From contig JALONG010000007.1 of the NCBI GenBank assembly GCA_025455065.1, forward strand, positions 1 through 64,000: a stretch of DNA of 64,000 nucleotides, read 5' to 3'. Position numbers and translations under genes: made by a program. Under the pieces are notes generated by a model that was not told the DNA's origin, did not search any database, and worked only from the letters and a program-made list of their open reading frames with translations. Within the stretch, counting starts at the first letter, position 1. The number at the start of each line of letters is the position of its first letter. The stretch is from Candidatus Kapaibacterium sp. (GTDB taxonomy: Bacteria; Bacteroidota; Ignavibacteria; Kapaibacteriales; UBA4661). This document shows positions 1 to 64,000 of the stretch, one piece after another.

Positions 1-150
1 CCGCTCCGAGAGAAATACAATGGGCTAAAGCCGCATTGTTACTTGATTCTTGTGATATTCCAATACAGTTTTCGTTTCCAACTGAAATCATTTAGAACCA
101 ATTTTCATTCATAAATTCAAGATGTTTACTGCACAGACACCATAACCACT

Positions 151-834
151 ATGAAATTCGAGTATCTGCTATTTAATCTTATCGTTATTGCGGGACCATT
201 CGCATATAGTTTTGAAAAAACCATCAACTTCCGGCAGTATTGGCGTGAAGCGCTTTTCGGTATATTCGGTTCGTTAATAGTCTATGTCGCGTGGGACTCA
301 GCCGTTACGAACCGCCACTGGTATTTCAATGCCCCGTATATGCTGGATTTCCGTTTGCTTAAACTTCCTATCGAAGAATGGCTCTTTTTTATTACCGTTC
401 CCTACGCTTGTTTATTTGTGCGGGAAGTTCTGACCTTAGTTGTGAAAGACAGTGGTTTTATACGGCAATTAGAATGGGTTCGCGCCGGAATGTTCGCACT
501 CCTTCCCATTGGTGTTCTGGTGTTTCAAAGCGGAAAAGAATACACCGGTTTGGTGCTGATTGCTTTTGGTGTTATAGCCTTTCTTGACCGCCAACTCCGT
601 ACCAATACTCTTTTGCAAACACGCACCTACGTTTTTCTGGCAAGCGTCATCGGTTTTACCTTCGTTTTTAATATGTACTTGACCGCAAGACCTCTTCTCA
701 TCTATGCTCCGGCTTACCAACTCGACTTCCGCGTTATCACGATTCCGATTGAAGATTTTGGCTACGGACTGACACATATTGCGCTGTGTAACATCATTTA
801 CGAATACTTCAAACTTCGTTCTGGAAAGGCATAA
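151..834 (+). CDS. lycopene cyclase domain protein (CrtYcd type)
   Basis: This is a 227-residue, strongly hydrophobic protein with about six to seven predicted membrane helices. It contains two copies of the lycopene cyclase domain, each of about 100 residues. The diagnostic motif is seen twice, as LPIEEW near residue 78 and IPIEDFGYG near residue 203, each following a conserved aromatic segment. The family cyclises the ends of lycopene to beta-rings in the cytoplasmic membrane. In Actinobacteria the two halves are separate subunits (CrtYc and CrtYd), whereas Bacteroidota and archaea often carry the fused form seen here. No other carotenoid gene is visible in the window; the cluster, if any, lies to the left. 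It converges on glyS, with a shared terminator between them. Confidence 0.85.
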   Translation: MKFEYLLFNLIVIAGPFAYSFEKTINFRQYWREALFGIFGSLIVYVAWDSAVTNRHWYFNAPYMLDFRLLKLPIEEWLFFITVPYACLFVREVLTLVVKDSGFIRQLEWVRAGMFALLPIGVLVFQSGKEYTGLVLIAFGVIAFLDRQLRTNTLLQTRTYVFLASVIGFTFVFNMYLTARPLLIYAPAYQLDFRVITIPIEDFGYGLTHIALCNIIYEYFKLRSGKA

Positions 835-856
835 ACACAGTTTCTTCGACAAAAAA

Positions 857-899
857 AAAGCAGAGCAAACGCCGTTCATTACACGGTTTGCTCTGCTTT
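857..899 (-). terminator. intrinsic terminator of glyS, probably bidirectional
   Basis: A perfect 14-bp stem (857-870 with 886-899) encloses a 15-nt loop. Read on the minus strand it is followed by nine U residues (851-859), so it is a strong terminator for glyS. On the plus strand it is followed by a short T-rich stretch and may also end the lycopene cyclase transcript. Confidence 0.9.
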
Positions 900-931
900 G
901 GTATTTTTACTATATACTTGGAAAGAGCAGA

Positions 932-2356
932 TTAAAGCAGTGCTTTCATCACATATTCTTTCACCTTGTCAGCGCTGACGCGGACTTGCTGCATCGAATC
1001 GCGTTCACGAATCGTAACGGTATTGTCTTGGAGTGAATCTCCGTCAATCGTAACGCAGAAGGGCGTTCCAATCTCGTCTTGACGGCGATAACGACGACCG
1101 ACGGCAGCAGATTCGTCGTATTGGACATTAAACGATTTTTGCAAATCACGGTAGAGTTTGCCAGCGAACTCCGGCATACCGTCTTTTTTCACAAGCGGCA
1201 ACACGGCTGCTTTGACGGGCGCAAGTTTCGGATGGAATTTCAGAATGGTACGCTCTGCATCTTCGCCGTCCGCACCTCCGACGCTCTCAACGTTGTACGC
1301 ATGACACAAAAACGCCATAAATGAGCGTGATGCGCCAATCGAAGTTTCGATGACATACGGCACAAAACGCTCTTTGGTCGCGGTGTCAATAAACTCCAGC
1401 TTTTTGGAAGAATATTCTTCGTGCCGCGACAAATCGAAATTCGTCCGTGAGTGAATACCCTCAATTTCGCCCCAACCAAAGGGGAACTTAAACTCAATAT
1501 CCACCGCCGCGTCCGCGTAGTGCGCAAGTTTGTCGTGCGGTTTGAAACGAATCACATCATTCGTCATTCCCAAGTCCAAAAACCACTGAAAACGCTGGTC
1601 GCGCCAGTATTCAAACTGTTCAGGGTGTGTGCCGGGTTTAATGAAATACTGCATCTCCATCTGTTCAAATTCACGAGTACGGAAGAGGAAATACTTCGTA
1701 TTGATTTCATTCCGAAACGCCTTACCGATTTGGGCAATACCAAACGGCACTTTTTGGCGTGCCGAATCAAGTACGTTACGGAAATTGACAAAAATACCCT
1801 GCGCTGTTTCGGGACGCAAATAGACAACGCTGTTGGTATCTTCTACCGAGCCTACAAAAGTTTTGAACATTAAGTTAAAATACCGCACCGGAGTCCAATC
1901 TTTCGTACCTCCTACGGGGTCAGTAATTTCTTCATCAACAATAATTTGATAAAAATCTTCCGGCTCCCTTGCTGCTGCAAGGCGCTCTGTTACTGCCTTT
2001 GCGCGGCCTGTTTTGCTGTTTTTCTCTAATTTGGCGATGTAATCTTCAATCAAATTATCCGCACGATACCGAGCTTTGCTCGTTTTATTGTCAATCATCG
2101 GGTCAGTGAAATTCGCTACGTGTCCGCTTGCTTCCCAGACGCGAGGGTGCATGAGAATTGCCGCATCTACGCCTTCAATGTCGTCGCGGTAGGTCATTGC
2201 TTTCCACCACGCATCTTTCAAATTACGGAGCAGCTCCACGCCAAGTGGACCGTAATCCCAGCAGCCGTTCAGACCGCCGTAAATTTCGGATGATTGAAAT
2301 ACAAAGCCGCGCCGTTTCGCCAGCGACACAATCGTATCTAAGGTTACTTGTTGCAT
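932..2356 (-). CDS. glyS: glycine--tRNA ligase, dimeric (eukaryote/archaea-like) type
   Basis: This class II aminoacyl-tRNA synthetase charges tRNA-Gly with glycine. The opening LAKRRGFVFQSSEIYGG segment, the LRPETAQGIFVNF block, motif 2 (GKAFRNEI followed by TREFEQMEM) and motif 3 (ETSIGASRSFMAFL) are all present. A C-terminal anticodon-binding domain follows. This is the single-chain homodimeric form, not the GlyQ/GlyS heterotetramer. An in-frame ATG 14 codons upstream (2398) would give 488 residues; the start at 2356 (474 residues) fits the family length and places the first conserved block where expected. Neither start has a clear ribosome binding site. It is transcribed after the giant secreted protein but separated from it by a terminator. 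Confidence 0.95.
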   Translation of the reverse strand: MQQVTLDTIVSLAKRRGFVFQSSEIYGGLNGCWDYGPLGVELLRNLKDAWWKAMTYRDDIEGVDAAILMHPRVWEASGHVANFTDPMIDNKTSKARYRADNLIEDYIAKLEKNSKTGRAKAVTERLAAAREPEDFYQIIVDEEITDPVGGTKDWTPVRYFNLMFKTFVGSVEDTNSVVYLRPETAQGIFVNFRNVLDSARQKVPFGIAQIGKAFRNEINTKYFLFRTREFEQMEMQYFIKPGTHPEQFEYWRDQRFQWFLDLGMTNDVIRFKPHDKLAHYADAAVDIEFKFPFGWGEIEGIHSRTNFDLSRHEEYSSKKLEFIDTATKERFVPYVIETSIGASRSFMAFLCHAYNVESVGGADGEDAERTILKFHPKLAPVKAAVLPLVKKDGMPEFAGKLYRDLQKSFNVQYDESAAVGRRYRRQDEIGTPFCVTIDGDSLQDNTVTIRERDSMQQVRVSADKVKEYVMKALL

Positions 2357-2423
2357 AAATCTACGAGTGAGAAATGAGGAAGAAGAATTTACAGTCATTG
2401 CACGTTATTGCGTTGCCGCAGGT

Positions 2424-2472
2424 AAAAAATACAAACGGCAGTCCGCAAAAATACGCGGAACTGCCGTTGTAT
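2424..2472 (-). terminator. intrinsic terminator of the giant surface protein gene
   Basis: A long stem (2429-2446 with 2455-2472) with two single-base bulges and a 7-8 nt loop is followed, on the minus strand, by six U residues. It sits between the large secreted protein gene and glyS. Confidence 0.85.
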
Positions 2473-2574
2473 CAAATGTTATTTTACGTTTTGCGTGATT
2501 TGCTTTTCAAAGATTTTTCCTTGTGGGGACTTCTCCTCAAAAGGATTACTCCTCAAAAGCGAAACCAGCCCAAA

Positions 2575-5500
2575 TTAGTATTTGATAACTTTTTGTACCA
2601 TGCGACGTGCGCCATCGTTGATTTCAACGATATAGCTGCCAACAGGCAAGTTCGCTACATTCACCTGACGGCTGTATGCACCGGAAACTTGCTGGTCGGT
2701 GAAGCTCACCACGCGCTGACCGATTACGTTGCTGATTGTTACCACCACATTCGACGGACGCTCAAAACCACCTTGAATGGTCATCACATCCTGAACAGGG
2801 CTTGGGTAAACGCTAAAGCCGGGAAGAGTGTTATCAAGAACAGAAACACCTGTTGTGACAATCAATACCGCACCGGCAGTAGCCTGACCATCACCGTTCA
2901 AAACAACAACTCTGTTTTCAGCAGGATTGAAGTTTACAACAGGTGGTCTGTTAGAAGATACGATTGCAACAATTGACGTTGCGCTTTGCGATACAATTTG
3001 CAACGGCACACCGTTCAAAAGAACAGTTGCATTTGTTGTAAAGTTGCTACCGCTAATGGTAAGCGTAAATGCACGCGGTGAAGTCGTTGCTTCTGTAGTC
3101 AAAGGTGTGATACTATTCAACACAGGAGCCGGAAGGCGTGTGCCAATTTGAACATTTGCCGTTACAAACTGCAAGTCAGGATTTTGGAGAACAATATCCA
3201 ATGGCTCGGAAGTATTGAGGTTCGCAGGAACTTCAACAACATAGCGGTTCGTATCGCGGCTTACCGGCGTAACAACGTTACCACGAACAGTAATAAGCGC
3301 ATTGGGGCTGAAGTTACTACCGTTCAAAACAACGCTGAAGGCACGACCGCTTGCGGTTGTAGCCGAAGGCGTGAAGCTCGTAAGAACAGGTGTCGGACCT
3401 TGCGGAGCGCGTTCCAAAATCGTGAACACATAACCGATAGACTGTGCATCGGAATTGGTAATCAAGATAGACGGGAAACCAACTTGCGTCAGAAGCCCTG
3501 CCGGAACAGTCAATGTGAGGCGTGTCGAGCTAACAACATTGACAGTAACAGGTGTTGCGCCAAAAAGAGCGGTAATAAAGCCGTTACCAAAGAAACCGGA
3601 ACCCTCCACGTTAATCGTTACGCCGTTTGTACCCGCAAACACCGCACGCGGAGCGATATTGGTGATATTCGGACGAGCAGCTTGACCTATCGTATAATTC
3701 AGGCTTGCCGTTTGATTATCCGTGTTACGAACTGCAAAGGTCAGCGTGTTTGATGTACGGTTGATGCTTGCCGGAATTTCCAACAAAACCGATGTTGCCG
3801 TTGTAGCACGAACCAAGCGTACAGCCGCATTATTGACGGTGAAGATTGATTGCGCCAAGAAACCTGTACCATTCACTGTTACGGTAAACGCATTGCCGGA
3901 AGCAGTGGTGGAAGGGGTTACGGATGTAATACTCGGGCTGGAAATCGGTGTGATAGTCAAGTTCGCAGTTGTGAAGCCCGGAGCCGTCGCATTGGTCATA
4001 CTGACTTGTACTGTTCCTGCAATACCGCGAACAATACCGGGGAAACTCACTGTGAGTAACGAACCCATTTGCGTAACAATCGTACCGCTCACCAGCGCGT
4101 TGCTATTCAAGTTACGCGCTGTGATAGTGCGAATACCCGTCAAGTTTGTACCGGTAAACTGCACCGTAAAGGGGTCATTGCTTACCGGGAACGAAGAAGG
4201 ATTGATACCACTAATAACAGGTTGAATTACTGTCGGCGGCGGAATAATGACCTGTGAGAACGCGACAAGCGGTGTGCTGCTGAAGGTTGCCGTGAAGTTA
4301 CCATTAGCGGAAGTGAATAAACCACCGCCGACGGAAACCGCAGCACCTGTTGAAGACTGCGTATATGCGTTATTAACAAAGATACCAACGCCTACAGCGT
4401 TTGTGTTAAAACCCGTTCCTTGTTGATTTGCTGTTGCCCATTGCGGAGCAAGTCGTAAGGCACGTGTGCCTGAACCACCTTGCGTAATCACCCATTCAAC
4501 ATTCACAAAATTCGGGAATGTTGTCGGGCTGTTGGTAATTCCCGGACGAGCGCGAACAGTAAACACATCTGCAGTACTGCCGTTGCTGAGAGCAAGTGGG
4601 CTGTATGTGTTGGTCGTTGTACCAATCGGGTAAAAGAACGATGGTAATGCCGGATTGTTGATAGCCAAACCACCTGTGCCGTTGGTAATGACAAATGCCG
4701 TAGCAGAAGTATTGCGAATGGGATTAACGACCGTCAAATTTGCGCCCTGATTACCAAGAACAAGTTTGTTAATGCCGCCACCAATATCAAGTACACCAGT
4801 GGAACCCAAAGTCAAAGAACTACCAAGGCTCAACGTTGAAACCATTGATACAACGCCGTTATAGTTCGTAAAGTTTGCACCCGGTATCACGCTGCTGTTA
4901 AAGTTTGTACCCAATGCTACGGTTGAACTTGCAGCAGCAGCAACAAAACGTCCCGCGCCGCTCAAGGTATTAGCACCCGTCATATTCAAACCGAGTGTCG
5001 TTGAAGCAGGAACAGTGAAATCACCGCCAAGTGTCAATGCTGAAGATGCACCAAACGTCATCGCACCAACCAATGTCATCGGACCTGCTGTTGTCAATGT
5101 GCCGTTAAATGGATTGGTAAAACGATTTGCCGGAACTTGTCCACCATTGAAGGCTGCACCCAACGCAACAATTGCTTGGCTGTTACCACCATTGAGCAAA
5201 CCACCGCCGCTTTGCAAAGAGTTTGTGCCACCGTTCAGGGTAAGGGTTGTACCCGGATTAACATTCAAATTGCCATTCATCAATAAGGTACTCGCCACAC
5301 CCATGGTGAGATTGCCTGTCAAACTCATACCGTTTGTCGGAACAATGAGTTGTCCCGCGAACGGATTCGAGAATGCTGCGCCCGGAATAACACCACCGTT
5401 AAAGCCATTACCCGGCGCTACGATGGCTGTATTGTCTTGTCCTTGAATTGTTCCTGTGCCGGGACCTGTTGCAGGGCTGGCTGTGGTGTTCAAACTCAAT

Positions 5501-8280
5501 GTTACACCCGCATTGACAAGAAGCTGTGCAGCATTTTGAACGTTCAAAATTGCCGGTTGGTTGATTGCCGTATTTGCTGTTACGGCGTAACCGCTACCAA
5601 CGCTCAAGCGGCCACCAAATTCAGCAGCGGCAGCACCGGTAACAATATCGCCCGGAATCGGTACTTGACCACCCAATGCGCCATTTGCCAAAATAATCTC
5701 TGGAACGTTTGTACCGGAAGGCTGACCAACAAGCAAACCTGCACCCGGAAGAGCTGTGCCTGGCGCTGCCGTCATACCAAGCGTGACAACTGATGTGTTA
5801 GCCAATGTCAAGTTGCCTGCTAACGACAAGACACTTGTCGCACCCATATTCAAACTACCAGTCAAATTCATAGCACCGTTGGTAACAATACGACCAATAT
5901 ACGGGCTGGCAAAAAGTGCGCCTGGAACAGTACCGCCGTTTGCTCCGGCAGCAAAGTTTACTTCGCTGGTTGCAGCCTGCGCTGTAAAGCGACCTGCACC
6001 GGATATGGTATTTGCGGCAGGGTTGGTAATTGTCAATATGATACCTGCGTTTACTTGTGTATTACCGTTGATTTGAAGGAGTGTAGAAGCAACCACATTA
6101 TAGGCAGCTGCAAAATTCACCCCATCGCTCAAAATGATACGACCACCGAAGTTTGCCGGAGCCATACCGCTCGGAACATTCGCTGTCGGGAATGATGCAC
6201 CCAAAGCATTGTTACCAAAAAACAGCGTACCAGTGCCAACAAATGTACCAGCGCCATTCAAACCTGCTGCGGCTGTTTGATTAAAGAATAATGTATCGGG
6301 TGTATTTACCGTTGTTGTAAAGCCACCAGTGGTGTAAATGGAGTTCGGTCCCATGCGCAAACTGCCCGAAAGCGTCCGTGCTTGAACAATTTGCAAGTTG
6401 CCGTCAAAATTCGGGTTACCAAACATTGCACCGGGAATGTTGGCTGTGTTGGCAGCATTAAGGAAATTAGCCGTCAAATTCACAATAGCTGTGTTGTCTT
6501 GACCGTTAATGCGTCCCAACAATGCCGGCGGAGTTGATGTACCACCGTATGTGCGACCATCCAATGTTGCCGTAACGCCTGATGCCACCTGCAATAGTCC
6601 ACCTGTGGGCAGGAACAAAAACGAACCACTTGCAAAGGTGTAGTTTGCATTCAGTGCTGAAGAACCTGCAATAAAGAGACTACCTGTCTGCCATTGTGCG
6701 CCTGTTCCCAAGCGGCTTACGGGTACAAAACCTGCGAAGGTGTTCGCACCGATAGTAACACTACCACCTGCCGGAGCACCGGCAACGTTGCCACGAGCGA
6801 GAATTCGCCCCGCGCCGCCTTGAAACGCAAGAGCAACACTCTGAGTACAGTTGAGTGCCAACGAGTCATTCACCGTCAAATCGCCACCCAAATCGAAAAT
6901 TGCATTTGGTCCGGCGTTTAATACGGTATTACCGTCAGCATTAAGTGTTTGACCCAACTGCAATGCGCCAAGCGTTTGAATGCGTCCATTCCACGGATTC
7001 GAGAAAATTGCACCGGAGATATTACCGCCATTTGCTCCGGCAGCAAAACTCATAATTGAGGTGTTGTCAGTTGCAGCAAACACCCCTGTTCCGGGCAACG
7101 CACCTGCGGTCGTGTTATTGATAGAGATGGTTTTTCCTGCAGCTATCGTCAGAGTACCTGTTACGTTAAATGTACTACCGTTATCGAAGCGCAATGCCAG
7201 CGCTCCGGTTGCGGTGGCAGTTAAATTACCACCGGTATTCAAGTTTCCTAAAATCCCCACAGCAAAGCGGTCACCGTTCAGCGTACCACCGTTAAAGCCC
7301 GGACCAAGTGTTACGGTTGTGTTAGCCGGGATGGTAATTGTACCTGCACCAGTTAATGAATTAGCAACGGTATTATTCAAAATAAGATTTGCAGCTGCGT
7401 TCAGCGTCAAACCGCCACCACCGATATTCAAAATACCCGTCGAACCAATCGTTAAAGTTCCGGCAAGTGTTGAAGCAGCCGCAGCCGTGATAAGCGTACC
7501 ATTGTAGGGGTTTGCAAACCATGTACCTTGAATTGCTATCGGACCTGCTGCAAGTGTCACCGTTGAATTTGCAGCAGCACCTTGCAAATTGCCTGCACCC
7601 GTGATTGCTCCGGCAGCGGTATTATTGATTGTCAGCGTAATACCTGAGTTCAAAGTTGTCGTACCCACTAAGTTCAGAACACCTGTCCCGCCCATAGTCA
7701 AGTTCGCGGTAAGATTCAATGCACCACCGGTTTGGATTGTTCCCAAAAACGGGTTTTGGAATAAAGCACCGGAGATATTTGCTACCCCCGCACCAAGTTG
7801 GACGGTAGCCATATTCACCGCATTGATAACTCCTGCGCCGGATTGTGTCACGGGACCATTGAAGATAACGCGGCTGGTGGCGGCTTGCAGAACGAGTGTA
7901 CCGCTAATAGTGGAGCTACCATTGACGACGAGCGTCGTACCTGCGGGAATGTTCAATGTTGCACCGGCTGCAAGGTTAAAGTTTCCTGTCACGGTGAGTG
8001 TACCAACCCCTAATTGAACGGTTGATGTACCACTAACAACCAACGAAGAAATAGGAAATGCAGGCGGGGCATCACCGAAAGTGAGAGCGGCGGCAGGAGA
8101 AATAGTGACATCACCATTATTGGATGCCTGCCCCGGAAAACCGACAGCACCCATGGCAGCCGTCCACGAGCCGGCAGCTTGCCATGTTGTACCCATGTTA
8201 TAGGTAAACGTCTGCGCCCACGAACTTGCCGCCGAGACGACAAATAGAAACGCAAACAGTGTAGAAAAACGTTTCAACAT
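2575..8280 (-). CDS. giant T9SS-exported repeat protein with IPT/TIG domains
   Basis: A 1901-residue exported protein. Residues 1-22 form a signal peptide ending in SSWAQ. From about residue 30 to 1200 there are roughly fifteen irregular repeats of 70-90 residues. They share phrases such as FNGGxIPGxxFxNPFxGxL, LxxGSLTMGxTGVLNLGG and TLTLNN, rich in Gly, Asn, Thr and Ala and with no cysteine; these look like beta-solenoid rungs. Five IPT/TIG-like immunoglobulin domains follow, beginning near residues 1352, 1448, 1531, 1628 and 1716 (pattern PxIxxxxP...GxxFxxxxxGxxF). The last ~80 residues (FSVYPSPVQDVM to the end) are a type A T9SS sorting domain. T9SS would export it across the outer membrane and anchor or release it. 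Its function, probably adhesion or matrix, is inferred. An AAGG ribosome binding site precedes the start. Confidence 0.85.
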   Translation of the reverse strand: MLKRFSTLFAFLFVVSAASSWAQTFTYNMGTTWQAAGSWTAAMGAVGFPGQASNNGDVTISPAAALTFGDAPPAFPISSLVVSGTSTVQLGVGTLTVTGNFNLAAGATLNIPAGTTLVVNGSSTISGTLVLQAATSRVIFNGPVTQSGAGVINAVNMATVQLGAGVANISGALFQNPFLGTIQTGGALNLTANLTMGGTGVLNLVGTTTLNSGITLTINNTAAGAITGAGNLQGAAANSTVTLAAGPIAIQGTWFANPYNGTLITAAAASTLAGTLTIGSTGILNIGGGGLTLNAAANLILNNTVANSLTGAGTITIPANTTVTLGPGFNGGTLNGDRFAVGILGNLNTGGNLTATATGALALRFDNGSTFNVTGTLTIAAGKTISINNTTAGALPGTGVFAATDNTSIMSFAAGANGGNISGAIFSNPWNGRIQTLGALQLGQTLNADGNTVLNAGPNAIFDLGGDLTVNDSLALNCTQSVALAFQGGAGRILARGNVAGAPAGGSVTIGANTFAGFVPVSRLGTGAQWQTGSLFIAGSSALNANYTFASGSFLFLPTGGLLQVASGVTATLDGRTYGGTSTPPALLGRINGQDNTAIVNLTANFLNAANTANIPGAMFGNPNFDGNLQIVQARTLSGSLRMGPNSIYTTGGFTTTVNTPDTLFFNQTAAAGLNGAGTFVGTGTLFFGNNALGASFPTANVPSGMAPANFGGRIILSDGVNFAAAYNVVASTLLQINGNTQVNAGIILTITNPAANTISGAGRFTAQAATSEVNFAAGANGGTVPGALFASPYIGRIVTNGAMNLTGSLNMGATSVLSLAGNLTLANTSVVTLGMTAAPGTALPGAGLLVGQPSGTNVPEIILANGALGGQVPIPGDIVTGAAAAEFGGRLSVGSGYAVTANTAINQPAILNVQNAAQLLVNAGVTLSLNTTASPATGPGTGTIQGQDNTAIVAPGNGFNGGVIPGAAFSNPFAGQLIVPTNGMSLTGNLTMGVASTLLMNGNLNVNPGTTLTLNGGTNSLQSGGGLLNGGNSQAIVALGAAFNGGQVPANRFTNPFNGTLTTAGPMTLVGAMTFGASSALTLGGDFTVPASTTLGLNMTGANTLSGAGRFVAAAASSTVALGTNFNSSVIPGANFTNYNGVVSMVSTLSLGSSLTLGSTGVLDIGGGINKLVLGNQGANLTVVNPIRNTSATAFVITNGTGGLAINNPALPSFFYPIGTTTNTYSPLALSNGSTADVFTVRARPGITNSPTTFPNFVNVEWVITQGGSGTRALRLAPQWATANQQGTGFNTNAVGVGIFVNNAYTQSSTGAAVSVGGGLFTSANGNFTATFSSTPLVAFSQVIIPPPTVIQPVISGINPSSFPVSNDPFTVQFTGTNLTGIRTITARNLNSNALVSGTIVTQMGSLLTVSFPGIVRGIAGTVQVSMTNATAPGFTTANLTITPISSPSITSVTPSTTASGNAFTVTVNGTGFLAQSIFTVNNAAVRLVRATTATSVLLEIPASINRTSNTLTFAVRNTDNQTASLNYTIGQAARPNITNIAPRAVFAGTNGVTINVEGSGFFGNGFITALFGATPVTVNVVSSTRLTLTVPAGLLTQVGFPSILITNSDAQSIGYVFTILERAPQGPTPVLTSFTPSATTASGRAFSVVLNGSNFSPNALITVRGNVVTPVSRDTNRYVVEVPANLNTSEPLDIVLQNPDLQFVTANVQIGTRLPAPVLNSITPLTTEATTSPRAFTLTISGSNFTTNATVLLNGVPLQIVSQSATSIVAIVSSNRPPVVNFNPAENRVVVLNGDGQATAGAVLIVTTGVSVLDNTLPGFSVYPSPVQDVMTIQGGFERPSNVVVTISNVIGQRVVSFTDQQVSGAYSRQVNVANLPVGSYIVEINDGARRMVQKVIKY

Positions 8281-8347
8281 AATTGTACCTTAAAAAGATA
8301 AAAAGTGATTTGATTACTGCATCACGTCTGAAAACCAGACAACCATT

Positions 8348-8367
8348 TGTGGAGAGAGTTCTCCACA
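8348..8367. promoter_or_regulatory. 8-bp palindrome upstream of the giant surface protein gene
   Basis: TGTGGAGA and TCTCCACA form a perfect 8-bp inverted repeat with a 4-nt spacer, 68-87 bp upstream of the 1901-residue protein's start codon. A nearby TTTTCCACA (8385-8391 region) is one base from a DnaA box. A T/A-rich TATTTTTG on the minus strand lies between them and resembles the Bacteroidota -7 element (TAnnTTTG). It could be an operator; the function is not established. Confidence 0.35.
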
Positions 8368-8423
8368 CAACAAAAATACATTTTTTCCACAGGGAAAAAT
8401 AGTAGCCGAAAGTCAGAAGATGA

Positions 8424-8453
8424 CATGACCAAAAGTCATAGTTTTAGGTCATG
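8424..8453. other. stem-loop downstream of the thioredoxin-like gene
   Basis: ATGACCAAAA pairs with TTTTAGGTCAT apart from one bulged base, with a 7-nt loop. It follows the stop codon of the adjacent redoxin gene on the minus strand but has no U-tract, so it is a weak terminator or a 3'-end stabiliser. Confidence 0.35.
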
Positions 8454-8492
8454 GTTTCACACTTCGTCCAACCGAATTGCCACAAGCAGCGA

Positions 8493-9092
8493 TTATTTTT
8501 TCCATTTGATAGAGCAACCGACAGCTTTTGTGGTCATGGTGTACGCCGTATTGCCTTTGGTGAGGGCATCTATCGCCTTTTCGACGTGTTTTTCCTTCAC
8601 TGCCGAAGCACTTTCGCTGTTGTCGTCAATAGCACCAATGTAGGCGACTTCGTATTTATCGGCATTTCTCTTCAGCAAAAAGACGTGCGGCGTTTTGGTT
8701 GCACCGTAAGTCTTCGCAATTTCTTGCGTTTCGTCAATAACGTAGGCGAAAGGGTAGGATTTTTCTTTTGCACGTTTGACCATATTCTCAAATGAGTCTT
8801 CGGGATAGGCAACGGGGTCGTTCGGGTTAATAGCTACAACGGGATAACCTTTGGCAGCGAAGGTTTTATGAAGGTCAATAATACGACTTTCATACGCTTT
8901 GGCGTAAGGGCAATGATTGCAGGTAAACACTACAATCACACCTTTTGCGTCAGCATAGTTTTTCAGGGAAATCATTTTCCCGTCAATGTTTTTCAGGTTA
9001 AAATCCCTGGCAGCGTCACCGACTTTGTATCCATCGGCTGCATATAGCGCCGATGCAGCAAACATTAGCACAACAGCAAGTATATTTTTCAT
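8493..9092 (-). CDS. exported thioredoxin-fold/peroxiredoxin-like protein
   Basis: A 199-residue protein with an N-terminal signal peptide (MKNILAVVLMFAASALYAA). A redoxin domain follows, of the PRX-like group related to AhpC/TSA. The VFTCNHCPYAKAYE segment (about residues 55-68) carries a CxxC pair where thioredoxins have their active site. It is followed by ATKTPHVFLL, with the cis-proline characteristic of the fold. This subgroup is common as periplasmic thiol-disulfide proteins of unknown substrate. The next upstream gene is a second, TlpA-like redoxin, suggesting a small extracytoplasmic redox set; they are separated by about 40 bp and may be cotranscribed. The exact partner is unknown. 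Confidence 0.75.
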   Translation of the reverse strand: MKNILAVVLMFAASALYAADGYKVGDAARDFNLKNIDGKMISLKNYADAKGVIVVFTCNHCPYAKAYESRIIDLHKTFAAKGYPVVAINPNDPVAYPEDSFENMVKRAKEKSYPFAYVIDETQEIAKTYGATKTPHVFLLKRNADKYEVAYIGAIDDNSESASAVKEKHVEKAIDALTKGNTAYTMTTKAVGCSIKWKK

Positions 9093-9135
9093 AGTTTTAT
9101 CGCAGTTAAACAGTTCAACAAAAAAGACTTCAAAA

Positions 9136-9870
9136 TTACGGAAATAAATATGTCTTTACAAAATCTTTCAATTCTTCGTAGTGCATTTTCTTCTCAAAAA
9201 ACATTCGCTGCCCCGCTTTTGTTCCAAGTATCAGCGTTGCAGGCATCGAACCCGTCCACGTGCTATCAACGGCATCAATTTCTGTGCTTTTGGGTGCGCC
9301 AAGAAAAACGCACCGCGCCGTAAAACCACGTTTTTTCACAAATGGAATCACGTTTGATTCCACATCCCGCTTAAAATCAAGGCTCACAAAAACAACTTGC
9401 AACGGCTTTGCGCCCTCTTTTGCTGTGCCGTATTCACGGTGAAGGCGCTCAAAATCAGGCATTTCCTCAATGCACGGGCGACACGTTGTTGCCCAGAAAT
9501 TGATGATGCGCACCGTGTCGGGATTGGGCTGCATCAGTTCTTGCAAGTGTGCAAACGTAATGCTTTCTACTAACGGAACGTTGCTTGTTCTTGTTGTGAA
9601 TGCTTGCTTTTTGGGGTTTTGTGTTTGTGAAATGGTTGTGATGTGCGGATTGGTTGTGAATGGATATGGAGGAGATGAAGAAGCATACAAAAGTTGCAAG
9701 GTTGATGGGCAAAGGAGAAACAGCGCCAAACATGGCTTGATTAGTCGAAGAATTGTAATCAAAACTGTACGAAAAAAAACGTGCATTTGTTTCAAGAAAA
9801 AAATGAGGATTGACAATAACAACGTTCCTAAACATAATTGCATCGTGGTTGCAATGACGTTTTGCGGCAT
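9136..9870 (-). CDS. TlpA-like membrane-anchored thioredoxin-fold protein
   Basis: A 244-residue protein whose first ~60 residues are very hydrophobic (an uncleaved anchor or a double hydrophobic segment), followed by a low-complexity linker. The redoxin domain starts near residue 100. The active-site segment is INFWATTCRPCIEEMPDF (CxxC near residues 132-135) and the cis-Pro region is GSMPATLIL. TlpA-like proteins reduce disulfides outside the cytoplasm, for example in cytochrome c or copper-centre maturation. Several in-frame ATGs near the N-terminus make the exact start uncertain. It overlaps no neighbour and lies 17 bp after the phosphatase gene, so cotranscription is likely. Confidence 0.75.
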   Translation of the reverse strand: MPQNVIATTMQLCLGTLLLSILIFFLKQMHVFFRTVLITILRLIKPCLALFLLCPSTLQLLYASSSPPYPFTTNPHITTISQTQNPKKQAFTTRTSNVPLVESITFAHLQELMQPNPDTVRIINFWATTCRPCIEEMPDFERLHREYGTAKEGAKPLQVVFVSLDFKRDVESNVIPFVKKRGFTARCVFLGAPKSTEIDAVDSTWTGSMPATLILGTKAGQRMFFEKKMHYEELKDFVKTYLFP

Positions 9871-9887
9871 ACATTATTGAGCAAAGA

Positions 9888-11705
9888 CTATTTCCAAGGA
9901 AGCACTTTCCCGTCTAAATTTTGCATCGGAATCCCCAATATCTGCGCAAGCGACGGCGCAATGTCGGACGGCGTAACTTTTGCATCGCGGTAATATCCGG
10001 GTTTTACGCCAACGCCCATGAACATGAGTGGCGTATGACGGTCGTAATCATGCGGTGTACCGTGTGTTGCTGTTGCGCTGCCGGTTATCCAAAATTTTGC
10101 CGGATAGAATACGATTTCGCCCGTGCGCTGCGGGTAGTAGTCGTTTCTGACGAGTGCAAATTGCCAAGGGGAAACATATTCGGGGCAACGATTTTCCTCC
10201 AATTGCTTTGCTGTCAGCGCCAACCCTATGCCCGGCATCCGCGTCAAAAACGCTGCGAGCGAATCAATAATCGCTTCTTTGCTTGGCGCGGGAGTTGCAC
10301 CAAAGGGCGTAGTGGAGACCGTTTCCAATGCCTGCGGGTTCAGAAACAGCGACGGTGTTTCGTAATAATCAATCCATTTCAGCGCCGCGCCTGCGGGAAA
10401 GGTTTGGTGCATATAACCGTCAATCGCTTCAATCACATCCAAGGCTCTAAGTCGCCCAGCGTCTGAGCCGGGCGTTCTGTATCGTGTGTATTCGGGAACA
10501 GGTGCTACGCCGTGGTCGGACGTGATGACCAATGTGTAATTTTTTCGCCCTACGGTTTCATCCAAAAACTCAATCCAATCACCCACCATTTTATCAACCT
10601 TCACGTACATTTCCTGCACTTCGCGGCTGTCCGGTCCGAAGGCGTGTCCGCAATAATCCGTTGCCGAAATACTCATGCAAAAAATATCCGGCACATTGTC
10701 CAGAGCAAGTTTTTCTTCCTTGAATACAGCTTTGGCAAATTTGAAAAAATGCTCCACCGAATACGGTGTCAGCAAGAAATTGGAGTTGTAGGAATCAACT
10801 GTTCCGGTTGTTACCATGTTCGACACAGTGTGGGGAAAGACGCTGCGTACTCGTCCAAAATTGCCTTCCCACCTCGCCGTATCGGACAATGCAAAATCCT
10901 CATTTACTTCGGCGTTCCACACCTTGCCTGAATAATCGCGGAAACTATTTTTTTCATTCCACTTTTTAAGCCATGCCGGAAGTTCTTTGAAATAATACTG
11001 CGACGTTGTATAGCCACCTGCCTCGAATTCAAACCAATATGCAGCATCGGCGCGGTGTCCCGACATCAAAATTGCAGCGCGGTCTTTTTGGGAAATGCCG
11101 ACAACGCGGCTTTTCGGCGCGATAGTTTTGAGATAATCGCCCAACGTCGGCACTTGCAAATTGATAGGCGAACACCATTCATCAGGCTTCGACATACCAA
11201 AGGTCTTATTGACGGTATCTTGGACGCAGTAGAGTTTCCGCGCCGCCAAACGGTCATAAAAATCATTCGACACAATGCCCGATTTCCAAGGATACACGCC
11301 CGTCAGATGCACAGAATGACCGGGAGCGGTGATATTGGAAGCATGATTAAAATAACACTGTGGAAAGTATGCACCCTGCCTGATAATGCGGTTAAACCCT
11401 TGCTGCGACCACAAATTTCCCCAACGGTTCGGGTAGTCACCGCGCATTTGGTCGAAGGACATGACCACGATGAGCTTTGGAGCATCGCCGCGAAGCGTTG
11501 CGGAAGTCATCGGAATAGCGGGAAATTTATTGCTGAAAGCCGCATCTTTAGGTGCTTCCTGAAGAATTGGCGGAGACGGAACACTAGGTTTGACTTTGGT
11601 ATTTTTTCCCTTTGATGATTGTGCTTGCAACCCCTGAAGCAAAGCCATGTTCAAGAAATAAAGAACAAAGATGCTACAACAAAAACGCTGATAAAACATT
11701 GTCAT
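9888..11705 (-). CDS. PafA-like alkaline phosphatase family protein
   Basis: A 605-residue exported protein of the alkaline phosphatase/phosphodiesterase superfamily. A signal peptide is followed by a short linker. The metal-binding opening LIVVMSFDQMRGDY carries the first Asp, and ASNITAPGHS carries the Thr nucleophile (near residue 107). Further metal ligands are ISATDYCGHAFGPDS and ITSDHGV, and THGTPHDYD near the C-terminus is typical. PafA-type enzymes are calcium-independent, broad-specificity phosphatases common in Bacteroidota that release phosphate from organic esters in the periplasm. It is first in a probable operon with two redoxin genes. An inverted repeat at 11728-11754 may control it. 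Confidence 0.85.
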   Translation of the reverse strand: MTMFYQRFCCSIFVLYFLNMALLQGLQAQSSKGKNTKVKPSVPSPPILQEAPKDAAFSNKFPAIPMTSATLRGDAPKLIVVMSFDQMRGDYPNRWGNLWSQQGFNRIIRQGAYFPQCYFNHASNITAPGHSVHLTGVYPWKSGIVSNDFYDRLAARKLYCVQDTVNKTFGMSKPDEWCSPINLQVPTLGDYLKTIAPKSRVVGISQKDRAAILMSGHRADAAYWFEFEAGGYTTSQYYFKELPAWLKKWNEKNSFRDYSGKVWNAEVNEDFALSDTARWEGNFGRVRSVFPHTVSNMVTTGTVDSYNSNFLLTPYSVEHFFKFAKAVFKEEKLALDNVPDIFCMSISATDYCGHAFGPDSREVQEMYVKVDKMVGDWIEFLDETVGRKNYTLVITSDHGVAPVPEYTRYRTPGSDAGRLRALDVIEAIDGYMHQTFPAGAALKWIDYYETPSLFLNPQALETVSTTPFGATPAPSKEAIIDSLAAFLTRMPGIGLALTAKQLEENRCPEYVSPWQFALVRNDYYPQRTGEIVFYPAKFWITGSATATHGTPHDYDRHTPLMFMGVGVKPGYYRDAKVTPSDIAPSLAQILGIPMQNLDGKVLPWK

Positions 11706-11994
11706 AATAAAAACAAAATAGAGAAATGTGCAATCGTTTGTACGAACATTGCACGAGCATTATTCAGGAAATGAGCAACAACACTTCACAAGCTAATTTC
11801 TTACAAAACTCTAGAAATCAACGTAGTAACGCACCCTTGCAAACAAATTCCCTGAACACTTGATTACAAGAGGCTTACAAGGTTTTCAAAGTAAAAGGGC
11901 AATTTCAAAAAAAAATGCCTTTTAGAGTAGATGTAATCATATATTGAGGCAATTTGCTCAATCTGTAGTTTTGCAATAACGCCGTTTTTTGTGC
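11706..11994. promoter_or_regulatory. intergenic region with a dyad upstream of the phosphatase gene
   Basis: GTGCAAT (11728-11734) and ATTGCAC (11748-11754) are perfect arms of an inverted repeat whose pairing extends inward (GTT/AAC) with one bulge. It lies 23-49 bp upstream of the phosphatase start, a typical operator or 5'-UTR hairpin position. The rest of the 289-bp gap is A/T-rich. An imperfect AAAAGG/CCTTTT hairpin near 11895-11928 may end the minus-strand gene to its right. No gene is seen. Confidence 0.35.
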
Positions 11995-12711
11995 TTAGGA
12001 AAACAAATGGCGCAATAATCGCCGTTTTGCCACAGGCAAAATCGTCTCTTGGAACGGAAATTCTAAATCCGTCTCAAAGGAATATGTTGCTGGATTGGGC
12101 AATTCGGGAAATTCGCGCACCAAATCCAATTTCATACTCTGAATCGGCTTTACAATCGGGCTTTGGCGCAAAGTTTTCACGACGGATGTTTTCAAACTGC
12201 GATATTTTTCGTTTGCTCCGGTGAAAATAGAAATTTCATATTTCAAAACGTGCAATAATGATGTAGCATTGTCAGGAACGAAGATATAACCTTCTTCCAA
12301 GTAGGACGGCAGAATGCCGACAACTTCCAATGCCAAGTTTTCATCAACAAACTCGAACATCGTTTTGCCTTCTTCGATTGCGTCTTGAATGAGCGGCAAT
12401 GCCCACAAAATCAGGTCGCGTATCTGCTCGAAGTCGGTATCAGAAATCGGCGTTTCGTCGTAAATGACTTTACGCTCTTCCAGATTCACCTCTTTCACGC
12501 TGCGATGCGCCTTCGCACGGAGATTGTCCGCGCTTTGCGTGATAGATTGCAGCCCCTCGAAGAGTTCAACGAGTGTGCTTAGGTCAGGATAAATTTTGTT
12601 ATGATGAAAATTACTGCGAATCGTTTTCAAACCGTTCAGAACCTCGAATCGTGTCCGTTCTGTGTCATTAACTGCCCGAATGAATGTGCCAAGAGAAAGT
12701 GCGGGTAACAT
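11995..12711 (-). CDS. hypothetical protein, 238 residues
   Basis: I do not recognise this protein. It has no signal peptide or membrane helix. The first half is mostly charged and helical (FEVLNGLKTIRSNFHHNK, LFEGLQSITQSADNLRAKAH); the second half is mixed, ending in a basic RRLLRHL tail. Codon use and start position (ATG at 12711) look normal and the frame has no competing reading, so it is probably a real gene. It lies between the phosphatase operon and an Rpn-family nuclease-like gene, with about 130 bp to the latter. A cytoplasmic, lineage-restricted protein is the most that can be said. Confidence 0.6.
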   Translation of the reverse strand: MLPALSLGTFIRAVNDTERTRFEVLNGLKTIRSNFHHNKIYPDLSTLVELFEGLQSITQSADNLRAKAHRSVKEVNLEERKVIYDETPISDTDFEQIRDLILWALPLIQDAIEEGKTMFEFVDENLALEVVGILPSYLEEGYIFVPDNATSLLHVLKYEISIFTGANEKYRSLKTSVVKTLRQSPIVKPIQSMKLDLVREFPELPNPATYSFETDLEFPFQETILPVAKRRLLRHLFS

Positions 12712-12840
12712 GGCGTTGCTCCTTCGGAATGTTGTGGCAAAAAGGATAAAAAAATAAGATTACTCTGGTATGATGCTGAAAAAAGCGTGAAAGGTTGAAT
12801 GTTAGGGAATTGTACTGCAACGTCAGTATTGGAGCTATTG

Positions 12841-13932
12841 TTAGCTTTTTTTCACCGCATCGCCGCGTATTTGCTCAATTTCCTCAACAGGCAAACCTAC
12901 GATGTCGCTAATTTGGCGATCATCTAAAATAGGAAGTAGTTTTCGTGCGGCTTCAAGGGCTTTTTTATGTTCACCTTTGCCAATGCCTCGTGCTTCACCT
13001 TGTTCAATTCCTTGCTCAATTCCCTGCTCAATTCCTTGTTCAATTCCGCGTTCAAAGCCGCGCTCCATTGCTTTGCGTTCAAAACGCGCTAAATATGGCA
13101 TATCGCCCTCCAATTCTTCAGAAATAACGGTGTCAAGTTGCTGTTCTAAACTTGGTGGTAATGCCAGCACCCAGTCCAGAAACCGAAAAATTTCGATGAT
13201 TTGTTCTTTACTAAAATGGTTTTCGTACAACATTCTCACCATGCGCAATTTTTGCCGATACCGCTCCAACTGGGATTGCGCTATTTGAGACTGCTCGGTT
13301 TGAGACTGCTTGATTTGAGATTGCTCAACTTGAGAATGTTCGGTGACTTCCTCTGCGGCAGCACGGCGAGTTGCCTGAGCCTGCAAATGCGCCAGTGTCA
13401 TCACCGCAAAAGGATTGATTGGTACGCCCGGCGGTGCATTGACAATAGTTTCAACGGTACTGCGGAAATCCAGCAATTTTGCTGCTCGGAACTCAAATTG
13501 TGTGCGTGTTCCCAAGAAACTGCTTGTAAATTCTTGCGGTCTCCAGGATACGGATTCATCGGTCAAAAGCGCAAAACTTGCCGTTGGTAAGCGATAACGG
13601 TCGAAAATACGGTAATTGTAGGTGTACATTCGCTCCGCGAATTTTGCTTCGGGACTGCCTTGAATTTCTACGTGCAGCATAATAAAAACCGTTTCACCGC
13701 TCAAAAGTCGCGCCTTCACAAGGCTGTCGGCAATGCGGTTTGCGGTTTCCGCATCGCGGGTGATACGCTTCAACTCTTTGTCCATGAAGTTGTATCCGGC
13801 TTTCCAGTCTATGCGGTCTGCCGCTTCAGCAAAGAAAAAGTGCATAAACTCCGGGAAAAGCGACCGCAACACATCTTTCCAAGGCGTATCAAATTCATTG
13901 TGAACGTAAGATTTAGTGCGCTTTTTAGCCAT
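12841..13932 (-). CDS. Rpn-family / PD-(D/E)XK nuclease-like protein
   Basis: A 363-residue protein of the Rpn (recombination-promoting nuclease/putative transposase) family. The N-terminal third has the family pattern WKDVLRSLFPEFMHFFF, then ADRIDWKAGYNFMDKEL with the active-site Asp, then the HVEIQG strand (ExQ of the PD-(D/E)XK fold) near residue 88. Two low-complexity tracts follow: a SQxxQ heptad run (about residues 199-222, HSQVEQSQIKQSQTEQSQIA) and tandem GIEQ units (about residues 294-315). The tracts are typical of long coiled-coil tails in this family. Family members cut DNA and promote RecA-independent recombination. The short DNA repeats (near 13000-13060 and 13275-13345) should be length-variable. 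Confidence 0.7.
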   Translation of the reverse strand: MAKKRTKSYVHNEFDTPWKDVLRSLFPEFMHFFFAEAADRIDWKAGYNFMDKELKRITRDAETANRIADSLVKARLLSGETVFIMLHVEIQGSPEAKFAERMYTYNYRIFDRYRLPTASFALLTDESVSWRPQEFTSSFLGTRTQFEFRAAKLLDFRSTVETIVNAPPGVPINPFAVMTLAHLQAQATRRAAAEEVTEHSQVEQSQIKQSQTEQSQIAQSQLERYRQKLRMVRMLYENHFSKEQIIEIFRFLDWVLALPPSLEQQLDTVISEELEGDMPYLARFERKAMERGFERGIEQGIEQGIEQGIEQGEARGIGKGEHKKALEAARKLLPILDDRQISDIVGLPVEEIEQIRGDAVKKS

Positions 13933-14000
13933 AATTGAGCCGATGTGTACATAATCGGATGTCGAACCTTGAGCATGACTGATAAACAGACGCTACCGCA

Positions 14001-15275
14001 TCAAACCATATACTGCAACAAATCCGGTCGGTCGTTCAAATACTCGTACTTGATATTGCGAGATTTCATGCGCTCCAAAAGCCCATCGAAATCTTCTTTG
14101 CGTTGCAATTCCAAACCCACAACCGCCGGACCGCGCTCACGACTGGTTTTCTTTGAGTATTGGAAATATGCAATGTCGTCGGTCGGTCCTAAAACCTCCG
14201 ATAAAAACTCTCGCAAAGCGCCAGCCCTTTGCGGAAAACTCACGATAAAGTAGTGTTTAAGTCCTTCGTAGAGCATGGAACGCTCTTTGATGTCTTCGGT
14301 GCGCGTGATGTCGTTGTTGCTGCCGCTCACGATACAGACTACATTTTTCCCGCGAATTTCTTCGCGGTAATGCTCTAAAGCCGTGATAGCAAGCGCTCCT
14401 GCGGGTTCAACCACGATTGCTTCTTCGTTGTACAGCCGCAAAATGCGGGTGCAAATCTGCCCTTCGGGAACAAGCACCACATCGTCTAAAAATTCTTGGC
14501 AAATTGCAAACGTGAGGTCTCCAACGCGCTTCACGGCTGCACCATCGACAAATTTATCAATTTTTTCCAATGTCGTATTCACGCCGTTTTTGCGTGATTC
14601 GTACATCGCGGGAGCGCCAAGCGGCTCTACACCGATGAGTTTCGTGCGTGGGCTGAGTGTTGTGAAAACGCTTGAAACACCAGCAGACAAGCCACCTCCA
14701 CCGACAGGAATAAATACATAATCAATCGGCGCTTCGGCATCGTCAAGAATTTCCAAGCCGACAGTGGCTTGTCCTTCGATGATTTTTGGGTCGTCGAAAG
14801 GATGAATGAACGTTTTACCGTGCGCCGTACAGTCTTGAACGGCTTCTTTGTAGGCATCATCAAACGTGTCGCCCGTCAATACTACTTCAACAAATTCCTT
14901 GCCAAACATCTTGACTTGACGCACCTTTTGCTGCGGCGTAGGGGCTGGCATGAAGATTTTACCGTGTATGCGGAGTTTTTGACAGGAAAGCGCCACACCT
15001 TGCGCATGGTTTCCCGCCGAAGCGCAGACTACGCCTCGCGCCAGCACATCGGTAGGAAGACTGGAAATTTTGTTGTACGCACCGCGAATTTTGTAGGAAC
15101 GGACAATTTGCAAATCTTCGCGTTTCAGATACACATTTGCTCCGAATTCTTCGGACAAATTTGCGCTGTGTTCCAGCGCTGTCTGCCGTACCACACCTCG
15201 CATGGCGAGTTCTGCTGCTTTGACGGCTTCCAAGCGCGGGATGAAGATTTCTTGGGAAGTAGAGGTTAGATTCAT
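14001..15275 (-). CDS. ilvA: threonine ammonia-lyase, biosynthetic short form
   Basis: A PLP enzyme converting threonine to 2-oxobutanoate, the committed step to isoleucine. The PLP lysine is in RSYKIRGAYN (about residue 61). The glycine loop SAGNHAQGVALS and the VPVGGGGLSAG-like segment (IPVGGGGLSAGVSS) bind the phosphate, and IVSGSNND is present near residue 308. The last ~85 residues form one ACT-like regulatory domain (FPQRAGALREFLSEVLG), which in this family senses isoleucine. At 424 residues it matches the single-ACT form rather than the 510-residue E. coli type. It lies 28 bp after hicA on the same strand, so it could share the toxin-antitoxin transcript, which is odd for a biosynthetic gene. 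Confidence 0.93.
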   Translation of the reverse strand: MNLTSTSQEIFIPRLEAVKAAELAMRGVVRQTALEHSANLSEEFGANVYLKREDLQIVRSYKIRGAYNKISSLPTDVLARGVVCASAGNHAQGVALSCQKLRIHGKIFMPAPTPQQKVRQVKMFGKEFVEVVLTGDTFDDAYKEAVQDCTAHGKTFIHPFDDPKIIEGQATVGLEILDDAEAPIDYVFIPVGGGGLSAGVSSVFTTLSPRTKLIGVEPLGAPAMYESRKNGVNTTLEKIDKFVDGAAVKRVGDLTFAICQEFLDDVVLVPEGQICTRILRLYNEEAIVVEPAGALAITALEHYREEIRGKNVVCIVSGSNNDITRTEDIKERSMLYEGLKHYFIVSFPQRAGALREFLSEVLGPTDDIAYFQYSKKTSRERGPAVVGLELQRKEDFDGLLERMKSRNIKYEYLNDRPDLLQYMV

Positions 15276-15303
15276 TTGAAATAATACTTTGAATAAAATT
15301 CAC

Positions 15304-15528
15304 TTACAACGACTGAAAAAGGCTTTTTTCTAAACCCGATTGTCGGATGATTGACAAAAGAGTGCCGGTTTTTAGTTCTTTATGATTGGGTACGGGAACA
15401 GTAATAGTGCTGGATTCTAAACGTTTTTGCATGATAATATGACTCCCTTTTCTTCGGACTTCCACAAAACCATGCAACGCCAAAACAGCACAACATTCAC
15501 CTCCAGACAGAACACGTAATTTAGGCAA
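15304..15528 (-). CDS. hicA: HicA-type toxin (mRNA interferase), TTG start
   Basis: A 74-residue HicA toxin: a double-stranded-RNA-binding-like fold that cleaves mRNA when not held by its antitoxin. The opening LPKLRVLSGGE, the catalytic-His segment RRKGSHIIM, the TVPVPNHKELKTGTLLSIIRQSGL block and the length all match the family. The start chosen is TTG (15528-15526): a GGAGG sits upstream, the family usually begins M-P-K-L-x-x-L-S-G, and this start overlaps the last codons of hicB, giving tight coupling. An ATG 25 codons upstream lies inside hicB and would add residues foreign to the family. hicB precedes hicA, the reverse of the E. coli order but common elsewhere. Confidence 0.85.
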   Translation of the reverse strand: MPKLRVLSGGECCAVLALHGFVEVRRKGSHIIMQKRLESSTITVPVPNHKELKTGTLLSIIRQSGLEKSLFQSL

Positions 15529-15745
15529 ACTGAGCCTCCATGCGCGTAATATAGACTTCCTCTCGCATACGCTCTTTAATTTCCGCTTCAGATGCACATT
15601 CAAAGAACAACTCTACAGCTTCACGCAAGTTTTGGCGGGCTTCTTCGATAGAATCACCTTGCGAGGCAATATCAAGTTCGGGACAAAGTGCAACGAAGCT
15701 ATCATCTTCGCGCTCAATAATGGCAGTAAAAGAGAATGTATTCAT
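15521..15745 (-). CDS. hicB: HicB-type antitoxin
   Basis: A 74-residue antitoxin of the HicB family with the hallmark partial RNase H-like fold. It opens MNTFSFTAIIEREDDSFVALCPELDIASQGDSIEEA, followed by a helical LREAVELFF segment. Start chosen: ATG at 15745, because the family begins at the beta-strand F-T-A-I-I. An ATG at 15802 would add 19 unrelated residues. No separate ribbon-helix-helix or HTH domain is visible, so DNA binding, if any, would need the short tail or another partner. Its last codons overlap the hicA start, the usual arrangement for a coupled toxin-antitoxin pair. Confidence 0.85.
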   Translation of the reverse strand: MNTFSFTAIIEREDDSFVALCPELDIASQGDSIEEARQNLREAVELFFECASEAEIKERMREEVYITRMEAQFA

Positions 15746-15871
15746 TGCGTTGTGGGTAGATTTTAGCGAAAAGTCCGTGCTACGCTGAAGAAAGCGTCGC
15801 ACGAGAAAGACCTGAATGAGGTGCGAACAGTGAAGATAGCAAATTCTTCAACACCAAACCAGAGCCGAGAA

Positions 15872-15911
15872 TAAAAATCCCCGACGCGCCGCATGAAACC
15901 GTGCATCGGGG
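15872..15911 (-). terminator. intrinsic terminator of leuA
   Basis: CCCCGATGC pairs with GCGTCGGGG (one G-U pair) across a 15-nt loop and is followed by five U residues on the minus strand, 20 bp after the leuA stop codon. It separates leuA from hicBA. Confidence 0.85.
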
Positions 15912-15931
15912 AGAGTATTCGTGAGCAAAAT

Positions 15932-17578
15932 TTATGCTGCTTTCAGTTCCAGAGCGGAGATTGTATCTTGCTTATTCGTGCCTTGCGCAGCCAACATTCG
16001 GTTAATTGCCGAAAGATAGGCTTTTGCTGAAGCCACGATAATATCAAGGTCTGCGCCGTGTCCACCGAATGTGCGCGGATTTTCTTCGAGCGTTTCCAAA
16101 CGCACGGTTACTTCGCCGAGCGCATCCATACCTTCGGTGATAGCGTGTACGGCAAATTCGAGAAGATTCGACGGCGTTTTCACAATTTCGTCAATCGCTT
16201 TGAATGCTGCATCAATCGGACCCGAACCAAGCGCCGCAACAGTCGTCTTGCGCCCTGCGGGGTCGCGCAGACAAATTGTTGCTGTGGGCATACCGGTTTT
16301 TCCGCAAATCACCTGCATATCTTCCAACGTGAAAAACTCGCGCGGTTGATAAAGTTCATCGGAAACGATTGCCTCCAAATCCGCATCGGTAATGGTTTTC
16401 TTCTTATCGGCAAGCTGTTTGAAGCGGGCAAATGCTTTGTCGAGTTCTTCGTCGTGAAGCGGGTAGCCCATTTCTTTGAGGCGCATTTTGAAGGCATGAC
16501 GACCGGAATGTTTCCCCAAGACAAGGCGTGATGCCGTCCAGCCGACAATTTCAGGCTTCATAATTTCGTAGGTTTGCCAATTTTTCAGCATACCGTCTTG
16601 GTGGATTCCCGCCTCGTGTGCAAAGGCATTTGCACCGACAATGGCTTTATTGAACTGAATGTTCAAGCCCGTGTAATGCGAGACCATCTGCGAGGTACGG
16701 GCGATGTGCTGCGTGTTGATGCCCGTATAGGTGCCGTACTGCGCGGCGCGGGTTTGAATCGCCATCACGACTTCCTCCAACGAGGTATTTCCGGCACGTT
16801 CACCGATGCCGTTAATCGTTACTTCCACTTGACGCGCACCATTGCGCACTCCGGCAAGCGTATTGGCGGTTGCCAAGCCCAAATCGTTATGGCAGTGTGT
16901 GGAAAAAACCACATTTTTCGCACCGGGCGTTTCTTCCCGCAAATACGCAATCAAAAAGCCGTATTCTTCGGGAGTGCAGTAACCAACAGTGTCGGGAATG
17001 TTCAGCGTCGTAGCACCCGCTTCAATAGCGGCTTTGAGGACGTGTACCAAAAATTCTTTGTCGGAGCGCCCTGCATCTTCGGGAGAAAACTCCACATCGG
17101 GCGTTAATCCTGCGTTGGTGAAGTGTGCAACGGCATAACTGACCATTTCGCGCACTTTGTCAATGACCTGCTCACGTGTCATCATCAGTTTGTACTGTAA
17201 GTGAATATCACTCGTCGCCAAAAACGTGTGAATACGCGGCTTTGCGGCATGGCGGACTGCCTGCCAACATTTATCAATATCGCCTTTGGTTGCCCGTGCC
17301 AAACCCGCAATCACGGGAATATGCGAGGAATGTGTTTCACCGGGCGCAGGATTACCTACCTCAGCCGCAATGCGACGCACAGCTTCTAAATCGTCCGGCG
17401 AAGCAGCAGGAAAACCCGCTTCGATAATATCAACACCAAGAACCGCCAACTGACGGGCAATTTCGAGTTTCTCCACACTCGTCATGGATGCTCCAGGCGA
17501 TTGTTCGCCGTCGCGGAGCGTTGTGTCAAATATCAACACCTTATCGTTGGTGGTGATGTCATGGGGCAAAACATTCAT
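15932..17578 (-). CDS. leuA: 2-isopropylmalate synthase
   Basis: The first committed step of leucine synthesis: acetyl-CoA plus 3-methyl-2-oxobutanoate gives 2-isopropylmalate. The HMG-lyase-like TIM barrel starts with [17 protein letters not shown], which carries the metal Asp and substrate Arg. [12 protein letters not shown] supplies the metal His pair, and [17 protein letters not shown] is the second signature. The C-terminal ~130 residues (from [16 protein letters not shown]) are the LeuA allosteric domain that binds leucine. At 548 residues it is somewhat longer than typical (about 510-520). It stands alone, flanked by terminators. A promoter and a terminator-like hairpin lie in its leader (see 17599 and 17736). 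None of leuBCD is in the window. Confidence 0.95.
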
Positions 17579-17598
17579 ACACTACTCTCTTCATTGTG

Positions 17599-17639
17599 AA
17601 AAAATTTGGCAAAGCGCTCTCTGAACTTCGCTCTGCGCC
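17599..17639 (-). terminator. terminator-like hairpin in the leuA leader (possible attenuator)
   Basis: On the minus strand GGC(GC)AGAGCG pairs with CGCTTTGCC (one 2-nt bulge and one G-U pair), then AAATTTTTT follows. It ends about 20 nt before the leuA start and about 90 nt after the promoter, the position expected for transcription attenuation. Confidence 0.55.
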
Positions 17640-17646
17640 TAGCTTG

Positions 17647-17717
17647 CGTGAGAAAATAGCAATCATTGAACCGTATCGAACTCAATACTTTGAAAATCGA
17701 AATGTTGATTGCTCACG
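17647..17717 (-). promoter_or_regulatory. structured 5' leader of leuA
   Basis: Within the leader, CGTGAGCAATCA (17717-17706) can pair with TGATTGCT (17665-17658) and CACG (17650-17647), giving a 12-bp stem with a 7-nt bulge and a ~40-nt loop. It lies directly upstream of the terminator-like hairpin. No leucine-rich leader peptide is present in any frame of the leader. The 380-bp gap between leuA and the OmpA-family gene contains no other gene I can support. Confidence 0.4.
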
Positions 17718-17735
17718 TTTTTATGTCTGAAAAGA

Positions 17736-17764
17736 AATATACAAACTTTACCTATCAAAGTCAA
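17736..17764 (-). promoter_or_regulatory. leuA promoter
   Basis: TTGACT, 17 bp, TATATT on the minus strand: a near-consensus housekeeping-sigma promoter. The predicted start near 17729 gives a ~150-nt leuA leader. Confidence 0.7.
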
Positions 17765-17959
17765 TGTAGGGATGAATTTATGAACAGGAGAACCGCTTTC
17801 TTCATGCACGATTCATCAAAAATTCATTTTCAGTCCTTTGTGTCGGAAATTATTTTTTCGCCATGCACAATACTCCATTGCCCACACCTCAAGCGTAAAA
17901 GTGGGTGACAAGGCACAGAGAAGCCGCGAAAAAGCCGTCCAAAACATCAACAGCAAAAT

Positions 17960-20146
17960 TTACTTCCCTATCGCCGTCATAACCCGCACCATGACTGCTT
18001 GTCCGTAAAAAATTTCTTCAGGAGTAACGGTTTGCTGACCGATGCGTAGTGCCGATTCTATGTTCACCGTTACATCGGGCTTATTCAGAAGTTTCGCTAA
18101 CTCTTTTGCACGTGGCATTGCGGATTCTTTTCCTTTGTCCACTTCGTAGATAAATGCCGTCAATGCGAGTGTTTTTGCGCTTCCGACGCTGCTTTTGAGT
18201 GCTGCAAGCGTTGTTTCCGTCAAGTCTTTCCCGAAAAGCGGTGATTGCCCCAAAAGGGTTTCTTCCCAACGACTATCGGCGGTGTTTCGCAATTCTTTTT
18301 CTTCCAAACTGACAAGTTTAACGGGAATGTTGGCAATCGGTGCATCGGCATTGCGATTGGTGATGTCGGTTACGCTCAACTGCACGGTAATATCTTGGTT
18401 TGAGCGCGGTTTATTCGACTGAACGTCCGCAATGTTCCATTCCACCACGTTTGGCGGCGATTGTGAATTGATGACTTCTTTCAAGGCAACGGATTCGTTG
18501 TTGATAAACTGCGAAATTTCCAATGTCCATTGCTTGATTCCCGCACCGGTATTGACCTCCAGACCAAAGCGCAACACAGGGGGATTGACGGAAGTTGTAA
18601 CAAAATCGCTCGTCAATGGAGCAAAAATTTCCGCTTGCGGACTAGACATTTCTACATATTGGTTGCTCTCTGCCCCTGCTACAACCGTCGTATTTACTGC
18701 CTTGCGAACCTCAATACGTTTCACGGGAACACGCCACACATCTTGCAGATAATCGCTGATGGCTTGTGCGCGGCGTTCATCCAAGCCCTCCGCTTCGGAT
18801 GTGCTTTTGTGTCCGATAATTTCAATCGTTGCCGCTGGATTTTCGCTGAGGCGTTTGCCGATGATATTCAAAATATGGCGGTACACATCGGTCGGCAAAA
18901 GTTCGGAAACATCAGGAAAAACGTACCGTGCGCGGGATGCGGATTGCACTCGTCTGTACCGTGCAGGCAGAATAGCGGAATTATTGTCAAAAAAAACAGC
19001 CCCCAACAGCGGAACACTCCGCCATGCGCGGAACTCTTCCACCGCAAGCGCGGGAGTTGCAGTTTCCATGCCGCGTTCATCTATGCCTTTAATAGATGTA
19101 ACGGTTGCGCTTAATCCAACTTTTTTCAGTTCCGCCAAGCGCACGGCGATTGCTTTATTGAGCGAATCGGTCTGCTTCAATCGTGCAGCATTTTGGGAAC
19201 GTTCTACAATCAAAAGGCTGTCGTAACGGCGCAGTTTCGAGATTTTTTCTTGTACTTCGGGAGTCATCTCTGGGCGAATTGTGCGGAATGGCGAGTATTT
19301 GAGCGATGCGCCAACGCGGAAGCCGGAAATTTTCCAATCCAAGCCGTTTGCTAAACTGAACAGCCCCGGAGACCAGAATCCTTCTGGTTGCAGCAATACC
19401 GTTCCATCAGCATTCAAAGGAATTTCATATCCTATGCCAACCGTCGGTGCGAGGTTAAACGCTTGTGCGAATGGTATTTTGTCACTCGTCTCACCAGAGG
19501 TTAAGCCAGTGGTTTGTTGATTATTGCCATTCAAAAACACATAGCGAGGGTCTTGAAGGCGCTCTATATAGAAAAAGGTCGAAGACAGCGCCAATCCTGC
19601 TTTCACGCCCGCATACAAAACCAATCTGCCATTAGCAGTGCGGTACGTCAAAGCTGGCTCGAAGGACAAAAAATTAAATCGCCCTTCAACGGAATACTCT
19701 ATCGGAATACTCGTTGGCTGGTCGGTTGTTTTGTCGTATGCGATTTCTGTATTGATAAGGCTTGATTTTGCGTTGTAGGTAGAGTAAGAAAGCCGTAGCG
19801 ATAAGCCAAAAACATTACGCTCCGGATTTGAAGAAAAAGAAAAGGGAAATTCTACCAATGCGCCAGCCGCAAAGCCAATTCCCGTCCCTGAGGGATACAA
19901 CAGTGTAGAGCCGACTGGAGGAGAGATGCTACCAAAGGAATTAAAATTGGGCGTTTGTGTTACCAAGTTCACTCCGCCAGTCAAGCCAAATCTTGTAAAA
20001 TAAGGGCTTTCCGCGTCAGGCGGCAGATAATCTTTGAGCCGAAGGGAATCTGACATTTGCGCCAGCAAACTAGCCTGTATGCCGCATAAAATCAGCACCG
20101 ACAAGGCTATATGGCAGAGAGAACGAATTGGGAATAAGGATTTCAT
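17960..20146 (-). CDS. OmpA-family outer-membrane protein
   Basis: A 728-residue exported protein. After a signal peptide (cut near LLAQM, residue 30) come ~260 residues of beta-rich sequence with alternating aromatic residues, probably an outer-membrane barrel (GLSLRLSYSTYNA, FEPALTYRTANGRLVLYAGVKAGLAL). A charged helical linker (about 285-345) leads to an OmpA-like peptidoglycan-binding region near 380-500 (AVFFDNNSAILP, then TIEIIGHKSTSEAEGLDERRAQAISDYL). There is an Ig-like stretch after it and then a second OmpA-like tail. Such proteins tie the outer membrane to peptidoglycan. The second half repeats the ordering seen in large OmpA proteins of this lineage. It is monocistronic; a prominent inverted repeat lies upstream. 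Confidence 0.8.
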   Translation of the reverse strand: MKSLFPIRSLCHIALSVLILCGIQASLLAQMSDSLRLKDYLPPDAESPYFTRFGLTGGVNLVTQTPNFNSFGSISPPVGSTLLYPSGTGIGFAAGALVEFPFSFSSNPERNVFGLSLRLSYSTYNAKSSLINTEIAYDKTTDQPTSIPIEYSVEGRFNFLSFEPALTYRTANGRLVLYAGVKAGLALSSTFFYIERLQDPRYVFLNGNNQQTTGLTSGETSDKIPFAQAFNLAPTVGIGYEIPLNADGTVLLQPEGFWSPGLFSLANGLDWKISGFRVGASLKYSPFRTIRPEMTPEVQEKISKLRRYDSLLIVERSQNAARLKQTDSLNKAIAVRLAELKKVGLSATVTSIKGIDERGMETATPALAVEEFRAWRSVPLLGAVFFDNNSAILPARYRRVQSASRARYVFPDVSELLPTDVYRHILNIIGKRLSENPAATIEIIGHKSTSEAEGLDERRAQAISDYLQDVWRVPVKRIEVRKAVNTTVVAGAESNQYVEMSSPQAEIFAPLTSDFVTTSVNPPVLRFGLEVNTGAGIKQWTLEISQFINNESVALKEVINSQSPPNVVEWNIADVQSNKPRSNQDITVQLSVTDITNRNADAPIANIPVKLVSLEEKELRNTADSRWEETLLGQSPLFGKDLTETTLAALKSSVGSAKTLALTAFIYEVDKGKESAMPRAKELAKLLNKPDVTVNIESALRIGQQTVTPEEIFYGQAVMVRVMTAIGK

Positions 20147-20188
20147 AATGATTGTCGAAAAATTTTGTGGGGGAAGTCTTTTTGCTAT

Positions 20189-20297
20189 CCGGCTGTCCGC
20201 TTCTCGAGCGGGCTGTCGGATTGACGCGAGAATTAAGCGAAAATCTCGTGGAAACTTTCTATAAACCCGACAGCCCGCTTGAGAAGCGGACAGCCGG
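20189..20297. repeat. 109-bp element with 31-bp inverted arms
   Basis: The left arm (20189-20219) and right arm (20267-20297) are perfectly complementary over 31 bp except one position, where the RNA would form a G-U pair. The loop is 47 nt (20220-20266) and holds a further small hairpin (CGCGAG/CTCGTG). Each arm also contains an internal fold (CCGCTT GAG AAGCGG in the right arm) and a repeated GGCTGTC. It is far GC-richer than its surroundings and has no U-tract on either side, so it is not a standard terminator. It lies between the beta-propeller gene and the OmpA-family gene. A REP/MITE-like element or structured RNA is possible. Confidence 0.8.
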
Positions 20298-20313
20298 GAA
20301 GATACCGCGAACC

Positions 20314-23300
20314 CTAACGATTTATGACCAACGTCGTTTGGTCGGAACCTTCTTGAGAGGTAAGGCGCAGAGCATACACACCGTTTGGCAAATTTGCCGT
20401 AGAAAATTTCATGGCGTGATTGCCCGCTTCAAATTCTTCGCCAACCTGCGACAGAACCATGTTCCCAAGCGCATTGTAGAGCGCAAGTGTTACCGTACCG
20501 GATTGCTTCAACGTAAAAGCTGTTTGCACGGCATCGTTAGCGGGATTGGGGGCAATTTCCGTTACCACAAGCGGCTTATCTACTTGCTTCAGCAAACGAC
20601 TATTGCCGCCAATGCGCCGGAGAATCACCTTGAACCGTCCATTTTGCGGGGCAGTTACAAACACATTATTCGTTCCCGAAGGGTCATTCCACGTGATGTT
20701 TTCGACAATCAATTCGGTCGAGTCTATTTCGGAAAGCATTGCAAGGGCAGGGATTTTCATCAGCGTCGTTTCTCTGCCATCCCACGGCGTAAGCAGAATC
20801 TTTGCGCGTTGGAAGGTATTTTGTGTTTCGGTGTTACGGGCAATTTCGGTACGGCTTTGGTTTGGTTGGATGTAGAGAACACGACGGTCGTAGCGGATAG
20901 AACCGCTAAATGGTGCGTTGCGCTGCCGGAGAACATTCAAATTTTCCTCGCCGCGAATAAAGAGTTCCAAGCTAACAGGAGTGCCGGGGGCAGCACTATC
21001 GGGAACAGCGCGTAAGCCCATCTGAACCACAATGTCGGTTGTATCTGCCTTACGGGTTACAATTTGCGCCGGAGCAAAAGCAGTGTCAATATCGGCTTCC
21101 ACCCGTAAGGTGTCGAAATACTGCCCTTCCACTGTCTGCATTGCCGATAGCAGAATTGCGGTCGTATCGCCCGGGCTTAGGAATACGCTTTGTCCTCTGC
21201 TCACGCTTAAACCCATATTTCCCGCAACGAAGCGTTGTGTATTGAGTCTGACGGTTCTCGTGCCGTAATTTGCGACAAGTGCAGGTACACTTGCTCCTCT
21301 ACCCGTAACCGATGTGCCAAAGTTGATGGGGAAGACCTTCAGCGGCGCACCGCGTCCTGTTATCCGTGAAGTGGTTGTGATTGGCTGCCCACCGTCTATG
21401 CTTGCTGTGATGCTCAAGGTCGCCGTTTTAGGTGCTGCGGTTAAGGGATTAAAGCGCACCGCAACGATAGCGAAATCTTGATTGAGAAGCGTGAAATCGG
21501 TCGTAACATTTTCGGCAATCGCAAAACTAAAATCGTCGCTGTTGGTGAGGACTGCGGGTCTGAGTTTGATGGTTCTTCCGCTCACGTTATAGACTTTGAC
21601 CAAACGCGTTGCTCCGCCATCGCGCAGCGTAACACGTCCGAAATCTACGGGGTCAATAGCAACGAGTTGATTGGACGATGATTGACGCACGGGAAGAATT
21701 GCAAAATCTTCCTCTGAAGCAGATGTGCCGCCACCTGCCGAAACGACGACTTTCCCCCGTGCCAAGACCTGTGCCGACATCGGTGATGCAGGCATAGGGA
21801 CGGTTGCGGTAATTTCTGTGGGGCTATCAACGGTAAACCGCTCTACGCGCACTCCTCCGATAGACACGCCGCTTACGGATGTTAGATTTGTTCCGAATAA
21901 TTTCACCGATGCTCCGGCTGGCGCAAAAGCTGGGCTGAAGGTGGAAACAGTTGGCGGTAAGGCGCGATAAACACCGCTTCCGCCCGGACCGCCGAATGTT
22001 CCTGCAAAAAGACCCGTTCCGCAGACCGCTAAGGTGAACACGCTCGGAGTGGAGGAAAAGCCATCATTGACGGCAAGCCAACTATCACCATTGTTTGCCG
22101 TGCGGTACACGCCTCTGGTTGTTCCGATGTAGAGTGCGCCGGCATATTCCGCGAAGGACTGAACAGATAAGGCGGAGGGCAAGCCTACATTTGCTTGTGT
22201 CCACGTTGTACCAAAATCTAATGAGCGAAATACGCCTCGCCCTGAAATATCTCCCGCAAAAATGGCTTTGCCATTGGTGTAGAGGGCGAAAACATTCTGG
22301 GGAAATGTCCCCGCTTGTACGCCCGGATTGACCGCCGTCCAATTCGTTCCGTTGTCGGTCGAACGATAAACCCCTCGTTCAGTTCCGGCAAGGATTGCAG
22401 AGCCAGATTGTATGAAAGCATTAACTGTCGTTTGAGCAGGTATGCCACCATTTGCCGCTCTCCAGCTTGTGCCGTTGTCTGTCGAACGGTAAATACCATT
22501 CTTCAGTGTTCCTGCATAGATGGTATTTCCACTCACCAGTAAGCCTAAGATATAGACTCCTCCGCCAAGTCCGTTCCTAAGTGTTTCCCATCGGACACCA
22601 TTGGTCGTCGAGCGGGCAACGCCCTCGCCGTATGTTCCCGCAAAAAGCGTTGTACCGTTTGCTGCCATTGCAAATATCCGCAACTCTGTAATTCCTACAC
22701 TTGAGGGTGTCCACGTTGAGCCGTTGTCGGTCGAGCGAAAAACGCCGCTTCCCGGTGTTCCGGCAAAGAGTGTCGCATCGTTCAGAAGAATAGCGCGAAC
22801 TTCTAAGGCAGGCAATCCCGAATTTCTCGGTGACCACGTTGCGCCATTATCTGCAGAGCGAAAAATTCCCGCATTCGTTCCTGCCCACACAATGCCGCTC
22901 AAAACACTCATTCCTTGAACAACGGTATTGATGGGAATAGTTTCGTCATTGATAGCAGTCCACCGTCCGCCGGCAGTGCGATAAATTTGTCCCCGACCCG
23001 ATCCTGCAAAAAGCTCTGTTGAACTTACTGACATTGAAATAATATCGGTTGAGGTCAAGCCTATATTCATAATATTCCATGTCGTGCCGTTATCGTCCGA
23101 ACTGTATGCTCCGCCTTGTCCGGCAGCAAAAAGCTGTAAGCCGATTGCTTGGATAGAACGAATGCTTCTTCCCAATCTATCACGAAGACCACGGCTTACG
23201 TCGCTCCATGTCAAGCCATTATCGGTCGAGCGAAAAATGCCGCCGCCATTATCTGCTCCGGCAAAAATCACGCCTCTGTGGACGTAAAGCGCTTGGATGA

Positions 23301-23817
23301 AATAGGTGGCAGACGTGGAAGTTGGCGTAGGAATGCCCGTATTGCTTGCTGTCCACGTTGTGCCGTTGTCCGTAGAGCGAAATACTCCATGAAATTCCGT
23401 CCCGGCAAATAATGTGGAGCCATTGACAGCAAGAGACCGAATACCGCTCGGCGGAGCAAAGACTTGCCGCCACGTTCTTCCAGTGTCCGTACTGCGTTGC
23501 AAGCCCGCACCGCCTGCAAAGATGGTCGAGCCGCTCACAAGTAATTCATTGAACGTTGGTTGAAGGAGCAAGCGCCAATTTCTGCCGCTATCCGTCGAAC
23601 TGAACAACCCTGCGCCGCCTGCAAAGACGGTCCCGCCCAATTCCGCAAAACAATCTATTCTGCCGCCATTGAGACCGTTACTGCGTTCCCAACGGAGCGG
23701 TCGGTCTGCCTGTGCTTGCAGCAAAAAGGGTGAATACATGAGAGCAGAGAGAATGCCCATCATTATCACGACCGTAGAATAAGCCCTACATTGAGCCAAA
23801 TGGCATCCAAGTATCAT
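20314..23817 (-). CDS. T9SS-exported double beta-propeller (BNR-like repeat) protein
   Basis: An 1167-residue secreted protein. After a signal peptide come fourteen repeats of about 40 residues with the pattern (L/I)FAGTxxxGVFRSTDNGTTWTxx, through about residue 640. Fourteen is twice seven, fitting two seven-bladed propellers of the sortilin/Ycf48/BNR type. Next is an IPT/TIG domain (TVSTFSPAFAPAGASVKLFG, near 650-730). Then come ASH/choice-of-anchor-type beta-sandwich modules (VAIDPVDFGRVTLRDGG onwards). The C-terminus (VTEIAPNPANDAVQTAF to the end) is a T9SS sorting domain. It probably acts outside the cell in binding or carbohydrate recognition; no catalytic residues can be assigned. The neighbouring OmpA-family gene downstream is also a surface protein. 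Confidence 0.85.
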   Translation of the reverse strand: MILGCHLAQCRAYSTVVIMMGILSALMYSPFLLQAQADRPLRWERSNGLNGGRIDCFAELGGTVFAGGAGLFSSTDSGRNWRLLLQPTFNELLVSGSTIFAGGAGLQRSTDTGRTWRQVFAPPSGIRSLAVNGSTLFAGTEFHGVFRSTDNGTTWTASNTGIPTPTSTSATYFIQALYVHRGVIFAGADNGGGIFRSTDNGLTWSDVSRGLRDRLGRSIRSIQAIGLQLFAAGQGGAYSSDDNGTTWNIMNIGLTSTDIISMSVSSTELFAGSGRGQIYRTAGGRWTAINDETIPINTVVQGMSVLSGIVWAGTNAGIFRSADNGATWSPRNSGLPALEVRAILLNDATLFAGTPGSGVFRSTDNGSTWTPSSVGITELRIFAMAANGTTLFAGTYGEGVARSTTNGVRWETLRNGLGGGVYILGLLVSGNTIYAGTLKNGIYRSTDNGTSWRAANGGIPAQTTVNAFIQSGSAILAGTERGVYRSTDNGTNWTAVNPGVQAGTFPQNVFALYTNGKAIFAGDISGRGVFRSLDFGTTWTQANVGLPSALSVQSFAEYAGALYIGTTRGVYRTANNGDSWLAVNDGFSSTPSVFTLAVCGTGLFAGTFGGPGGSGVYRALPPTVSTFSPAFAPAGASVKLFGTNLTSVSGVSIGGVRVERFTVDSPTEITATVPMPASPMSAQVLARGKVVVSAGGGTSASEEDFAILPVRQSSSNQLVAIDPVDFGRVTLRDGGATRLVKVYNVSGRTIKLRPAVLTNSDDFSFAIAENVTTDFTLLNQDFAIVAVRFNPLTAAPKTATLSITASIDGGQPITTTSRITGRGAPLKVFPINFGTSVTGRGASVPALVANYGTRTVRLNTQRFVAGNMGLSVSRGQSVFLSPGDTTAILLSAMQTVEGQYFDTLRVEADIDTAFAPAQIVTRKADTTDIVVQMGLRAVPDSAAPGTPVSLELFIRGEENLNVLRQRNAPFSGSIRYDRRVLYIQPNQSRTEIARNTETQNTFQRAKILLTPWDGRETTLMKIPALAMLSEIDSTELIVENITWNDPSGTNNVFVTAPQNGRFKVILRRIGGNSRLLKQVDKPLVVTEIAPNPANDAVQTAFTLKQSGTVTLALYNALGNMVLSQVGEEFEAGNHAMKFSTANLPNGVYALRLTSQEGSDQTTLVINR

Positions 23818-23890
23818 TATATCACCCTATTGAAAAATGATGATGAGGAGGAGTGAGCGATTGTCCGTGAACTTACATTTTTTCGCGTAT

Positions 23891-25354
23891 CTAGCATACA
23901 AAAAATCGGTGAGTTGATAAATTTTTGGGTAAAACAATGCCCTTTTTGAGCCAATCACCGCACACAAAAAAACACAATGCAAGTCCCCACACTGCCATCT
24001 CAAGCCAATACTGCTCTCCAGAGGGCGAAACAGCATAAAAAGCATAACTCAGCATAGAACCTGAAGCCAAGACGTAGAGCCATTTCCAGCCGACTGCACT
24101 ATTGAGCAACAATAACGGCAAAAAATACCACGTATGTACTTTTGCAGCAATGAGAAGCGCGGCAGAAAACGTTGCAAGCAGAATGTGGACAATACGCGAA
24201 TCATTGTTATCGTTTCGTAACAAAAGAAGCCCAATACTGAGAATTGTCACAAGCCGCATCCATGCTAGCACGGAGGGCGTAAAAAGCCAGAAATTTTCTA
24301 TGCGGAAGGCTTCGCAGCAATAACACAGCGCGTAATACACACCGCCGTTAAATTGAAATGCCGTTGTCGTGAAAACCGCATGATACCTGTATATTTCCCA
24401 AGCCTTCGGATGAAAAAACAGCGGCAACCACAAAACCAAACTGCCCACAACGACGCAAAACATCATCAATACATACTTTGGGAGGCGTTTTCCACCGCGA
24501 ACGGTATCCAAACGCACAAGCGGCAATACAAGCACTATTGGCAGAATTTTAATTGCTCCCGCAAGCACTATCGGCAGCGTTGCAAGGACGTATTTTCGCC
24601 TTGCAAGCAAGAATACAAGCCATCCCAAAGGCGCAAGCAAGAGCCCGTCCACGTGTGCTTGTCCGCAGGATTCCAGCGCCGTCAGAGGCAGACACAAATA
24701 TGCCCAAAGCCATATTGCAGACTGTTTCCAAGCCTGTAATGCCTTCCACACGAGCCATAATCCCGCAGCTTCGGAAAGCACCAGAACACTTTTCCATACC
24801 CACAACGCCCCCCAAAACGATTCCCCAAAGACCGCACCAATCCTTGCACAAAAGGCAAAGGCGTATTGCGCTAAAGGCGGATAAATTGTGGAATAATTGC
24901 GGTAATCCAGAAGTACATACAAATCTGTATGAGAACTACGAAACGCGGTAAGCTCGACCGAAGACGGGGGATAAATATAAGGATTGATGCCGCTTGCCAG
25001 TAATTCTCCGTCCCACAAATACCGCCAGACATCATCCGAAAGCCAAGGTTGTATCGGAAAGACGAATGCTCTTGAAATAACAAACAGCAGAGCAAACCAA
25101 AAGCCGCTTTGCACAAAGTATTTCTGCACAAGGCTTTCCGAGCGTTTTTGCCACAATAACAATAGCAATACAAACCCCATGATACTATGCAGAACTTGAG
25201 CAGCAAGAAATATTTGCACATTTGCTGCAACGCGAAGCGGTTGAAGCGCCGAATACACTCCAAAGCCCCCACAATACACGCACAAACAAACAAGCACCGC
25301 CGGAATATGTCTGGCGGTGCTTGCAATAGGCTGCTGAAATGTTGAAATGCTCAT
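23891..25354 (-). CDS. GT-C type membrane glycosyltransferase (DUF2029/GT87-like)
   Basis: A 487-residue protein with ten or more predicted membrane helices. The first extracytoplasmic loop contains SDDVWRYLWDGELLASGINPYIYPP followed by YSTIYPPLAQ, the recognisable signature of polyprenyl-phosphate-dependent GT-C mannosyl/glycosyltransferases with acidic catalytic residues. A later GQAHVDGLLLAPLGW segment is also typical. Such enzymes add a sugar from an isoprenoid-linked donor to a lipid or glycan on the outer face of the membrane. It lies 14 bp after the upstream membrane-protein gene, so the two are likely cotranscribed. The donor and acceptor cannot be deduced. Confidence 0.75.
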   Translation of the reverse strand: MSISTFQQPIASTARHIPAVLVCLCVYCGGFGVYSALQPLRVAANVQIFLAAQVLHSIMGFVLLLLLWQKRSESLVQKYFVQSGFWFALLFVISRAFVFPIQPWLSDDVWRYLWDGELLASGINPYIYPPSSVELTAFRSSHTDLYVLLDYRNYSTIYPPLAQYAFAFCARIGAVFGESFWGALWVWKSVLVLSEAAGLWLVWKALQAWKQSAIWLWAYLCLPLTALESCGQAHVDGLLLAPLGWLVFLLARRKYVLATLPIVLAGAIKILPIVLVLPLVRLDTVRGGKRLPKYVLMMFCVVVGSLVLWLPLFFHPKAWEIYRYHAVFTTTAFQFNGGVYYALCYCCEAFRIENFWLFTPSVLAWMRLVTILSIGLLLLRNDNNDSRIVHILLATFSAALLIAAKVHTWYFLPLLLLNSAVGWKWLYVLASGSMLSYAFYAVSPSGEQYWLEMAVWGLALCFFVCGDWLKKGIVLPKNLSTHRFFVC

Positions 25355-25368
25355 TAAATCTTGACTTC

Positions 25369-26985
25369 TTAAATCTCAATTTTCTCCAAAAGCATAAACT
25401 GTAATTCACCAATTTGTGCTTTGTAAGGGGTAAAATAAATGTTGTTGTTTCCTCTGTCAGTGTCTTCCCAGAAGGTCGGCTCTGCACTTTCGATACGCTT
25501 ACAAATCACATCCACCATACCCGCAGCTTTCATCGGGTCAATACCGTGAATATCATCGGCAATATCGTCCACCACCATTGCCGCAAGTTCATAATCTTGC
25601 TGTGAAATGTAGAAGAGCGCCAAACCCGCTTGTAGTGTGCGTACACCCGAGTTAAAGGCAGATTCCTGACTTGTGGGGTCTTTGACAATTAAATCATCCA
25701 TTTCCAAGAGTTCACACAACAAAAGGCGCTGCAAGTCCCGTTCCCAGCCGAGTTCGGAAATCAGGATAAGCACTTCTTTCATCTCGAAAGTAAACACGTC
25801 GTTGATAAACGCGAGCGTCTGCTGAGTTTGGCTATTACGGAAAATTTCCGAACCGTACATTTTCAAATAGCGCATCGCTTTTTTCACCATTTCTTGGCGG
25901 TCATTGAGCGCTAACTGCTTGATATAGGTGCTGTAATGAAAAGCAAGGTTGTAGAGATTTCGCGCTTCTTGCTGCGAAACACCATGCTTAAAGGCGGAGC
26001 GCATCATCGTATTGAAGCGCACAAGCATATATTCCATAAGCGCATCGTCGGCGTATTCCATTGAGGTTTCTGCGATAAGATTCAGTTCTGAACCGCAGAG
26101 TGAAGCCAAATCAAACGCGTTTTCATATAAAAATTTGTTGTATGCATCGCCCAAAATACGCAAACACTTGAGTTCGTAAAAGGTCTGTGTTTCCTCAATT
26201 TCCTTGAACTGTACCTCTAAGGTTTGAAAGGAAATATCGGTCGCAACTTGGTGGCTCATCTTGAAAAAATCCGGATGAAAGAGCGGTTTTACCTTCAAAT
26301 ACTCCCGCAAAATGGCACTGACGTTAATCACAATTTGCGCTTGAAGCTCTTTGAATGACACGAAGTACAAAATGTTGTCCAACTGATTCAAATACCGAAA
26401 AAGTTCTTCTTGAGTCCGCGCCGTATTCTCTCTCAAACGCAGCCAACGCCGAAGGTTTGGCGAGGATAATGAGCGAAGGAGATTCAAATTTTCGTAGTAA
26501 ATTTTCCGAATGATAGTCGAGGGCTTTGTCATTGCAAGAATGTAGTAGATATAGGGGAAGGCAAGCAATAAAGCCATTGGTAGCAATACAAAAGTATTAT
26601 ACAAACTGCTCGACGGGCGGGGCTGAGAAAATTTCACCACAACAATCGCGTGTAACGCCGATAAGACCAACAACCATGCGTACAGCAAACTCCGCCAGTC
26701 ATTCATGTACACATCAATCATACGCGGAACGACCTGAGAAGCAATCGTGATAATCACCACCAGCGTACCGATAATCATACTCACCACGCCAAGCCAGACC
26801 TCCGGCGCAAATGACATATCATGCAGCGCTTCGTCGGTTATGGGAAGCGTTAAATATGACAAGACAATATGAGCGAGCGTATCCCCAACGACAATTCCCG
26901 CGCTCACAGACAAAAACGCTATCCAGAAGCGATTCCGACGGATGTACAGGACGCTGGCATAGTACACATTAAAAAGTTGCATCAT
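25369..26985 (-). CDS. DUF2254-like membrane protein
   Basis: A 538-residue protein. The first ~160 residues contain four membrane helices (FWIAFLSVSAGIVVGDTLAHIVLSYL, VWLGVVSMIIGTLVVIITIA, LYAWLLVLSALHAIVVV, VLLPMALLLAFPYIYYIL). The intervening IASQVVPRMIDVYMNDWRS loop resembles DUF2254 proteins. The remaining ~370 residues are helical and soluble, probably cytoplasmic, with a tetratricopeptide-like look but no clear repeat register. Function unknown; the family assignment is moderate. It is the first gene of a pair with the glycosyltransferase. Confidence 0.6.
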   Translation of the reverse strand: MMQLFNVYYASVLYIRRNRFWIAFLSVSAGIVVGDTLAHIVLSYLTLPITDEALHDMSFAPEVWLGVVSMIIGTLVVIITIASQVVPRMIDVYMNDWRSLLYAWLLVLSALHAIVVVKFSQPRPSSSLYNTFVLLPMALLLAFPYIYYILAMTKPSTIIRKIYYENLNLLRSLSSPNLRRWLRLRENTARTQEELFRYLNQLDNILYFVSFKELQAQIVINVSAILREYLKVKPLFHPDFFKMSHQVATDISFQTLEVQFKEIEETQTFYELKCLRILGDAYNKFLYENAFDLASLCGSELNLIAETSMEYADDALMEYMLVRFNTMMRSAFKHGVSQQEARNLYNLAFHYSTYIKQLALNDRQEMVKKAMRYLKMYGSEIFRNSQTQQTLAFINDVFTFEMKEVLILISELGWERDLQRLLLCELLEMDDLIVKDPTSQESAFNSGVRTLQAGLALFYISQQDYELAAMVVDDIADDIHGIDPMKAAGMVDVICKRIESAEPTFWEDTDRGNNNIYFTPYKAQIGELQFMLLEKIEI

Positions 26986-27077
26986 AATTGTATCTGCGCC
27001 GAAAAAACTGAAACTTTCGTGGGTTGCAAGTACATAGCAACGTGCCTAGCAACGATAGAAGCAAAGATAAACACCTC

Positions 27078-27215
27078 ATGGCACTCGCACAAACATTTGT
27101 TGAAAATTTACGCGCAACAGCAAATAGCGTCAAGCGGAGCATCGTATCAGATGAAGTATTGTACTGGAACATTGCGGAAATTTTTTGGAAAAGACGTGTT
27201 TTTTCACTAATTTAG
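27078..27215 (+). CDS. possible small protein, 45 residues
   Basis: A short frame, ATG at 27078 to a stop at 27215, predicts a basic peptide with one helix-forming half (ALAQTFVENLRATANSVKRS) and a hydrophobic tail ending FSLI. It is followed 28 bp later by a good plus-strand terminator (27244-27273), which implies that some transcript ends there. No clear ribosome binding site is visible and I know no family. It may instead be a noncoding leader or antisense RNA. The rest of the 375-bp gap (26986-27360) holds the divergent 5' regions of the membrane-protein gene and rimP. Confidence 0.25.
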   Translation: MALAQTFVENLRATANSVKRSIVSDEVLYWNIAEIFWKRRVFSLI

Positions 27216-27243
27216 TGGCTTGTTCAAATCAACGCTTGTTGCG

Positions 27244-27273
27244 ATGGGCTTTCTAAGAAAAAGCCCATTTTTT
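27244..27273 (+). terminator. intrinsic terminator upstream of rimP
   Basis: ATGGGCTTT pairs with AAAGCCCAT across a 7-nt loop and is followed by TTTTTTG. No established plus-strand gene lies upstream in the window, so it ends either a short transcript (see 27078) or a leader of the rimP-nusA-infB operon. Confidence 0.8.
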
Positions 27274-27360
27274 GTATCTTCACCTCACCTAGCCTGTCGT
27301 AAACAGCGATAAATCGGCGATTACGATGATAATGCTATGGCTTTGAGGTTCAAATGATGT

Positions 27361-27993
27361 ATGAACGTTAAACAATCACATTCTTCGGCACAGGACACTG
27401 GCTATAAAGCCTCATCGAACCTTGTTTCTGAGCAAAACCACCAAGAATTGCACAGAGCAGTTACGGAATGTTGTGAGCAACATAACACATTTTTGATTGC
27501 CCTCGAATTACGCGGAAGCAAGGAACGACGGATTGTGGAAGTGTATGTTGATAAGCCGGAAGGTATTTCGCTGGATGAATGTAGTGCGTTATCTCATGCA
27601 CTCGGTGAAGTTCTTGAAGCAATAAAGGCGTTTCCGGCGGCATACCGTTTGGATGTTTCTTCGCCCGGCGTGGAGCGTCCACTTGTGCATCTTTGGCAAT
27701 TCACCCGCAACATAGGACGAATACTCGCTCTTGAGCTACACGACGGCACGAGCCTTAGAGGACGCATGAACGCAATTGAAGGAGAAGAAATCATCCTCGA
27801 CAGCGCAAACAAAGGTAAAGGCGGAAAATCTCGCACTGCGCCTCAACAAAAGCAATCTGCAAGCAAGAGAACCTCCGATTCGGCACATGATTCTGCTCAA
27901 AGCGAAGTTGCGTCCGGCGGCGTTTCGACAACATTTCCGATACGTGTTCGCCGAAACCTTATTAAACGCGCTGTCGTGGAGCTGGAATTTTGA
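27361..27993 (+). CDS. rimP: ribosome maturation factor RimP
   Basis: RimP is needed for 30S subunit assembly. The N-terminal domain has HNTFLIALELRGSKERRIVEVYVDKPEGISLDECSALSHALGEVLE, and the family core YRLDVSSPGVERPL is present. The C-terminal Sm-like barrel begins at IGRILALELHDGTSLRGRMNAIEGEEIIL. The barrel is interrupted by about 40 residues of low complexity (about 153-195, rich in K, S, A, Q), after which the last strand (IRVRRNLIKRAVVELEF) resumes. The total of 210 residues is longer than the usual ~150 because of this insert and an N-terminal extension of about 30 residues. It heads the conserved rimP-nusA-infB-rbfA-truB cluster. Confidence 0.9.
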   Translation: MNVKQSHSSAQDTGYKASSNLVSEQNHQELHRAVTECCEQHNTFLIALELRGSKERRIVEVYVDKPEGISLDECSALSHALGEVLEAIKAFPAAYRLDVSSPGVERPLVHLWQFTRNIGRILALELHDGTSLRGRMNAIEGEEIILDSANKGKGGKSRTAPQQKQSASKRTSDSAHDSAQSEVASGGVSTTFPIRVRRNLIKRAVVELEF

Positions 27994-28173
27994 TGGTAAC
28001 AACTGTTATCCTGGTTATCCGCACTAAACAAACTGCATAAAAAGGACAAAGCGGCTCTAATTCAGAACTCAAGAAAATATTTAGCAAGCAAGTATTGGTA
28101 GGCAATATCGGGATTTTTTCATCAATTCCAAACCTCGTAAATTCTCCATTCGTTATTTCTCAATCATTCACCA

Positions 28174-29628
28174 ATGGCACGGAAAGCAAAACCCAAATTC
28201 GACAAAAACATTATCGTTGATGCGTTTGCAGAAATGGCGCGTGATCGCGGCATTGACCGCGAAACGCTTCAAACGATTATCAAAGAAACTCTCTCCATGT
28301 TAGTTCGCAAAAAATATGGCGAACGCGCCGAGTTTGATATTGTAGTGAACATGGATAAAGGAGATATTGAAATTTATCGTATTCTGACCGTTGTCGAAAA
28401 TGTCGAAGACGCGGTGCTGGAAATCGCCCGGGAAGAAGCAAACCAGGGTGTGGAACAATACGATGCCGGTGATGAATTTTTGGAAGAAATTACGCTGGAC
28501 AACATTGCCGAAAACTTCGGTCGCCGCCTTGTTAATACTGCTGGACAAACGCTCAACCAGCGTATCCGCGACGTAGAACGCGACAATATCAACGCCTATT
28601 TTGCCGATAAAATCAGTGAAATTATCGTCGGCGAAGTCCACCATGTACGCCGCTCCGATGTTTTTGTGATGCATAATAACGTCGAAATGCGCCTCCCGCG
28701 TGAAGAGCAAATCCCTCGTGAGCGCTACCGCAAAAACGAGCCTATTCGCGCCATTATCAAAGAAGTCCGCAAACAAACGACTTCCGGCAGCGGACCAGAT
28801 ATTATCGTTTCTCGCGCTGATAATGCGTTTTTGGCGAAACTCTTTGAAATCGAAATTCCGGAGATTTACGACCGCCTAATCGAAATCAAAGCCATTGCCC
28901 GCGAACCGGGTGAGCGTGCCAAAGTAGCAGTGCAGTCCTTCGATGACCGTATTGACCCCGTCGGTGCCTGTGTCGGTATGAAGGGCATTCGTATTCATGC
29001 GATTGTGCGTGAGCTTTCCAACGAAAATATTGACGTTATCAACTTTTCTGACGACCCAGCAACGTTTATCGCTCGTGCGCTTTCGCCGGCAAAGGTCAAA
29101 AATATTCAAGTTTCTGCTGAAACCCGCTCTTGCACAGTGCTTGTGGCTGATGACCAAGTTTCACTGGCAATCGGGAAAAATGGTCAAAATGTCCGCTTGG
29201 CTTCACGCTTGACGGGATATTCGATTTCACTGGTCAAAGAAGGAATTGAGGACATTGAGTTGATTGAATTCCGCGATGAATTAGGCAAAGACTTGTATAT
29301 GCGCATCATCGAATCGGAAATTGACACCGCACGTGAGTTCTTAAATGCTGAACCAACGCGCCTTCTCTCCATTCCGGGCATGACACGTGAGCTTTTAGTA
29401 GAAATGCGTCGCATTATTTTAGAAGAGTTTGAAGAACGCGAAAACCCCGATGTTCGCGATTATATTTTGTCGCTGGAAAACGCGCAAAACGGTGCTTCTT
29501 TACCAGAAACACCCCTGGAAACAGCCCAAAACGATAGTGCGGGTAATGGCTCTGTAAACGGCTCTGCCTCTGCAATGCAGAATCCCCCACAAGAGATTGC
29601 GAATACTCAGATTGAAAACAACGGATAA
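28174..29628 (+). CDS. nusA: transcription termination/antitermination factor NusA
   Basis: A 484-residue NusA. The N-terminal RNA-polymerase-binding domain (IIVDAFAEMARDRGIDRETLQTIIKETLSM) leads into the S1 domain near 135-200 (ISEIIVGEVHHVRRSDVFVMHNNVEMRLPREEQ). Two KH domains follow (IIVSRADNAFLAKLFEIEIPEI onward, and DPVGACVGMKGIRIHAIVRELSNENIDVI with the GxxG-like loop, then SLAIGKNGQNVRLASRLTGYSI). A C-terminal helical region with a helix-hairpin-helix-like segment (EPTRLLSIPGMTRELLVEMRRIILEEF) ends in a low-complexity N/S/A-rich tail. It binds RNA polymerase and controls pausing. There are 180 bp between it and rimP, without a visible terminator. Confidence 0.96.
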   Translation: MARKAKPKFDKNIIVDAFAEMARDRGIDRETLQTIIKETLSMLVRKKYGERAEFDIVVNMDKGDIEIYRILTVVENVEDAVLEIAREEANQGVEQYDAGDEFLEEITLDNIAENFGRRLVNTAGQTLNQRIRDVERDNINAYFADKISEIIVGEVHHVRRSDVFVMHNNVEMRLPREEQIPRERYRKNEPIRAIIKEVRKQTTSGSGPDIIVSRADNAFLAKLFEIEIPEIYDRLIEIKAIAREPGERAKVAVQSFDDRIDPVGACVGMKGIRIHAIVRELSNENIDVINFSDDPATFIARALSPAKVKNIQVSAETRSCTVLVADDQVSLAIGKNGQNVRLASRLTGYSISLVKEGIEDIELIEFRDELGKDLYMRIIESEIDTAREFLNAEPTRLLSIPGMTRELLVEMRRIILEEFEERENPDVRDYILSLENAQNGASLPETPLETAQNDSAGNGSVNGSASAMQNPPQEIANTQIENNG

Positions 29629-29757
29629 CCTGCAACGAATAACTCAGCGAGATAATCCTTGCAACGATGAATTTTTTCTTGAATCAGACTTTCGGCATTG
29701 TGGAGCAACTATTAGATTTTATAAGCTCCCAAAGACGTTTCACTTTACTTTTTTTCT

Positions 29758-32700
29758 ATGGCAAGTATCGGAACAAAACTTTTCAAAATCGCCTCGCAGA
29801 TTAACGTCGGCAAGGAAACTATCGTTGCTTTCTTGCAGGGAAAGGGCTTTGCTATTGAGAACAAAGCAACGTCCACCCTGACCGACGATATGGTGGACCT
29901 CGTTCTGAAAAATTTTCAGAAAGAGGCGGCTGCCGCCTTGAAACAGCGAGCGAAAGAGACACCACACGGACACGACGACGCATCACACGACGATGCGACG
30001 ACAGGTGAACCTGTGCTTGCAACACAAACGGTAGAGAACCAAAGTGAAACTGCCACCGCTTGGGAACGAGAGTCTCCCGCTCTTGATACTCAAACACATC
30101 AGCAGTCAGAAACCCGACACGCAAACCAAGAGCCGTTACAGGCGGAAGTTGTCCATAATGATGCAGCAAGGGCAAACACAGCATCGGAGCAGTCTTTGTC
30201 CGGTAAAGCAACCGCAGTTGCCGTAGGTACAGTTATTCAACTTGAAGATTCGTCTTCTCGCCGCAAATTCAAGAAGGACAAAGAAGAACCGATTAAAAAA
30301 GAATCTTCACGAGAATCATCCTCAAATGATGCTTCCCGTGGCGAAAAACCACTTGCAACGAAAGGCGGAAAGCCATCATCGGCAGCAGCGCAAACACAAT
30401 CAAAAACAACAACGCAAGAGACTCCGCAAGCATTATCCAATGAGCAACAACCCCAGACGCAGCACTCAGAAAAGTCTGCACCCGCTTCACCAAGTGCGCA
30501 GACTTCGGCAACGCAATCTGCTGTATTGGCTGCCAATGAACCTGCCGCCGGCACACAATCGCAACAACCCTCGGCAAAACCTTTAACACAATCGTCATCA
30601 ACCGGAGATGCGAACCACAACGACGTTCATGATGACGACGTTGAGTTGCACGACGAAGATTTTGATGAAACCGATGCACAACGCGGCGACAAAAGCAAAC
30701 GAAAAAGGAAAAAGCGTATCGGCGAAGTCGAATATTTTGTGGATAGCGCACCGTATGCAACTCCGATGCCTACCGGTTTAACAATTTTGGGTAAAATCGA
30801 ACTTGGCGGCGGGCGCAGCAACAGTAATCCCGAACGTCCTCGTACCAACGAAAAACGCGGTAAATCTGTTCCACGTGCCGCAGGTGCAGATGAAACAAAA
30901 CCTCGCGTTAAAGGACTACCGCCAAAAGCGAAAGACTGGACAAAAGAAAATACACCTACAACTGGAAAAAAAACACTTGGTGTTGTAGGTAGTAGTAGTA
31001 GTGCTGGTGGCGGCGGTAGCAGTAGTGCGGCAAACAAGAAAAAACGAAAGAAAGGAAAACGCGAACAAGTAAGCGCCGAAGAGGTTGATAAGGCAATTCG
31101 CCGGACACTTTCCGGTCAGGACGAATCGCAACTTGCCATGCGCAGCCGTCTGCGCCAGCGTCGAAAGCAAGAACGCGCCGATGAATTGGAACGCCAAGCT
31201 GAACTCCGCGAAATAGAAGATACGATTTTGCGCGTTACCGAATTTATCACGGCGGCTGAACTTGCCGATATTATCGGTGTTCCGACCAATGAGATTATTC
31301 TCAAGTGTATGAGTCTCGGTCTCATGGTTTCCATTAACCAGCGCCTTGAGAAAGATACCATTACTCTTATTGCTTCTGATTACGAGTTGGAAGTAGAATT
31401 TGAAGATGCTTTTGCCGAAGAATCACTCGAAGAAGATGACGAGGATGATGAAGAACTCCTCGTTGCCCGCGCCCCGATTGTTACGGTCATGGGACACGTA
31501 GACCACGGCAAAACCTCACTTCTGGACTATATCCGCAAAACCAGCGTTGTAAGCGTAGAATCAGGCGGCATTACGCAGCACATCGGCGCTTACAGCGTCA
31601 AAACGGGTGACGGAAGCAAATTTATCACCTTTTTGGACACGCCCGGACACCAAGCATTTACCGCAATGCGGGCGCGTGGTGCGCAACTTACGGACTTAGT
31701 AGTGCTTGTTGTGGCAGCGGACGATAACGTGATGCCCCAAACGATTGAAGCTATCAGTCATGCAAGAGCAGCAAACGTTCCGATGGTTGTGGCAATCAAC
31801 AAAATTGACAAACCCGACGCGAACCCCGACAAAGTACGCCAGCAACTTTCTGACCACAATGTTCTTGTGGAAGAATGGGGCGGAAAATTCCAGTCGGCAA
31901 TGATTTCCGCGAAAAAAGGTACGAACATTGAACAACTGTTGGAGAAGATTCTCCTTGAAGCGGAAATTCTCAATCTCCGCGCAAATCCAGACCGCAACGC
32001 ACGTGGAACGGTTGTAGAATCAAAAATTGACAAAGGCAAAGGTACGGTTGCAACCTTGATTGTCCAAAAAGGCACATTGCGCGTCGGCGACCCCTTCCTG
32101 TGCGGCATCAATGCGGGGCGCGTCCGTGCGATGTTCAACGAAAACGGTGAGCGCGTCGAGGAAGCAATTCCCTCCACACCCGTACAGATTCTTGGTTTCG
32201 ACGGTGTTCCGCAAGCAGGTGATTCGTTTGTCGTTATGGAAAGCGAAGTAGAAGCGCGGGAAATCGCCACAACGCGCCAGCAAATTAAGCGTGAGCAGGA
32301 TTTCAAGCGCGTTCGCCACGTTACGCTGGACGACATTGCAAGCCGCATCAAAGCTGGTGGTGTGCAGGAACTCAAGATTATTCTCAAAGGCGATGCCGAC
32401 GGTTCGGTCGAGGCGCTGACGGATTCGCTCCAGAAACTTTCCACCGAAGAGGTGAAAGTAACGATTATTCACCGCGCTGTTGGTCCCATTTTGGAAGCAG
32501 ACGTGATGCTGGCTGCGGCTTCGGATGCGATTATCGTGGGTTTCCACGTGCGTCCGAATGCACAGGTAGCGAAACTTGCCGAAAACGAAGGTGTAGATAT
32601 TCGCCTTTACCGCATCATCTACGACTGTATCAACGAAGTGAAGTTGGCTTTGGAAGGAATGCTCATGCCGGAAATCAAAGAAGAGGTTGTCGGTGTGGCA

Positions 32701-32976
32701 GAAATCCGCGAAGTCTTCAAAATCAGCAAATTGGGCAATATCGCCGGTTGTTATATGCTTGAAGGCAAAATTACCCGTAACGACCCCATCCGTGTTCTCC
32801 GCGACGGTTTTGAGATTTTCACCGGAAAACTTTCCTCGCTCAAGCGTTTGAAAGACGACGTGAAAGAAGTAGATGCGGGCTTTGAATGTGGTATGGCGGT
32901 AGATGGCTTTAACGACATCAAAACCGGGGATTTGATTGAAGCCGTCCGCAAAACCGAAGTCAAACGTAAATTGTAA
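29758..32976 (+). CDS. infB: translation initiation factor IF-2
   Basis: A GTPase delivering fMet-tRNA to the 30S subunit. Residues 1-60 are the IF2 N-domain ([25 protein letters not shown]). A long, low-complexity charged region (about 60-490, rich in Q, S, T, A, E, with a poly-Ser/Gly tract) follows. Then comes the second IF2_N-like region ([26 protein letters not shown]). The G domain has G1 [13 protein letters not shown] near residue 576, G3 DTPGH, G4 NKID and G5 SAKKG. Domains II-IV complete the C-terminus, including the fMet-tRNA-binding domain. At 1072 residues it is long because of the linker. The start codon follows a pyrimidine run with no ribosome binding site. Confidence 0.97.
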
Positions 32977-33059
32977 GATTCTTTGTTCTCAAAAGTGTTG
33001 GGTGTGGAAATGGCGTACATCTGCGCTTTTCTCGCCCAACACTTCCCATTTTTACGAGT

Positions 33060-33449
33060 ATGTCCATTCGTACCGAAAAAGTTAGCAGCGAAATCCGTCA
33101 AGCATTGGCGCGACCGCTCACGAATTTGGCTTCAGAAATTTCCGCCGGATTCCTCACCGTTACCCACGTCCGTATGTCACCGGATTTGCGCATTGCGCGG
33201 GTGTATTTGAGTGTTTTTGGTGGCAAACTTTCCCCTGAACAAGCCGTTGCCAAAGTGAGTGAGCGTGCTGGACAGTTGCGCAAACAGGTTAGCAACCAAG
33301 TACGATTGCGCTTTTCACCGGAATTGCATTTTTATGTGGACGACACGTTAGATGCAATTAACCGCATTGAAACACTGCTCAAAAACGTTCCGCCTGCGGC
33401 TTCGCAGCCTGATGAAACGGATAATGCACACTCTCACGAATCCGCATGA
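33060..33449 (+). CDS. rbfA: ribosome-binding factor A
   Basis: A 129-residue KH-type 30S maturation factor needed for 16S 5'-end processing and cold growth. The family pattern RTEKVSSEIRQALARPL, then FLTVTHVRMSPDLRIARVYLSVFG and LRFSPELHFYVDDTLDAINRIETLL, is complete. Its stop overlaps the truB start by four bases (ATGA), so translation of the pair is coupled. Confidence 0.95.
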   Translation: MSIRTEKVSSEIRQALARPLTNLASEISAGFLTVTHVRMSPDLRIARVYLSVFGGKLSPEQAVAKVSERAGQLRKQVSNQVRLRFSPELHFYVDDTLDAINRIETLLKNVPPAASQPDETDNAHSHESA

Positions 33450-34225
33450 AACCTGAGATTGACAACCAAACGACGCAATGCGCAGCACCAATTCTGACAC
33501 GCGAAGCACTAACGCAGCCCGCTTTGTATGCCACATGGTTGGAAGGTTTAAGCACCGTCGGCGGTGTGGCATTGGTGGATAAAGGCAAAGATTGGACTTC
33601 GTTTGATGTGGTTGCAAAATTACGTGGCATTACGCGGCTCAAAAAAATTGGTCATGCCGGAACGCTTGACCCGCTTGCAACGGGCTTGCTGATTGTTTGT
33701 TTGGGAAAAATGACGAAATCTATCAATGATTTCCAAGAACAAACCAAAGGCTACCGTGCGGAGGTCAAACTCGGAGCGACCACCAAAACCGACGATGCCG
33801 AAGCACCCGAGGAAAACATAACACCGACCGAACACCTGACCGAAGAGCAGATTCAGAGCGCTATCGGGCAGTTTGTGGGTGAGATAACGCAGATTCCGCC
33901 GATGTTCTCGGCAATCAAAAAAAACGGTGTTCCGCTCTACAAGCTCGCTCGCAAAGGGCAGGAAATAGAGCGCGAAGCTCGGCACGTGAGGATTGATGCG
34001 ATTACGGTAGAATCACTCGCAATACCGCATTGCAGTCTGCACATCACCTGCTCCAAAGGCACGTATATTCGCTCTTTGGCGCGAGACATCGGCTCTACGC
34101 TTGGTGTCGGGGCGTATTTGGCAGATTTACGCCGCACAAGTATCGGTGCGTTTTCTGTGAAGGATGCTCTGACAATTCAAGAAATTTCGGAACTTCATGC
34201 TGCGTTGCGCCCAAAGGTTGGTTAA
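33446..34225 (+). CDS. truB: tRNA pseudouridine-55 synthase
   Basis: A 259-residue enzyme forming pseudouridine at position 55 in the T-loop of tRNAs. The catalytic Asp is in GHAGTLDPLATGLL (about residue 75). LVDKGKDWTSFDVVAKLR, YRAEVKLGATTKTDDAEAP and the CSKGTYIRSLARDIGSTLG block are all characteristic. The ~30 residues before the first conserved block are longer than usual and probably unstructured. It is translationally coupled to rbfA by an ATGA overlap. It is shorter than E. coli TruB and lacks a full PUA domain at the C-terminus, as in many Bacteroidota. Confidence 0.95.
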   Translation: MKPEIDNQTTQCAAPILTREALTQPALYATWLEGLSTVGGVALVDKGKDWTSFDVVAKLRGITRLKKIGHAGTLDPLATGLLIVCLGKMTKSINDFQEQTKGYRAEVKLGATTKTDDAEAPEENITPTEHLTEEQIQSAIGQFVGEITQIPPMFSAIKKNGVPLYKLARKGQEIEREARHVRIDAITVESLAIPHCSLHITCSKGTYIRSLARDIGSTLGVGAYLADLRRTSIGAFSVKDALTIQEISELHAALRPKVG

Positions 34226-34235
34226 TACTGCCACA

Positions 34236-34309
34236 CCTTGCAAAGGGCATAAAAACAAGGCTTTTTTACTTTTCATTTCTCAACTTTCTCCTTATTTCCT
34301 TGCAAAGGG
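34236..34309 (+). repeat. direct repeat CCTTGCAAAGGG flanking the truB-downstream gap
   Basis: CCTTGCAAAGGG occurs at 34236-34247 and 34298-34309, both followed by an A-rich CATAAAAACA/TTATGAAAACA stretch. The first copy can also pair (CCTTG with CAAGG at 34256-34260) just before CTTTTTT, giving a weak terminator for truB. The second copy ends 2 bp before the next start codon and may contribute to its ribosome binding site. Confidence 0.4.
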
Positions 34310-34311
34310 TT

Positions 34312-34893
34312 ATGAAAACATTCTTTCTTGCGCTCCTCGTTTTGGCTTCCCTAGCGCAAACGCTCCTCCAAGCACAACAGACCGGCACTCCCGCAACAAC
34401 CGTTGTGAGCAGTTCGACATCGGCAACGATGAAACCCAAAGAACAAGAACGCCCAAAGCCCAGCAAGGCGCTGAGAATCTTCTTTGAGTCGCGGAACGTG
34501 AATGGTCGCCCCGAAGGGTACGAAACGCTGTTGTCTATTGAAGAAAATGGCAACCTCAAATTTGAATTTCACACCGTTTCCAACCGCCGCGACAGTATTC
34601 GTGCGAAGTTGAAACCCCGCGAGTTACAAGCATTGATCAAATCCTTCAATGCGCCGAAGTTCTTCGCCGCAGAGCCGGAACAGCGCTTCGCGTATGCCGA
34701 TTGGATGCAGAGTTTGACAGTCGAAAAAGACGAAAAAGCCAAAACAATCCGCTTCATGGTGGACATTCGCAAACCCTCGAAAGAAGCCGTAGAGAAGCAC
34801 ATTCAAGAGCAGCTCGGCGCAGCAATGACGAAAGACGTGTGGAAATTTGTGCAACTTATTCGCGCTCTGAACGACCGATTTAAGTTTCAATAA
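34312..34893 (+). CDS. small secreted protein of unknown function
   Basis: A 193-residue protein with a clear signal peptide (MKTFFLALLVLASLAQTLLQAQ). A Ser/Thr/Lys-rich linker follows (to about residue 45), then a compact domain with alternating strands (KALRIFFESRNVNGRPEGYETLLSI, LKFEFHTVSNRR) and a helical end (VWKFVQLIRALNDRF). I do not recognise the family. Start at 34312 is chosen because the signal peptide begins there; the open frame continues upstream through truB but that part is not protein-like. It sits between truB and ribF in an otherwise housekeeping cluster, with its own upstream gap, so cotranscription is uncertain. Confidence 0.65.
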   Translation: MKTFFLALLVLASLAQTLLQAQQTGTPATTVVSSSTSATMKPKEQERPKPSKALRIFFESRNVNGRPEGYETLLSIEENGNLKFEFHTVSNRRDSIRAKLKPRELQALIKSFNAPKFFAAEPEQRFAYADWMQSLTVEKDEKAKTIRFMVDIRKPSKEAVEKHIQEQLGAAMTKDVWKFVQLIRALNDRFKFQ

Positions 34894-34941
34894 GAGTTTT
34901 TAGCCTTTTGTCAGCCATACTTTTAGCTCAAAAATTTTTCG

Positions 34942-34970
34942 CTGGTAAATTCATTCTTTCTTCGTACATT
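34942..34970 (+). promoter_or_regulatory. possible ribF promoter
   Basis: CTGGTA, 17 bp, TACATT, about 90 bp upstream of the ribF start. The -35 is one base from the TTGGTA seen upstream of carA and tig. A TAGCTTTG directly downstream also fits the Bacteroidota -7 pattern. Confidence 0.45.
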
Positions 34971-35058
34971 TGTAGCTTTGAAAAATTTTCGCTGCATCGC
35001 ATCCTTGTATTCAAATTTATTCAATTAACGCCTTTTTTCGGAAAGATAGCGCTCAAGT

Positions 35059-36015
35059 ATGGTCGTGTATCATTCATTCGACGAAGTTCCGCAGAACCAA
35101 GCAACGGTGCTGACTATCGGTACGTTTGACGGTTTGCACAAAGGGCATTTATCGCTTATCAATTTGCTGAAAGAACGGGCAAAAACGCTGGGAGCAAAAA
35201 CACTGCTGCTCACATTTCACCCGCATCCGCAAATTGTTTTGCAAAAACCCAATCGCCCGCCTGTTGAACTTTTGACCACGATTAAAGAGCGTATCCAACT
35301 TTTGAGCCAACTCGGTATTGACGGCGTTTTGGTGATTCCATTTTCAAGAGAATTTGCGCAAATAGGTGCAGAGCAGTTTGTCCGCGAATATCTCGTCGGC
35401 AAACTGAATATGAAGCACATTGTTATCGGCTACGACCATGCTTTTGGCAATAATCGTCAAGGCTCGGAGGATTTACTCACCACACTGAGCGGCGAACTGC
35501 GCTTCAGTGTTGAAAAAGCACCGATTGTTGATATTGACGGCGAAACTATCAGCAGCACCAAAGTACGTCGCGCCATTGCCGTAGGCGATATAACCAGAGC
35601 AAATCAACTTCTCGGCTTCCCCTATTTAGTCGGCGGGAAAGTCGTTGAAGGCGACGGACGCGGCAGAAAACTTGGGCTTCCGACGGCAAATATTGAACCA
35701 AGTGAGCCGCAAAAACTTCTTCCCAAAAACGGCGTGTATTTTGTTTCGGCATTGATAGACGGTAAAGAAGTTTTTGGCATGGCAAATATCGGTATTCGCC
35801 CAACATTCACCGACGATATTCATCCGCGCTTGGAAGTACACTTTTTTGATTGGAACAAAATGCTCTATGACCGCGAAGTAATGGTCGCTTTCCGCAAGTT
35901 CATCCGCGATGAACGGAAATTTGAAAGCACGGGCTTGTTCTTCGAGCAGATAGTCGCTGACCGCGATGTGTGCATGGAAGCAATCGAAAATATCAAACAA
36001 GGAAAACCAATCTGA
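35059..36015 (+). CDS. ribF: bifunctional riboflavin kinase / FAD synthetase
   Basis: A 318-residue enzyme that phosphorylates riboflavin to FMN and then adenylates it to FAD. The N-terminal FAD synthetase module has the nucleotidyltransferase motif LTIGTFDGLHKGHLSLI (HxGH-like), followed by LLTFHPHPQIVL and SSTKVRRAI. The C-terminal riboflavin kinase module has VGGKVVEGDGRGRKLGLPTANI, FGMANIGIRPTF, LEVHFFDWNKMLYDREVMVAF and a terminal FIRDERKF segment. In Gram-negative bacteria it frequently lies near truB and rpsO, as here. Confidence 0.96.
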   Translation: MVVYHSFDEVPQNQATVLTIGTFDGLHKGHLSLINLLKERAKTLGAKTLLLTFHPHPQIVLQKPNRPPVELLTTIKERIQLLSQLGIDGVLVIPFSREFAQIGAEQFVREYLVGKLNMKHIVIGYDHAFGNNRQGSEDLLTTLSGELRFSVEKAPIVDIDGETISSTKVRRAIAVGDITRANQLLGFPYLVGGKVVEGDGRGRKLGLPTANIEPSEPQKLLPKNGVYFVSALIDGKEVFGMANIGIRPTFTDDIHPRLEVHFFDWNKMLYDREVMVAFRKFIRDERKFESTGLFFEQIVADRDVCMEAIENIKQGKPI

Positions 36016-36164
36016 TAAGGCTAAGGAATGAGGGCAAAGGCTAAGGGATGAGAACAAAACTCATTATATTTTCTCAACATCTTTGGCTTTGTATTCGACA
36101 AAAAACGACAGCATAAACTTACATTAAACTTTTATACAACAACATTTTCCATAACGGAGAAACA

Positions 36165-36431
36165 ATGGTAACGCAAGAACGCAAAGCCGAAATCGTTAAG
36201 CAATTCGGCGGTTCAGACAACAACACCGGAAAACCGGAAGTACAAATCGCTCTTTTGACCGAACACATCAACGCTCTTTCCGGTCATCTCGAAAAGCACA
36301 AAAAAGATAACCACTCACGTCGCGGCTTGCTTCAGCTTGTAGGTCAGCGCCGTAAGATGCTCAGTTACTTGCAAGGCAGCGATATTAACCGCTACCGCGC
36401 CGTTGTTGCGGCTCTTTCGCTTCGTAAGTAA
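36165..36431 (+). CDS. rpsO: 30S ribosomal protein S15
   Basis: An 88-residue protein binding the central domain of 16S r[50 protein letters not shown] is the family core. A good ribosome binding site (GGAGA) precedes ATG. It is followed by a strong terminator and then pnp, the common rpsO-pnp order. Confidence 0.97.
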
Positions 36432-36489
36432 GCCCCAAACCGCTCAGGAAAACCGTACTGGAATGAACCTTATACCCTCTCTACCTCTC

Positions 36490-36532
36490 GTGTAGCTTGC
36501 TTTTTCAAAGCAGGCTGCACGTTTGGTTTTTT
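36490..36532 (+). terminator. terminator between rpsO and pnp
   Basis: A 14-bp stem (36490-36503 with 36507-36520, two G-U pairs, 3-nt loop) is followed by GTTTGGTTTTTT. It limits readthrough from rpsO into pnp; in other bacteria this intercistronic hairpin is also where RNase III and PNPase autocontrol act. Confidence 0.8.
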
Positions 36533-36748
36533 AGGCTTATTCTGCCTTCACACCACATTACACGATACGACCGTAATTCACCCTCACAGTATTGCCAGAA
36601 ACGCCCCGCGTTCCGACTGTTCTTTTTCATGGCTTTTTTGTGTGCTGCAATGATTGTAGCATGATTCAATCTAGCCGATAGTCGGTACGCGGTTCGTTTT
36701 ATGTCAAGAATGTGGGGATGTTCTTTTCTCTTATTTTTTGTAGCTTAT

Positions 36749-39085
36749 ATGGCTCAACACACAGTTTCTATGGAACTGAACGGCGCTACGCTTTCGCTCG
36801 AAACCGGGCGTTTTGCGCAGCTCGCTGACGGTGCCGTGATGATACGGCATGGCGATACGATGGTACTTGTTACCGCTATTGCTTCCAGCAAAGATTCTCC
36901 GCTTGATTTTATGCCGCTAACGGTAGAATACCGCGAGAAAGCTGCCTCGGCAGGCAAAATTCCCGGTGGTTTCCTCAAGCGCGAAGGTCGCCCCTCTGAC
37001 CGTGAAATTCTTTCCGCACGCCTGATTGACCGCCCCATACGACCGATGTTTCCCGAAACATGGCGACGCGAAACACAAATTATTGCGACTGTCTTTTCCT
37101 ATGATATGGAATACGACAGTGATGCGATTGCGATGGTTGGCGCATCGGCAGCACTGATGCTCTCATCCATTCCCTTTGCCGGACCCGTTTCTGAGGTGCG
37201 CGTTTGTCGCAAAGATGGCGTGTTTATTGCAAACCCGACCAAATCGCAGTTAGAAGGCGCAGAACTCGAAATCATGGTTGCCGGTACAGATGCTTCTATC
37301 GTCATGGTAGAAGGCGAAGCAAAAGAAATCTCCGAGCAGGTGTTTATCGAAGCACTTGCCTTCGGACACGACACTATCAAGCAACTCAACGATTTGCAAA
37401 ACAAGCTCTATGCGCTTGTACATAACGAGAAAGTAGAGTTCACACCCGTAGAGCGCCCGCAAGAACTCACGGACTTCGTAGAAAAACACGCCCGCGAACT
37501 TGTTCGCAAGCAAATGCGTGATTTTGCCTCGAAAGAAGACCGCACGACGCGACGCAAAGAACTGATGACAATGCTTACCGAAAAAGCAGCCGAGGAATTT
37601 CCGGAAGAAATACGTGCAGAAAAATTTCCGGGATTCGATGTCGGCAAAGTGATGGGCGATATAGCCAGCGACATTGAGTACGCCGAAATGCGTGAGATGA
37701 TTCTTTCCGATAACAAACGTCTTGATGGGCGGAACACGACACAAATTCGCCCTATCACCGTTGAAGTCGGCGTACTGCCACGCACACACGGTTCAGCACT
37801 TTTCACACGCGGCGAAACGCAGAGTCTGGGCATTGTAACACTTGGCACAAAATCCGACGAACAGATGATTGACGGACTGATGCCGAAGTACGACAAAAAA
37901 TTCCTTTTGCACTATAATTTCCCGCCTTACAGTACCAATGAAGTCAAGCGTATTATGGGCGTTAGCCGCCGCGAAATTGGACACGGCAACCTCGCTGAAC
38001 GCTCCTTCTATCCGCTTTTGCCGGATGAAAATGAGTTCCCTTACACCATCCGCGTCGTTTCGGACGTGCTTATGTCTAATGGTTCGTCCTCAATGGCGAC
38101 TGTTTGCTCCGGAACACTCGCCATGTTCGATGCCGGTGTACCGCTCAAAAAACCTGTTTCCGGTATTGCAATGGGCTTGATTAAAGAAGGCGACCGCGTT
38201 GCCATTCTGAGTGATATTTTGGGCGACGAAGATTTCTTGGGTGATATGGACTTCAAAGTCTGCGGCACAAAAGACGGCATCACCGCTTGCCAAATGGATA
38301 TGAAAGTACAAGGTATTTCGTTCGATGTTATCAGTAAGGCTTTGGAGCAGGCAAAAGAAGGACGCTTGCACATTTTGAGCAAGATGAACGAAGTGATTGC
38401 CGAAGCTCGTCCCGACCTTTCGCCATTCGCACCACGCTTTACGGTTATCGAAATTCCTGTCAGCGCTATTGGTGCGGTTATTGGTTCGGGCGGCGAAACA
38501 ATTCGTCAGCTCACCAAAGACACCAACACGGAAATCGAAATCGAAGACGACGGTAAAGTCCGCATCGCTGCTACATCGCAGGAAGATGCCGACAAAGCAA
38601 TCGCCGCAATTCGCCAACTCACCCGCAAACCGGAAGAAGGCGAAGTGTATTCCGCGAAAGTCGTCGAAGTCCGCGAAGGTTTGGGCGCAATCGTCGAGTT
38701 CCTACCGAAAACCAAAGGTCTCTTGCACATTTCGCAAATGGATTATCACCGCGTCGAATTTGTCAGCGACCTCTTTAAAGTCGGCGATAAAGTTGATGTG
38801 AAGCTGCTCGAAATCCAACCCGACGGCAAATTCCGTCTGAGCCGTAAAGTGCTTATGCAAGCCCCCGACGGCTACGTTGAAGAGCCGCGTCGTGAGCGCA
38901 GTGGCGACGGAGGTGGTTATCGTGGCGGCGGCGGGCGTGATGGTGGTGGTTATCGTGGCGGTGGTGGTGGACGTGACGGCGGCTATCGTGGCGGCGGTGG
39001 TCGTGATGGCGGCGGCGGGCGCGATGGCGGTGGTGGCGGTCGTGATGGCGGTGGTGGTCGTGATGGCGGTGGTTATCGCCGATAA
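36749..39085 (+). CDS. pnp: polyribonucleotide nucleotidyltransferase
   Basis: A 3'-5' phosphorolytic exoribonuclease. Two RNase PH domains (LSLETGRFAQLADGAVMIRHGDTMVLV and the second at RPITVEVGVLPRTHGSALFTRGETQSL) flank the alpha-helical domain. GGFLKREGRPSDREILSARLIDRPIRPMFP is the family signature. A KH domain (VIGSGGETIRQLTKDT) and an S1 domain (GEVYSAKVVEVREGLGAIVEFLPKTKGLLHISQM) follow. The last ~60 residues are an unusual tail of R-G-G-G, Y-R-G-G and R-D-G-G units. Start at 36749 is chosen because MAQHTVSMELNG fits the family; an upstream ATG at 36701 would add 16 hydrophobic residues. Confidence 0.95.
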   Translation: MAQHTVSMELNGATLSLETGRFAQLADGAVMIRHGDTMVLVTAIASSKDSPLDFMPLTVEYREKAASAGKIPGGFLKREGRPSDREILSARLIDRPIRPMFPETWRRETQIIATVFSYDMEYDSDAIAMVGASAALMLSSIPFAGPVSEVRVCRKDGVFIANPTKSQLEGAELEIMVAGTDASIVMVEGEAKEISEQVFIEALAFGHDTIKQLNDLQNKLYALVHNEKVEFTPVERPQELTDFVEKHARELVRKQMRDFASKEDRTTRRKELMTMLTEKAAEEFPEEIRAEKFPGFDVGKVMGDIASDIEYAEMREMILSDNKRLDGRNTTQIRPITVEVGVLPRTHGSALFTRGETQSLGIVTLGTKSDEQMIDGLMPKYDKKFLLHYNFPPYSTNEVKRIMGVSRREIGHGNLAERSFYPLLPDENEFPYTIRVVSDVLMSNGSSSMATVCSGTLAMFDAGVPLKKPVSGIAMGLIKEGDRVAILSDILGDEDFLGDMDFKVCGTKDGITACQMDMKVQGISFDVISKALEQAKEGRLHILSKMNEVIAEARPDLSPFAPRFTVIEIPVSAIGAVIGSGGETIRQLTKDTNTEIEIEDDGKVRIAATSQEDADKAIAAIRQLTRKPEEGEVYSAKVVEVREGLGAIVEFLPKTKGLLHISQMDYHRVEFVSDLFKVGDKVDVKLLEIQPDGKFRLSRKVLMQAPDGYVEEPRRERSGDGGGYRGGGGRDGGGYRGGGGGRDGGYRGGGGRDGGGGRDGGGGGRDGGGGRDGGGYRR

Positions 39086-39124
39086 GCCCGGACGATAAAT
39101 TCGTACGGTAAGACGAAAAATATC

Positions 39125-39161
39125 AAAAAAGGCAGCACAAACACTTGTGCTGCCTTTTTTC
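39125..39161. terminator. bidirectional terminator between pnp and the phosphohexomutase gene
   Basis: A 13-bp perfect stem (39128-39140 with 39145-39157) and 4-nt loop has T-tracts on both sides, ending the convergent pnp and hexomutase transcripts. Confidence 0.93.
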
Positions 39162-39184
39162 TTTCATTTTTTGGAAACGTCCGC

Positions 39185-40582
39185 TTATTTCAATTTCAAG
39201 CCCTCTTCCAAAAGTTCATTGACTTTGTTCATCGAATCAGCTTCGGCGTAATAGCGCAAAAGCGGCTCTGTGCCTGATGCGCGAATGAGCAACCAGCCTT
39301 TGTCAATGAAAAATTTGTAGCCGTCTTTGGTATCAATGGACGTAACTTTGTAACGCCCAAGCTGCTTGGGTTTGCGGGCGCAGGCTTTGAGAATGTCCTG
39401 CTTGATTTTTTCGGTCGTGCGCACATCGCGGCGGCGGTAACGATGCACACCGAACTCATCTTCCAATTCCTCGACAAGTTCGCTCAGTTTTTTCTTACGT
39501 TTTGCCATCATTTCCAAGAGCAACATTCCGTTGAAAATGCCGTCGCGCTCCGGGATATGGATAATCGTTCCCAAGCCGCCCGATTCCTCGCCGCCAATCA
39601 AAATTTTCTCCGTTGCCATGAGCTTGCTTACGTGCTTGAAGCCAATCGGCAGTTCGTAAAGTTTGATGCCGTATTTATCGCAAAACTTATTCACCATGGA
39701 GGTTAGCGCAATCGTTTTTGCGACGGCTCCGCGCTTTTTCTTTTCTTCGTAGAGGTACTTCATGAGTAACATGAAGACTTTGTGCGAATCCACAAAATGC
39801 CCGTTTTCATCCACAGCGCCCAAGCGGTCTGCGTCGCCGTCGGTTGCCAAACCTACGTCATACTTGCCTTCTTTGATTTTTTCAATAAGCGTCGGTAGAT
39901 ATTCCGCCATTGGTTCGGGATGGTCAATTTCACCAAATGATGGATTGTATTCGCCGTGAATTTCGTCCGCTTTCGGGAGAAGGTCTTTAATCGTGTTGAT
40001 ACCCGCACCGTGCATAGGGTCGAAGAGAACTTTGATTCCTGCTTTCGCAATAGCAGGCATATCAATTTTCCGCTTTACATAGCGCAAATAGGACTCTTTC
40101 GCACCAAAAGGACGAATGAGTTTTTCTTTCACGTATTCATCAAACGTTTTGAACTTGATTGCAGGGCGCTTCTTTTCTATTGCCGCAAGTTCCTGCTCCA
40201 ACTCGGTTACTTGTTCGGGAAATGCCGGACCACCTGTATTACTCTTGAGTTTGAAGCCGTTGTATTCGGCGGGATTGTGGCTTGCCGTAATGACGACACC
40301 AACGGTTGCTTTCTTTTGTTTGGTTGCGAAGGAAACTTGCGGCGTGGAAGCAATCGCTTCGGTGATATGCACCACAACGCCCTTAGAAGCCATAACACAG
40401 GCGGCTTCTTCGGCAAATTCCTTCGATAAAAAGCGTGCATCGTAGCCGATGACAACACTTGCTTTTTTCTTGTCTATTTTCAGTGCATACTGCGCTGTTG
40501 CAAGCGCGACAAGCTGCACGTTTTCAAAGGTAAAGTCGCGGGCAATGATTCCGCGCCAACCGTCAGTACCAAAAACTATCAT
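39185..40582 (-). CDS. phosphoglucomutase/phosphomannomutase family protein
   Basis: A 465-residue alpha-D-phosphohexomutase interconverting hexose 1- and 6-phosphates. Domain 1 begins MIVFGTDGWRGIIARDFTFENV. The catalytic phosphoserine is in VVITASHNPAEYNG (about residue 101), the metal loop is DGDADRLG (about residue 246), the sugar-binding loop is IGGEESGGLG (about residue 332) and the phosphate-binding loop is RASGTEPLLRYY near the C-terminus. Whether it works on glucose, mannose or glucosamine cannot be read from sequence. It supplies sugar-1-phosphates for glycan precursors or glycogen. It is convergent with pnp and is followed upstream by eno, with a terminator between. Confidence 0.92.
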   Translation of the reverse strand: MIVFGTDGWRGIIARDFTFENVQLVALATAQYALKIDKKKASVVIGYDARFLSKEFAEEAACVMASKGVVVHITEAIASTPQVSFATKQKKATVGVVITASHNPAEYNGFKLKSNTGGPAFPEQVTELEQELAAIEKKRPAIKFKTFDEYVKEKLIRPFGAKESYLRYVKRKIDMPAIAKAGIKVLFDPMHGAGINTIKDLLPKADEIHGEYNPSFGEIDHPEPMAEYLPTLIEKIKEGKYDVGLATDGDADRLGAVDENGHFVDSHKVFMLLMKYLYEEKKKRGAVAKTIALTSMVNKFCDKYGIKLYELPIGFKHVSKLMATEKILIGGEESGGLGTIIHIPERDGIFNGMLLLEMMAKRKKKLSELVEELEDEFGVHRYRRRDVRTTEKIKQDILKACARKPKQLGRYKVTSIDTKDGYKFFIDKGWLLIRASGTEPLLRYYAEADSMNKVNELLEEGLKLK

Positions 40583-40712
40583 AGCGGTACACCATTAAAA
40601 ATGAAACTTCGGGGTAAGTTAATGCTTTTACTCTGTGTGCGGCTTTGGCAACGCTTCCGACGCGCTCCCTCCTCAAGCCTTTCCTGAACAACACTGTAAA
40701 TATAGAACAAAC

Positions 40713-40753
40713 AAAAACGCCCGTCATTACCTCCAAGCAATAACGGGCGTTTT
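40713..40753 (-). terminator. intrinsic terminator of eno
   Basis: AAAACGCCCGT pairs with ACGGGCGTTTT (11 bp); it begins 4 nt after the eno stop codon on the minus strand. U-rich sequence is part of the 3' arm (UUUU). Confidence 0.75.
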
Positions 40754-40757
40754 GACA

Positions 40758-42101
<1,344 letters not shown>

Positions 42102-42114
42102 TTACTGACGAAAT

Positions 42115-42591
42115 TTACTGACGCACGAGAATCATATTTTTTTCACGCTTTGTGCGGCTGTCCGTTTGGTTAATGACCAAAATTGCCCCATCAAACGTGT
42201 AGGTACATTCACCGTTCATCACCAGCGACGGGTCAGGAAATGTCCTATTGGAGCGGTCTGTGAAGGTAATTTTACCAAAGGTTGTCTCATAAGAACCATT
42301 GCTGGAAAGGATGATAGTGCTGTCGCCGCGTGGCGAAAAACGGTAGGTCTGTGCATCGGTATTGATGACCAAAGCGACTTCGGCGGATTGCAATTTATAT
42401 CCTTGAGCCGTTGTATCGCCCAGCGCAGTGCGCGTCAGCACGATTTCTCCCAAATATGTTCCCGTCGGGATGCGCACCCCGGGACCGTTCAAGGCGCTAC
42501 ACGAAGCGACACAAAACGCAACGGCGCAGAAACAAAGCCATTGAAACCGCGCTAAAAGGGAAATAGAATATCGCTTGAGAACTGCGTTCAT
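42115..42591 (-). CDS. small lipoprotein of unknown function
   Basis: A 158-residue lipoprotein. The signal sequence ends in the lipobox VASC-S at about residue 31, so the cysteine would be acylated. The mature part is beta-rich (YLGEIVLTRTAL, LQSAEVALVINTDAQTYRFSP, STIILSSNGSYETTFGKITFTD, CTYTFDGAILVIN) with a lipocalin-like alternation, but I do not recognise a named family. Start at 42591 is preferred; ATG at 42606 would add five residues before the signal. It lies 58 bp upstream of the eno start on the same strand and could be cotranscribed with it. Confidence 0.7.
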   Translation of the reverse strand: MNAVLKRYSISLLARFQWLCFCAVAFCVASCSALNGPGVRIPTGTYLGEIVLTRTALGDTTAQGYKLQSAEVALVINTDAQTYRFSPRGDSTIILSSNGSYETTFGKITFTDRSNRTFPDPSLVMNGECTYTFDGAILVINQTDSRTKREKNMILVRQ

Positions 42592-42816
42592 AGAACATTC
42601 CACCAAATAACCAAACAGAACCTAAACACCACACCCCGCCCATACAACCAAATACCCGTGCTTGCGTGAAAGAGAGGACACGGAAAGCGGAGAGAAGAAA
42701 TTATGAAGCGCAACATAGCGCATTACAGCGTTAATTGCAAGTGCCTTTTGTAAAAAAGGTGCTTTCTTGGAAAATTTTTCTTCGGTGAGGAATAAAAATT
42801 ACTATTAAAACAGTTG

Positions 42817-43509
42817 TTATTCACCGGTCGAATCAATTACATTCGGCTCAGCGTTCATAAGCTGTGCAGCCAATTCCGGCGTAAGATGTTCTGCAACGCG
42901 CTCCACAATTGGGTGCGGGTCATTCGGGTCGAAGAGCATACCCGTACAAAGGCACATTTTACGCTGGGTGCGGGTTAAAATGTCATAATTCGGACACGAA
43001 CTGCATCCGTTCCAAAACGTGTCATCTTGCGACAATTCGGAAAAATGTACCGGCACGTAACCAAGTTCGGTATTAATCTTCATCACAGCTTGGCTTGTGG
43101 TGATACCGAAGATTTTTGCATTGGGATATTTTTCCCGCGAAAGTTCAAAAACGCGCCGTTTTATGCGGGTTGCAAGACCACCTTTGCGAAATTCCGGCGC
43201 AACAATCAAACCGGAATTGGCGACAAACTCCTTGCCGCTCCACGTTTCAATGTAGCAAAATCCCGCAAACCGCCCTTCATCGGTGAGTGCAATAACGGCT
43301 TTTCCTTCCTGCATTTTGGAAACGATGTATTCGGGCTTTCGTTTGGCAATACCCGTTCCGCGCACTTTTGCCGATGCCTCCATTTCGTCGCAGATTGCTT
43401 GCGCGTATTGCGCATCTACCTCATTCGCAACGCGCACAGTTATGCCGTTTTGAGACATTTCACTCGGCTGAATAATCGGCAAATCAAGTGTGGAAGCGGT
43501 GTTGGACAT
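42817..43509 (-). CDS. GNAT N-acetyltransferase with C-terminal cysteine motif, downstream of carA
   Basis: A 230-residue GNAT-fold acetyltransferase. The core is VRVANEVDAQYAQAICDEME (beta1-alpha1), AGFCYIETWSGKEFVANSGLIVAPEFRKGGLATRIKRRVFEL with the acetyl-CoA-binding R/KGxGxA-like loop, and a terminal SQAVMKINTELGYVPVHF. The last ~50 residues add a conserved-looking Cys cluster (NGCSSCPNYDI near 168-175 and MCLCTG near 185-189), which could bind a metal. The gene lies 43 bp after carA on the same strand and is probably cotranscribed, pointing to arginine or carbamoyl-phosphate metabolism. I recall related proteins near arginine genes in Bacteroidota; N-acyl-glutamate synthesis is an inference only. 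Confidence 0.75.
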   Translation of the reverse strand: MSNTASTLDLPIIQPSEMSQNGITVRVANEVDAQYAQAICDEMEASAKVRGTGIAKRKPEYIVSKMQEGKAVIALTDEGRFAGFCYIETWSGKEFVANSGLIVAPEFRKGGLATRIKRRVFELSREKYPNAKIFGITTSQAVMKINTELGYVPVHFSELSQDDTFWNGCSSCPNYDILTRTQRKMCLCTGMLFDPNDPHPIVERVAEHLTPELAAQLMNAEPNVIDSTGE

Positions 43510-43552
43510 TGAAACTGGAAGAAAAAATGTTCACAAAAAACGAGGATAATCG

Positions 43553-44710
43553 TTACGCCGCTTGCAACGAAGCCCCTTTGTATGCGGTCATTGCTTCGAC
43601 GAACTGTCTGAAAAGATAGTCGGAATCATGTGTTCCGGGTGCTGCTTCGGGGTGATATTGAACGCAGAAAATGGGGAGCGTTTTGTGGCGAAAACCCGAC
43701 ACGGTGTTATCGTTAAGATTGACGTGTGTAAGTTCAATATCCGGCGGCATAGAGGCTGCATCTACGGCAAAACCATGATTTTGCGAGGTAATTTCGATAA
43801 TGCCCGTTATCAAGTTTTTTACGGGATGATTCACGCCGCGATGCCCGAATTTCATTTTGTAGGTGTCCGCCTTCAGCGCCAAACCCAAGATTTGATGCCC
43901 CAAGCAGATACCAAAAACGGGTTTTTCCGTTAGCACCTCACGCACCGCCTCAATGTTCACGGCTGCGGGGTCGCCGGGACCGTTGGAAAGGAAGATTCCA
44001 TCAGGGTTATAGGCACGAATGTCGGCAGAAGTTACGGACGAAGGAAAGACCATAATTTCACAACCATAACTCGCTAAACGGCGTAAAATGTTCTTTTTGA
44101 TGCCATAATCAATCGCAGCCACACGCAATTTCTTTGGTGAACGGTAACCGTTGGCGCTTAAAATGTAGGGTTCGTCGGATTCTTGGAACAAGAATGGTTC
44201 TTTGCACGTTACAAATCCCGTCAAATCAAGTCCGTCCATGCTCGGCAGATTTCGTGCGCGCTCCACCAGCACATCGGCATTGGGTTCTTTGGCAGAAATA
44301 ATGCCGCGCATCACACCTTCACTCCGCAAAACCCTTACTAATGCTCGCGTATCAAGCCCTTCGATGCCGATTTTCTTGTTCATTTGCAAAAATTCCGCCA
44401 GCGAGTGCGAAGCCCGCCAATTCGAGTGCGACGGCGAATATTCGCGTACAATCAAGCCTTCTGCCTGCATTTTGCCGGATTCCACGTCGTGAACATTCAC
44501 GCCGTAATTGCCAATGTGAGGATAGGTAAAGGTGAGGATTTGCCCGTAATAGCTGGGGTCGGTGAGCGCTTCTTGGTAGCCCGTCATGGCTGTATTAAAA
44601 ATTACCTCACCTTGTGCTTCTGCTTCCACATCCCCAAAAGCGAAGCCGCGCAAGGTCGTGCCGTTTTCTAACGCCAACAGTGCAGATGTAAGTGCTGGTA
44701 TTGATGCCAT
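43553..44710 (-). CDS. carA: carbamoyl-phosphate synthase small subunit
   Basis: A 385-residue glutamine amidotransferase subunit that delivers ammonia to CarB for carbamoyl phosphate, used for arginine and pyrimidines. The N-terminal CPSase domain contains GEVIFNTAMTGYQEALTDPSYYGQI. The triad-type GATase has the nucleophile Cys in PVFGICLGHQILGLAL (about residue 268), and CVQYHPEAAPGTHDSDYLF carries the catalytic His and Glu. carB is not in the window. It is followed at 43 bp by the GNAT gene. A promoter lies at 44803-44831. Confidence 0.96.
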   Translation of the reverse strand: MASIPALTSALLALENGTTLRGFAFGDVEAEAQGEVIFNTAMTGYQEALTDPSYYGQILTFTYPHIGNYGVNVHDVESGKMQAEGLIVREYSPSHSNWRASHSLAEFLQMNKKIGIEGLDTRALVRVLRSEGVMRGIISAKEPNADVLVERARNLPSMDGLDLTGFVTCKEPFLFQESDEPYILSANGYRSPKKLRVAAIDYGIKKNILRRLASYGCEIMVFPSSVTSADIRAYNPDGIFLSNGPGDPAAVNIEAVREVLTEKPVFGICLGHQILGLALKADTYKMKFGHRGVNHPVKNLITGIIEITSQNHGFAVDAASMPPDIELTHVNLNDNTVSGFRHKTLPIFCVQYHPEAAPGTHDSDYLFRQFVEAMTAYKGASLQAA

Positions 44711-44802
44711 TCTTCGTTGTCTTCCCGAAGTCCGAAATACGCCGCAACTGAGCTATCGTCTTGCTACGGCGCGGGCGCTGACGCAGTAGCACACAAGCGT
44801 TA

Positions 44803-44831
44803 AAGATACGCAAAAATTACCACTTTACCAA
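44803..44831 (-). promoter_or_regulatory. carA promoter
   Basis: TTGGTA, 17 bp, TATCTT on the minus strand. The expected start near 44796 gives a ~86-nt leader. The leader can fold (GCTAC/GTAGC) but contains no terminator or arginine-rich peptide. Confidence 0.55.
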
Positions 44832-44892
44832 CGAGGAATATCCCATTTTTGACGCTATGTGACAAAGATTACGAAGTCGTAATGTCCAGATT

Positions 44893-46269
44893 TTATGCGG
44901 CTTCCAAAACAAAACCCCGTAAATGCCTCGCTTCATCTGTCGTAACGCGGGCGGTGAGTTCGATGCCGTCGTCAAGGTCTTTGCGGTCAAGCACTGTGCC
45001 GGTGCGGTAAATGTTGGCGAGTTCTTTCATTGCGCTGTATGGCAGATGCAGATGCAAGGTTTCATGACGCTCATCACCCATTTGCAGCATCATTTCTTGG
45101 AGCGTCGTAAGATTGATTCCCCGTTGCGCAGAAATACCAACGCTTTGCGCGTAGTCGGCTTGTAAAGCATGAACAAGGTCAAGGTCGGGAAGTGCATCAA
45201 TTTTGTTAAAGACCATAATCACAGGCTTTTCACCTGCGCCGATTGCTTCCAGCGTTTCCACCACCGAGCGAATATGCTCACGGAACTGCGGGTGCGACAC
45301 GTCAATCACGTGCACCAGCACATCGGCTTCCAGCGTTTCTGCCAACGTGCCGCGAAACGAAGCCACAAGCTGCGTGGGCAGTTTGCGAATGAACCCAACC
45401 GTATCGGAAAGAAGCACGGTTTTATGCGTCTCGCTGTCGCTCAATTCCACAACGCGGACGGTGGTGTCGAGCGTTGCGAAGAGTTTATTTTCGACAAGCA
45501 CCTCTGCGCCTGTCAGAGCATTCATCAGCGTAGATTTTCCGGCATTGGTATAGCCTACAAGCGCGAAACGCTGCATAGAATCACGCCCTTTGCGCTGTTC
45601 TGCTTTCTGCACAGCGACATTGCTCAATTTTTCTTTCAGCAAAGAGATTTTATCCCGCACCATACGGCGGTCGGTTTCAATCTGCGTTTCGCCCGGACCT
45701 TTCGAGCCGATGCCTCCAAACTGCTTGGAAAGGTGCGTCCACATCCTCGAAAGTCGCGGAAGCAAGTATTGGAGCTGTGCGAGTTCAACTTGCAAACGTG
45801 CCTCGCTAGTGCGGGCGCGTGAAGCGAAAATATCCAAAATGAGTCCTGTGCGGTCGAGAACTTTGATATTGAGTTCACGGCTCAAATTCCGCATTTGTGC
45901 GGGTGTGAGTTCATCATCGAAGATAGCTAGAACGATGTTATCTTCTTCAATCATTTCTTTGATTTCTTCCAATTTCCCGCGCCCCACAGCCGTCGCACCG
46001 TCAGGTTTGTCGCGGTCTTGGAAAATTTTACAAATAACCTCCGCACCTGCTGTTTCAGCCAAAAACGCAAGTTCTTCGAGGTGTTCCAGCGATTCTTCGC
46101 GTGTGAAAGCGCGGCTGCCAACGCCGACAGCAATGGCGCGTTCACGGGGGATATTGACGATTTCGTGCAAGGTGTGTAGGAAAACAATGGTGAGGTATTT
46201 TGGTTTAGTTATGGTGGTCGGATTCCTTGAATTCAAGCAGTATGGGCAAAAAGTCCGTCTGATAGACAA
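44893..46269 (-). CDS. hflX: GTPase HflX
   Basis: A ribosome-associated GTPase that splits stalled 70S ribosomes. The N-terminal HflX domain contains RERAIAVGVGS, ICKIFQDRDKPDGATAVGRGKLEEIKEMI and the family signature LDRTGLILDIFASRARTSEARLQVELAQLQYLLPRLSRMW...GIGSKGPGETQIETDRR. The G domain follows: G1 VGYTNAGKSTLMNAL, G2 FATLDTT, G3 DTVGFI and G4 NKID. A short C-terminal domain ends the protein. The first ~35 residues look non-family and the true start may lie nearer VNIPRERA; no ribosome binding site decides this. Confidence 0.93.
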   Translation of the reverse strand: MSIRRTFCPYCLNSRNPTTITKPKYLTIVFLHTLHEIVNIPRERAIAVGVGSRAFTREESLEHLEELAFLAETAGAEVICKIFQDRDKPDGATAVGRGKLEEIKEMIEEDNIVLAIFDDELTPAQMRNLSRELNIKVLDRTGLILDIFASRARTSEARLQVELAQLQYLLPRLSRMWTHLSKQFGGIGSKGPGETQIETDRRMVRDKISLLKEKLSNVAVQKAEQRKGRDSMQRFALVGYTNAGKSTLMNALTGAEVLVENKLFATLDTTVRVVELSDSETHKTVLLSDTVGFIRKLPTQLVASFRGTLAETLEADVLVHVIDVSHPQFREHIRSVVETLEAIGAGEKPVIMVFNKIDALPDLDLVHALQADYAQSVGISAQRGINLTTLQEMMLQMGDERHETLHLHLPYSAMKELANIYRTGTVLDRKDLDDGIELTARVTTDEARHLRGFVLEAA

Positions 46270-46351
46270 CTGGGTTGATCAACAATTGGTTTGATAAACG
46301 GTTGGGGGAAATATCTATGTCGGCAGAAACCCGACCAAGAGTCATCCACTC

Positions 46352-46500
46352 ATGAAAGGCACGATTAAGTACCAGCATTTCACCCGCAAGGAAAGATACG
46401 AACAACGCAATCAACTCCGTACTTTTCTTGAGGGGCAATTACCAACAGAAGCCAGAGGTCAGTGATTCGAGAAATTGCTAACGAGATTACTCTAAAGAAC
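46352..46500 (+). pseudogene. possible remnant of an IS30-type transposase N-terminus
   Basis: ATG at 46352 opens a short frame beginning MKGTIKYQHFTRKERYEQRNQL, which resembles the N-terminal helix-turn-helix of IS30-family transposases (KHLTxEERYxI). It stops after 37 codons; the adjacent frame continues with IREIANEIT, like the second helix (IAxEL) of the same motif. The rest of the transposase is absent. The match is short, so this is tentative. It is the only content I can suggest for the 423-bp gap 46270-46692. Confidence 0.25.
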
Positions 46501-46692
46501 GTGATTGAAGTAAAAGCGCAATTCGTTCTCGGTGACTTCTGTGTCCTCTGTGACTCATCAAACCTTGCTTTTCAAACAAGTGTTCCACTCTGAAGAATTG
46601 CCTCTAAAAACGCGCTGTTATTTATTTCTCATTCCTAATTGCCTCTCTTTTCGCTAAAGAAGTTTCTGATACCGCTAAAAATTGAAAAAACA

Positions 46693-48000
46693 CTACCCAA
46701 CCGAATCCCATTCATCCAATACCAAGGGCGGAACCGTGTACGAGCGATGTTCAATCGTGATGGCATCGGTAATATGCTGCACGGCGGCATCAAATGTTTC
46801 TGTGCGTGTGCCTTGTACATAGCCGATTTCCTCGCCTTTTTTCACCTCTGCACCGCATTTTTTCTGCAACACGATTCCCGCACCGAAGTCCAACACATCT
46901 TCCGTGCGCTGCCGTCCTGCACCCAGCATAATTCCTGCTATTCCGACCATTCGCGCATGAATCCCCGTAATTACGCCGTCTTTCGGCGCAAGAATCGCTT
47001 TTTTCGGCAAGTTCGCGTATTTTGCTTTGCTTCCTTCAATGTCTCCACCTTGTTCTGCAATTAACGCTTGAAAAATTTCCAACGGTTTGCGGCTTGCCCA
47101 TGCTGCGTGAACGATGTTCAGCGCTTGTGTTGTGTCAGGCGCAATACCGCCTGCAATAAGCATGGACGCGGCTAACCGTGCTGTCAATTCGGAAATATCC
47201 TGCGGCGCATTGCGCACATTTTCCAGCGCTTCGAGCGATTCTTCAAACTCCAGCCAATTCCCAATTTTCGCGCCGAGCGGCTCTTCCATCGAAGTAAAGA
47301 CAATTCTCATGCGCAGCCCCACTTCACGCGCAACACCAATCATCGTTTCGGCAAGTGCCTGCGCTTTGTCCAGCGTGTCCATAAAAGCACCCTTGCCGAC
47401 TTTGAGGTCAATGACAAGCGCATCAAGGTCTTCGGTAAATTTTTTACTGAGAATGGATGCCGTAATCAGTTCTTTCGATTCGACTGTGCCGGTAACATCG
47501 CGCAAATGATACAAAATGCGGTCAGCAGGGGCAATATCGCTTGTTTGCTTGGCAAAAAAGCCGTTGTATTTGGCAAGCAATTCCGAACCGCGTTTGTTAT
47601 CTACGTCCATATTCACGTTTGCCGATTCAAGTTTGTCCACCGTTCCGCCCGTGTGTCCAAGCCCACGACCGGAAATCATCGGTACGGCAACGCCACACGC
47701 TGCCACTAACGGCAGCAAAGGAAGCGAGATTTTATCACCCACGCCGCCTGTTGAGTGTTTGTCCACCTTCGGTTTCGGGGCAGTCTGAAACGCATATCGT
47801 GTGCCGGAATCTCGCATTGCAAGGGTCAAAGCAGCCGTTTCCGCCGCCGACAACCCCCGAATAAACGAAGCCATGAGAAAAGCTGCGGCTTGCGGATGCG
47901 TAATGTCTCCGGCGGTCAGCCCTTTGACAAACCATGCAATTTCCTGTGCGGAAAGTTCAGCGCCATCACGCTTTTTGCGGAGAAGTTCGGCTGGTATCAT
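46693..48000 (-). CDS. deoA: pyrimidine-nucleoside / thymidine phosphorylase
   Basis: A 435-residue enzyme cleaving thymidine or uridine with phosphate to the base and (deoxy)ribose-1-phosphate. The phosphate-binding signature KHSTGGVGDKISL is followed by PMISGRGLGHTGGTVDKLES (catalytic His region) and DLKVGKGAFM. The C-terminal domain (IHARMVGIAGIMLGAGR...VLDFGAGIVLQKKCGAEVKKGEEI) is the family's alpha/beta C-terminal module. Thymidine versus broader pyrimidine specificity (DeoA or Pdp) cannot be separated here. It starts 31 bp after clpX on the same strand. Confidence 0.93.
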   Translation of the reverse strand: MIPAELLRKKRDGAELSAQEIAWFVKGLTAGDITHPQAAAFLMASFIRGLSAAETAALTLAMRDSGTRYAFQTAPKPKVDKHSTGGVGDKISLPLLPLVAACGVAVPMISGRGLGHTGGTVDKLESANVNMDVDNKRGSELLAKYNGFFAKQTSDIAPADRILYHLRDVTGTVESKELITASILSKKFTEDLDALVIDLKVGKGAFMDTLDKAQALAETMIGVAREVGLRMRIVFTSMEEPLGAKIGNWLEFEESLEALENVRNAPQDISELTARLAASMLIAGGIAPDTTQALNIVHAAWASRKPLEIFQALIAEQGGDIEGSKAKYANLPKKAILAPKDGVITGIHARMVGIAGIMLGAGRQRTEDVLDFGAGIVLQKKCGAEVKKGEEIGYVQGTRTETFDAAVQHITDAITIEHRSYTVPPLVLDEWDSVG

Positions 48001-48031
48001 GCTTGCGGAGGATAAACAATGAAAAAATCAG

Positions 48032-49315
48032 TTACGATGCTACTTTGCGGAGTTGTTCGTCAAACATAAGCAAATACTCAGGTTCAGCGCCATGCTCCAC
48101 CACGCCGCGTGTAATGATGCAGCGCCGCACGTTTTTCATGTCGGGAATTTTATACATCACCGGAAGCATCGCCTCTTCCATAATGCTCCGTAAGCCGCGA
48201 GCGCCTGTTTTGCGCTGCTTTGCCTTTTCGACAACGATTTGAAGCGCTTCGGTGCGGAATTCGAGTTCAATGCCTTCCATGAGAAACAGCTTTTGATACT
48301 GCTTAACAAGCGCATTTTTCGGCGAAACCATAATATCCAGCATTGCTTCGTCGGAAAGCGGTTCCAGTGCGGTAATAATCGGCAAACGCCCGATAAACTC
48401 AGGAATAAAGCCAAATTTTAGCAAATCATCCGGTTCCACTTCGGGAAAAAGGGCAACGTTGGCTTCGATGTGTGCGCCTTCTTCTGCCGTAAAGCCCAGG
48501 GTACTTGTTTTCATGCGCCGTGCAATGATACGCTCCAAACCGTCAAACGCACCGCCGCAGATAAAGAGAATATTTTTCGTGTTGATGTTCACAAGCGGCT
48601 GTTCGGGGTGCTTACGTCCGCCGCGCGGTGGCACACCGGCAACTGTGCCTTCCAGCATTTTCAGCAAACCTTGCTGAACTCCCTCACCCGACACATCCCG
48701 CGTAATGCTGGCAGAATCGCTTTTGCGGCAAATTTTGTCAATCTCGTCAATATACACAATGCCGCGCTCTGCCCGGGCTGCGTCAAAATCGGCATTTTGG
48801 AGCAAATGTGAAAGAACGCTTTCTACGTCGTCGCCCACATACCCCGCTTCAGTGAGTGTGGTTGCATCGGCAATAGTAAGCGGTACATCTAAAATTCGCG
48901 CAAGGGTTTGTGCAAGCAAGGTTTTCCCTGTGCCGGTGGGACCGATAAGCAAAATGTTGCTTTTCTCAATTTCGACTTCTTCCAAATGCCCAACAAGCGA
49001 TTCGGACTGAATCCGCTTGTAATGGTTATAGACCGCGACGGACATTGCTTGCTTTGCTTCGTCCTGTCCGACGACGTATTGGTCAAGCGCCCGCTTGAGT
49101 TCAGAGGGTTTGAGCAGCGTAAAATCTTGGAACGTAGCGCGTTTTTGCTGTGTATAAGGGTGGGCATTTTTGCGAAGAATTTCAACGGAATTTTGAATAC
49201 AAATATCGCAAATGTACACGCCCGCACCCGCAATCATGCTTGTTACCTCCGCAGAGGCGCGTCCGCAAAAAGAGCAGTGAATATCGTCGTGCTGAATGAA
49301 ATGATTTTTTGCCAT
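48032..49315 (-). CDS. clpX: ATP-dependent Clp protease ATP-binding subunit ClpX
   Basis: An AAA+ unfoldase that feeds substrates to ClpP. The N-terminal zinc-binding domain is HCSFCGR...ICDIC. Walker A is [17 protein letters not shown], Walker B is [11 protein letters not shown] and the sensor/arginine-finger part is [12 protein letters not shown]. The C-terminal AAA lid ([22 protein letters not shown]) is complete. Start at 49315 is chosen since [17 protein letters not shown] fits the family; ATG at 49351 would add twelve unrelated residues. clpP lies upstream but a terminator (49422-49460) separates them. Confidence 0.95.
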
Positions 49316-49421
49316 AACAAAACATCGAAAAATATATCTGTGTTCGCACACGCTTTTGGGGTTCAGCGTGAATCAGTAAAGCGACAACAGAGGAAGAAAA
49401 GAGGTATCAACAATAAGAACA

Positions 49422-49460
49422 GAAAACCCGCGAAGCCTTATTGGAAGATACTTCGCGGGT
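49422..49460 (-). terminator. intrinsic terminator of clpP
   Basis: ACCCGCGAAG (10-bp stem) across a 15-nt loop is followed by UUUUCUG on the minus strand. It lies between clpP and clpX, so clpX probably has its own promoter. Confidence 0.8.
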
Positions 49461-49544
49461 AATCGGAGTTACGGTTGGGATTTATCGCCAAGATTCATCA
49501 GCGTTTGATGAGATGAAGATACGAGAAAAATTCTTGTTCGTTCT

Positions 49545-50225
49545 TTATTCGGCTTTTTTGTCTGTCGGTTCGCTGCTGCGTTCCATCACTTTGTCAATCA
49601 TGCCGTAATCAAGCGCTTCTTGGGCGCTCATCCACTTGTCGCGGTCGGCATCGGCTTTAATCTGCTCGGTTGTTTTTTCGGTGTGCTTACCGATAATTCC
49701 ATAGAGCTGGTCGCGCATACGAATCATTTCTTTGGTGTAAATCTCAATATCTGAAAGCGTACCTTGTGAGCCGCCACTCGGCTGGTGCATCATAATACGC
49801 GAGTGTGGAAGCGCATAGCGCTTACCTTTTGCTCCGGCGCACAAAAGAACTTGCGCCATCGAAGCCGCCATGCCGATACAAATAGTCGAAATTGCCGGAC
49901 GGATAAACTGCATCGTGTCGTAAATCGCCAAACCCGCAGTAACGCTACCGCCGGGCGAATTGATGTACAGATTGATGTCTTTCGACGGGTCTTCGCTTGC
50001 CAAAAAGAGCAACTGTGCGACAATCAAACCCGAAATCGTATCATCAATCGGCGTATTGAGCAAGATGATACGGTCTTTCATCAGACGCGAAAAGATGTCG
50101 TAGGAACGCTCACCGCGTGAGGTCTGCTCGACAACTATCGGTACAAGTTGGTTTTGAACGGGCTGCTGTGTACTCGGCGTGTAGATGGATGCGTCTTTCC
50201 ACAGTTCATACATACTCGAAATCAT
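49545..50225 (-). CDS. clpP: ATP-dependent Clp protease proteolytic subunit
   Basis: A self-compartmentalised serine protease, 226 residues from the chosen start. The catalytic Ser is in [13 protein letters not shown], the His in [12 protein letters not shown] and the Asp in [37 protein letters not shown] and [21 protein letters not shown] are family signatures. Start at 50225 has a GGAG ribosome binding site; an ATG at 50303 would add 26 residues. The N-terminal ~30 residues before [18 protein letters not shown] are longer than in E. coli and may be processed. Confidence 0.95.
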
Positions 50226-50337
50226 GCTGTTCTCCGGGGGTGAAATTGAAGAAAATGTCTTGTGAACTGTTACGAACATACAAATCTGTGTCGCAACACA
50301 CAAATACTTTTTCTTCTATGGTCGCTCGAATGACAAA

Positions 50338-50367
50338 ATTATTGCAAATACGATTATTGCAAATACG
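50338..50367. repeat. perfect 15-bp tandem duplication between tig and clpP
   Basis: ATTATTGCAAATACG occurs twice without a gap, followed immediately by a small hairpin (ACGCAA/TTGCGT) next to a T-tract. It lies in the 165-bp gap after tig. It may be a regulatory tandem site or a chance duplication within the tig terminator region. Confidence 0.7.
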
Positions 50368-50389
50368 CAATTTTTGCGTGAAAAAAACC

Positions 50390-51703
50390 TTACGCCATTT
50401 CTTCCGCTAACTGCGCCGCTTCTGCGGCAGCGCGGTCAAATTCTTTTTCGGTGATAACAGCGTAGCCGCGCAAAACGTCCATCAATTTTTCGTGCATGAG
50501 CCGACTTTGTAACTGCTCATCACCGGCGATTGCAGAGCGCATATACTCAACGTTTGCTTCCGGCAAATTCATCATTGCAGTCAGTTCTTCGACTTGTTTA
50601 TTGATATCGTCTTCCGAAATTTCGATGTTTTCCTCGTCAATAATGCGCTCACGAATAAGCATCCATTTTGCGGTATTGCGAGCAATCGGTGTGCGCGATT
50701 CCGCGTAAGCACGAACATCAAAACCTTTGGGCAATTTTTTGTCGGGAAGGCGCTGTACATCTTCTTGCAGCATCGAAGCAACGACTTGACTAATAAGACC
50801 TTGCGGCGGTTCAAAATCGTGTGATTCCAAAATTTTCTGCACAAGTTGGTCGTCCATCAGCGATTTGATAGAACTTTCGCGGGCATCGCGCATTTGCTTT
50901 TCCATATCGCGGCGCAAATCTTCGGTCGAAGTAAGCTGCCCTTGCGTAATCTCCTCAACAAAAGCATTGGTAAATTCCGCCGGAACAACGCGCTTAATTT
51001 CTTGCACGGTCGCAAGAACAGGAGCAGAAAGAGCGTTTGCGTCTTTGGACGGAGGCGTAAAGCGGAAACTGTCGCCGACTTTGAGATTCATCACCGATGC
51101 TTTGAACTCAGACTTTGACGGCTCATTTTTCAAAAACGTGCGCACCTCTTCGGATTTTCCGCCGATAAGCGGCATTCCTGTCGCCGCATCAATGGGATTC
51201 AAGCGTACTACGACGAAGTGCATTTCGTCGGTAATCTGCTCTGCATCTTCCAACGAAGCACGTTCCAACATCAAACGCTCAATTTCTTTGTCAATGTCTT
51301 CTTCGGTGACGTTAAAAATGAGTTTTTCGACTTCGATATTGCGATAATTCTGCAATTCAAACTCCGGCATTACTTCGTAGGAAATGCTAAAACCCAAACT
51401 GCCATCGGATTCGCGCTGTACATCACGGAGCGCAGGCTGACCGACAGGCTCAATTTTGTGTTCTTCCAAAACATTACGAAAAACTTCAGTGGCAATATCT
51501 TCGACAGCATTGGCTTCAATCGCTTTACCAAAATTTTTCTTAATGAGGTGAATCGGCACTTTGCCTTTGCGAAAGCCTTGGATTTGAATTTCGGGCTGTG
51601 CGTCGCGGTAGGCTTTTTCGTAGTGGGGTTCGAGTTCTGCTGCGGTCATTGTGATTTTGATTTCACGTTTGCAACCGTCGAGAGTGATAAATTGCGTTTC
51701 CAA
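50390..51703 (-). CDS. tig: trigger factor
   Basis: A 437-residue ribosome-associated chaperone. The N-terminal ribosome-binding domain has the signature QGFRKGKVPIHLIKKNFG. The middle PPIase (FKBP-like) region is divergent and the C-terminal helical cradle (SLMDDQLVQKILE, VASMLQEDV, RLMHEKLMDVLRG) is complete. The tig-clpP-clpX order is conserved in many bacteria. A promoter at 51751-51779 lies between it and tRNA-Leu. Confidence 0.93.
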   Translation of the reverse strand: METQFITLDGCKREIKITMTAAELEPHYEKAYRDAQPEIQIQGFRKGKVPIHLIKKNFGKAIEANAVEDIATEVFRNVLEEHKIEPVGQPALRDVQRESDGSLGFSISYEVMPEFELQNYRNIEVEKLIFNVTEEDIDKEIERLMLERASLEDAEQITDEMHFVVVRLNPIDAATGMPLIGGKSEEVRTFLKNEPSKSEFKASVMNLKVGDSFRFTPPSKDANALSAPVLATVQEIKRVVPAEFTNAFVEEITQGQLTSTEDLRRDMEKQMRDARESSIKSLMDDQLVQKILESHDFEPPQGLISQVVASMLQEDVQRLPDKKLPKGFDVRAYAESRTPIARNTAKWMLIRERIIDEENIEISEDDINKQVEELTAMMNLPEANVEYMRSAIAGDEQLQSRLMHEKLMDVLRGYAVITEKEFDRAAAEAAQLAEEMA

Positions 51704-51750
51704 TGGCGTAAAATAATGAAACTAAAGGAATGAGTGAATTTCAGAAGAAT

Positions 51751-51779
51751 GAAGTACAACAATGTACAACTGATACCAA
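51751..51779 (-). promoter_or_regulatory. tig promoter
   Basis: TTGGTA, 17 bp, TACTTC on the minus strand, just after the tRNA-Leu gene and 48 bp upstream of the tig start. The -35 matches that of carA. Confidence 0.5.
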
Positions 51780-51783
51780 ATAG

Positions 51784-51865
51784 TGCGGGCGAGGAGACTT
51801 GAACTCCTACGGGTTACCCCACCAGATCCTAAGTCTGGCGCGTCTGCCAATTTCGCCACACCCGC
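51784..51865 (-). tRNA. tRNA-Leu (anticodon TAG)
   Basis: An 82-nt class II tRNA. The acceptor stem GCGGGTG pairs with CGCCCGC (one G-U), the D-arm is GGCGAAATTGGCAGACGC, the anticodon stem CCAGA/TCTGG holds loop CTTAGGA (anticodon TAG, reading CUN codons), there is a long variable arm, and the T-loop is GTTCAAGTC. The 3' CCA is not encoded. A TATATT -10 element lies about 26-31 bp upstream (51891-51896). Confidence 0.97.
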
Positions 51866-51971
51866 TTTGTACAGAACGGAAAAGACTACAAATATACGGA
51901 TTCTTTTTGCACTACGGAAACATTTCTTGCACGAATCGTGAATATGCTCGTGAGAATTATGATGGAAGGAC

Positions 51972-52592
51972 TTACCGCATTTGCCAATCTAAAAATTTTG
52001 CCTCAAACTCTTCCGGCGAAAACTGTGGCGAGGTGTACATTCCCGCCGCATGGCGCTGACGCGAAGCCTCGAAAAGACTCACTGCGCAGGCAACCGAGAT
52101 ATTCAAACTTTGAATCATTCCCACTTGAGGAATCAGAAAATTGCCGTCTGCCAGCCCAAGCGCTTCTTCGCTCACGCCGCTATGCTCATTTCCAAAGACA
52201 AGTGCCACGCGACCCGTCAAATCAAGGCTGTAGAGCGATACTGCATCGGTGGACATATGCGTTGTGTAAATTTTGTATCCGTTTTGACGGAGTGCTGCAA
52301 AGCAATCCTCCACAGTCGTGAATTGGTGCAAGTCTATCCACTTTTTTGCACTCGCCGAACTGCGCTCTCCCAAATCAGGAAATTTCTGCCGCCCGTTATA
52401 GACCAAAAACGCTTCCACTACGCCAACGGCATCGCAGGAGCGCAGGACAGCCGAGACATTATGCGGGTCGTGGACGTTTTCAAGAACAATAGTCAGCGTC
52501 GGCTGTTTGCGTTCAAGCGCTCTGCGCAGTTTTTCGGCGCGTTCCGGTGTTACAAACGGCTCTGTCGGTGTGGGCGTAGTTGGTTCTGACAT
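51972..52592 (-). CDS. trmH: TrmH-family (SpoU) RNA 2'-O-methyltransferase
   Basis: A 206-residue SPOUT methyltransferase. Motif 1 is ENVHDPHNVSAVLRSCDAVGV (Asn/Arg), motif 2 is RVALVFGNEHSGVSEEALGLAD and motif 3 is IPQVGMIQSLNISVACAVSLFEASRQR, forming the trefoil-knot SAM site. This fits tRNA (Gm18) methylase TrmH by length and motif spacing, although 23S rRNA-targeting relatives cannot be excluded. It follows a membrane-protein gene on the same strand and precedes the tRNA-Leu gene by about 105 bp. Confidence 0.88.
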   Translation of the reverse strand: MSEPTTPTPTEPFVTPERAEKLRRALERKQPTLTIVLENVHDPHNVSAVLRSCDAVGVVEAFLVYNGRQKFPDLGERSSASAKKWIDLHQFTTVEDCFAALRQNGYKIYTTHMSTDAVSLYSLDLTGRVALVFGNEHSGVSEEALGLADGNFLIPQVGMIQSLNISVACAVSLFEASRQRHAAGMYTSPQFSPEEFEAKFLDWQMR

Positions 52593-52628
52593 AAATGCTT
52601 CCTGGTGGCTTAGGTACTTGTGTTTGGC

Positions 52629-53723
52629 TTAGGTGCTTGCCTTGGGTTCGGTTGCAACAACCTCGTCAGCGTGAGAGACCGAGCGCCACGAAATACCTTT
52701 TGCGTGTTCGCGCATAAAAAAGAGTCCGCCAACGATGATGTTGAGGAAATATCCCACACCGTGCGCCACAAATGCAAAAGCAACGGCAAGTTCACTGGGA
52801 ATCCCGTAAAATTGGGCAAGTGTAACTTGCGCGAAATAGTGATAAAATCCCCAAGCGCCCGGCGTTGCGCCAATGGTAATACCAATGGTCGTCATCGTCA
52901 GCAATACGTTTGCGTCGAACCAGCCGAAGTTGTAGCTTTTGTCAAAACCGAATGCTAAAAAGGTCAAATACATCGGCACAAGGTACAGCACCCAAATTGC
53001 AACCGTTTCCAGAACAACACGCCAATACAAGCCGGGCGATTTGAAAATGCTGAAACCGTTGATAAATGCTTCAAGATAGTTGTGCAATTTCAGATACCAC
53101 GCTTCGGAAAAACGCTTGACGGTAATGCGCAAAAGCCATTCGCCAATGTTGGTAGTAATAAGCAAAACGATAAATGTCATAAAGCCTACAAGCGGCAGTA
53201 CAAGAGCCTTTACAAGCGCCTGCCCGTTCACTTGCGGGAATACTTGGGCAATTTTACCGTGCAGATAATAGAAGGTTATCAGCACAAAAACGCTTAAACT
53301 CAAAATATCAATCACGCGCTCTACCAGAATCGTCGCTATTGCCGTCGAAAAGCGCACATTTTCTCGCCTACTGAGGATAAAAGGACGCGCTAATTCACCG
53401 CCGCGTGGCGTGAGATTATTCATCATATACCCAATCATCACACCCGAAAAAGCGTTCATTGCGTGAATACCGCTTTGGATGGGCTTCATCATCGTAATCC
53501 ACCGCAAAGCGCGGAGATAGTGCGAAAGCAGCATCACAGGAATCGTTGCCAAAACCCACCAATAATTTGCTTTTTGAAATGCACCCCAAAGTTCATCAAG
53601 ATTTTTCACATCTTTGAGTGCAAATGCCATTGAGCCGACAAGCAAAGCAAGGCTAATCAGTGTGCGAAGAAGCGTTTTGAGGAACGTGTTTTTTTGTTCT
53701 TGTGCCATAAAGGTAATTGTCAT
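52629..53723 (-). CDS. lysylphosphatidylglycerol synthase TM / UPF0104-like membrane protein
   Basis: A 364-residue protein with about eight membrane helices and the AglD/MprF flippase-like pattern. WVLATIPVMLLSHYLRALRW, the N-proximal GVMIGYMMNNLTPRGGELARPFILSRRENV block and GITIGATPGAWGFYHYF near residue 280 are the family marks. Such proteins move or modify lipids across the inner membrane; substrate unknown. Start at 53723 overlaps the stop of the upstream amidohydrolase by ATGA, giving coupled translation; a second ATG at 53708 is possible. Confidence 0.8.
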   Translation of the reverse strand: MTITFMAQEQKNTFLKTLLRTLISLALLVGSMAFALKDVKNLDELWGAFQKANYWWVLATIPVMLLSHYLRALRWITMMKPIQSGIHAMNAFSGVMIGYMMNNLTPRGGELARPFILSRRENVRFSTAIATILVERVIDILSLSVFVLITFYYLHGKIAQVFPQVNGQALVKALVLPLVGFMTFIVLLITTNIGEWLLRITVKRFSEAWYLKLHNYLEAFINGFSIFKSPGLYWRVVLETVAIWVLYLVPMYLTFLAFGFDKSYNFGWFDANVLLTMTTIGITIGATPGAWGFYHYFAQVTLAQFYGIPSELAVAFAFVAHGVGYFLNIIVGGLFFMREHAKGISWRSVSHADEVVATEPKAST

Positions 53724-55072
53724 TTTGTGCCGGTTGCAGACTGGGCAGGTGCGGAAGAAATGTCGGAATAATCAATAACGAGATTGGCTAAAGCCCGCAC
53801 ACCAACAATGAGCGCCGGTTCGTCAATGTAAAAAAGCGGTGAGTGGTTTGCTGCCGCCGTTGCAAGATTTTCTTTCGGTGTAATGCCCAAAAAGAAAAAC
53901 ATTCCGGGTACTTTTTTCTGGTAAAACGAAAAATCTTCCGAGCCTGTTTGTTTTTGTGCCGTGCTGACATTTGCCGCGCCTGCTACGCGCTGGAGCGTCG
54001 GCGACATGAGTGCCGTGAGTTTGTCGTCATTGACCGTTGCGGGATATTGTTTGCGGATGCGGACATCGGCGGCAGCGCCACTTGCTTTGGCGATAAACTC
54101 GCTTGTTTGCTTGATGCGTGAATGAATCTGCTCTTGCATACCTTCGTCGTAGGTGCGGATAGTTCCCGTCATTTCTACGCTGTCGGGGATGATATTGTTC
54201 CGCACCCCGCCGTGCATTGTGCCAACGGTAATAATCGAAGGTTCTTTGGTAACATCTACTTGGCGGCTTTCAATCGTTTGCAAGCCCATCACGACTTGCG
54301 ACGAAACGACAATCGGATCCACTCCGCCCCAAGGTTTTGCGCCGTGTGTCTGGCGACCTTTGACGATTATCCGCAGAAAATCTACCGCCGCCATAGTCGG
54401 ACCGGGGCGAAACGTGATTTTACCGGATTCCACGCTGCTAAAAACGTGCATTCCAAAGATTGCCTCCGGTGTTGGATTTTCCAAAGCGCCTTGTTTCATC
54501 ATCAGTTCCGCGCCGCCTTCTTCGCCTTCGGGAGCGCCTTCCTCTGCGGGTTGGAAGATAAATTTGACCGTACCCGGCACATCAGATTTCATCGTGGTTA
54601 GGATTTCCGCAACAGCCATCAATATCGCCGTATGCGCATCATGTCCGCAAGCGTGCATCACGCCTACGTCCTGACCGTTATAGGTGGAGCGGACTTTCGA
54701 GGCAAAGGGTACATCAACCTGTTCGGTAACGGGAAGCGCATCCATATCGGCACGAAGCGCCACAACAGGACCCGGCTTACCGCCTTTTAGCACCGCCACA
54801 ATTCCTGTGTAAGCAACGCCTGTACGCACCTCTAAGCCAAGTTTTTTTAGATGTTCAGCGACAATTTTCGCGGTGCGCGTTTCGCGGTTGCCGAGTTCGG
54901 GATTTTGGTGAAAATCACGTCGCCACGCGAGCATTTTTTGTTCGATAGCTTTGGCGCGTTCATCAATTTTTGAACGAACCACTGCCAACGATTGGGCAAA
55001 GTTTTCTGCGGTGCAGAAAAAAAACATTGCTGCAAACGCAGCAACGGCGAGACTTACGCGGCTGGTATTCAT
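53720..55072 (-). CDS. exported M20-family amidohydrolase
   Basis: A 450-residue exported metallopeptidase/amidohydrolase of the M20 (hippurate/IAA-amino acid hydrolase) group. A signal peptide (cut near FCTAENFAQ) precedes RRDFHQNPELGNRETRTAKIVAEHL. Metal ligands are in VALRADMDALPV, HACGHDAHTAIL and FIFQPAEEGAPEGEEGGA, and the catalytic Glu pair is included there. The dimerisation lid carries KGRQTHGAKPWGGVDPI. QTGSEDFSFY and NHSPLFYIDE complete the site. It hydrolyses N-acyl amino acids or similar amides; the substrate is not determinable. ATG at 55111 would add thirteen residues before the signal. Coupled to the downstream flippase-like gene. Confidence 0.88.
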   Translation of the reverse strand: MNTSRVSLAVAAFAAMFFFCTAENFAQSLAVVRSKIDERAKAIEQKMLAWRRDFHQNPELGNRETRTAKIVAEHLKKLGLEVRTGVAYTGIVAVLKGGKPGPVVALRADMDALPVTEQVDVPFASKVRSTYNGQDVGVMHACGHDAHTAILMAVAEILTTMKSDVPGTVKFIFQPAEEGAPEGEEGGAELMMKQGALENPTPEAIFGMHVFSSVESGKITFRPGPTMAAVDFLRIIVKGRQTHGAKPWGGVDPIVVSSQVVMGLQTIESRQVDVTKEPSIITVGTMHGGVRNNIIPDSVEMTGTIRTYDEGMQEQIHSRIKQTSEFIAKASGAAADVRIRKQYPATVNDDKLTALMSPTLQRVAGAANVSTAQKQTGSEDFSFYQKKVPGMFFFLGITPKENLATAAANHSPLFYIDEPALIVGVRALANLVIDYSDISSAPAQSATGTK

Positions 55073-55209
55073 AACAATTTTCCGAAACAGTGAAAAAATA
55101 CAAAGCACCAAATTTACGGCGAGAATCGCAGCTTTCCCAATAGAATTGACAAAAGAGCGTCAAAGAAAGGAATTACTCTTTTGAATGAACGTTTTCAAAG
55201 CACGGTTTT

Positions 55210-55638
55210 ATGCCGATTTCTGAGCAAACACAGGCAGCGCTGGAGTATTTCGACCAATACTCCGGTTTTACGCTGCGCAAAAAAAATGATATTGCGGAAT
55301 TGCTGGATATTGCTTCGGTGCACGACGAAGCAGAGGCATTTAACAGCAGCGTTTTTACGGGGAAAGTTGTGTGGAATCTCTACGCGCAGCTTAAAAAAAT
55401 CACTTCACCCGACAATTCATACAACAATCTTGAACAGGAATTTGCCAAAGCGGTCAATGAATTACGAGGTCTGCTGCTGCATTTCGCCAATCTCTCCGAA
55501 AACGACACAACAAAACAGCGCTTTGAGGAAACCTATTTAGCCGTTCACCAAGGCACGATGCGGAACATTGTGGATTTATCACACGATTTAGCGCGGTTCA
55601 AAGATATGCAGAGCGATGCACAGCGCAGAGGTATGTAA
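55210..55638 (+). CDS. hypothetical protein, 142 residues
   Basis: I do not recognise this cytoplasmic protein. It is all-alpha in character, with amphipathic segments (SEQTQAALEYFDQYSGFTLRKKNDIAELLDIASVHDEA; EQEFAKAVNELRGLLLHFANLSEN; LAVHQGTMRNIVDLSHDLARFKDM), without signal peptide or helix-breaking loops. The start codon ATG at 55210 follows a GTTTT spacer with no ribosome binding site. It runs divergently from the amidohydrolase and converges on the DUF971 gene. Well-formed codon use suggests a real gene. Confidence 0.65.
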   Translation: MPISEQTQAALEYFDQYSGFTLRKKNDIAELLDIASVHDEAEAFNSSVFTGKVVWNLYAQLKKITSPDNSYNNLEQEFAKAVNELRGLLLHFANLSENDTTKQRFEETYLAVHQGTMRNIVDLSHDLARFKDMQSDAQRRGM

Positions 55639-55657
55639 TGCTCTTCTGCACCGCTAC

Positions 55658-56029
55658 CTACACCAATCCTTCTTTTGCTGCCTGCTCTTCAAGCCGCTTC
55701 AAATCGTCATCGGAAAGATTGTAATGTTCGGCAATACCGCGCAAAATATCCCACGAATAAATTCCGGTATTGTGTCCGTCTTTCCAATCTGCTTGAACGG
55801 CATAGTTCCCAACGGCTTGAATACTCGCCAATTCATACATACCGGGCTTCATAACTTGTATTCCAAAGGAATACGTCGTACCCATGATGTTTTCTCCCTT
55901 GCATGAGGCGCACGGACACTCGTCGCGGAAGGTGCGTAGCGTGATTGTGGTTTTCAACCCGTCAGACCACGTAATTGCCAGCAAATACGGCTTGGGGCGA
56001 GTGATGGTGGTTGGTGTAAGAATGGGCAT
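55658..56029 (-). CDS. DUF971 (gamma-butyrobetaine hydroxylase N-terminal-like) protein
   Basis: A 123-residue protein. The family pattern ITWSDGLKTTITLRTFRDECPCASCKGE, with the CPCASC cysteines, is followed by VGNYAVQADWKDGHNTGIYSWDILRGI. DUF971 proteins are small, often near iron-sulfur or cofactor genes, and may bind zinc; the exact role is unknown. Start at 56029 is chosen because it fits the domain; ATG at 56068 would add 13 unusual residues. Confidence 0.85.
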   Translation of the reverse strand: MPILTPTTITRPKPYLLAITWSDGLKTTITLRTFRDECPCASCKGENIMGTTYSFGIQVMKPGMYELASIQAVGNYAVQADWKDGHNTGIYSWDILRGIAEHYNLSDDDLKRLEEQAAKEGLV

Positions 56030-56181
56030 GATGTCGCGTTGGTTATGGTGAGCAAGGTTAGCGAGCAAAGGGTATGTTCACAAAGGTTGTGTTCCCGTGA
56101 AATAGAGACAAAGAAACAGAAATTTTAGTGTATGCAGCCTGCTCAATTATTCGTTTTGTGCAACTTTCAAAGGCTCATTCT

Positions 56182-57123
56182 TCAAAGGCTCATTATCTGA
56201 CGAAAAGCATCGTCCAATACTGTTGGTTGCCAATTTCCATTGAGTGCTGCGTGGAGTTTGCCGGAGTACAAGGAAACATCGCGTACTCGTGTTGTGTAAT
56301 TCGGCACATCGTTCATACTGCAAGCAATGATACCGTTTTTGTCCACATTCGCTATGGCACAGTACCGCTCCACAAAACTCACACGGTCAATGCGCTCCCC
56401 CCCGCCGCAATGATAGATTTCACCGTATTTTTCCAACTCAATAAGTTGAAGAATTGCCTCGGCAATATCGGGAATATATGCCGGAGTGCGAAATTGGTCG
56501 GTAAATAGTGTTGTTGTTTTGCCGCTTGTGAGCAAATTTACGGCAAAATGCGGAAAACCGTTTGCCCACGCCACACCACGCCCAAACATCAGCGATGTGC
56601 GAAGAATTATCCAGCGTTCATACTGTTTGTTTGCGTAGGTGCGCTCAAAAAAAATCTGCTCCGCGCTCATTTTCGTTTTTCCATACACAATACGCGCATC
56701 CGGCGTGTCAGATTCTGTATAAAAGCCGTCTTTGAGAGTGTTTTTGTCACCGTTAAAGACTAAATCCGTCGAAAGCAGCACAAGCGGAATATCCAGCACT
56801 GAAGCGCTGTTTGCAATGTTGTGCGTTCCAATTACATTCACTGCGTGAGCCACCTCCGATTGCTGTTCGCAGGTCATTGGTGCGGAGAGTGCTGCGGCGT
56901 GGATAATCATTGTGGGTGTCGTCTTTTCCAATGCAGCCTGAATTGATGCGGTATTCAGCACATCAAGCGGAATAATTGACCCTTGTGTTTCCGAAGGATA
57001 CCGTTCAAGAGCCGATGAAGCCTGATGCACGGTCATTCCTCGCTGACGCAAGTATTGTGCGGCGTTCCAGCCGAAAAAGCCCATGCCGCCTGTTATCAAG
57101 ATGCTTTGTTGTTCTTGTTGCAT
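56182..57123 (-). CDS. RmlD-like NAD(P)-dependent sugar-nucleotide reductase/epimerase
   Basis: A 313-residue extended short-chain dehydrogenase. The Rossmann loop is ILITGGMGFFGWNAAQYL, the catalytic YxxxK is IVYGKTKMSAEQIFF (about residue 147) and the Ser/Thr partner is VLLSTDLVFNGDKN. LDVLNTASIQAALEKTTPTMIIHAAALSAP resembles dTDP-4-dehydrorhamnose reductase (RmlD). Substrate unproven; other sugar-nucleotide reductases and SAM-pathway MAT-beta-like proteins have the same signature. It is single, with a transposase remnant directly upstream. Confidence 0.8.
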   Translation of the reverse strand: MQQEQQSILITGGMGFFGWNAAQYLRQRGMTVHQASSALERYPSETQGSIIPLDVLNTASIQAALEKTTPTMIIHAAALSAPMTCEQQSEVAHAVNVIGTHNIANSASVLDIPLVLLSTDLVFNGDKNTLKDGFYTESDTPDARIVYGKTKMSAEQIFFERTYANKQYERWIILRTSLMFGRGVAWANGFPHFAVNLLTSGKTTTLFTDQFRTPAYIPDIAEAILQLIELEKYGEIYHCGGGERIDRVSFVERYCAIANVDKNGIIACSMNDVPNYTTRVRDVSLYSGKLHAALNGNWQPTVLDDAFRQIMSL

Positions 57124-57162
57124 TATAGGGATGTCGCAAAGGTGAGGATTAAAGCAAAACGG

Positions 57163-57400
57163 CTATGATGAGGTCTTCGACCTGACACGAGCGACGGCGA
57201 AGAACCTGTTCCAGCGACTAATACCGCTTCGCCACATCGGGCGTGAAGGCATTCAAGGACAAATAGACATTGGTCAGCGTGGTATCGCCTTGGACTACAA
57301 TGAGTCCAACAAGAATCCCACACACAAGGTGATGCGTTGCAAGCCGCGTAAAGACTGGGCGCAAGGCTGCAAACACCGGAGAGCAAACCGAAAGAAGCAT
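57163..57400 (-). pseudogene. truncated, frameshifted DDE transposase (IS701-like) remnant
   Basis: A start codon at 57400 with an AAAGGA ribosome binding site opens a frame reading ...VFAALRPVFTRLATHHLVCGILVGLIVVQGDTTLTNVYLSL, which resembles the N-terminal region of IS701-type DDE transposases. A stop at 57218 interrupts it right after AKRY. In the next frame the expected continuation WNRFFAVARV (compare YHRFFxRARW) appears and then ends at 57163. The catalytic domain is missing. It is a dead fragment directly upstream of the RmlD-like gene. A plus-strand terminator-like hairpin at 57433-57463 is adjacent. Confidence 0.5.
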
Positions 57401-57432
57401 AGCGAATTCCTTTCAAAGGTTCGTGGTTGAAT

Positions 57433-57463
57433 CCTGAAAGTTCGCGCTTCTTTCGGGTTTTTT
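57433..57463 (+). terminator. intrinsic terminator-like hairpin next to the transposase remnant
   Basis: CCTGAAAG pairs with CTTTCGGG (one G-U) across a 9-nt loop, then TTTTTT. No plus-strand gene is visible upstream, so it may be a leftover of the inserted element that blocks readthrough. Confidence 0.55.
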
Positions 57464-57593
57464 CAAATTTCTTTTGCTTGCACAGAACTGTCAAAACTAC
57501 TGTAAACAGTTACAAAAAAAATTACTTTAGGGTTTTTCTTGTTTAGCCCGTAAACATAGCATCAATCAGGGGATAAATAAGCCATATTATGAT

Positions 57594-57728
57594 CAATAGT
57601 TCGGACATTTTTCAATACGAGTAAGGAAAATTTGCCAAAAGCTGCATAAAACCTCAACTCTTGTCCGAAAATACTTCGCTGTACAAGCCTCATGAAATCT
57701 AGCTTCTTGAAAAATGTCCGAACTATTG
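57594..57728 (+). mobile_element. miniature inverted-repeat element, copy A (135 bp)
   Basis: A 135-bp A/T-rich noncoding element with perfect 22-bp terminal inverted repeats (57594-57615 and 57707-57728; outer end CAATAGTTCGGACATTTTT). The interior holds an imperfect direct repeat around CATAAAACCT. A second, diverged copy of almost the same length is at 62289-62424 in the same orientation. No transposase inside. It lies between the transposase remnant and the 3' end of metX. Confidence 0.8.
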
Positions 57729-57836
57729 TCAAGTATAACAAAGACAAAACAAAGAATTGCTAAAAAAATCTCAACAAAGAGGATATTCCCACAACAGCAT
57801 ATACAACAAACAACTAAGAGCAATCGAAAATGAAAA

Positions 57837-58883
57837 TTACACCTCCACCCCCAAAAATTCCCTTACAACATCCGTCAGCACAGCAAACTCAATCAAAAAG
57901 CCATCGTGTCCGTAGGGTGAAGTAATTTCGACGTACTCCCCGCCCGGAATATGTTCCGCTAAAAAGCGCTGCTCTTCCGGCGGAAAAAGAATATCTGTTG
58001 AAATGCCCACAACCAGCGTCCGTGCTTGTATCTGCGCTAGTGCTTCTTCCACGCTGCCGCGCCCGCGCCCTACGTTGTGGCTGTCCATGGCTTTCGAGAG
58101 TTGCCAGTAAGAATGAGCATTAAAGCGCTTGGTGAGTTTGTCACCTTGATATGCTTGATACGACGAAGAGCGAAAACCGTCCAATTTGTCGTTGAATGGT
58201 TCTGCTTGTGTTTTCCCAAAAGTTTCGTAATTGCGGTACGACAAAATACCAATGGAACGCGCCGCTTTTAATCCTGCCAAACCAGCATCCAAGCGGTCTT
58301 CAAAAAATGTAGCATCGGCTTCCAAAGCCAAACGCTGCGATTCGTTAAAAGCAATACCCCAAGGAGAATGTTTTGCATTGGTCGCCATCGGAATAATCGT
58401 CTCAAAGACCGTCGGCTCCAAGATTGCCCACTCCAACAGCTGCTGACCACCCATGGAGCCGCCTAAACCGACGAGGATTTTTTCAATGCCGAGTTCTTGA
58501 CGTAGTAGCACGTGCGCTCGCGCCATATCTCGTGTTGTTACCTGCGGAAATGTTCGGAAATAGGGCGTTTCGGTTGTGGGGTTGATGCTTGCCGCGCCCG
58601 AAGAGCCGTAGCACGAACCCAACATATTGGCGCAAACGATGAAGTATTCTGCGGGGTCGAACAAGCGTCCCGCACCAATAAGTCCATCCCACCAGACAGC
58701 CGCATCGGAATTGCCCGTCAGGGCGTGGCAGACCCACACAACGTTGTCCTTTGCGGTGTTCAGTGTGCCGTAGGTGTGATAGGCGATGTCGAGATGCGGC
58801 AGCGTTACGCCATGTTCAAGGGAAAACGGTACTTCAAGGCGCAAGGTTTTATGCGGTGTGGAGATAAATTGTGGCATACTCAT
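57837..58883 (-). CDS. metX: homoserine O-acetyltransferase
   Basis: An alpha/beta-hydrolase-fold acyltransferase activating homoserine with acetyl-CoA for methionine synthesis, 348 residues from the chosen start. The signature NVVWVCHALTGNSDA is followed by VGLGGSMGGQQLLEW (catalytic Ser), a TDILFPPEEQ segment (Asp) and SPYGHDGFLIEF (His). NMLGSCYGSSGAASINP is the oxyanion region. Acetyl- versus succinyl specificity cannot be decided from sequence with certainty. Start at 58883; ATG at 58922 would add 13 residues. metY, encoding the next step, is two genes upstream on the same strand. Confidence 0.93.
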   Translation of the reverse strand: MSMPQFISTPHKTLRLEVPFSLEHGVTLPHLDIAYHTYGTLNTAKDNVVWVCHALTGNSDAAVWWDGLIGAGRLFDPAEYFIVCANMLGSCYGSSGAASINPTTETPYFRTFPQVTTRDMARAHVLLRQELGIEKILVGLGGSMGGQQLLEWAILEPTVFETIIPMATNAKHSPWGIAFNESQRLALEADATFFEDRLDAGLAGLKAARSIGILSYRNYETFGKTQAEPFNDKLDGFRSSSYQAYQGDKLTKRFNAHSYWQLSKAMDSHNVGRGRGSVEEALAQIQARTLVVGISTDILFPPEEQRFLAEHIPGGEYVEITSPYGHDGFLIEFAVLTDVVREFLGVEV

Positions 58884-58992
58884 GGCGTTGTGGTGAAAAA
58901 AGTGGGTATGAACAGAAATCAATCAACAAGCGATATTGACAACAGGGAACGCTGATGAAGCCAATGATTCTTGTGATGAAGATGATTTCTCT

Positions 58993-59088
58993 CTATGTTG
59001 CATTGTAAGATTTGAGACGACGCGAGGCATCATCTTTTATCAATTCAATCATCTGCAATCTGCGTTCTTTTTCGCTGAAATACTCCAT
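58993..59088 (-). CDS. possible small protein, 31 residues
   Basis: A short frame between the DUF1684 gene and metX predicts a highly charged helical peptide (EYFSEKERRLQMIELIKDDA) with start ATG at 59088 and stop TAG. No clear ribosome binding site or family is visible. The gap between the two genes (58923-59118) otherwise holds nothing I can support. Confidence 0.25.
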   Translation of the reverse strand: MEYFSEKERRLQMIELIKDDASRRLKSYNAT

Positions 59089-59118
59089 TGAGATACTGTC
59101 TGATGACGATGATTGATA

Positions 59119-60249
59119 TTAGTGTGTGCCGTTGTCGTCGTGTGGGTGATGCGTTTTCTCACCCGCATCAATTCTCGTTTTCAGCCAATTTACACGCGGT
59201 GGAAGCGGACAAGTTGCAAAGTTCGTAAAGGCGCAGGGTGGATTTTCTGCTTTGTTGAAATCCAGCACCGTTACGCCGTTTTGCGGAAATTCTGCGTAGA
59301 GAAATCGTCCCGCAGGATAGGTCTCGTTTAACCCCTCTTTGCCACTTGTTTCATCGCGGAAATTGATAAAGAGTTTCTTGCCTTCTTGTTCCGCTTCCAG
59401 CGTGTATTGCTTTCCACGCAGCGTAAATGCTAGTGTTCCAATGGCAGTGTGCTTTTCTAAACCGCCCAAGATGTTTTCTATTTCTATCGTTTTCGGTTCT
59501 GCGTAGGGCGTAAAATGAGCCTCCGTGCGAAATTCCGGCTTGACGGGAAACCATGTGCAACCTTTGAAGTTTAACCGCGCCGCACTCGCTTTGTCGCGCA
59601 AACGAATACCGAAGCGCAGTCCCGTTTTGGTTGTCCGCCGCACAACGAACATCGAAAGGTCGCCAATGCTGATAACGTCAGGTCTTGTGCCGTTATCATC
59701 GTCGTAAGCAAGCGTTTGTGAACTGTCTAAAATCGGATTGACAGGCGTACCGTCAGCGCGGGTAATGCTCACTGGCACGGTCGTAACGGGAAAGAAGTGC
59801 AAACGCGGGTTTAGCGTGTCGCCGTCCAGACGCAAGCTACCAAGCGTTGCAGGGGCTTTTTTCGGTAATAACACGTTGCTGGAGGGAATCGTTCCAAGCC
59901 AGTTCTCACCTTGCTTTAGCCAATACAAGCCAGCCACAGCCAACCAACCGTTTTCAGCACGAAGTTTCGCTTCACGGGTTTTGCGCCATTCGGTGATTTC
60001 TGCGGTGTAGTTATTTGGTTGCTTAGTTGCTTGGTTACTTGGTTGCTTGGTGTTTGGTTGCTTTGGGCTTGGTTGTTTAGTTGCTTGGGGAAGCGAGGGT
60101 GTGGGAATGTGGCTGGTTGTGTGCGTATGGGCATTACTTGTGTGCGCACGCAAAAACGCCGTTGCTCCTGCCAAAACAAGAACAACAGCGCATAATTCAA
60201 GAAAAACGCTGGATGGTATCACAGAGGTACATCGCTGAAGATGGAACAT
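59119..60249 (-). CDS. DUF1684 exported protein
   Basis: A 376-residue protein. An N-terminal signal/anchor (FLELCAVVLVLAGATAFLRA) is followed by a low-complexity K/Q/P/N linker (about residues 45-75) encoded by short TTGGTTGCTT-type DNA repeats. The DUF1684 domain begins ITEWRKTREAKLRAENGWLAVAGLYWLKQGENWLG and ends with the diagnostic FNKAENPPCAFTNFATCPLPPRVNWL and AGEK. The family is widespread and its activity unknown. It lies between metY and metX, on the same strand, with a strong hairpin between metY and itself. Confidence 0.85.
   Translation of the reverse strand: MFHLQRCTSVIPSSVFLELCAVVLVLAGATAFLRAHTSNAHTHTTSHIPTPSLPQATKQPSPKQPNTKQPSNQATKQPNNYTAEITEWRKTREAKLRAENGWLAVAGLYWLKQGENWLGTIPSSNVLLPKKAPATLGSLRLDGDTLNPRLHFFPVTTVPVSITRADGTPVNPILDSSQTLAYDDDNGTRPDVISIGDLSMFVVRRTTKTGLRFGIRLRDKASAARLNFKGCTWFPVKPEFRTEAHFTPYAEPKTIEIENILGGLEKHTAIGTLAFTLRGKQYTLEAEQEGKKLFINFRDETSGKEGLNETYPAGRFLYAEFPQNGVTVLDFNKAENPPCAFTNFATCPLPPRVNWLKTRIDAGEKTHHPHDDNGTH
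60020..60090. repeat. short degenerate TTGGTTGCTT repeats inside the DUF1684 gene
   Basis: About seven imperfect copies of a TTGGTTGCTTxG unit encode the KQPxxKQPNxKQPSNQATKQP linker. Such tracts are prone to slippage, so the linker length is likely to vary between strains. Confidence 0.6.
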
Positions 60250-60268
60250 AAAGTGTAGTTTTCATCAA

Positions 60269-60300
60269 GCGAGACCCTCAATAAGAATTGAGAGCCTCGC
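60269..60300 (-). other. 14-bp hairpin between metY and the DUF1684 gene
   Basis: A perfect 14-bp stem with a 4-nt loop (60269-60282 with 60287-60300, two G-U pairs when transcribed on the minus strand). No U-tract follows, so it may stabilise or process the mRNA rather than terminate it. Confidence 0.7.
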
Positions 60301-60329
60301 AGGGTAGAAATAGTTGGAATTTTCAGATT

Positions 60330-61682
<1,353 letters not shown>

Positions 61683-61746
61683 TTACTAAAAACGTTGTGA
61701 ATAAAAGAAGAATTGTTGTTATCTAGATTGATATTTGCGTCACATG

Positions 61747-61787
61747 AAAAACAAAAAGCCGTTCCCACGTGGAAGTGAGAACGGCTT
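61747..61787 (-). terminator. intrinsic terminator in the metY leader (attenuator)
   Basis: A 13-bp stem (61787-61775 with 61768-61756, one G-U pair) and 6-nt loop, then UUUGUUUUU, about 95 nt before the metY start. Its 5' arm and loop can also pair with 61852-61841 (GTGAGAA with TTCTCAC, CACGT with ACGTG, 4-nt bulge), an exclusive antiterminator. Together with the Met/Cys leader peptide this indicates attenuation. Confidence 0.85.
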
Positions 61788-61821
61788 GTATCAAAGTTTC
61801 GATGAAATTTCGTATTCGATT

Positions 61822-61905
61822 CTATGAAGGAAGCAACACATTCTCACACGTGCCACGCATACAGCAGCACATCATCATGCACATTTGCATCATGACGGGT
61901 TTCAT
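61822..61905 (-). CDS. Met/Cys-rich leader peptide of metY
   Basis: A 27-codon frame (ATG 61905, stop TAG at 61822-61824) just upstream of the attenuator terminator. Eight codons are Met (positions 1, 5, 6, 8, 10, 11, 12, 16) and five are Cys (9, 13, 14, 15, 20), packed between codons 5 and 20. The composition fits a leader peptide whose translation senses charged tRNA-Met and tRNA-Cys. An in-frame ATG at 61950 would add 15 codons. No strong ribosome binding site is visible for either start, as is common in this lineage. The stop is about 35 nt before the terminator stem. Confidence 0.7.
   Translation of the reverse strand: MKPVMMQMCMMMCCCMRGTCENVLLPS
61841..61852 (-). promoter_or_regulatory. 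candidate antiterminator strand in the metY leader
   Basis: CACGTGTGAGAA at the end of the Met/Cys codon run is complementary to the 5' arm and loop of the downstream terminator (61781-61766), giving 12 base pairs with a 4-nt bulge. Stalling in the early Met/Cys codons would leave it free. Confidence 0.6.
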
Positions 61906-61999
61906 GCTGTTGTTGCTTGTCGCAGCGATATGGAATTGTGTTGGGTGCATCAAAAATTGATGGTATCGTAACGGATGATTGTGGTCATTGTTGTTGATT

Positions 62000-62021
62000 A
62001 TTGCGAACCAACTTTCGCAAT
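62000..62021 (-). promoter_or_regulatory. dyad overlapping the metY promoter start region
   Basis: ATTGCGAA and TTCGCAAT form a perfect 8-bp inverted repeat with a 6-nt loop, overlapping the last bases of the -10 and the predicted start. It could be an operator or a 5'-end stabilising hairpin. Confidence 0.5.
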
Positions 62022-62047
62022 GTACAAATCGTTTTTTGCAAAGTCAA
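62019..62047 (-). promoter_or_regulatory. metY leader promoter
   Basis: TTGACT, 17 bp, TACATT on the minus strand. The predicted start near 62012 gives a ~360-nt leader. The same TTGACT-N17-TAxATT arrangement precedes leuA. Confidence 0.75.
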
Positions 62048-62288
62048 GTGTCGAGCAAAAATATTTTCACGCGGAGTGAAATTTCGCTTCGAGAATTATG
62101 GTCGAAAATTCAGTATTCGTGCGCTTTCAGAAAGACTTACACAAAAAATGATTTGGATTGATTATTTTGCCTAAGTACACAACAAAATTTTGATAGCATC
62201 ACGAAGTTCATCGTATGCTTTCTGTGAAGGAAGATTGAATGCGGCTTTGTGCATAAACTCTACGCCATAAGTACATCGTTATATTTAA

Positions 62289-62424
62289 CAATAGTCTGGA
62301 CATTTTTGCTACGGTCCTCTGAAAATTTTGCTGGAAGCCGTATAAAACCTCAATTTCGAGTAAAAAACAACGTGGCTTGAAACCCGCATAAAACCTAGGC
62401 TCTTCAAAAATGCCCAGACTATTG
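62289..62424 (+). mobile_element. miniature inverted-repeat element, copy B (136 bp)
   Basis: A 136-bp relative of copy A (57594-57728), in the same orientation. The outer terminal repeats (CAATAGTCTGGACATTTTT and its near-complement) match, and GAAAATTT and CATAAAACCTCAA blocks line up in the interior. By eye about two thirds of positions agree. Terminal repeats here are imperfect (two mismatches), so it looks older. It lies between the metY promoter and the lipoprotein gene. Confidence 0.7.
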
Positions 62425-62515
62425 AATCAACATAGTTTCAAAGAAGAAAAGGTTGTTGCTTCTGTTGAATCATAATAACATTTCAAATACAACCAGAATC
62501 AAAAAGAGGTATGAG

Positions 62516-62911
62516 ATGAAAAAGTGCTTTGCTATCGTACTTTTTGCTGCTGTAATGTCAATGTCGTTAAGCAGCTGCGCAACTGTGTTCAAAGGTAGTT
62601 TGAGTGCTGCTCGTCTTGTTGGTGTCAAAAAGGGAGAGCAGGTTGAGGTACTCAAAGATGGCGCAACAATGCCTATCGAAACACGAGGGGAGGAGCAATT
62701 TGTTAAACTGCCTGCCCAAAGTTCTCACATTGTGGTTGTCAAATACAAAGGTCAAGAGAAAAAACTCCAAACAAATCAGGTTCTTGGAGGCGGATGGTTG
62801 ATATTGGATATACTTCTGGGAGGACTGATAGGTGTTATTGTTGATGCCGCAACAGGTAATTGGAATGAATTGTCCGACTTGTTTGTGGAATCACCAACAC
62901 CCGGTCAATAG
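62516..62911 (+). CDS. small lipoprotein with glycine-rich C-terminal hydrophobic segment
   Basis: A 131-residue lipoprotein; the lipobox LSSC follows a typical signal (MKKCFAIVLFAAVMSMS). A short domain with a VLKDGATMPIETRGEEQFVKLP stretch leads to a hydrophobic GGGWLILDILLGGLIGVIVDAATGNWNEL tail. This tail pattern is shared by a loosely defined family of small Gram-negative lipoproteins of unknown role. The ribosome binding site (AAAGAGG) and start at 62516 are clear; an upstream ATG at 62453 lacks a signal. Confidence 0.75.
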   Translation: MKKCFAIVLFAAVMSMSLSSCATVFKGSLSAARLVGVKKGEQVEVLKDGATMPIETRGEEQFVKLPAQSSHIVVVKYKGQEKKLQTNQVLGGGWLILDILLGGLIGVIVDAATGNWNELSDLFVESPTPGQ

Positions 62912-62926
62912 CCTTCAGCAATAGAG

Positions 62927-62956
62927 AGCCGTCAAGAATTTGGCGGCTTTTACTTT
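62927..62956 (+). terminator. terminator of the small lipoprotein gene
   Basis: AGCCGTCAA pairs with TTGGCGGCT (one G-U) across a 4-nt loop, followed by TTTTACTTT, 15 bp after the stop codon. Confidence 0.75.
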
Positions 62957-63317
62957 AAGTTTGGTGCATCCCGCCTGGTGCCCACCGAACTTGTCGCTTT
63001 CGGCGACGGGAAAGTTGTTGGCTTGTGTTCGGGCGTGCTGCTCCTTTACAACCGTTGTTTCGGTTCAACCATTCCACCCATTTCATTTCCTGCGCCAGAG
63101 CGGAGAATTCCGTGTGAGAAGCAGTAACCTTCACCAACGTCGAGCAATCTCGTAAGCAGGTTTACGATGAGGTAAAAAATATTGACTACACACTACTGTG
63201 GGAAACAATAACGTCACCGTATCAAGGGTAATTCTTATAGCAGCACGTGGGGAGTGCTCTGACGATGAAATCAACAGAACAACAATCCCCACACACCGAA
63301 GAGATACCGAAGGGCAA
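62957..63317. other. intergenic stretch without a supported gene
   Basis: This 361-bp stretch lies between the lipoprotein terminator and the 3' end of the PaaN-like gene. The short frames in it (up to about 70 codons) have unnatural composition and no start context. It is GC-richer than neighbouring intergenic DNA, so a decayed gene is possible, but no family is recognisable. Confidence 0.4.
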
Positions 63318-64000
63318 TCACGCCACTTCCCTAGCTCCAATCACATTAAATCTGCTTGCCACAAATGCAGCATCGGCAAAGGACGCATTGCCCGCAGGAT
63401 TAGCACCTGCACCGTGAAAATCGCTAAACGCCGATGATTGGTTCACGAAAATTCCGCCCACGTAGTTAAAGGCAACAGGCGCTTTTCCTTCGTAGATAAT
63501 TGCTGCTTCCGCTTGTTCACGCTCCGCAGCATCGGTCGTATAAACCAGCGTTGTCAGAGCGCCTTTGTGCTTCAAACTCCGCAAAAGCAGGTGCAGACTG
63601 TGGTCAAAGCCGTCGGTCGGAATAAGAAAACTAATCGGTCCAAACCACTCATTTTCGTAAATCTCACTTTGCGGCACTTCTGCCTGCAACAACAGTGGTG
63701 ATGCCGTCCGTGCATTCGGGAAACCGCCTTGTGCAACAGGCTCGGAATCCCGCACAACCTTGATTCCAAGCGCTTTTGCTTTCTGCACACGCTCGAATGT
63801 TACCGTGCTTTGGATGCTGCCTGTGATAGAAGCCATTTTGGGATTGGTAACAAGCGCATCAATTTTGGCTGCAAAGCGCGTTGCGACTTCATCGAAGGGA
63901 ATCACAGTATCGCCTTCTTTGACACCGTTTTTGTTGATGAAAAAATTCTGTGATGTCGTACACATTTGCCCACTGTAGAGCGAGAGCGTAAAGGCAAGGT
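63318..64000 (-). CDS. PaaN-like aldehyde dehydrogenase, C-terminal part (runs off the window)
   Basis: The 3' 226 codons of an aldehyde dehydrogenase whose start lies beyond 64000. The frame enters at 64000 as LAFTLSLYSGQMCTTSQN, where the Cys is the catalytic nucleophile of the family. It continues FFINKNGVKEGDTVIPFDEVATRFAAKI, then EIYENEWFGPISFLIPTDGF (substrate/NAD region) and YVGGIFVNQSSAFSDFHGAGANPAGNASFADAAFV. This matches phenylacetic-acid-degradation protein PaaN-type dehydrogenases better than standard ALDHs. In phenylacetate catabolism PaaN/PaaZ-like enzymes oxidise the ring-opened aldehyde. No other paa gene is in the window. Confidence 0.75.
   Translation of the reverse strand, partial: LAFTLSLYSGQMCTTSQNFFINKNGVKEGDTVIPFDEVATRFAAKIDALVTNPKMASITGSIQSTVTFERVQKAKALGIKVVRDSEPVAQGGFPNARTASPLLLQAEVPQSEIYENEWFGPISFLIPTDGFDHSLHLLLRSLKHKGALTTLVYTTDAAEREQAEAAIIYEGKAPVAFNYVGGIFVNQSSAFSDFHGAGANPAGNASFADAAFVASRFNVIGAREVA

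Follow-up and report, generated by a model that had tools for sequence, protein, structure and literature searches.

Between two genes for surface proteins, the 64,000-nucleotide stretch of Candidatus Kapaibacterium sp. DNA analyzed here (referred to as the window) carries a GC-rich inverted repeat, and the question arises whether this sequence belongs to its locus or is one copy of a repeat family. A preliminary description, made from the sequence without database searches, had considered a REP-like element, a cruciform, or the processed 3′ end of the mRNA of the upstream propeller gene. The near-perfect repeat that it reported was confirmed. The two 31-bp arms (Table 1) are identical at 30 of 31 positions and separated by a 47-nt spacer, whereas 20 dinucleotide-shuffled versions of the window gave, for 31-nt arms within 100 nt, best matches of 20 to 23 positions. 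A repeat search extended the alignment of the arms to 34 nt at 94% identity. The sole odd position, G20206/T20280, had been described as a G-U pair in RNA, which holds for a transcript of the plus strand only; as both flanking genes lie on the minus strand, it is a C·A mismatch in their mRNA. The predicted folding energy of the pair was −77.9 kcal/mol for the plus strand versus −75.1 kcal/mol for the minus strand, in which this position remains open. Each arm was also said to contain a small hairpin of its own. A hairpin is indeed present, but it is not small, as on the GGCTGTC strand it is predicted to span the entire arm (−19.9 kcal/mol). Each arm represents one unit of ~30 nt with the structure CCGGCTGTCC-hairpin-GGGCTGTCGG, and beyond these individual hairpins units 1 and 2 are predicted to pair with one another. 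The repeated GGCTGTC was correctly recognized, with two copies in the left arm; this direct repeat is a wobble palindrome, the copies being joined by G-C pairs, two G·U pairs, and one U·U.

Table 1. Features of the inverted repeat and its flanking genes (positions within the window)
Feature	Position	Strand	Remarks
Downstream gene (transcription order)	17960..20146	-	728-aa OmpA-like/outer-membrane beta-barrel protein; Pfam matches below curated cut-off
Unit 1 (left arm), CCGGCTGTCC-GCTTCTCGAGC-GGGCTGTCGG	20189..20219	+	Arm-long hairpin on GGCTGTC strand; covariance-model match on - strand, 49.1 bits
First GGCTGTC of unit 1	20191..20197	+	Partner of second copy via two G·U wobbles and U·U
Second GGCTGTC of unit 1	20211..20217	+	Partner of first copy
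Spacer	20220..20266		47 nt; first nine bases are ATTGACGCG
Unit 2 (right arm), inverted copy of unit 1	20267..20297	-	30/31 identity; covariance-model match on + strand, 48 bits
Upstream gene (transcription order)	20314..23817	-	1167-aa BNR/sortilin-type propeller protein with Por_Secre_tail

The TAG stop codon of the propeller gene lies 16 nt ahead of unit 2 and the ATG of the OmpA-like gene 42 nt past unit 1, and these are the distances at which a 31-bp hairpin in the minus-strand mRNA would start after the propeller stop codon and end before the next start codon. Such a hairpin might impede 3′-5′ decay or be an RNase III site, uncoupling the propeller and OmpA-like genes. Any such effect on the mRNA of the two genes is suggested by position and predicted folding. 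That the sequence is not an ordinary terminator was borne out by a terminator search of positions 20050 to 20450, which gave no sites, the GC-rich stem having no U-tract; the 3′ hairpin predicted for the minus-strand mRNA is strong but is not an intrinsic terminator. With Rfam at gathering score, a tRNA was the only match in the window, and no family was assigned to the inverted repeat. Elsewhere in the window, a perfect 22-nt inverted repeat is present at positions 57594-57615 and 57707-57728 with a 91-nt spacer.

A search of the genome for copies had been suggested in the preliminary description, and it revealed dispersed copies with three approaches, so that the notion of a unique sequence proved false. 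BLAST of the inverted repeat against its own genome (G000; 5.61 Mb, 131 contigs) returned more copies of a single arm. The pattern GACAGYCN{6,36}GGACAGYC was found at 20 places (12 + 8), whereas its reversed control had 3; one place, C56:2634, seems to be coding. A covariance model (R1) trained on 23 units, whose training sequences match by construction, detected at least 25 units in G000 at E ≤ 0.1; with 150 candidates scored per genome, its counts are lower bounds. The units occur singly or in inverted pairs, and several in G000 are single and without element ends. The dispersed copies rule out a unique cruciform, and a unique cruciform or protein-binding site is altogether extremely unlikely: a near-perfect 31-bp palindrome could extrude, but the repeat is not unique and single units exist without a partner.

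Comparison of 23 distinct units revealed a marked strand asymmetry. On the GGCUGUC strand 98.4% of 250 cells pair. The opposite strand, on which the wobbles turn into C·A mismatches, has 82.6% of 253 cells paired. For the commonest unit, the predicted fold has −19.8 kcal/mol on the GGCUGUC strand versus −9.9 kcal/mol on the other. Four pairs are altered in both of their bases, and at the second pair 16 units have C-G and 7 have G-C. The apical parts are variable, with an AAGAA/TTCTT loop in many units.

In G000 the 25 units are distributed over 21 sites, all of which lie between long ORFs (a greedy long-ORF set was used, the gene calls being ORFs only). Fifteen sites are touched by no ORF, five by a frame no longer than 113 aa, and one (C22b) by the start of a 670-aa frame. 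The neighbors are in tandem at 14 sites, convergent at 6, and divergent at 1 (C22b, via the 670-aa frame). Many units lie within tens of nucleotides of a gene end, and their orientation relative to the adjacent genes is mixed. The family is characterized by dimers, dispersed copies, a wobble hairpin conserved on one strand, and intergenic placement. The only true orthologous locus found was that of G002, whose DNA is 85% identical over the propeller gene. Its gap is without the inverted repeat and holds instead a different strong hairpin, GTAGAGACAAGGCATTGCCTTGTCTCTAC, which is nearly the same as the hairpin filling elements of ~118 bp in G000; the gap is therefore a spot where such hairpins come and go.

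These observations bear on the possibility that the inverted repeat, whatever its origin, is a locus-specific 3′ hairpin of the propeller mRNA selected for processing or as a barrier to decay. Its position 16 nt past the propeller stop codon, the strong hairpin of other sequence in the orthologous gap, and the many other units near gene ends are consistent with such a role. However, sequence conservation is missing at this locus and copies recur elsewhere, the units have mixed orientations toward adjacent genes, and 3′ gaps tolerant of insertions account for the placement equally well; we consider such a selected role very unlikely.

With the covariance model at E ≤ 0.1, at least 52 units were detected in JANYIG (G009), a 98% complete genome of Candidatus Kapaibacterium from the same family, and at least 40 in the Balneolales genome SLQI (G061). 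The other eight relatives contained at least 3 units (G001), at least 1 each (G002 and G007), or none among the 150 candidates scored per genome (G003 to G006 and G008). Among 60 relatives the paired-unit pattern was abundant in JANYIG only (23 + 22 places), the 10 places in G053 being a simple tandem repeat. A stricter pattern applied to the species genomes gave 76 loci, 26 of them in JANYIG, 17 in SLQI, and 33 in others; the last, mostly in GC-rich genomes, are taken as chance matches. In many JANYIG pairs the spacer, 18 nt long, opens with the same nine bases, ATTGACGCG, as that of the window pair. In the flanks examined, the Balneolales units showed no TA-type element ends, and these units could be convergent. 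Viral contigs gave no matches to the repeat, leaving a link to phages unsupported. Our literature searches found no description of this repeat family.

In JANYIG the paired core lies within elements of ~155 bp with the ends TA-YTCCCTTTYGGGTGATAGA. Terminal inverted repeats TA-YTCCCTTTYGGGYGATAGA, as around the JANYIG paired cores, occurred in 8 of 10 genomes examined. G000 has 16 places with ends of this type, among them one core-bearing copy (C73), and its elements of ~118 bp combine these ends with a different hairpin inside. The same ends were found at both sides of an IS630-type region on the window's own contig, 72 kb away (C130:92172-93337), whose frames match DDE_3 and HTH_33; as the gene is split into three short frames, it looks decayed. 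Terminal inverted repeats shared with the IS are thus present in sister copies of JANYIG and in C73 of G000. Relatives of the IS630-type product at E ≤ 1e-10 were found in G001 and G006 only, and JANYIG, the genome richest in units, had none at this threshold. Two more end types, read by eye, surround paired cores of G000 (C100/C118 and C81/C28), again with TA at both ends. GACGCG or its complement CGCGTC is present in 12 of the 20 pairs listed; certain rows come from further records of the same genome. Copies of the paired core other than the window's are enclosed in elements that carry terminal inverted repeats and are bounded by TA on each side, which the preliminary description had not foreseen.

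TA stands at both ends of the sister copies, and there was no clean empty site among the loci compared (the G002 gap and the C28 copy). For the C28 copy, six of seven relatives were informative, and in the 300 nt inspected by eye none of the six has the element downstream of the peptidase; the right flank lies elsewhere, so this is a synteny break, and no target duplication follows from the site. At the window copy, the outer flanks bore no likeness beyond chance to the three end types (the best of 8 tests was equaled by 2.5% of 4000 background flanks), and relics of these terminal repeats were rejected as not significant. On the left, the flank of this copy can be aligned with the one found in the relative itself. 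With a likeness at chance level and this alignment, no terminal repeat or target duplication is shown at the window copy.

Other elements were noticed in the same genomes. Five JANYIG loci (L098, L069, L088, L113, and L128) carry a second palindromic repeat of ~250 bp (GCAGGGCTGCTAAGTTCTTCAGATTCC...GAACTTAGCAGCCCTGC) inserted in one element arm. Another TA-flanked element, TAACTGGTCAG...CTGACCGGTTA with GGCGGCTGAGGAGTG hairpins, is present in G005 (L275, C11), upstream of the gene which in G000 comes after the C28 element.

Of the three suggestions in the preliminary description, that of a REP-like element is the one upheld, with qualifications. In the literature (PMC3733652, PMC3116915), REP, REPIN, and BIME sequences are described as imperfect hairpins of 20 to 40 nt that are extragenic, lie downstream of genes, and occur singly or as inverted dimers, both homo- and heterodimers, with spacers of mostly 20 to 100 bp. 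The units of the window family are likewise dispersed short extragenic hairpins, single or in inverted spaced dimers. They differ in having neither a GTAG/CGTC tag at the stem nor a link to a RAYT, and in that their paired cores lie inside TA-flanked elements with terminal inverted repeats. At the G000 sites no such tag was found at the stem foot, the 5′ contexts being mostly AAT or AAG; in a few units CGTC is present a few nucleotides away from the stem.

A true REPIN, in which a RAYT (an HUH tyrosine transposase) moves the dimer as a single-stranded hairpin and the TA-flanked elements are mere hosts, would agree with the inverted REP-like dimer with its spacer, the singlets alongside doublets, and the strand-asymmetric hairpin. 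Y1_Tnp (PF01797) genes were also present in G000 (two) and in the Balneolales genome (two). However, the search of 11 genomes for this domain found none in JANYIG, with its 98% completeness and at least 52 units, and the examined flanks of 15 Y1_Tnp loci contained no convincing unit, the one loose pattern match (L187) not being a unit by eye. In addition, the units have no adjoining tag, and the REP that borders one RAYT of G000 is of another kind, with a GTAG tag. A RAYT-driven REPIN is unsupported after these searches, and we regard it as unlikely.

A Y1_Tnp (RAYT-like) domain was also noticed within the RecG reading frame of G006, G007, and G000, where it sits between DEAD and Helicase_C. 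The frames of 932 to 938 aa are open in G006 (L186, 379-3195) and G007 (L180, 16-2814), and the G000 copy is cut by the contig end (C58:1-1559, L029). GTAG-tagged REP-like palindromes (GTAGCACAGACATTCTTGTCTGTGC), translated as AQTFLSV/AQTRMSV, border the domain in G000. That a helicase should tolerate a REP-transposase unit within it merits a separate study. In G001 (C239; L181, 1300-3153), a Y1_Tnp domain and an MmeI/Eco57I-type methyltransferase share one open frame.

We conclude that the window pair consists of two ~30-nt REP-like hairpin units joined head to head, which belong to a dispersed Kapabacteria family. Most likely the pair is the core that survives from a TA-flanked miniature inverted-repeat transposon. 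Complete copies would have moved via an IS630-type transposase acting in trans, and copies like that of the window would have lost their ends, or else the core would have spread along another route. A more tentative and rather doubtful reading is that the hairpin unit is an independent exchangeable cassette that colonizes TA-flanked chassis with three end types, can be exchanged in place for other hairpin modules (GTAGAGAC... or CCGTCCGGCGG... types), and is maintained as a wobble palindrome so as to fold strongly on one strand without ever being a perfect DNA palindrome. Some of these modules have a similar TTCTTR/YAAGAA loop. If true, the cassette reading would mean nested, modular miniature mobile DNA without a RAYT.

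The preferred reading of a surviving transposon core also invites comparison with MITEs. Bacterial MITEs of the RUP, Correia, and QMITE2 kind are described in PMC10969869 as short, non-coding, and intergenic, with terminal inverted repeats shared with an IS, and truncated QMITE2 copies without these repeats are said there to resemble REPs. The sister elements are short, non-coding, and intergenic and share their terminal repeats with an IS as MITEs do; unlike MITEs, the window copy has no terminal repeats, and its type of GC-rich hairpin core is combined with three different end types or stands by itself. Neither REP/REPIN, defined also by tag and RAYT, nor MITE, defined also by terminal repeats, is a label that fully fits the window copy. 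Judged from its sequence, it works like a REP dimer or REPIN and very likely has its origin in TA-specific miniature transposons. Small dispersed repeats of cyanobacteria are similar in being very small hairpins, reportedly both free-standing and nested in other elements; the window family differs from them in sequence and host phylum. As far as sequence comparison indicates, the family is similar to known bacterial repeats, with a sequence of its own and without their usual tags.

With this finding, a phylum that has received little study gains a REP-like family. REP-like dimers inside miniature transposons of the IS630 type bear on how REPs may spread without a dedicated transposase. For annotation, it is a warning that such intergenic palindromes in these genomes are repeats and not gene-specific regulators.

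Follow-up and report, generated by a model that had tools for sequence, protein, structure and literature searches.

Methionine genes are known mainly for their control by riboswitches, T-boxes and repressors. In the stretch of DNA analysed here (the window; 64,000 nucleotides of Candidatus Kapaibacterium sp., contig JALONG010000007.1, positions 1 to 64,000 of the forward strand), a minus-strand metY gene is preceded by a short open reading frame (ORF) that is crowded with Met and Cys codons. This raises the question of how such a leader might control the genes behind it. A preliminary description had claimed that the leader has the classic layout of ribosome-mediated attenuation, with a near-consensus promoter, a 13-bp intrinsic terminator with a U-tract between the short ORF and metY, and a good ribosome binding site for metY. 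The promoter and the terminator were located as claimed (Table 1), and the metY start codon (ATG 61652) was preceded by GAGGAGA. The motif TTG-N18-22-TAnnTT was found upstream of the leader in 14 of the 16 leaders examined. In the window, the terminator stem (61787-61756, minus strand) is followed by TTTGTTTTT, and the fold of the leader RNA has a z of -5.0. The window leader matched no Rfam family, either at the gathering score or up to an E of 1. A SAM riboswitch of any Rfam class was thereby rejected for this leader, as was a T-box, whose covariance model also gave no match.

Table 1. Features of the metY leader and operon in the window, and loci of other Bacteroidota in which a SAM-I aptamer precedes a leader.
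Feature	Position or loci	Strand	Remarks
Promoter-like TTGACT - 17 nt - TACATT(G)	62019..62047	(-)	9/12 matches; also fits the Bacteroidota-type TTG / TAnnTTTG promoter
Leader peptide ORF	61822..61950	(-)	42 codons, MHPTQFHIAATSNNSMKPVMMQMCMMMCCCMRGTCENVLLPS; start from N-terminal conservation in the genus
Strand 1 (protector), 5' part of the ORF able to pair with strand 2	61921..61942	(-)	Co-variation between genera p = 0.005; also in the MFE
Met/Cys run, codons 20-31 (MMQMCMMMCCCM), proposed sensing codons	61858..61893	(-)	11/14 codons; 0/500 randomised sequences match
Strand 2 (antiterminator), within the final codons of the ORF	61834..61857	(-)	Core GTGAGAATG 61847-61839; partner of the terminator 5' arm, with co-variation between genera
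Intrinsic terminator, strands 3 and 4 (AAGCCGTTCTCAC TTCCAC GTGGGAACGGCTT)	61756..61787	(-)	13-bp stem, 6-nt loop
Terminator U-tract (TTTGTTTTTC)	61746..61755	(-)	Directly after the stem
metY, O-acetylhomoserine aminocarboxypropyltransferase / cysteine synthase family	60330..61652	(-)	TIGR01326, 677.9 bits against a cut-off of 495.1
DUF1684 protein between metY and metX	59119..60249	(-)	PF07920, E 8e-41; same gene order in G009
metX-like homoserine O-acetyltransferase at the end of the presumed operon	57837..58922	(-)	Best match TIGR01392, 351 bits, below the curated cut-off of 500
SAM-I aptamer 3-14 nt before the leader ATG, without a strict intrinsic terminator behind	L025, L027, L030, L032, L035, L038, L042, L047, L051-L053, L058, L063, L068, L078, L079, L082, L084, L090, L095, L096, L098, L100		

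The short ORF had been described as starting at ATG 61905, with 13 Met or Cys codons among 27. This frame (61905-61822, minus strand) is present as claimed, but its start was revised. The leader ORF most likely opens 15 codons farther upstream, at ATG 61950, because the N-terminus common to the relatives (MxxxQFxIA) maps there. The leader N-termini of the genus align as MHPTQFHIA, MRNTTLNIA, MSTTQFNIA and MQNQQFNIA. The resulting leader has 14 Met/Cys codons in total, 11 of them in its densest stretch of 14 codons. Among the 598 short ATG ORFs of the window, the runner-up reached 6/14, and none of 500 randomised leaders attained the value observed in the window leader. In 192 kb of related loci, the richest short ORF other than the met leaders reached 8/14. 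All readable metY leaders of the window's order, Kapabacteria, showed the same excess of codons for the amino acids of the operon.

The three genes behind the leader lie on one strand. The closest named relatives are Candidatus Kapaibacterium or Ignavibacteria MAGs. The MetY family (TIGR01326) is able to make both homocysteine and cysteine, which fits the mixed codon run. metE (TIGR01371) was absent from the window's genus. The position of the DUF1684 gene between metY and metX is kept in G009, and a role of its protein in sulfur amino acid metabolism is possible.

In each Kapabacteria leader, an antiterminator strand predicted to pair with the 5' arm of the terminator was located within the last ~10 codons of the ORF, 3' of the Met/Cys run, and would therefore be masked if translation runs to the stop codon. 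The preliminary description had proposed that the segment 61841-61852 pairs with the 5' arm and loop of the terminator. This was borne out, for the arm and part of the loop, by a predicted duplex of -18.6 kcal/mol. The antiterminator core and the terminator arm changed together between genera: GTGAGAATG and CGTTCTCAC in the window's genus, GGAGTGGC and GCCATTCC in L015, and GGAAGGG and CCCTTCC in L013. A permutation test was performed with 13 leaders, one per genus or lineage. The own antiterminator:arm pairs had a mean of -16.8 kcal/mol, compared with -13.1 (sd 0.83) for pairs permuted between lineages; the own value was not equalled in any of 20,000 permutations. The pairing between the ORF start (strand 1) and the antiterminator strand also co-varied (p = 0.005), more weakly than that of strands 2 and 3, and its partner positions varied.

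The switch was examined in 15 leaders by masking a ribosome on the leader and folding the remaining RNA. With the ribosome placed mid-run and strand 4 still to be transcribed, pairing between the antiterminator and the terminator arm was predicted in 15/15 leaders. When the ribosome was placed at the stop codon, the terminator formed in all 15. Together with the co-variation, these predictions agree with the earlier claim that the two folds exclude each other, and they suggest that the choice between them depends on the position of the ribosome. Once strand 4 was present, most leaders favoured the terminator as the more stable fold, and this held even when the ribosome was stalled. Antitermination must therefore win kinetically, as in trp.

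Conservation in relatives had been set beforehand as a point on which the proposal could fail, and it did not fail there. We examined 61 genomes, the window's own and 60 relatives, with a metY threshold of E <= 1e-80. metY was found in 16 of them, and two of these genes were cut at a contig end. Upstream of all 14 readable metY genes of the order, which cover seven genera, stood a Met/Cys-dense ORF and, behind it, an intrinsic terminator. The terminator lay 22-38 nt 3' of the leader stop in 16/16 Kapabacteria leader loci, and leader, terminator and antiterminator were conserved across the order. In G033 and G026, which have metX without a metY match at the cut-off, the leader and the terminator stand before metX. 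The leader peptides were only 18-68% identical to that of the window, and the invariant residues were M1, one Cys and one Met. The density of Met/Cys codons was kept while the peptide sequences and the order and spacing of Met and Cys varied, as expected for codon reading and not for peptide function.

A leader profile was searched against the window's own and 20 related genomes. In the window's genus, each genome gave one strong match, always at metY, and the leader regulon therefore looks small. No strong match was found in G003, where metY is cut by the contig end. Weak matches in G019 (E 0.15) and on contig 13 of G016 (E 0.27) look like chance, as no Met/Cys leader ORF was found there.

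Several loci of the order had individual features. In L013 (G016, about 1080-1500), two tandem Met/Cys leader-terminator units, each with its antiterminator pairing, precede one metY. In L109 (G009, 1-520), an intact leader and terminator stand ahead of a metY remnant, with the DUF1684 gene and metX next; the remnant is possibly due to a large internal deletion or to an assembly error. In L131 (G018), a His leader peptide (MLIVIAHHHHLHLPFQASRRWCA, with HHHH) and a terminator were found upstream of hisG, an indication that ribosome-mediated attenuation is used elsewhere in the order. In the window's genome and in four relatives, no obvious leucine leader was seen ahead of leuA.

We conclude, with a probability of about 0.88, that the leader controls the metY-DUF1684-metX operon through ribosome-mediated transcription attenuation, with the supply of charged tRNA-Met and tRNA-Cys as the signal. 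The codon composition, the positions of the parts, the conservation of the terminator and the co-variation of the alternative pairings were read from the sequences, and from them we infer translation of the ORF, stalling and termination. When Met and Cys are plentiful, the leading ribosome would cross the run and reach the stop codon, where it would cover the last ten codons and, with them, the antiterminator strand; the terminator would then form and transcription would end. A shortage of Met-tRNA or Cys-tRNA would stall the ribosome in the run and leave the antiterminator strand free to pair with the emerging 5' arm of the terminator, so that RNA polymerase could enter metY. Without translation, the ORF start may pair with the antiterminator strand, which would again favour termination. 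The location of the Met/Cys run between strands 1 and 2, not inside strand 1, was counted against the attenuator. So was the possibility that translation begins internally, at the AUG codons of the run.

It is likely, judging from the codons, that both Met and Cys are sensed. A narrower form of attenuation, not an alternative to it, is that the leader reads methionine alone, with Cys codons that are incidental, or else that it reads cysteine alone. The dominant amino acid is one that we infer from codon use: the Kapabacteria runs are Met-biased (79 Met:41 Cys) and some leaders (L017, L120) have only one Cys, both of which favour a single signal. However, all Kapabacteria leaders have Cys in or beside the run, and several have CCC or an alternating MCMC. 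The leaders behind SAM riboswitches described below are Cys-biased, and Cys is therefore probably a signal in those related loci. We consider the reading of a single amino acid unlikely. The variable order of Met and Cys bears on another explanation, a nascent-peptide sensor in which the Met/Cys peptide would arrest the ribosome when the peptide or the ribosome binds SAM, methionine, cysteine or a metal, with the same folds following. Such a sensor would give an identical layout, and Met/Cys-rich peptides can bind copper and other soft metals. Yet arrest peptides keep residues at defined positions, whereas these leaders mainly keep density, and the genes under control here, metY and metX, are not metal genes. 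Its probability appears small.

The short ORF has a promoter and a terminator to itself and could also be drawn as a small gene whose functional Met/Cys-rich protein is the product, the terminator just closing its own transcription unit. This is very improbable to us, as the peptide sequence is not conserved and the ORF lies directly before metY or metX. Its C-terminal codons also follow the RNA pairing, with REN being the translation of the antiterminator core GTGAGAAT. ATG/TGY-rich DNA is repetitive by nature, and a low-complexity ATG/TGC repeat could by chance stand next to an unrelated terminator. We give this explanation almost no weight. In 14 of 15 leaders, none of 500 randomisations reached the observed Met/Cys density, short ORFs other than the met leaders stayed at or below the 8/14 given above, and the arrangement recurs at every readable metY of the order. 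A chance origin of the Met/Cys ORF is refuted by this conservation.

Ribosome-mediated attenuation itself is classical. The leader resembles the trp, his, leu, phe and thr attenuators of Enterobacteria in its short ORF rich in regulatory codons, its alternative antiterminator, its intrinsic terminator and the biosynthetic operon behind. It differs from them in its codons (Met and Cys), in its phylum, and in having the antiterminator strand inside the ORF just before the stop, with the run between strands 1 and 2. Vitreschak et al. in 2004 reportedly predicted leader attenuators in Bacteroidetes/Chlorobi, together with a leader of thrA in which Thr, Ile and Met are read. Leader peptides ahead of amino-acid operons are also mentioned for Flavobacterium psychrophilum (PMC9723704). 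The novelty that had been claimed for a mixed Met/Cys leader has to be corrected, since a leader peptide containing Met and Cys codons, metL (CMCRRMCAF), had been predicted earlier before metNIQ, a methionine gene set of Streptomyces lividans (PMC8079986). According to the available part of that report, metL differs from the present leader in that it concerns transport and not synthesis, is leaderless, showed no typical intrinsic terminator, has no described antiterminator, and contains about 5 Met/Cys codons compared with 11 here (PMC8079986). Leader peptides predicted before cys operons in Mycobacterium and Propionibacterium and before cbs in Bifidobacterium likewise have runs of Cys codons in a short ORF ahead of sulfur-amino-acid genes, but these actinobacterial leaders contain Cys only and lack a conserved terminator hairpin (PMC1262725). 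The uORFC-8-2 motif before cysS in Rhodobacterales shares Cys codons in a uORF, a terminator and proposed attenuation; it has two Cys codons and its target is a cysteinyl-tRNA synthetase (PMC8632094). A search of the open-access literature turned up no account of a Met/Cys leader in front of metY or metX, of a mixed Met/Cys leader other than those given above, or of such a leader being joined to a SAM riboswitch. The novelty lies in the target, in the clade, in the complete and conserved attenuator, and in the pairing with a riboswitch.

The SAM-I riboswitch (S box, RF00162) is the other element found in this position: it binds SAM, is absent from the window's leader, and lies upstream of metY in many Bacteroidota. 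Within the window's order it was found in one genome, where it precedes metX in place of a leader (L123 of G031, 2631-2729). At 40 of 76 metY loci of other Bacteroidota, an upstream short ORF was richer in Met/Cys than any of 60 shuffles, with about one such locus expected by chance. Most of these leaders showed no strict intrinsic terminator behind them and may act through a different fold, Rho or translation; the four of the 40 that have one belong to Chitinophagales or unclassified Bacteroidota, and one of the four (L040) has a strong antiterminator too. A SAM-I riboswitch was found in 27 of the 56 metY loci of other Bacteroidota that were scanned with Rfam. In 25 of the 27, an ATG located 3-14 nt (mostly 9) after the aptamer opens an ORF of 37-51 codons. 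The last 14 codons of the ORF include at least 5 Met/Cys in 24 of the 27, often as CCCC or CCCCC right before the stop; in one of these 24 (L036), the unit stands ahead of another gene, at a distance of 1.5 kb upstream of metY. Leaders behind a SAM aptamer were Cys-biased (59 Met:133 Cys), whereas those without an aptamer were Met-biased (68:42, a tally that includes the unscanned L087 as lacking SAM). The association was significant in a genus-level test that left out L087 and ignored phylogeny (p = 0.0005). The Marinilabiliales-type metY leaders L028 and L069 share a hairpin (GACGCATCATATCTG...CAGATACCGGTGCGTC and similar) without a U-tract; it follows the stop codon of a Met-rich leader, ahead of metY, and is perhaps another kind of switch.

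These results suggest that the leader and the SAM-I riboswitch share the sensing of sulfur amino acids. We lean, at little better than even odds, towards a previously undescribed, Bacteroidota-wide layer of Met/Cys leaders over homocysteine synthesis, which would take two forms. One would be a stand-alone attenuator with a terminator, in Kapabacteria and some Chitinophagales. The other would be a composite in which SAM-I ends 3-14 nt before the start of a Cys-biased leader, and SAM gates the translation of a peptide that reads cysteine (and methionine). Absence of the riboswitch would then track the shift from Cys to Met codons.

The order-wide Met/Cys attenuator suggests that the sensing of charged tRNA by the ribosome also controls methionine genes, in a phylum whose leader peptides have been little studied. 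The wider setting with SAM riboswitches is the most surprising part. The placement of leaders directly after a SAM-I aptamer points to a single RNA in which a metabolite sensor is combined with a translation sensor, and this gives the SAM riboswitches of related Bacteroidota a concrete, testable role.
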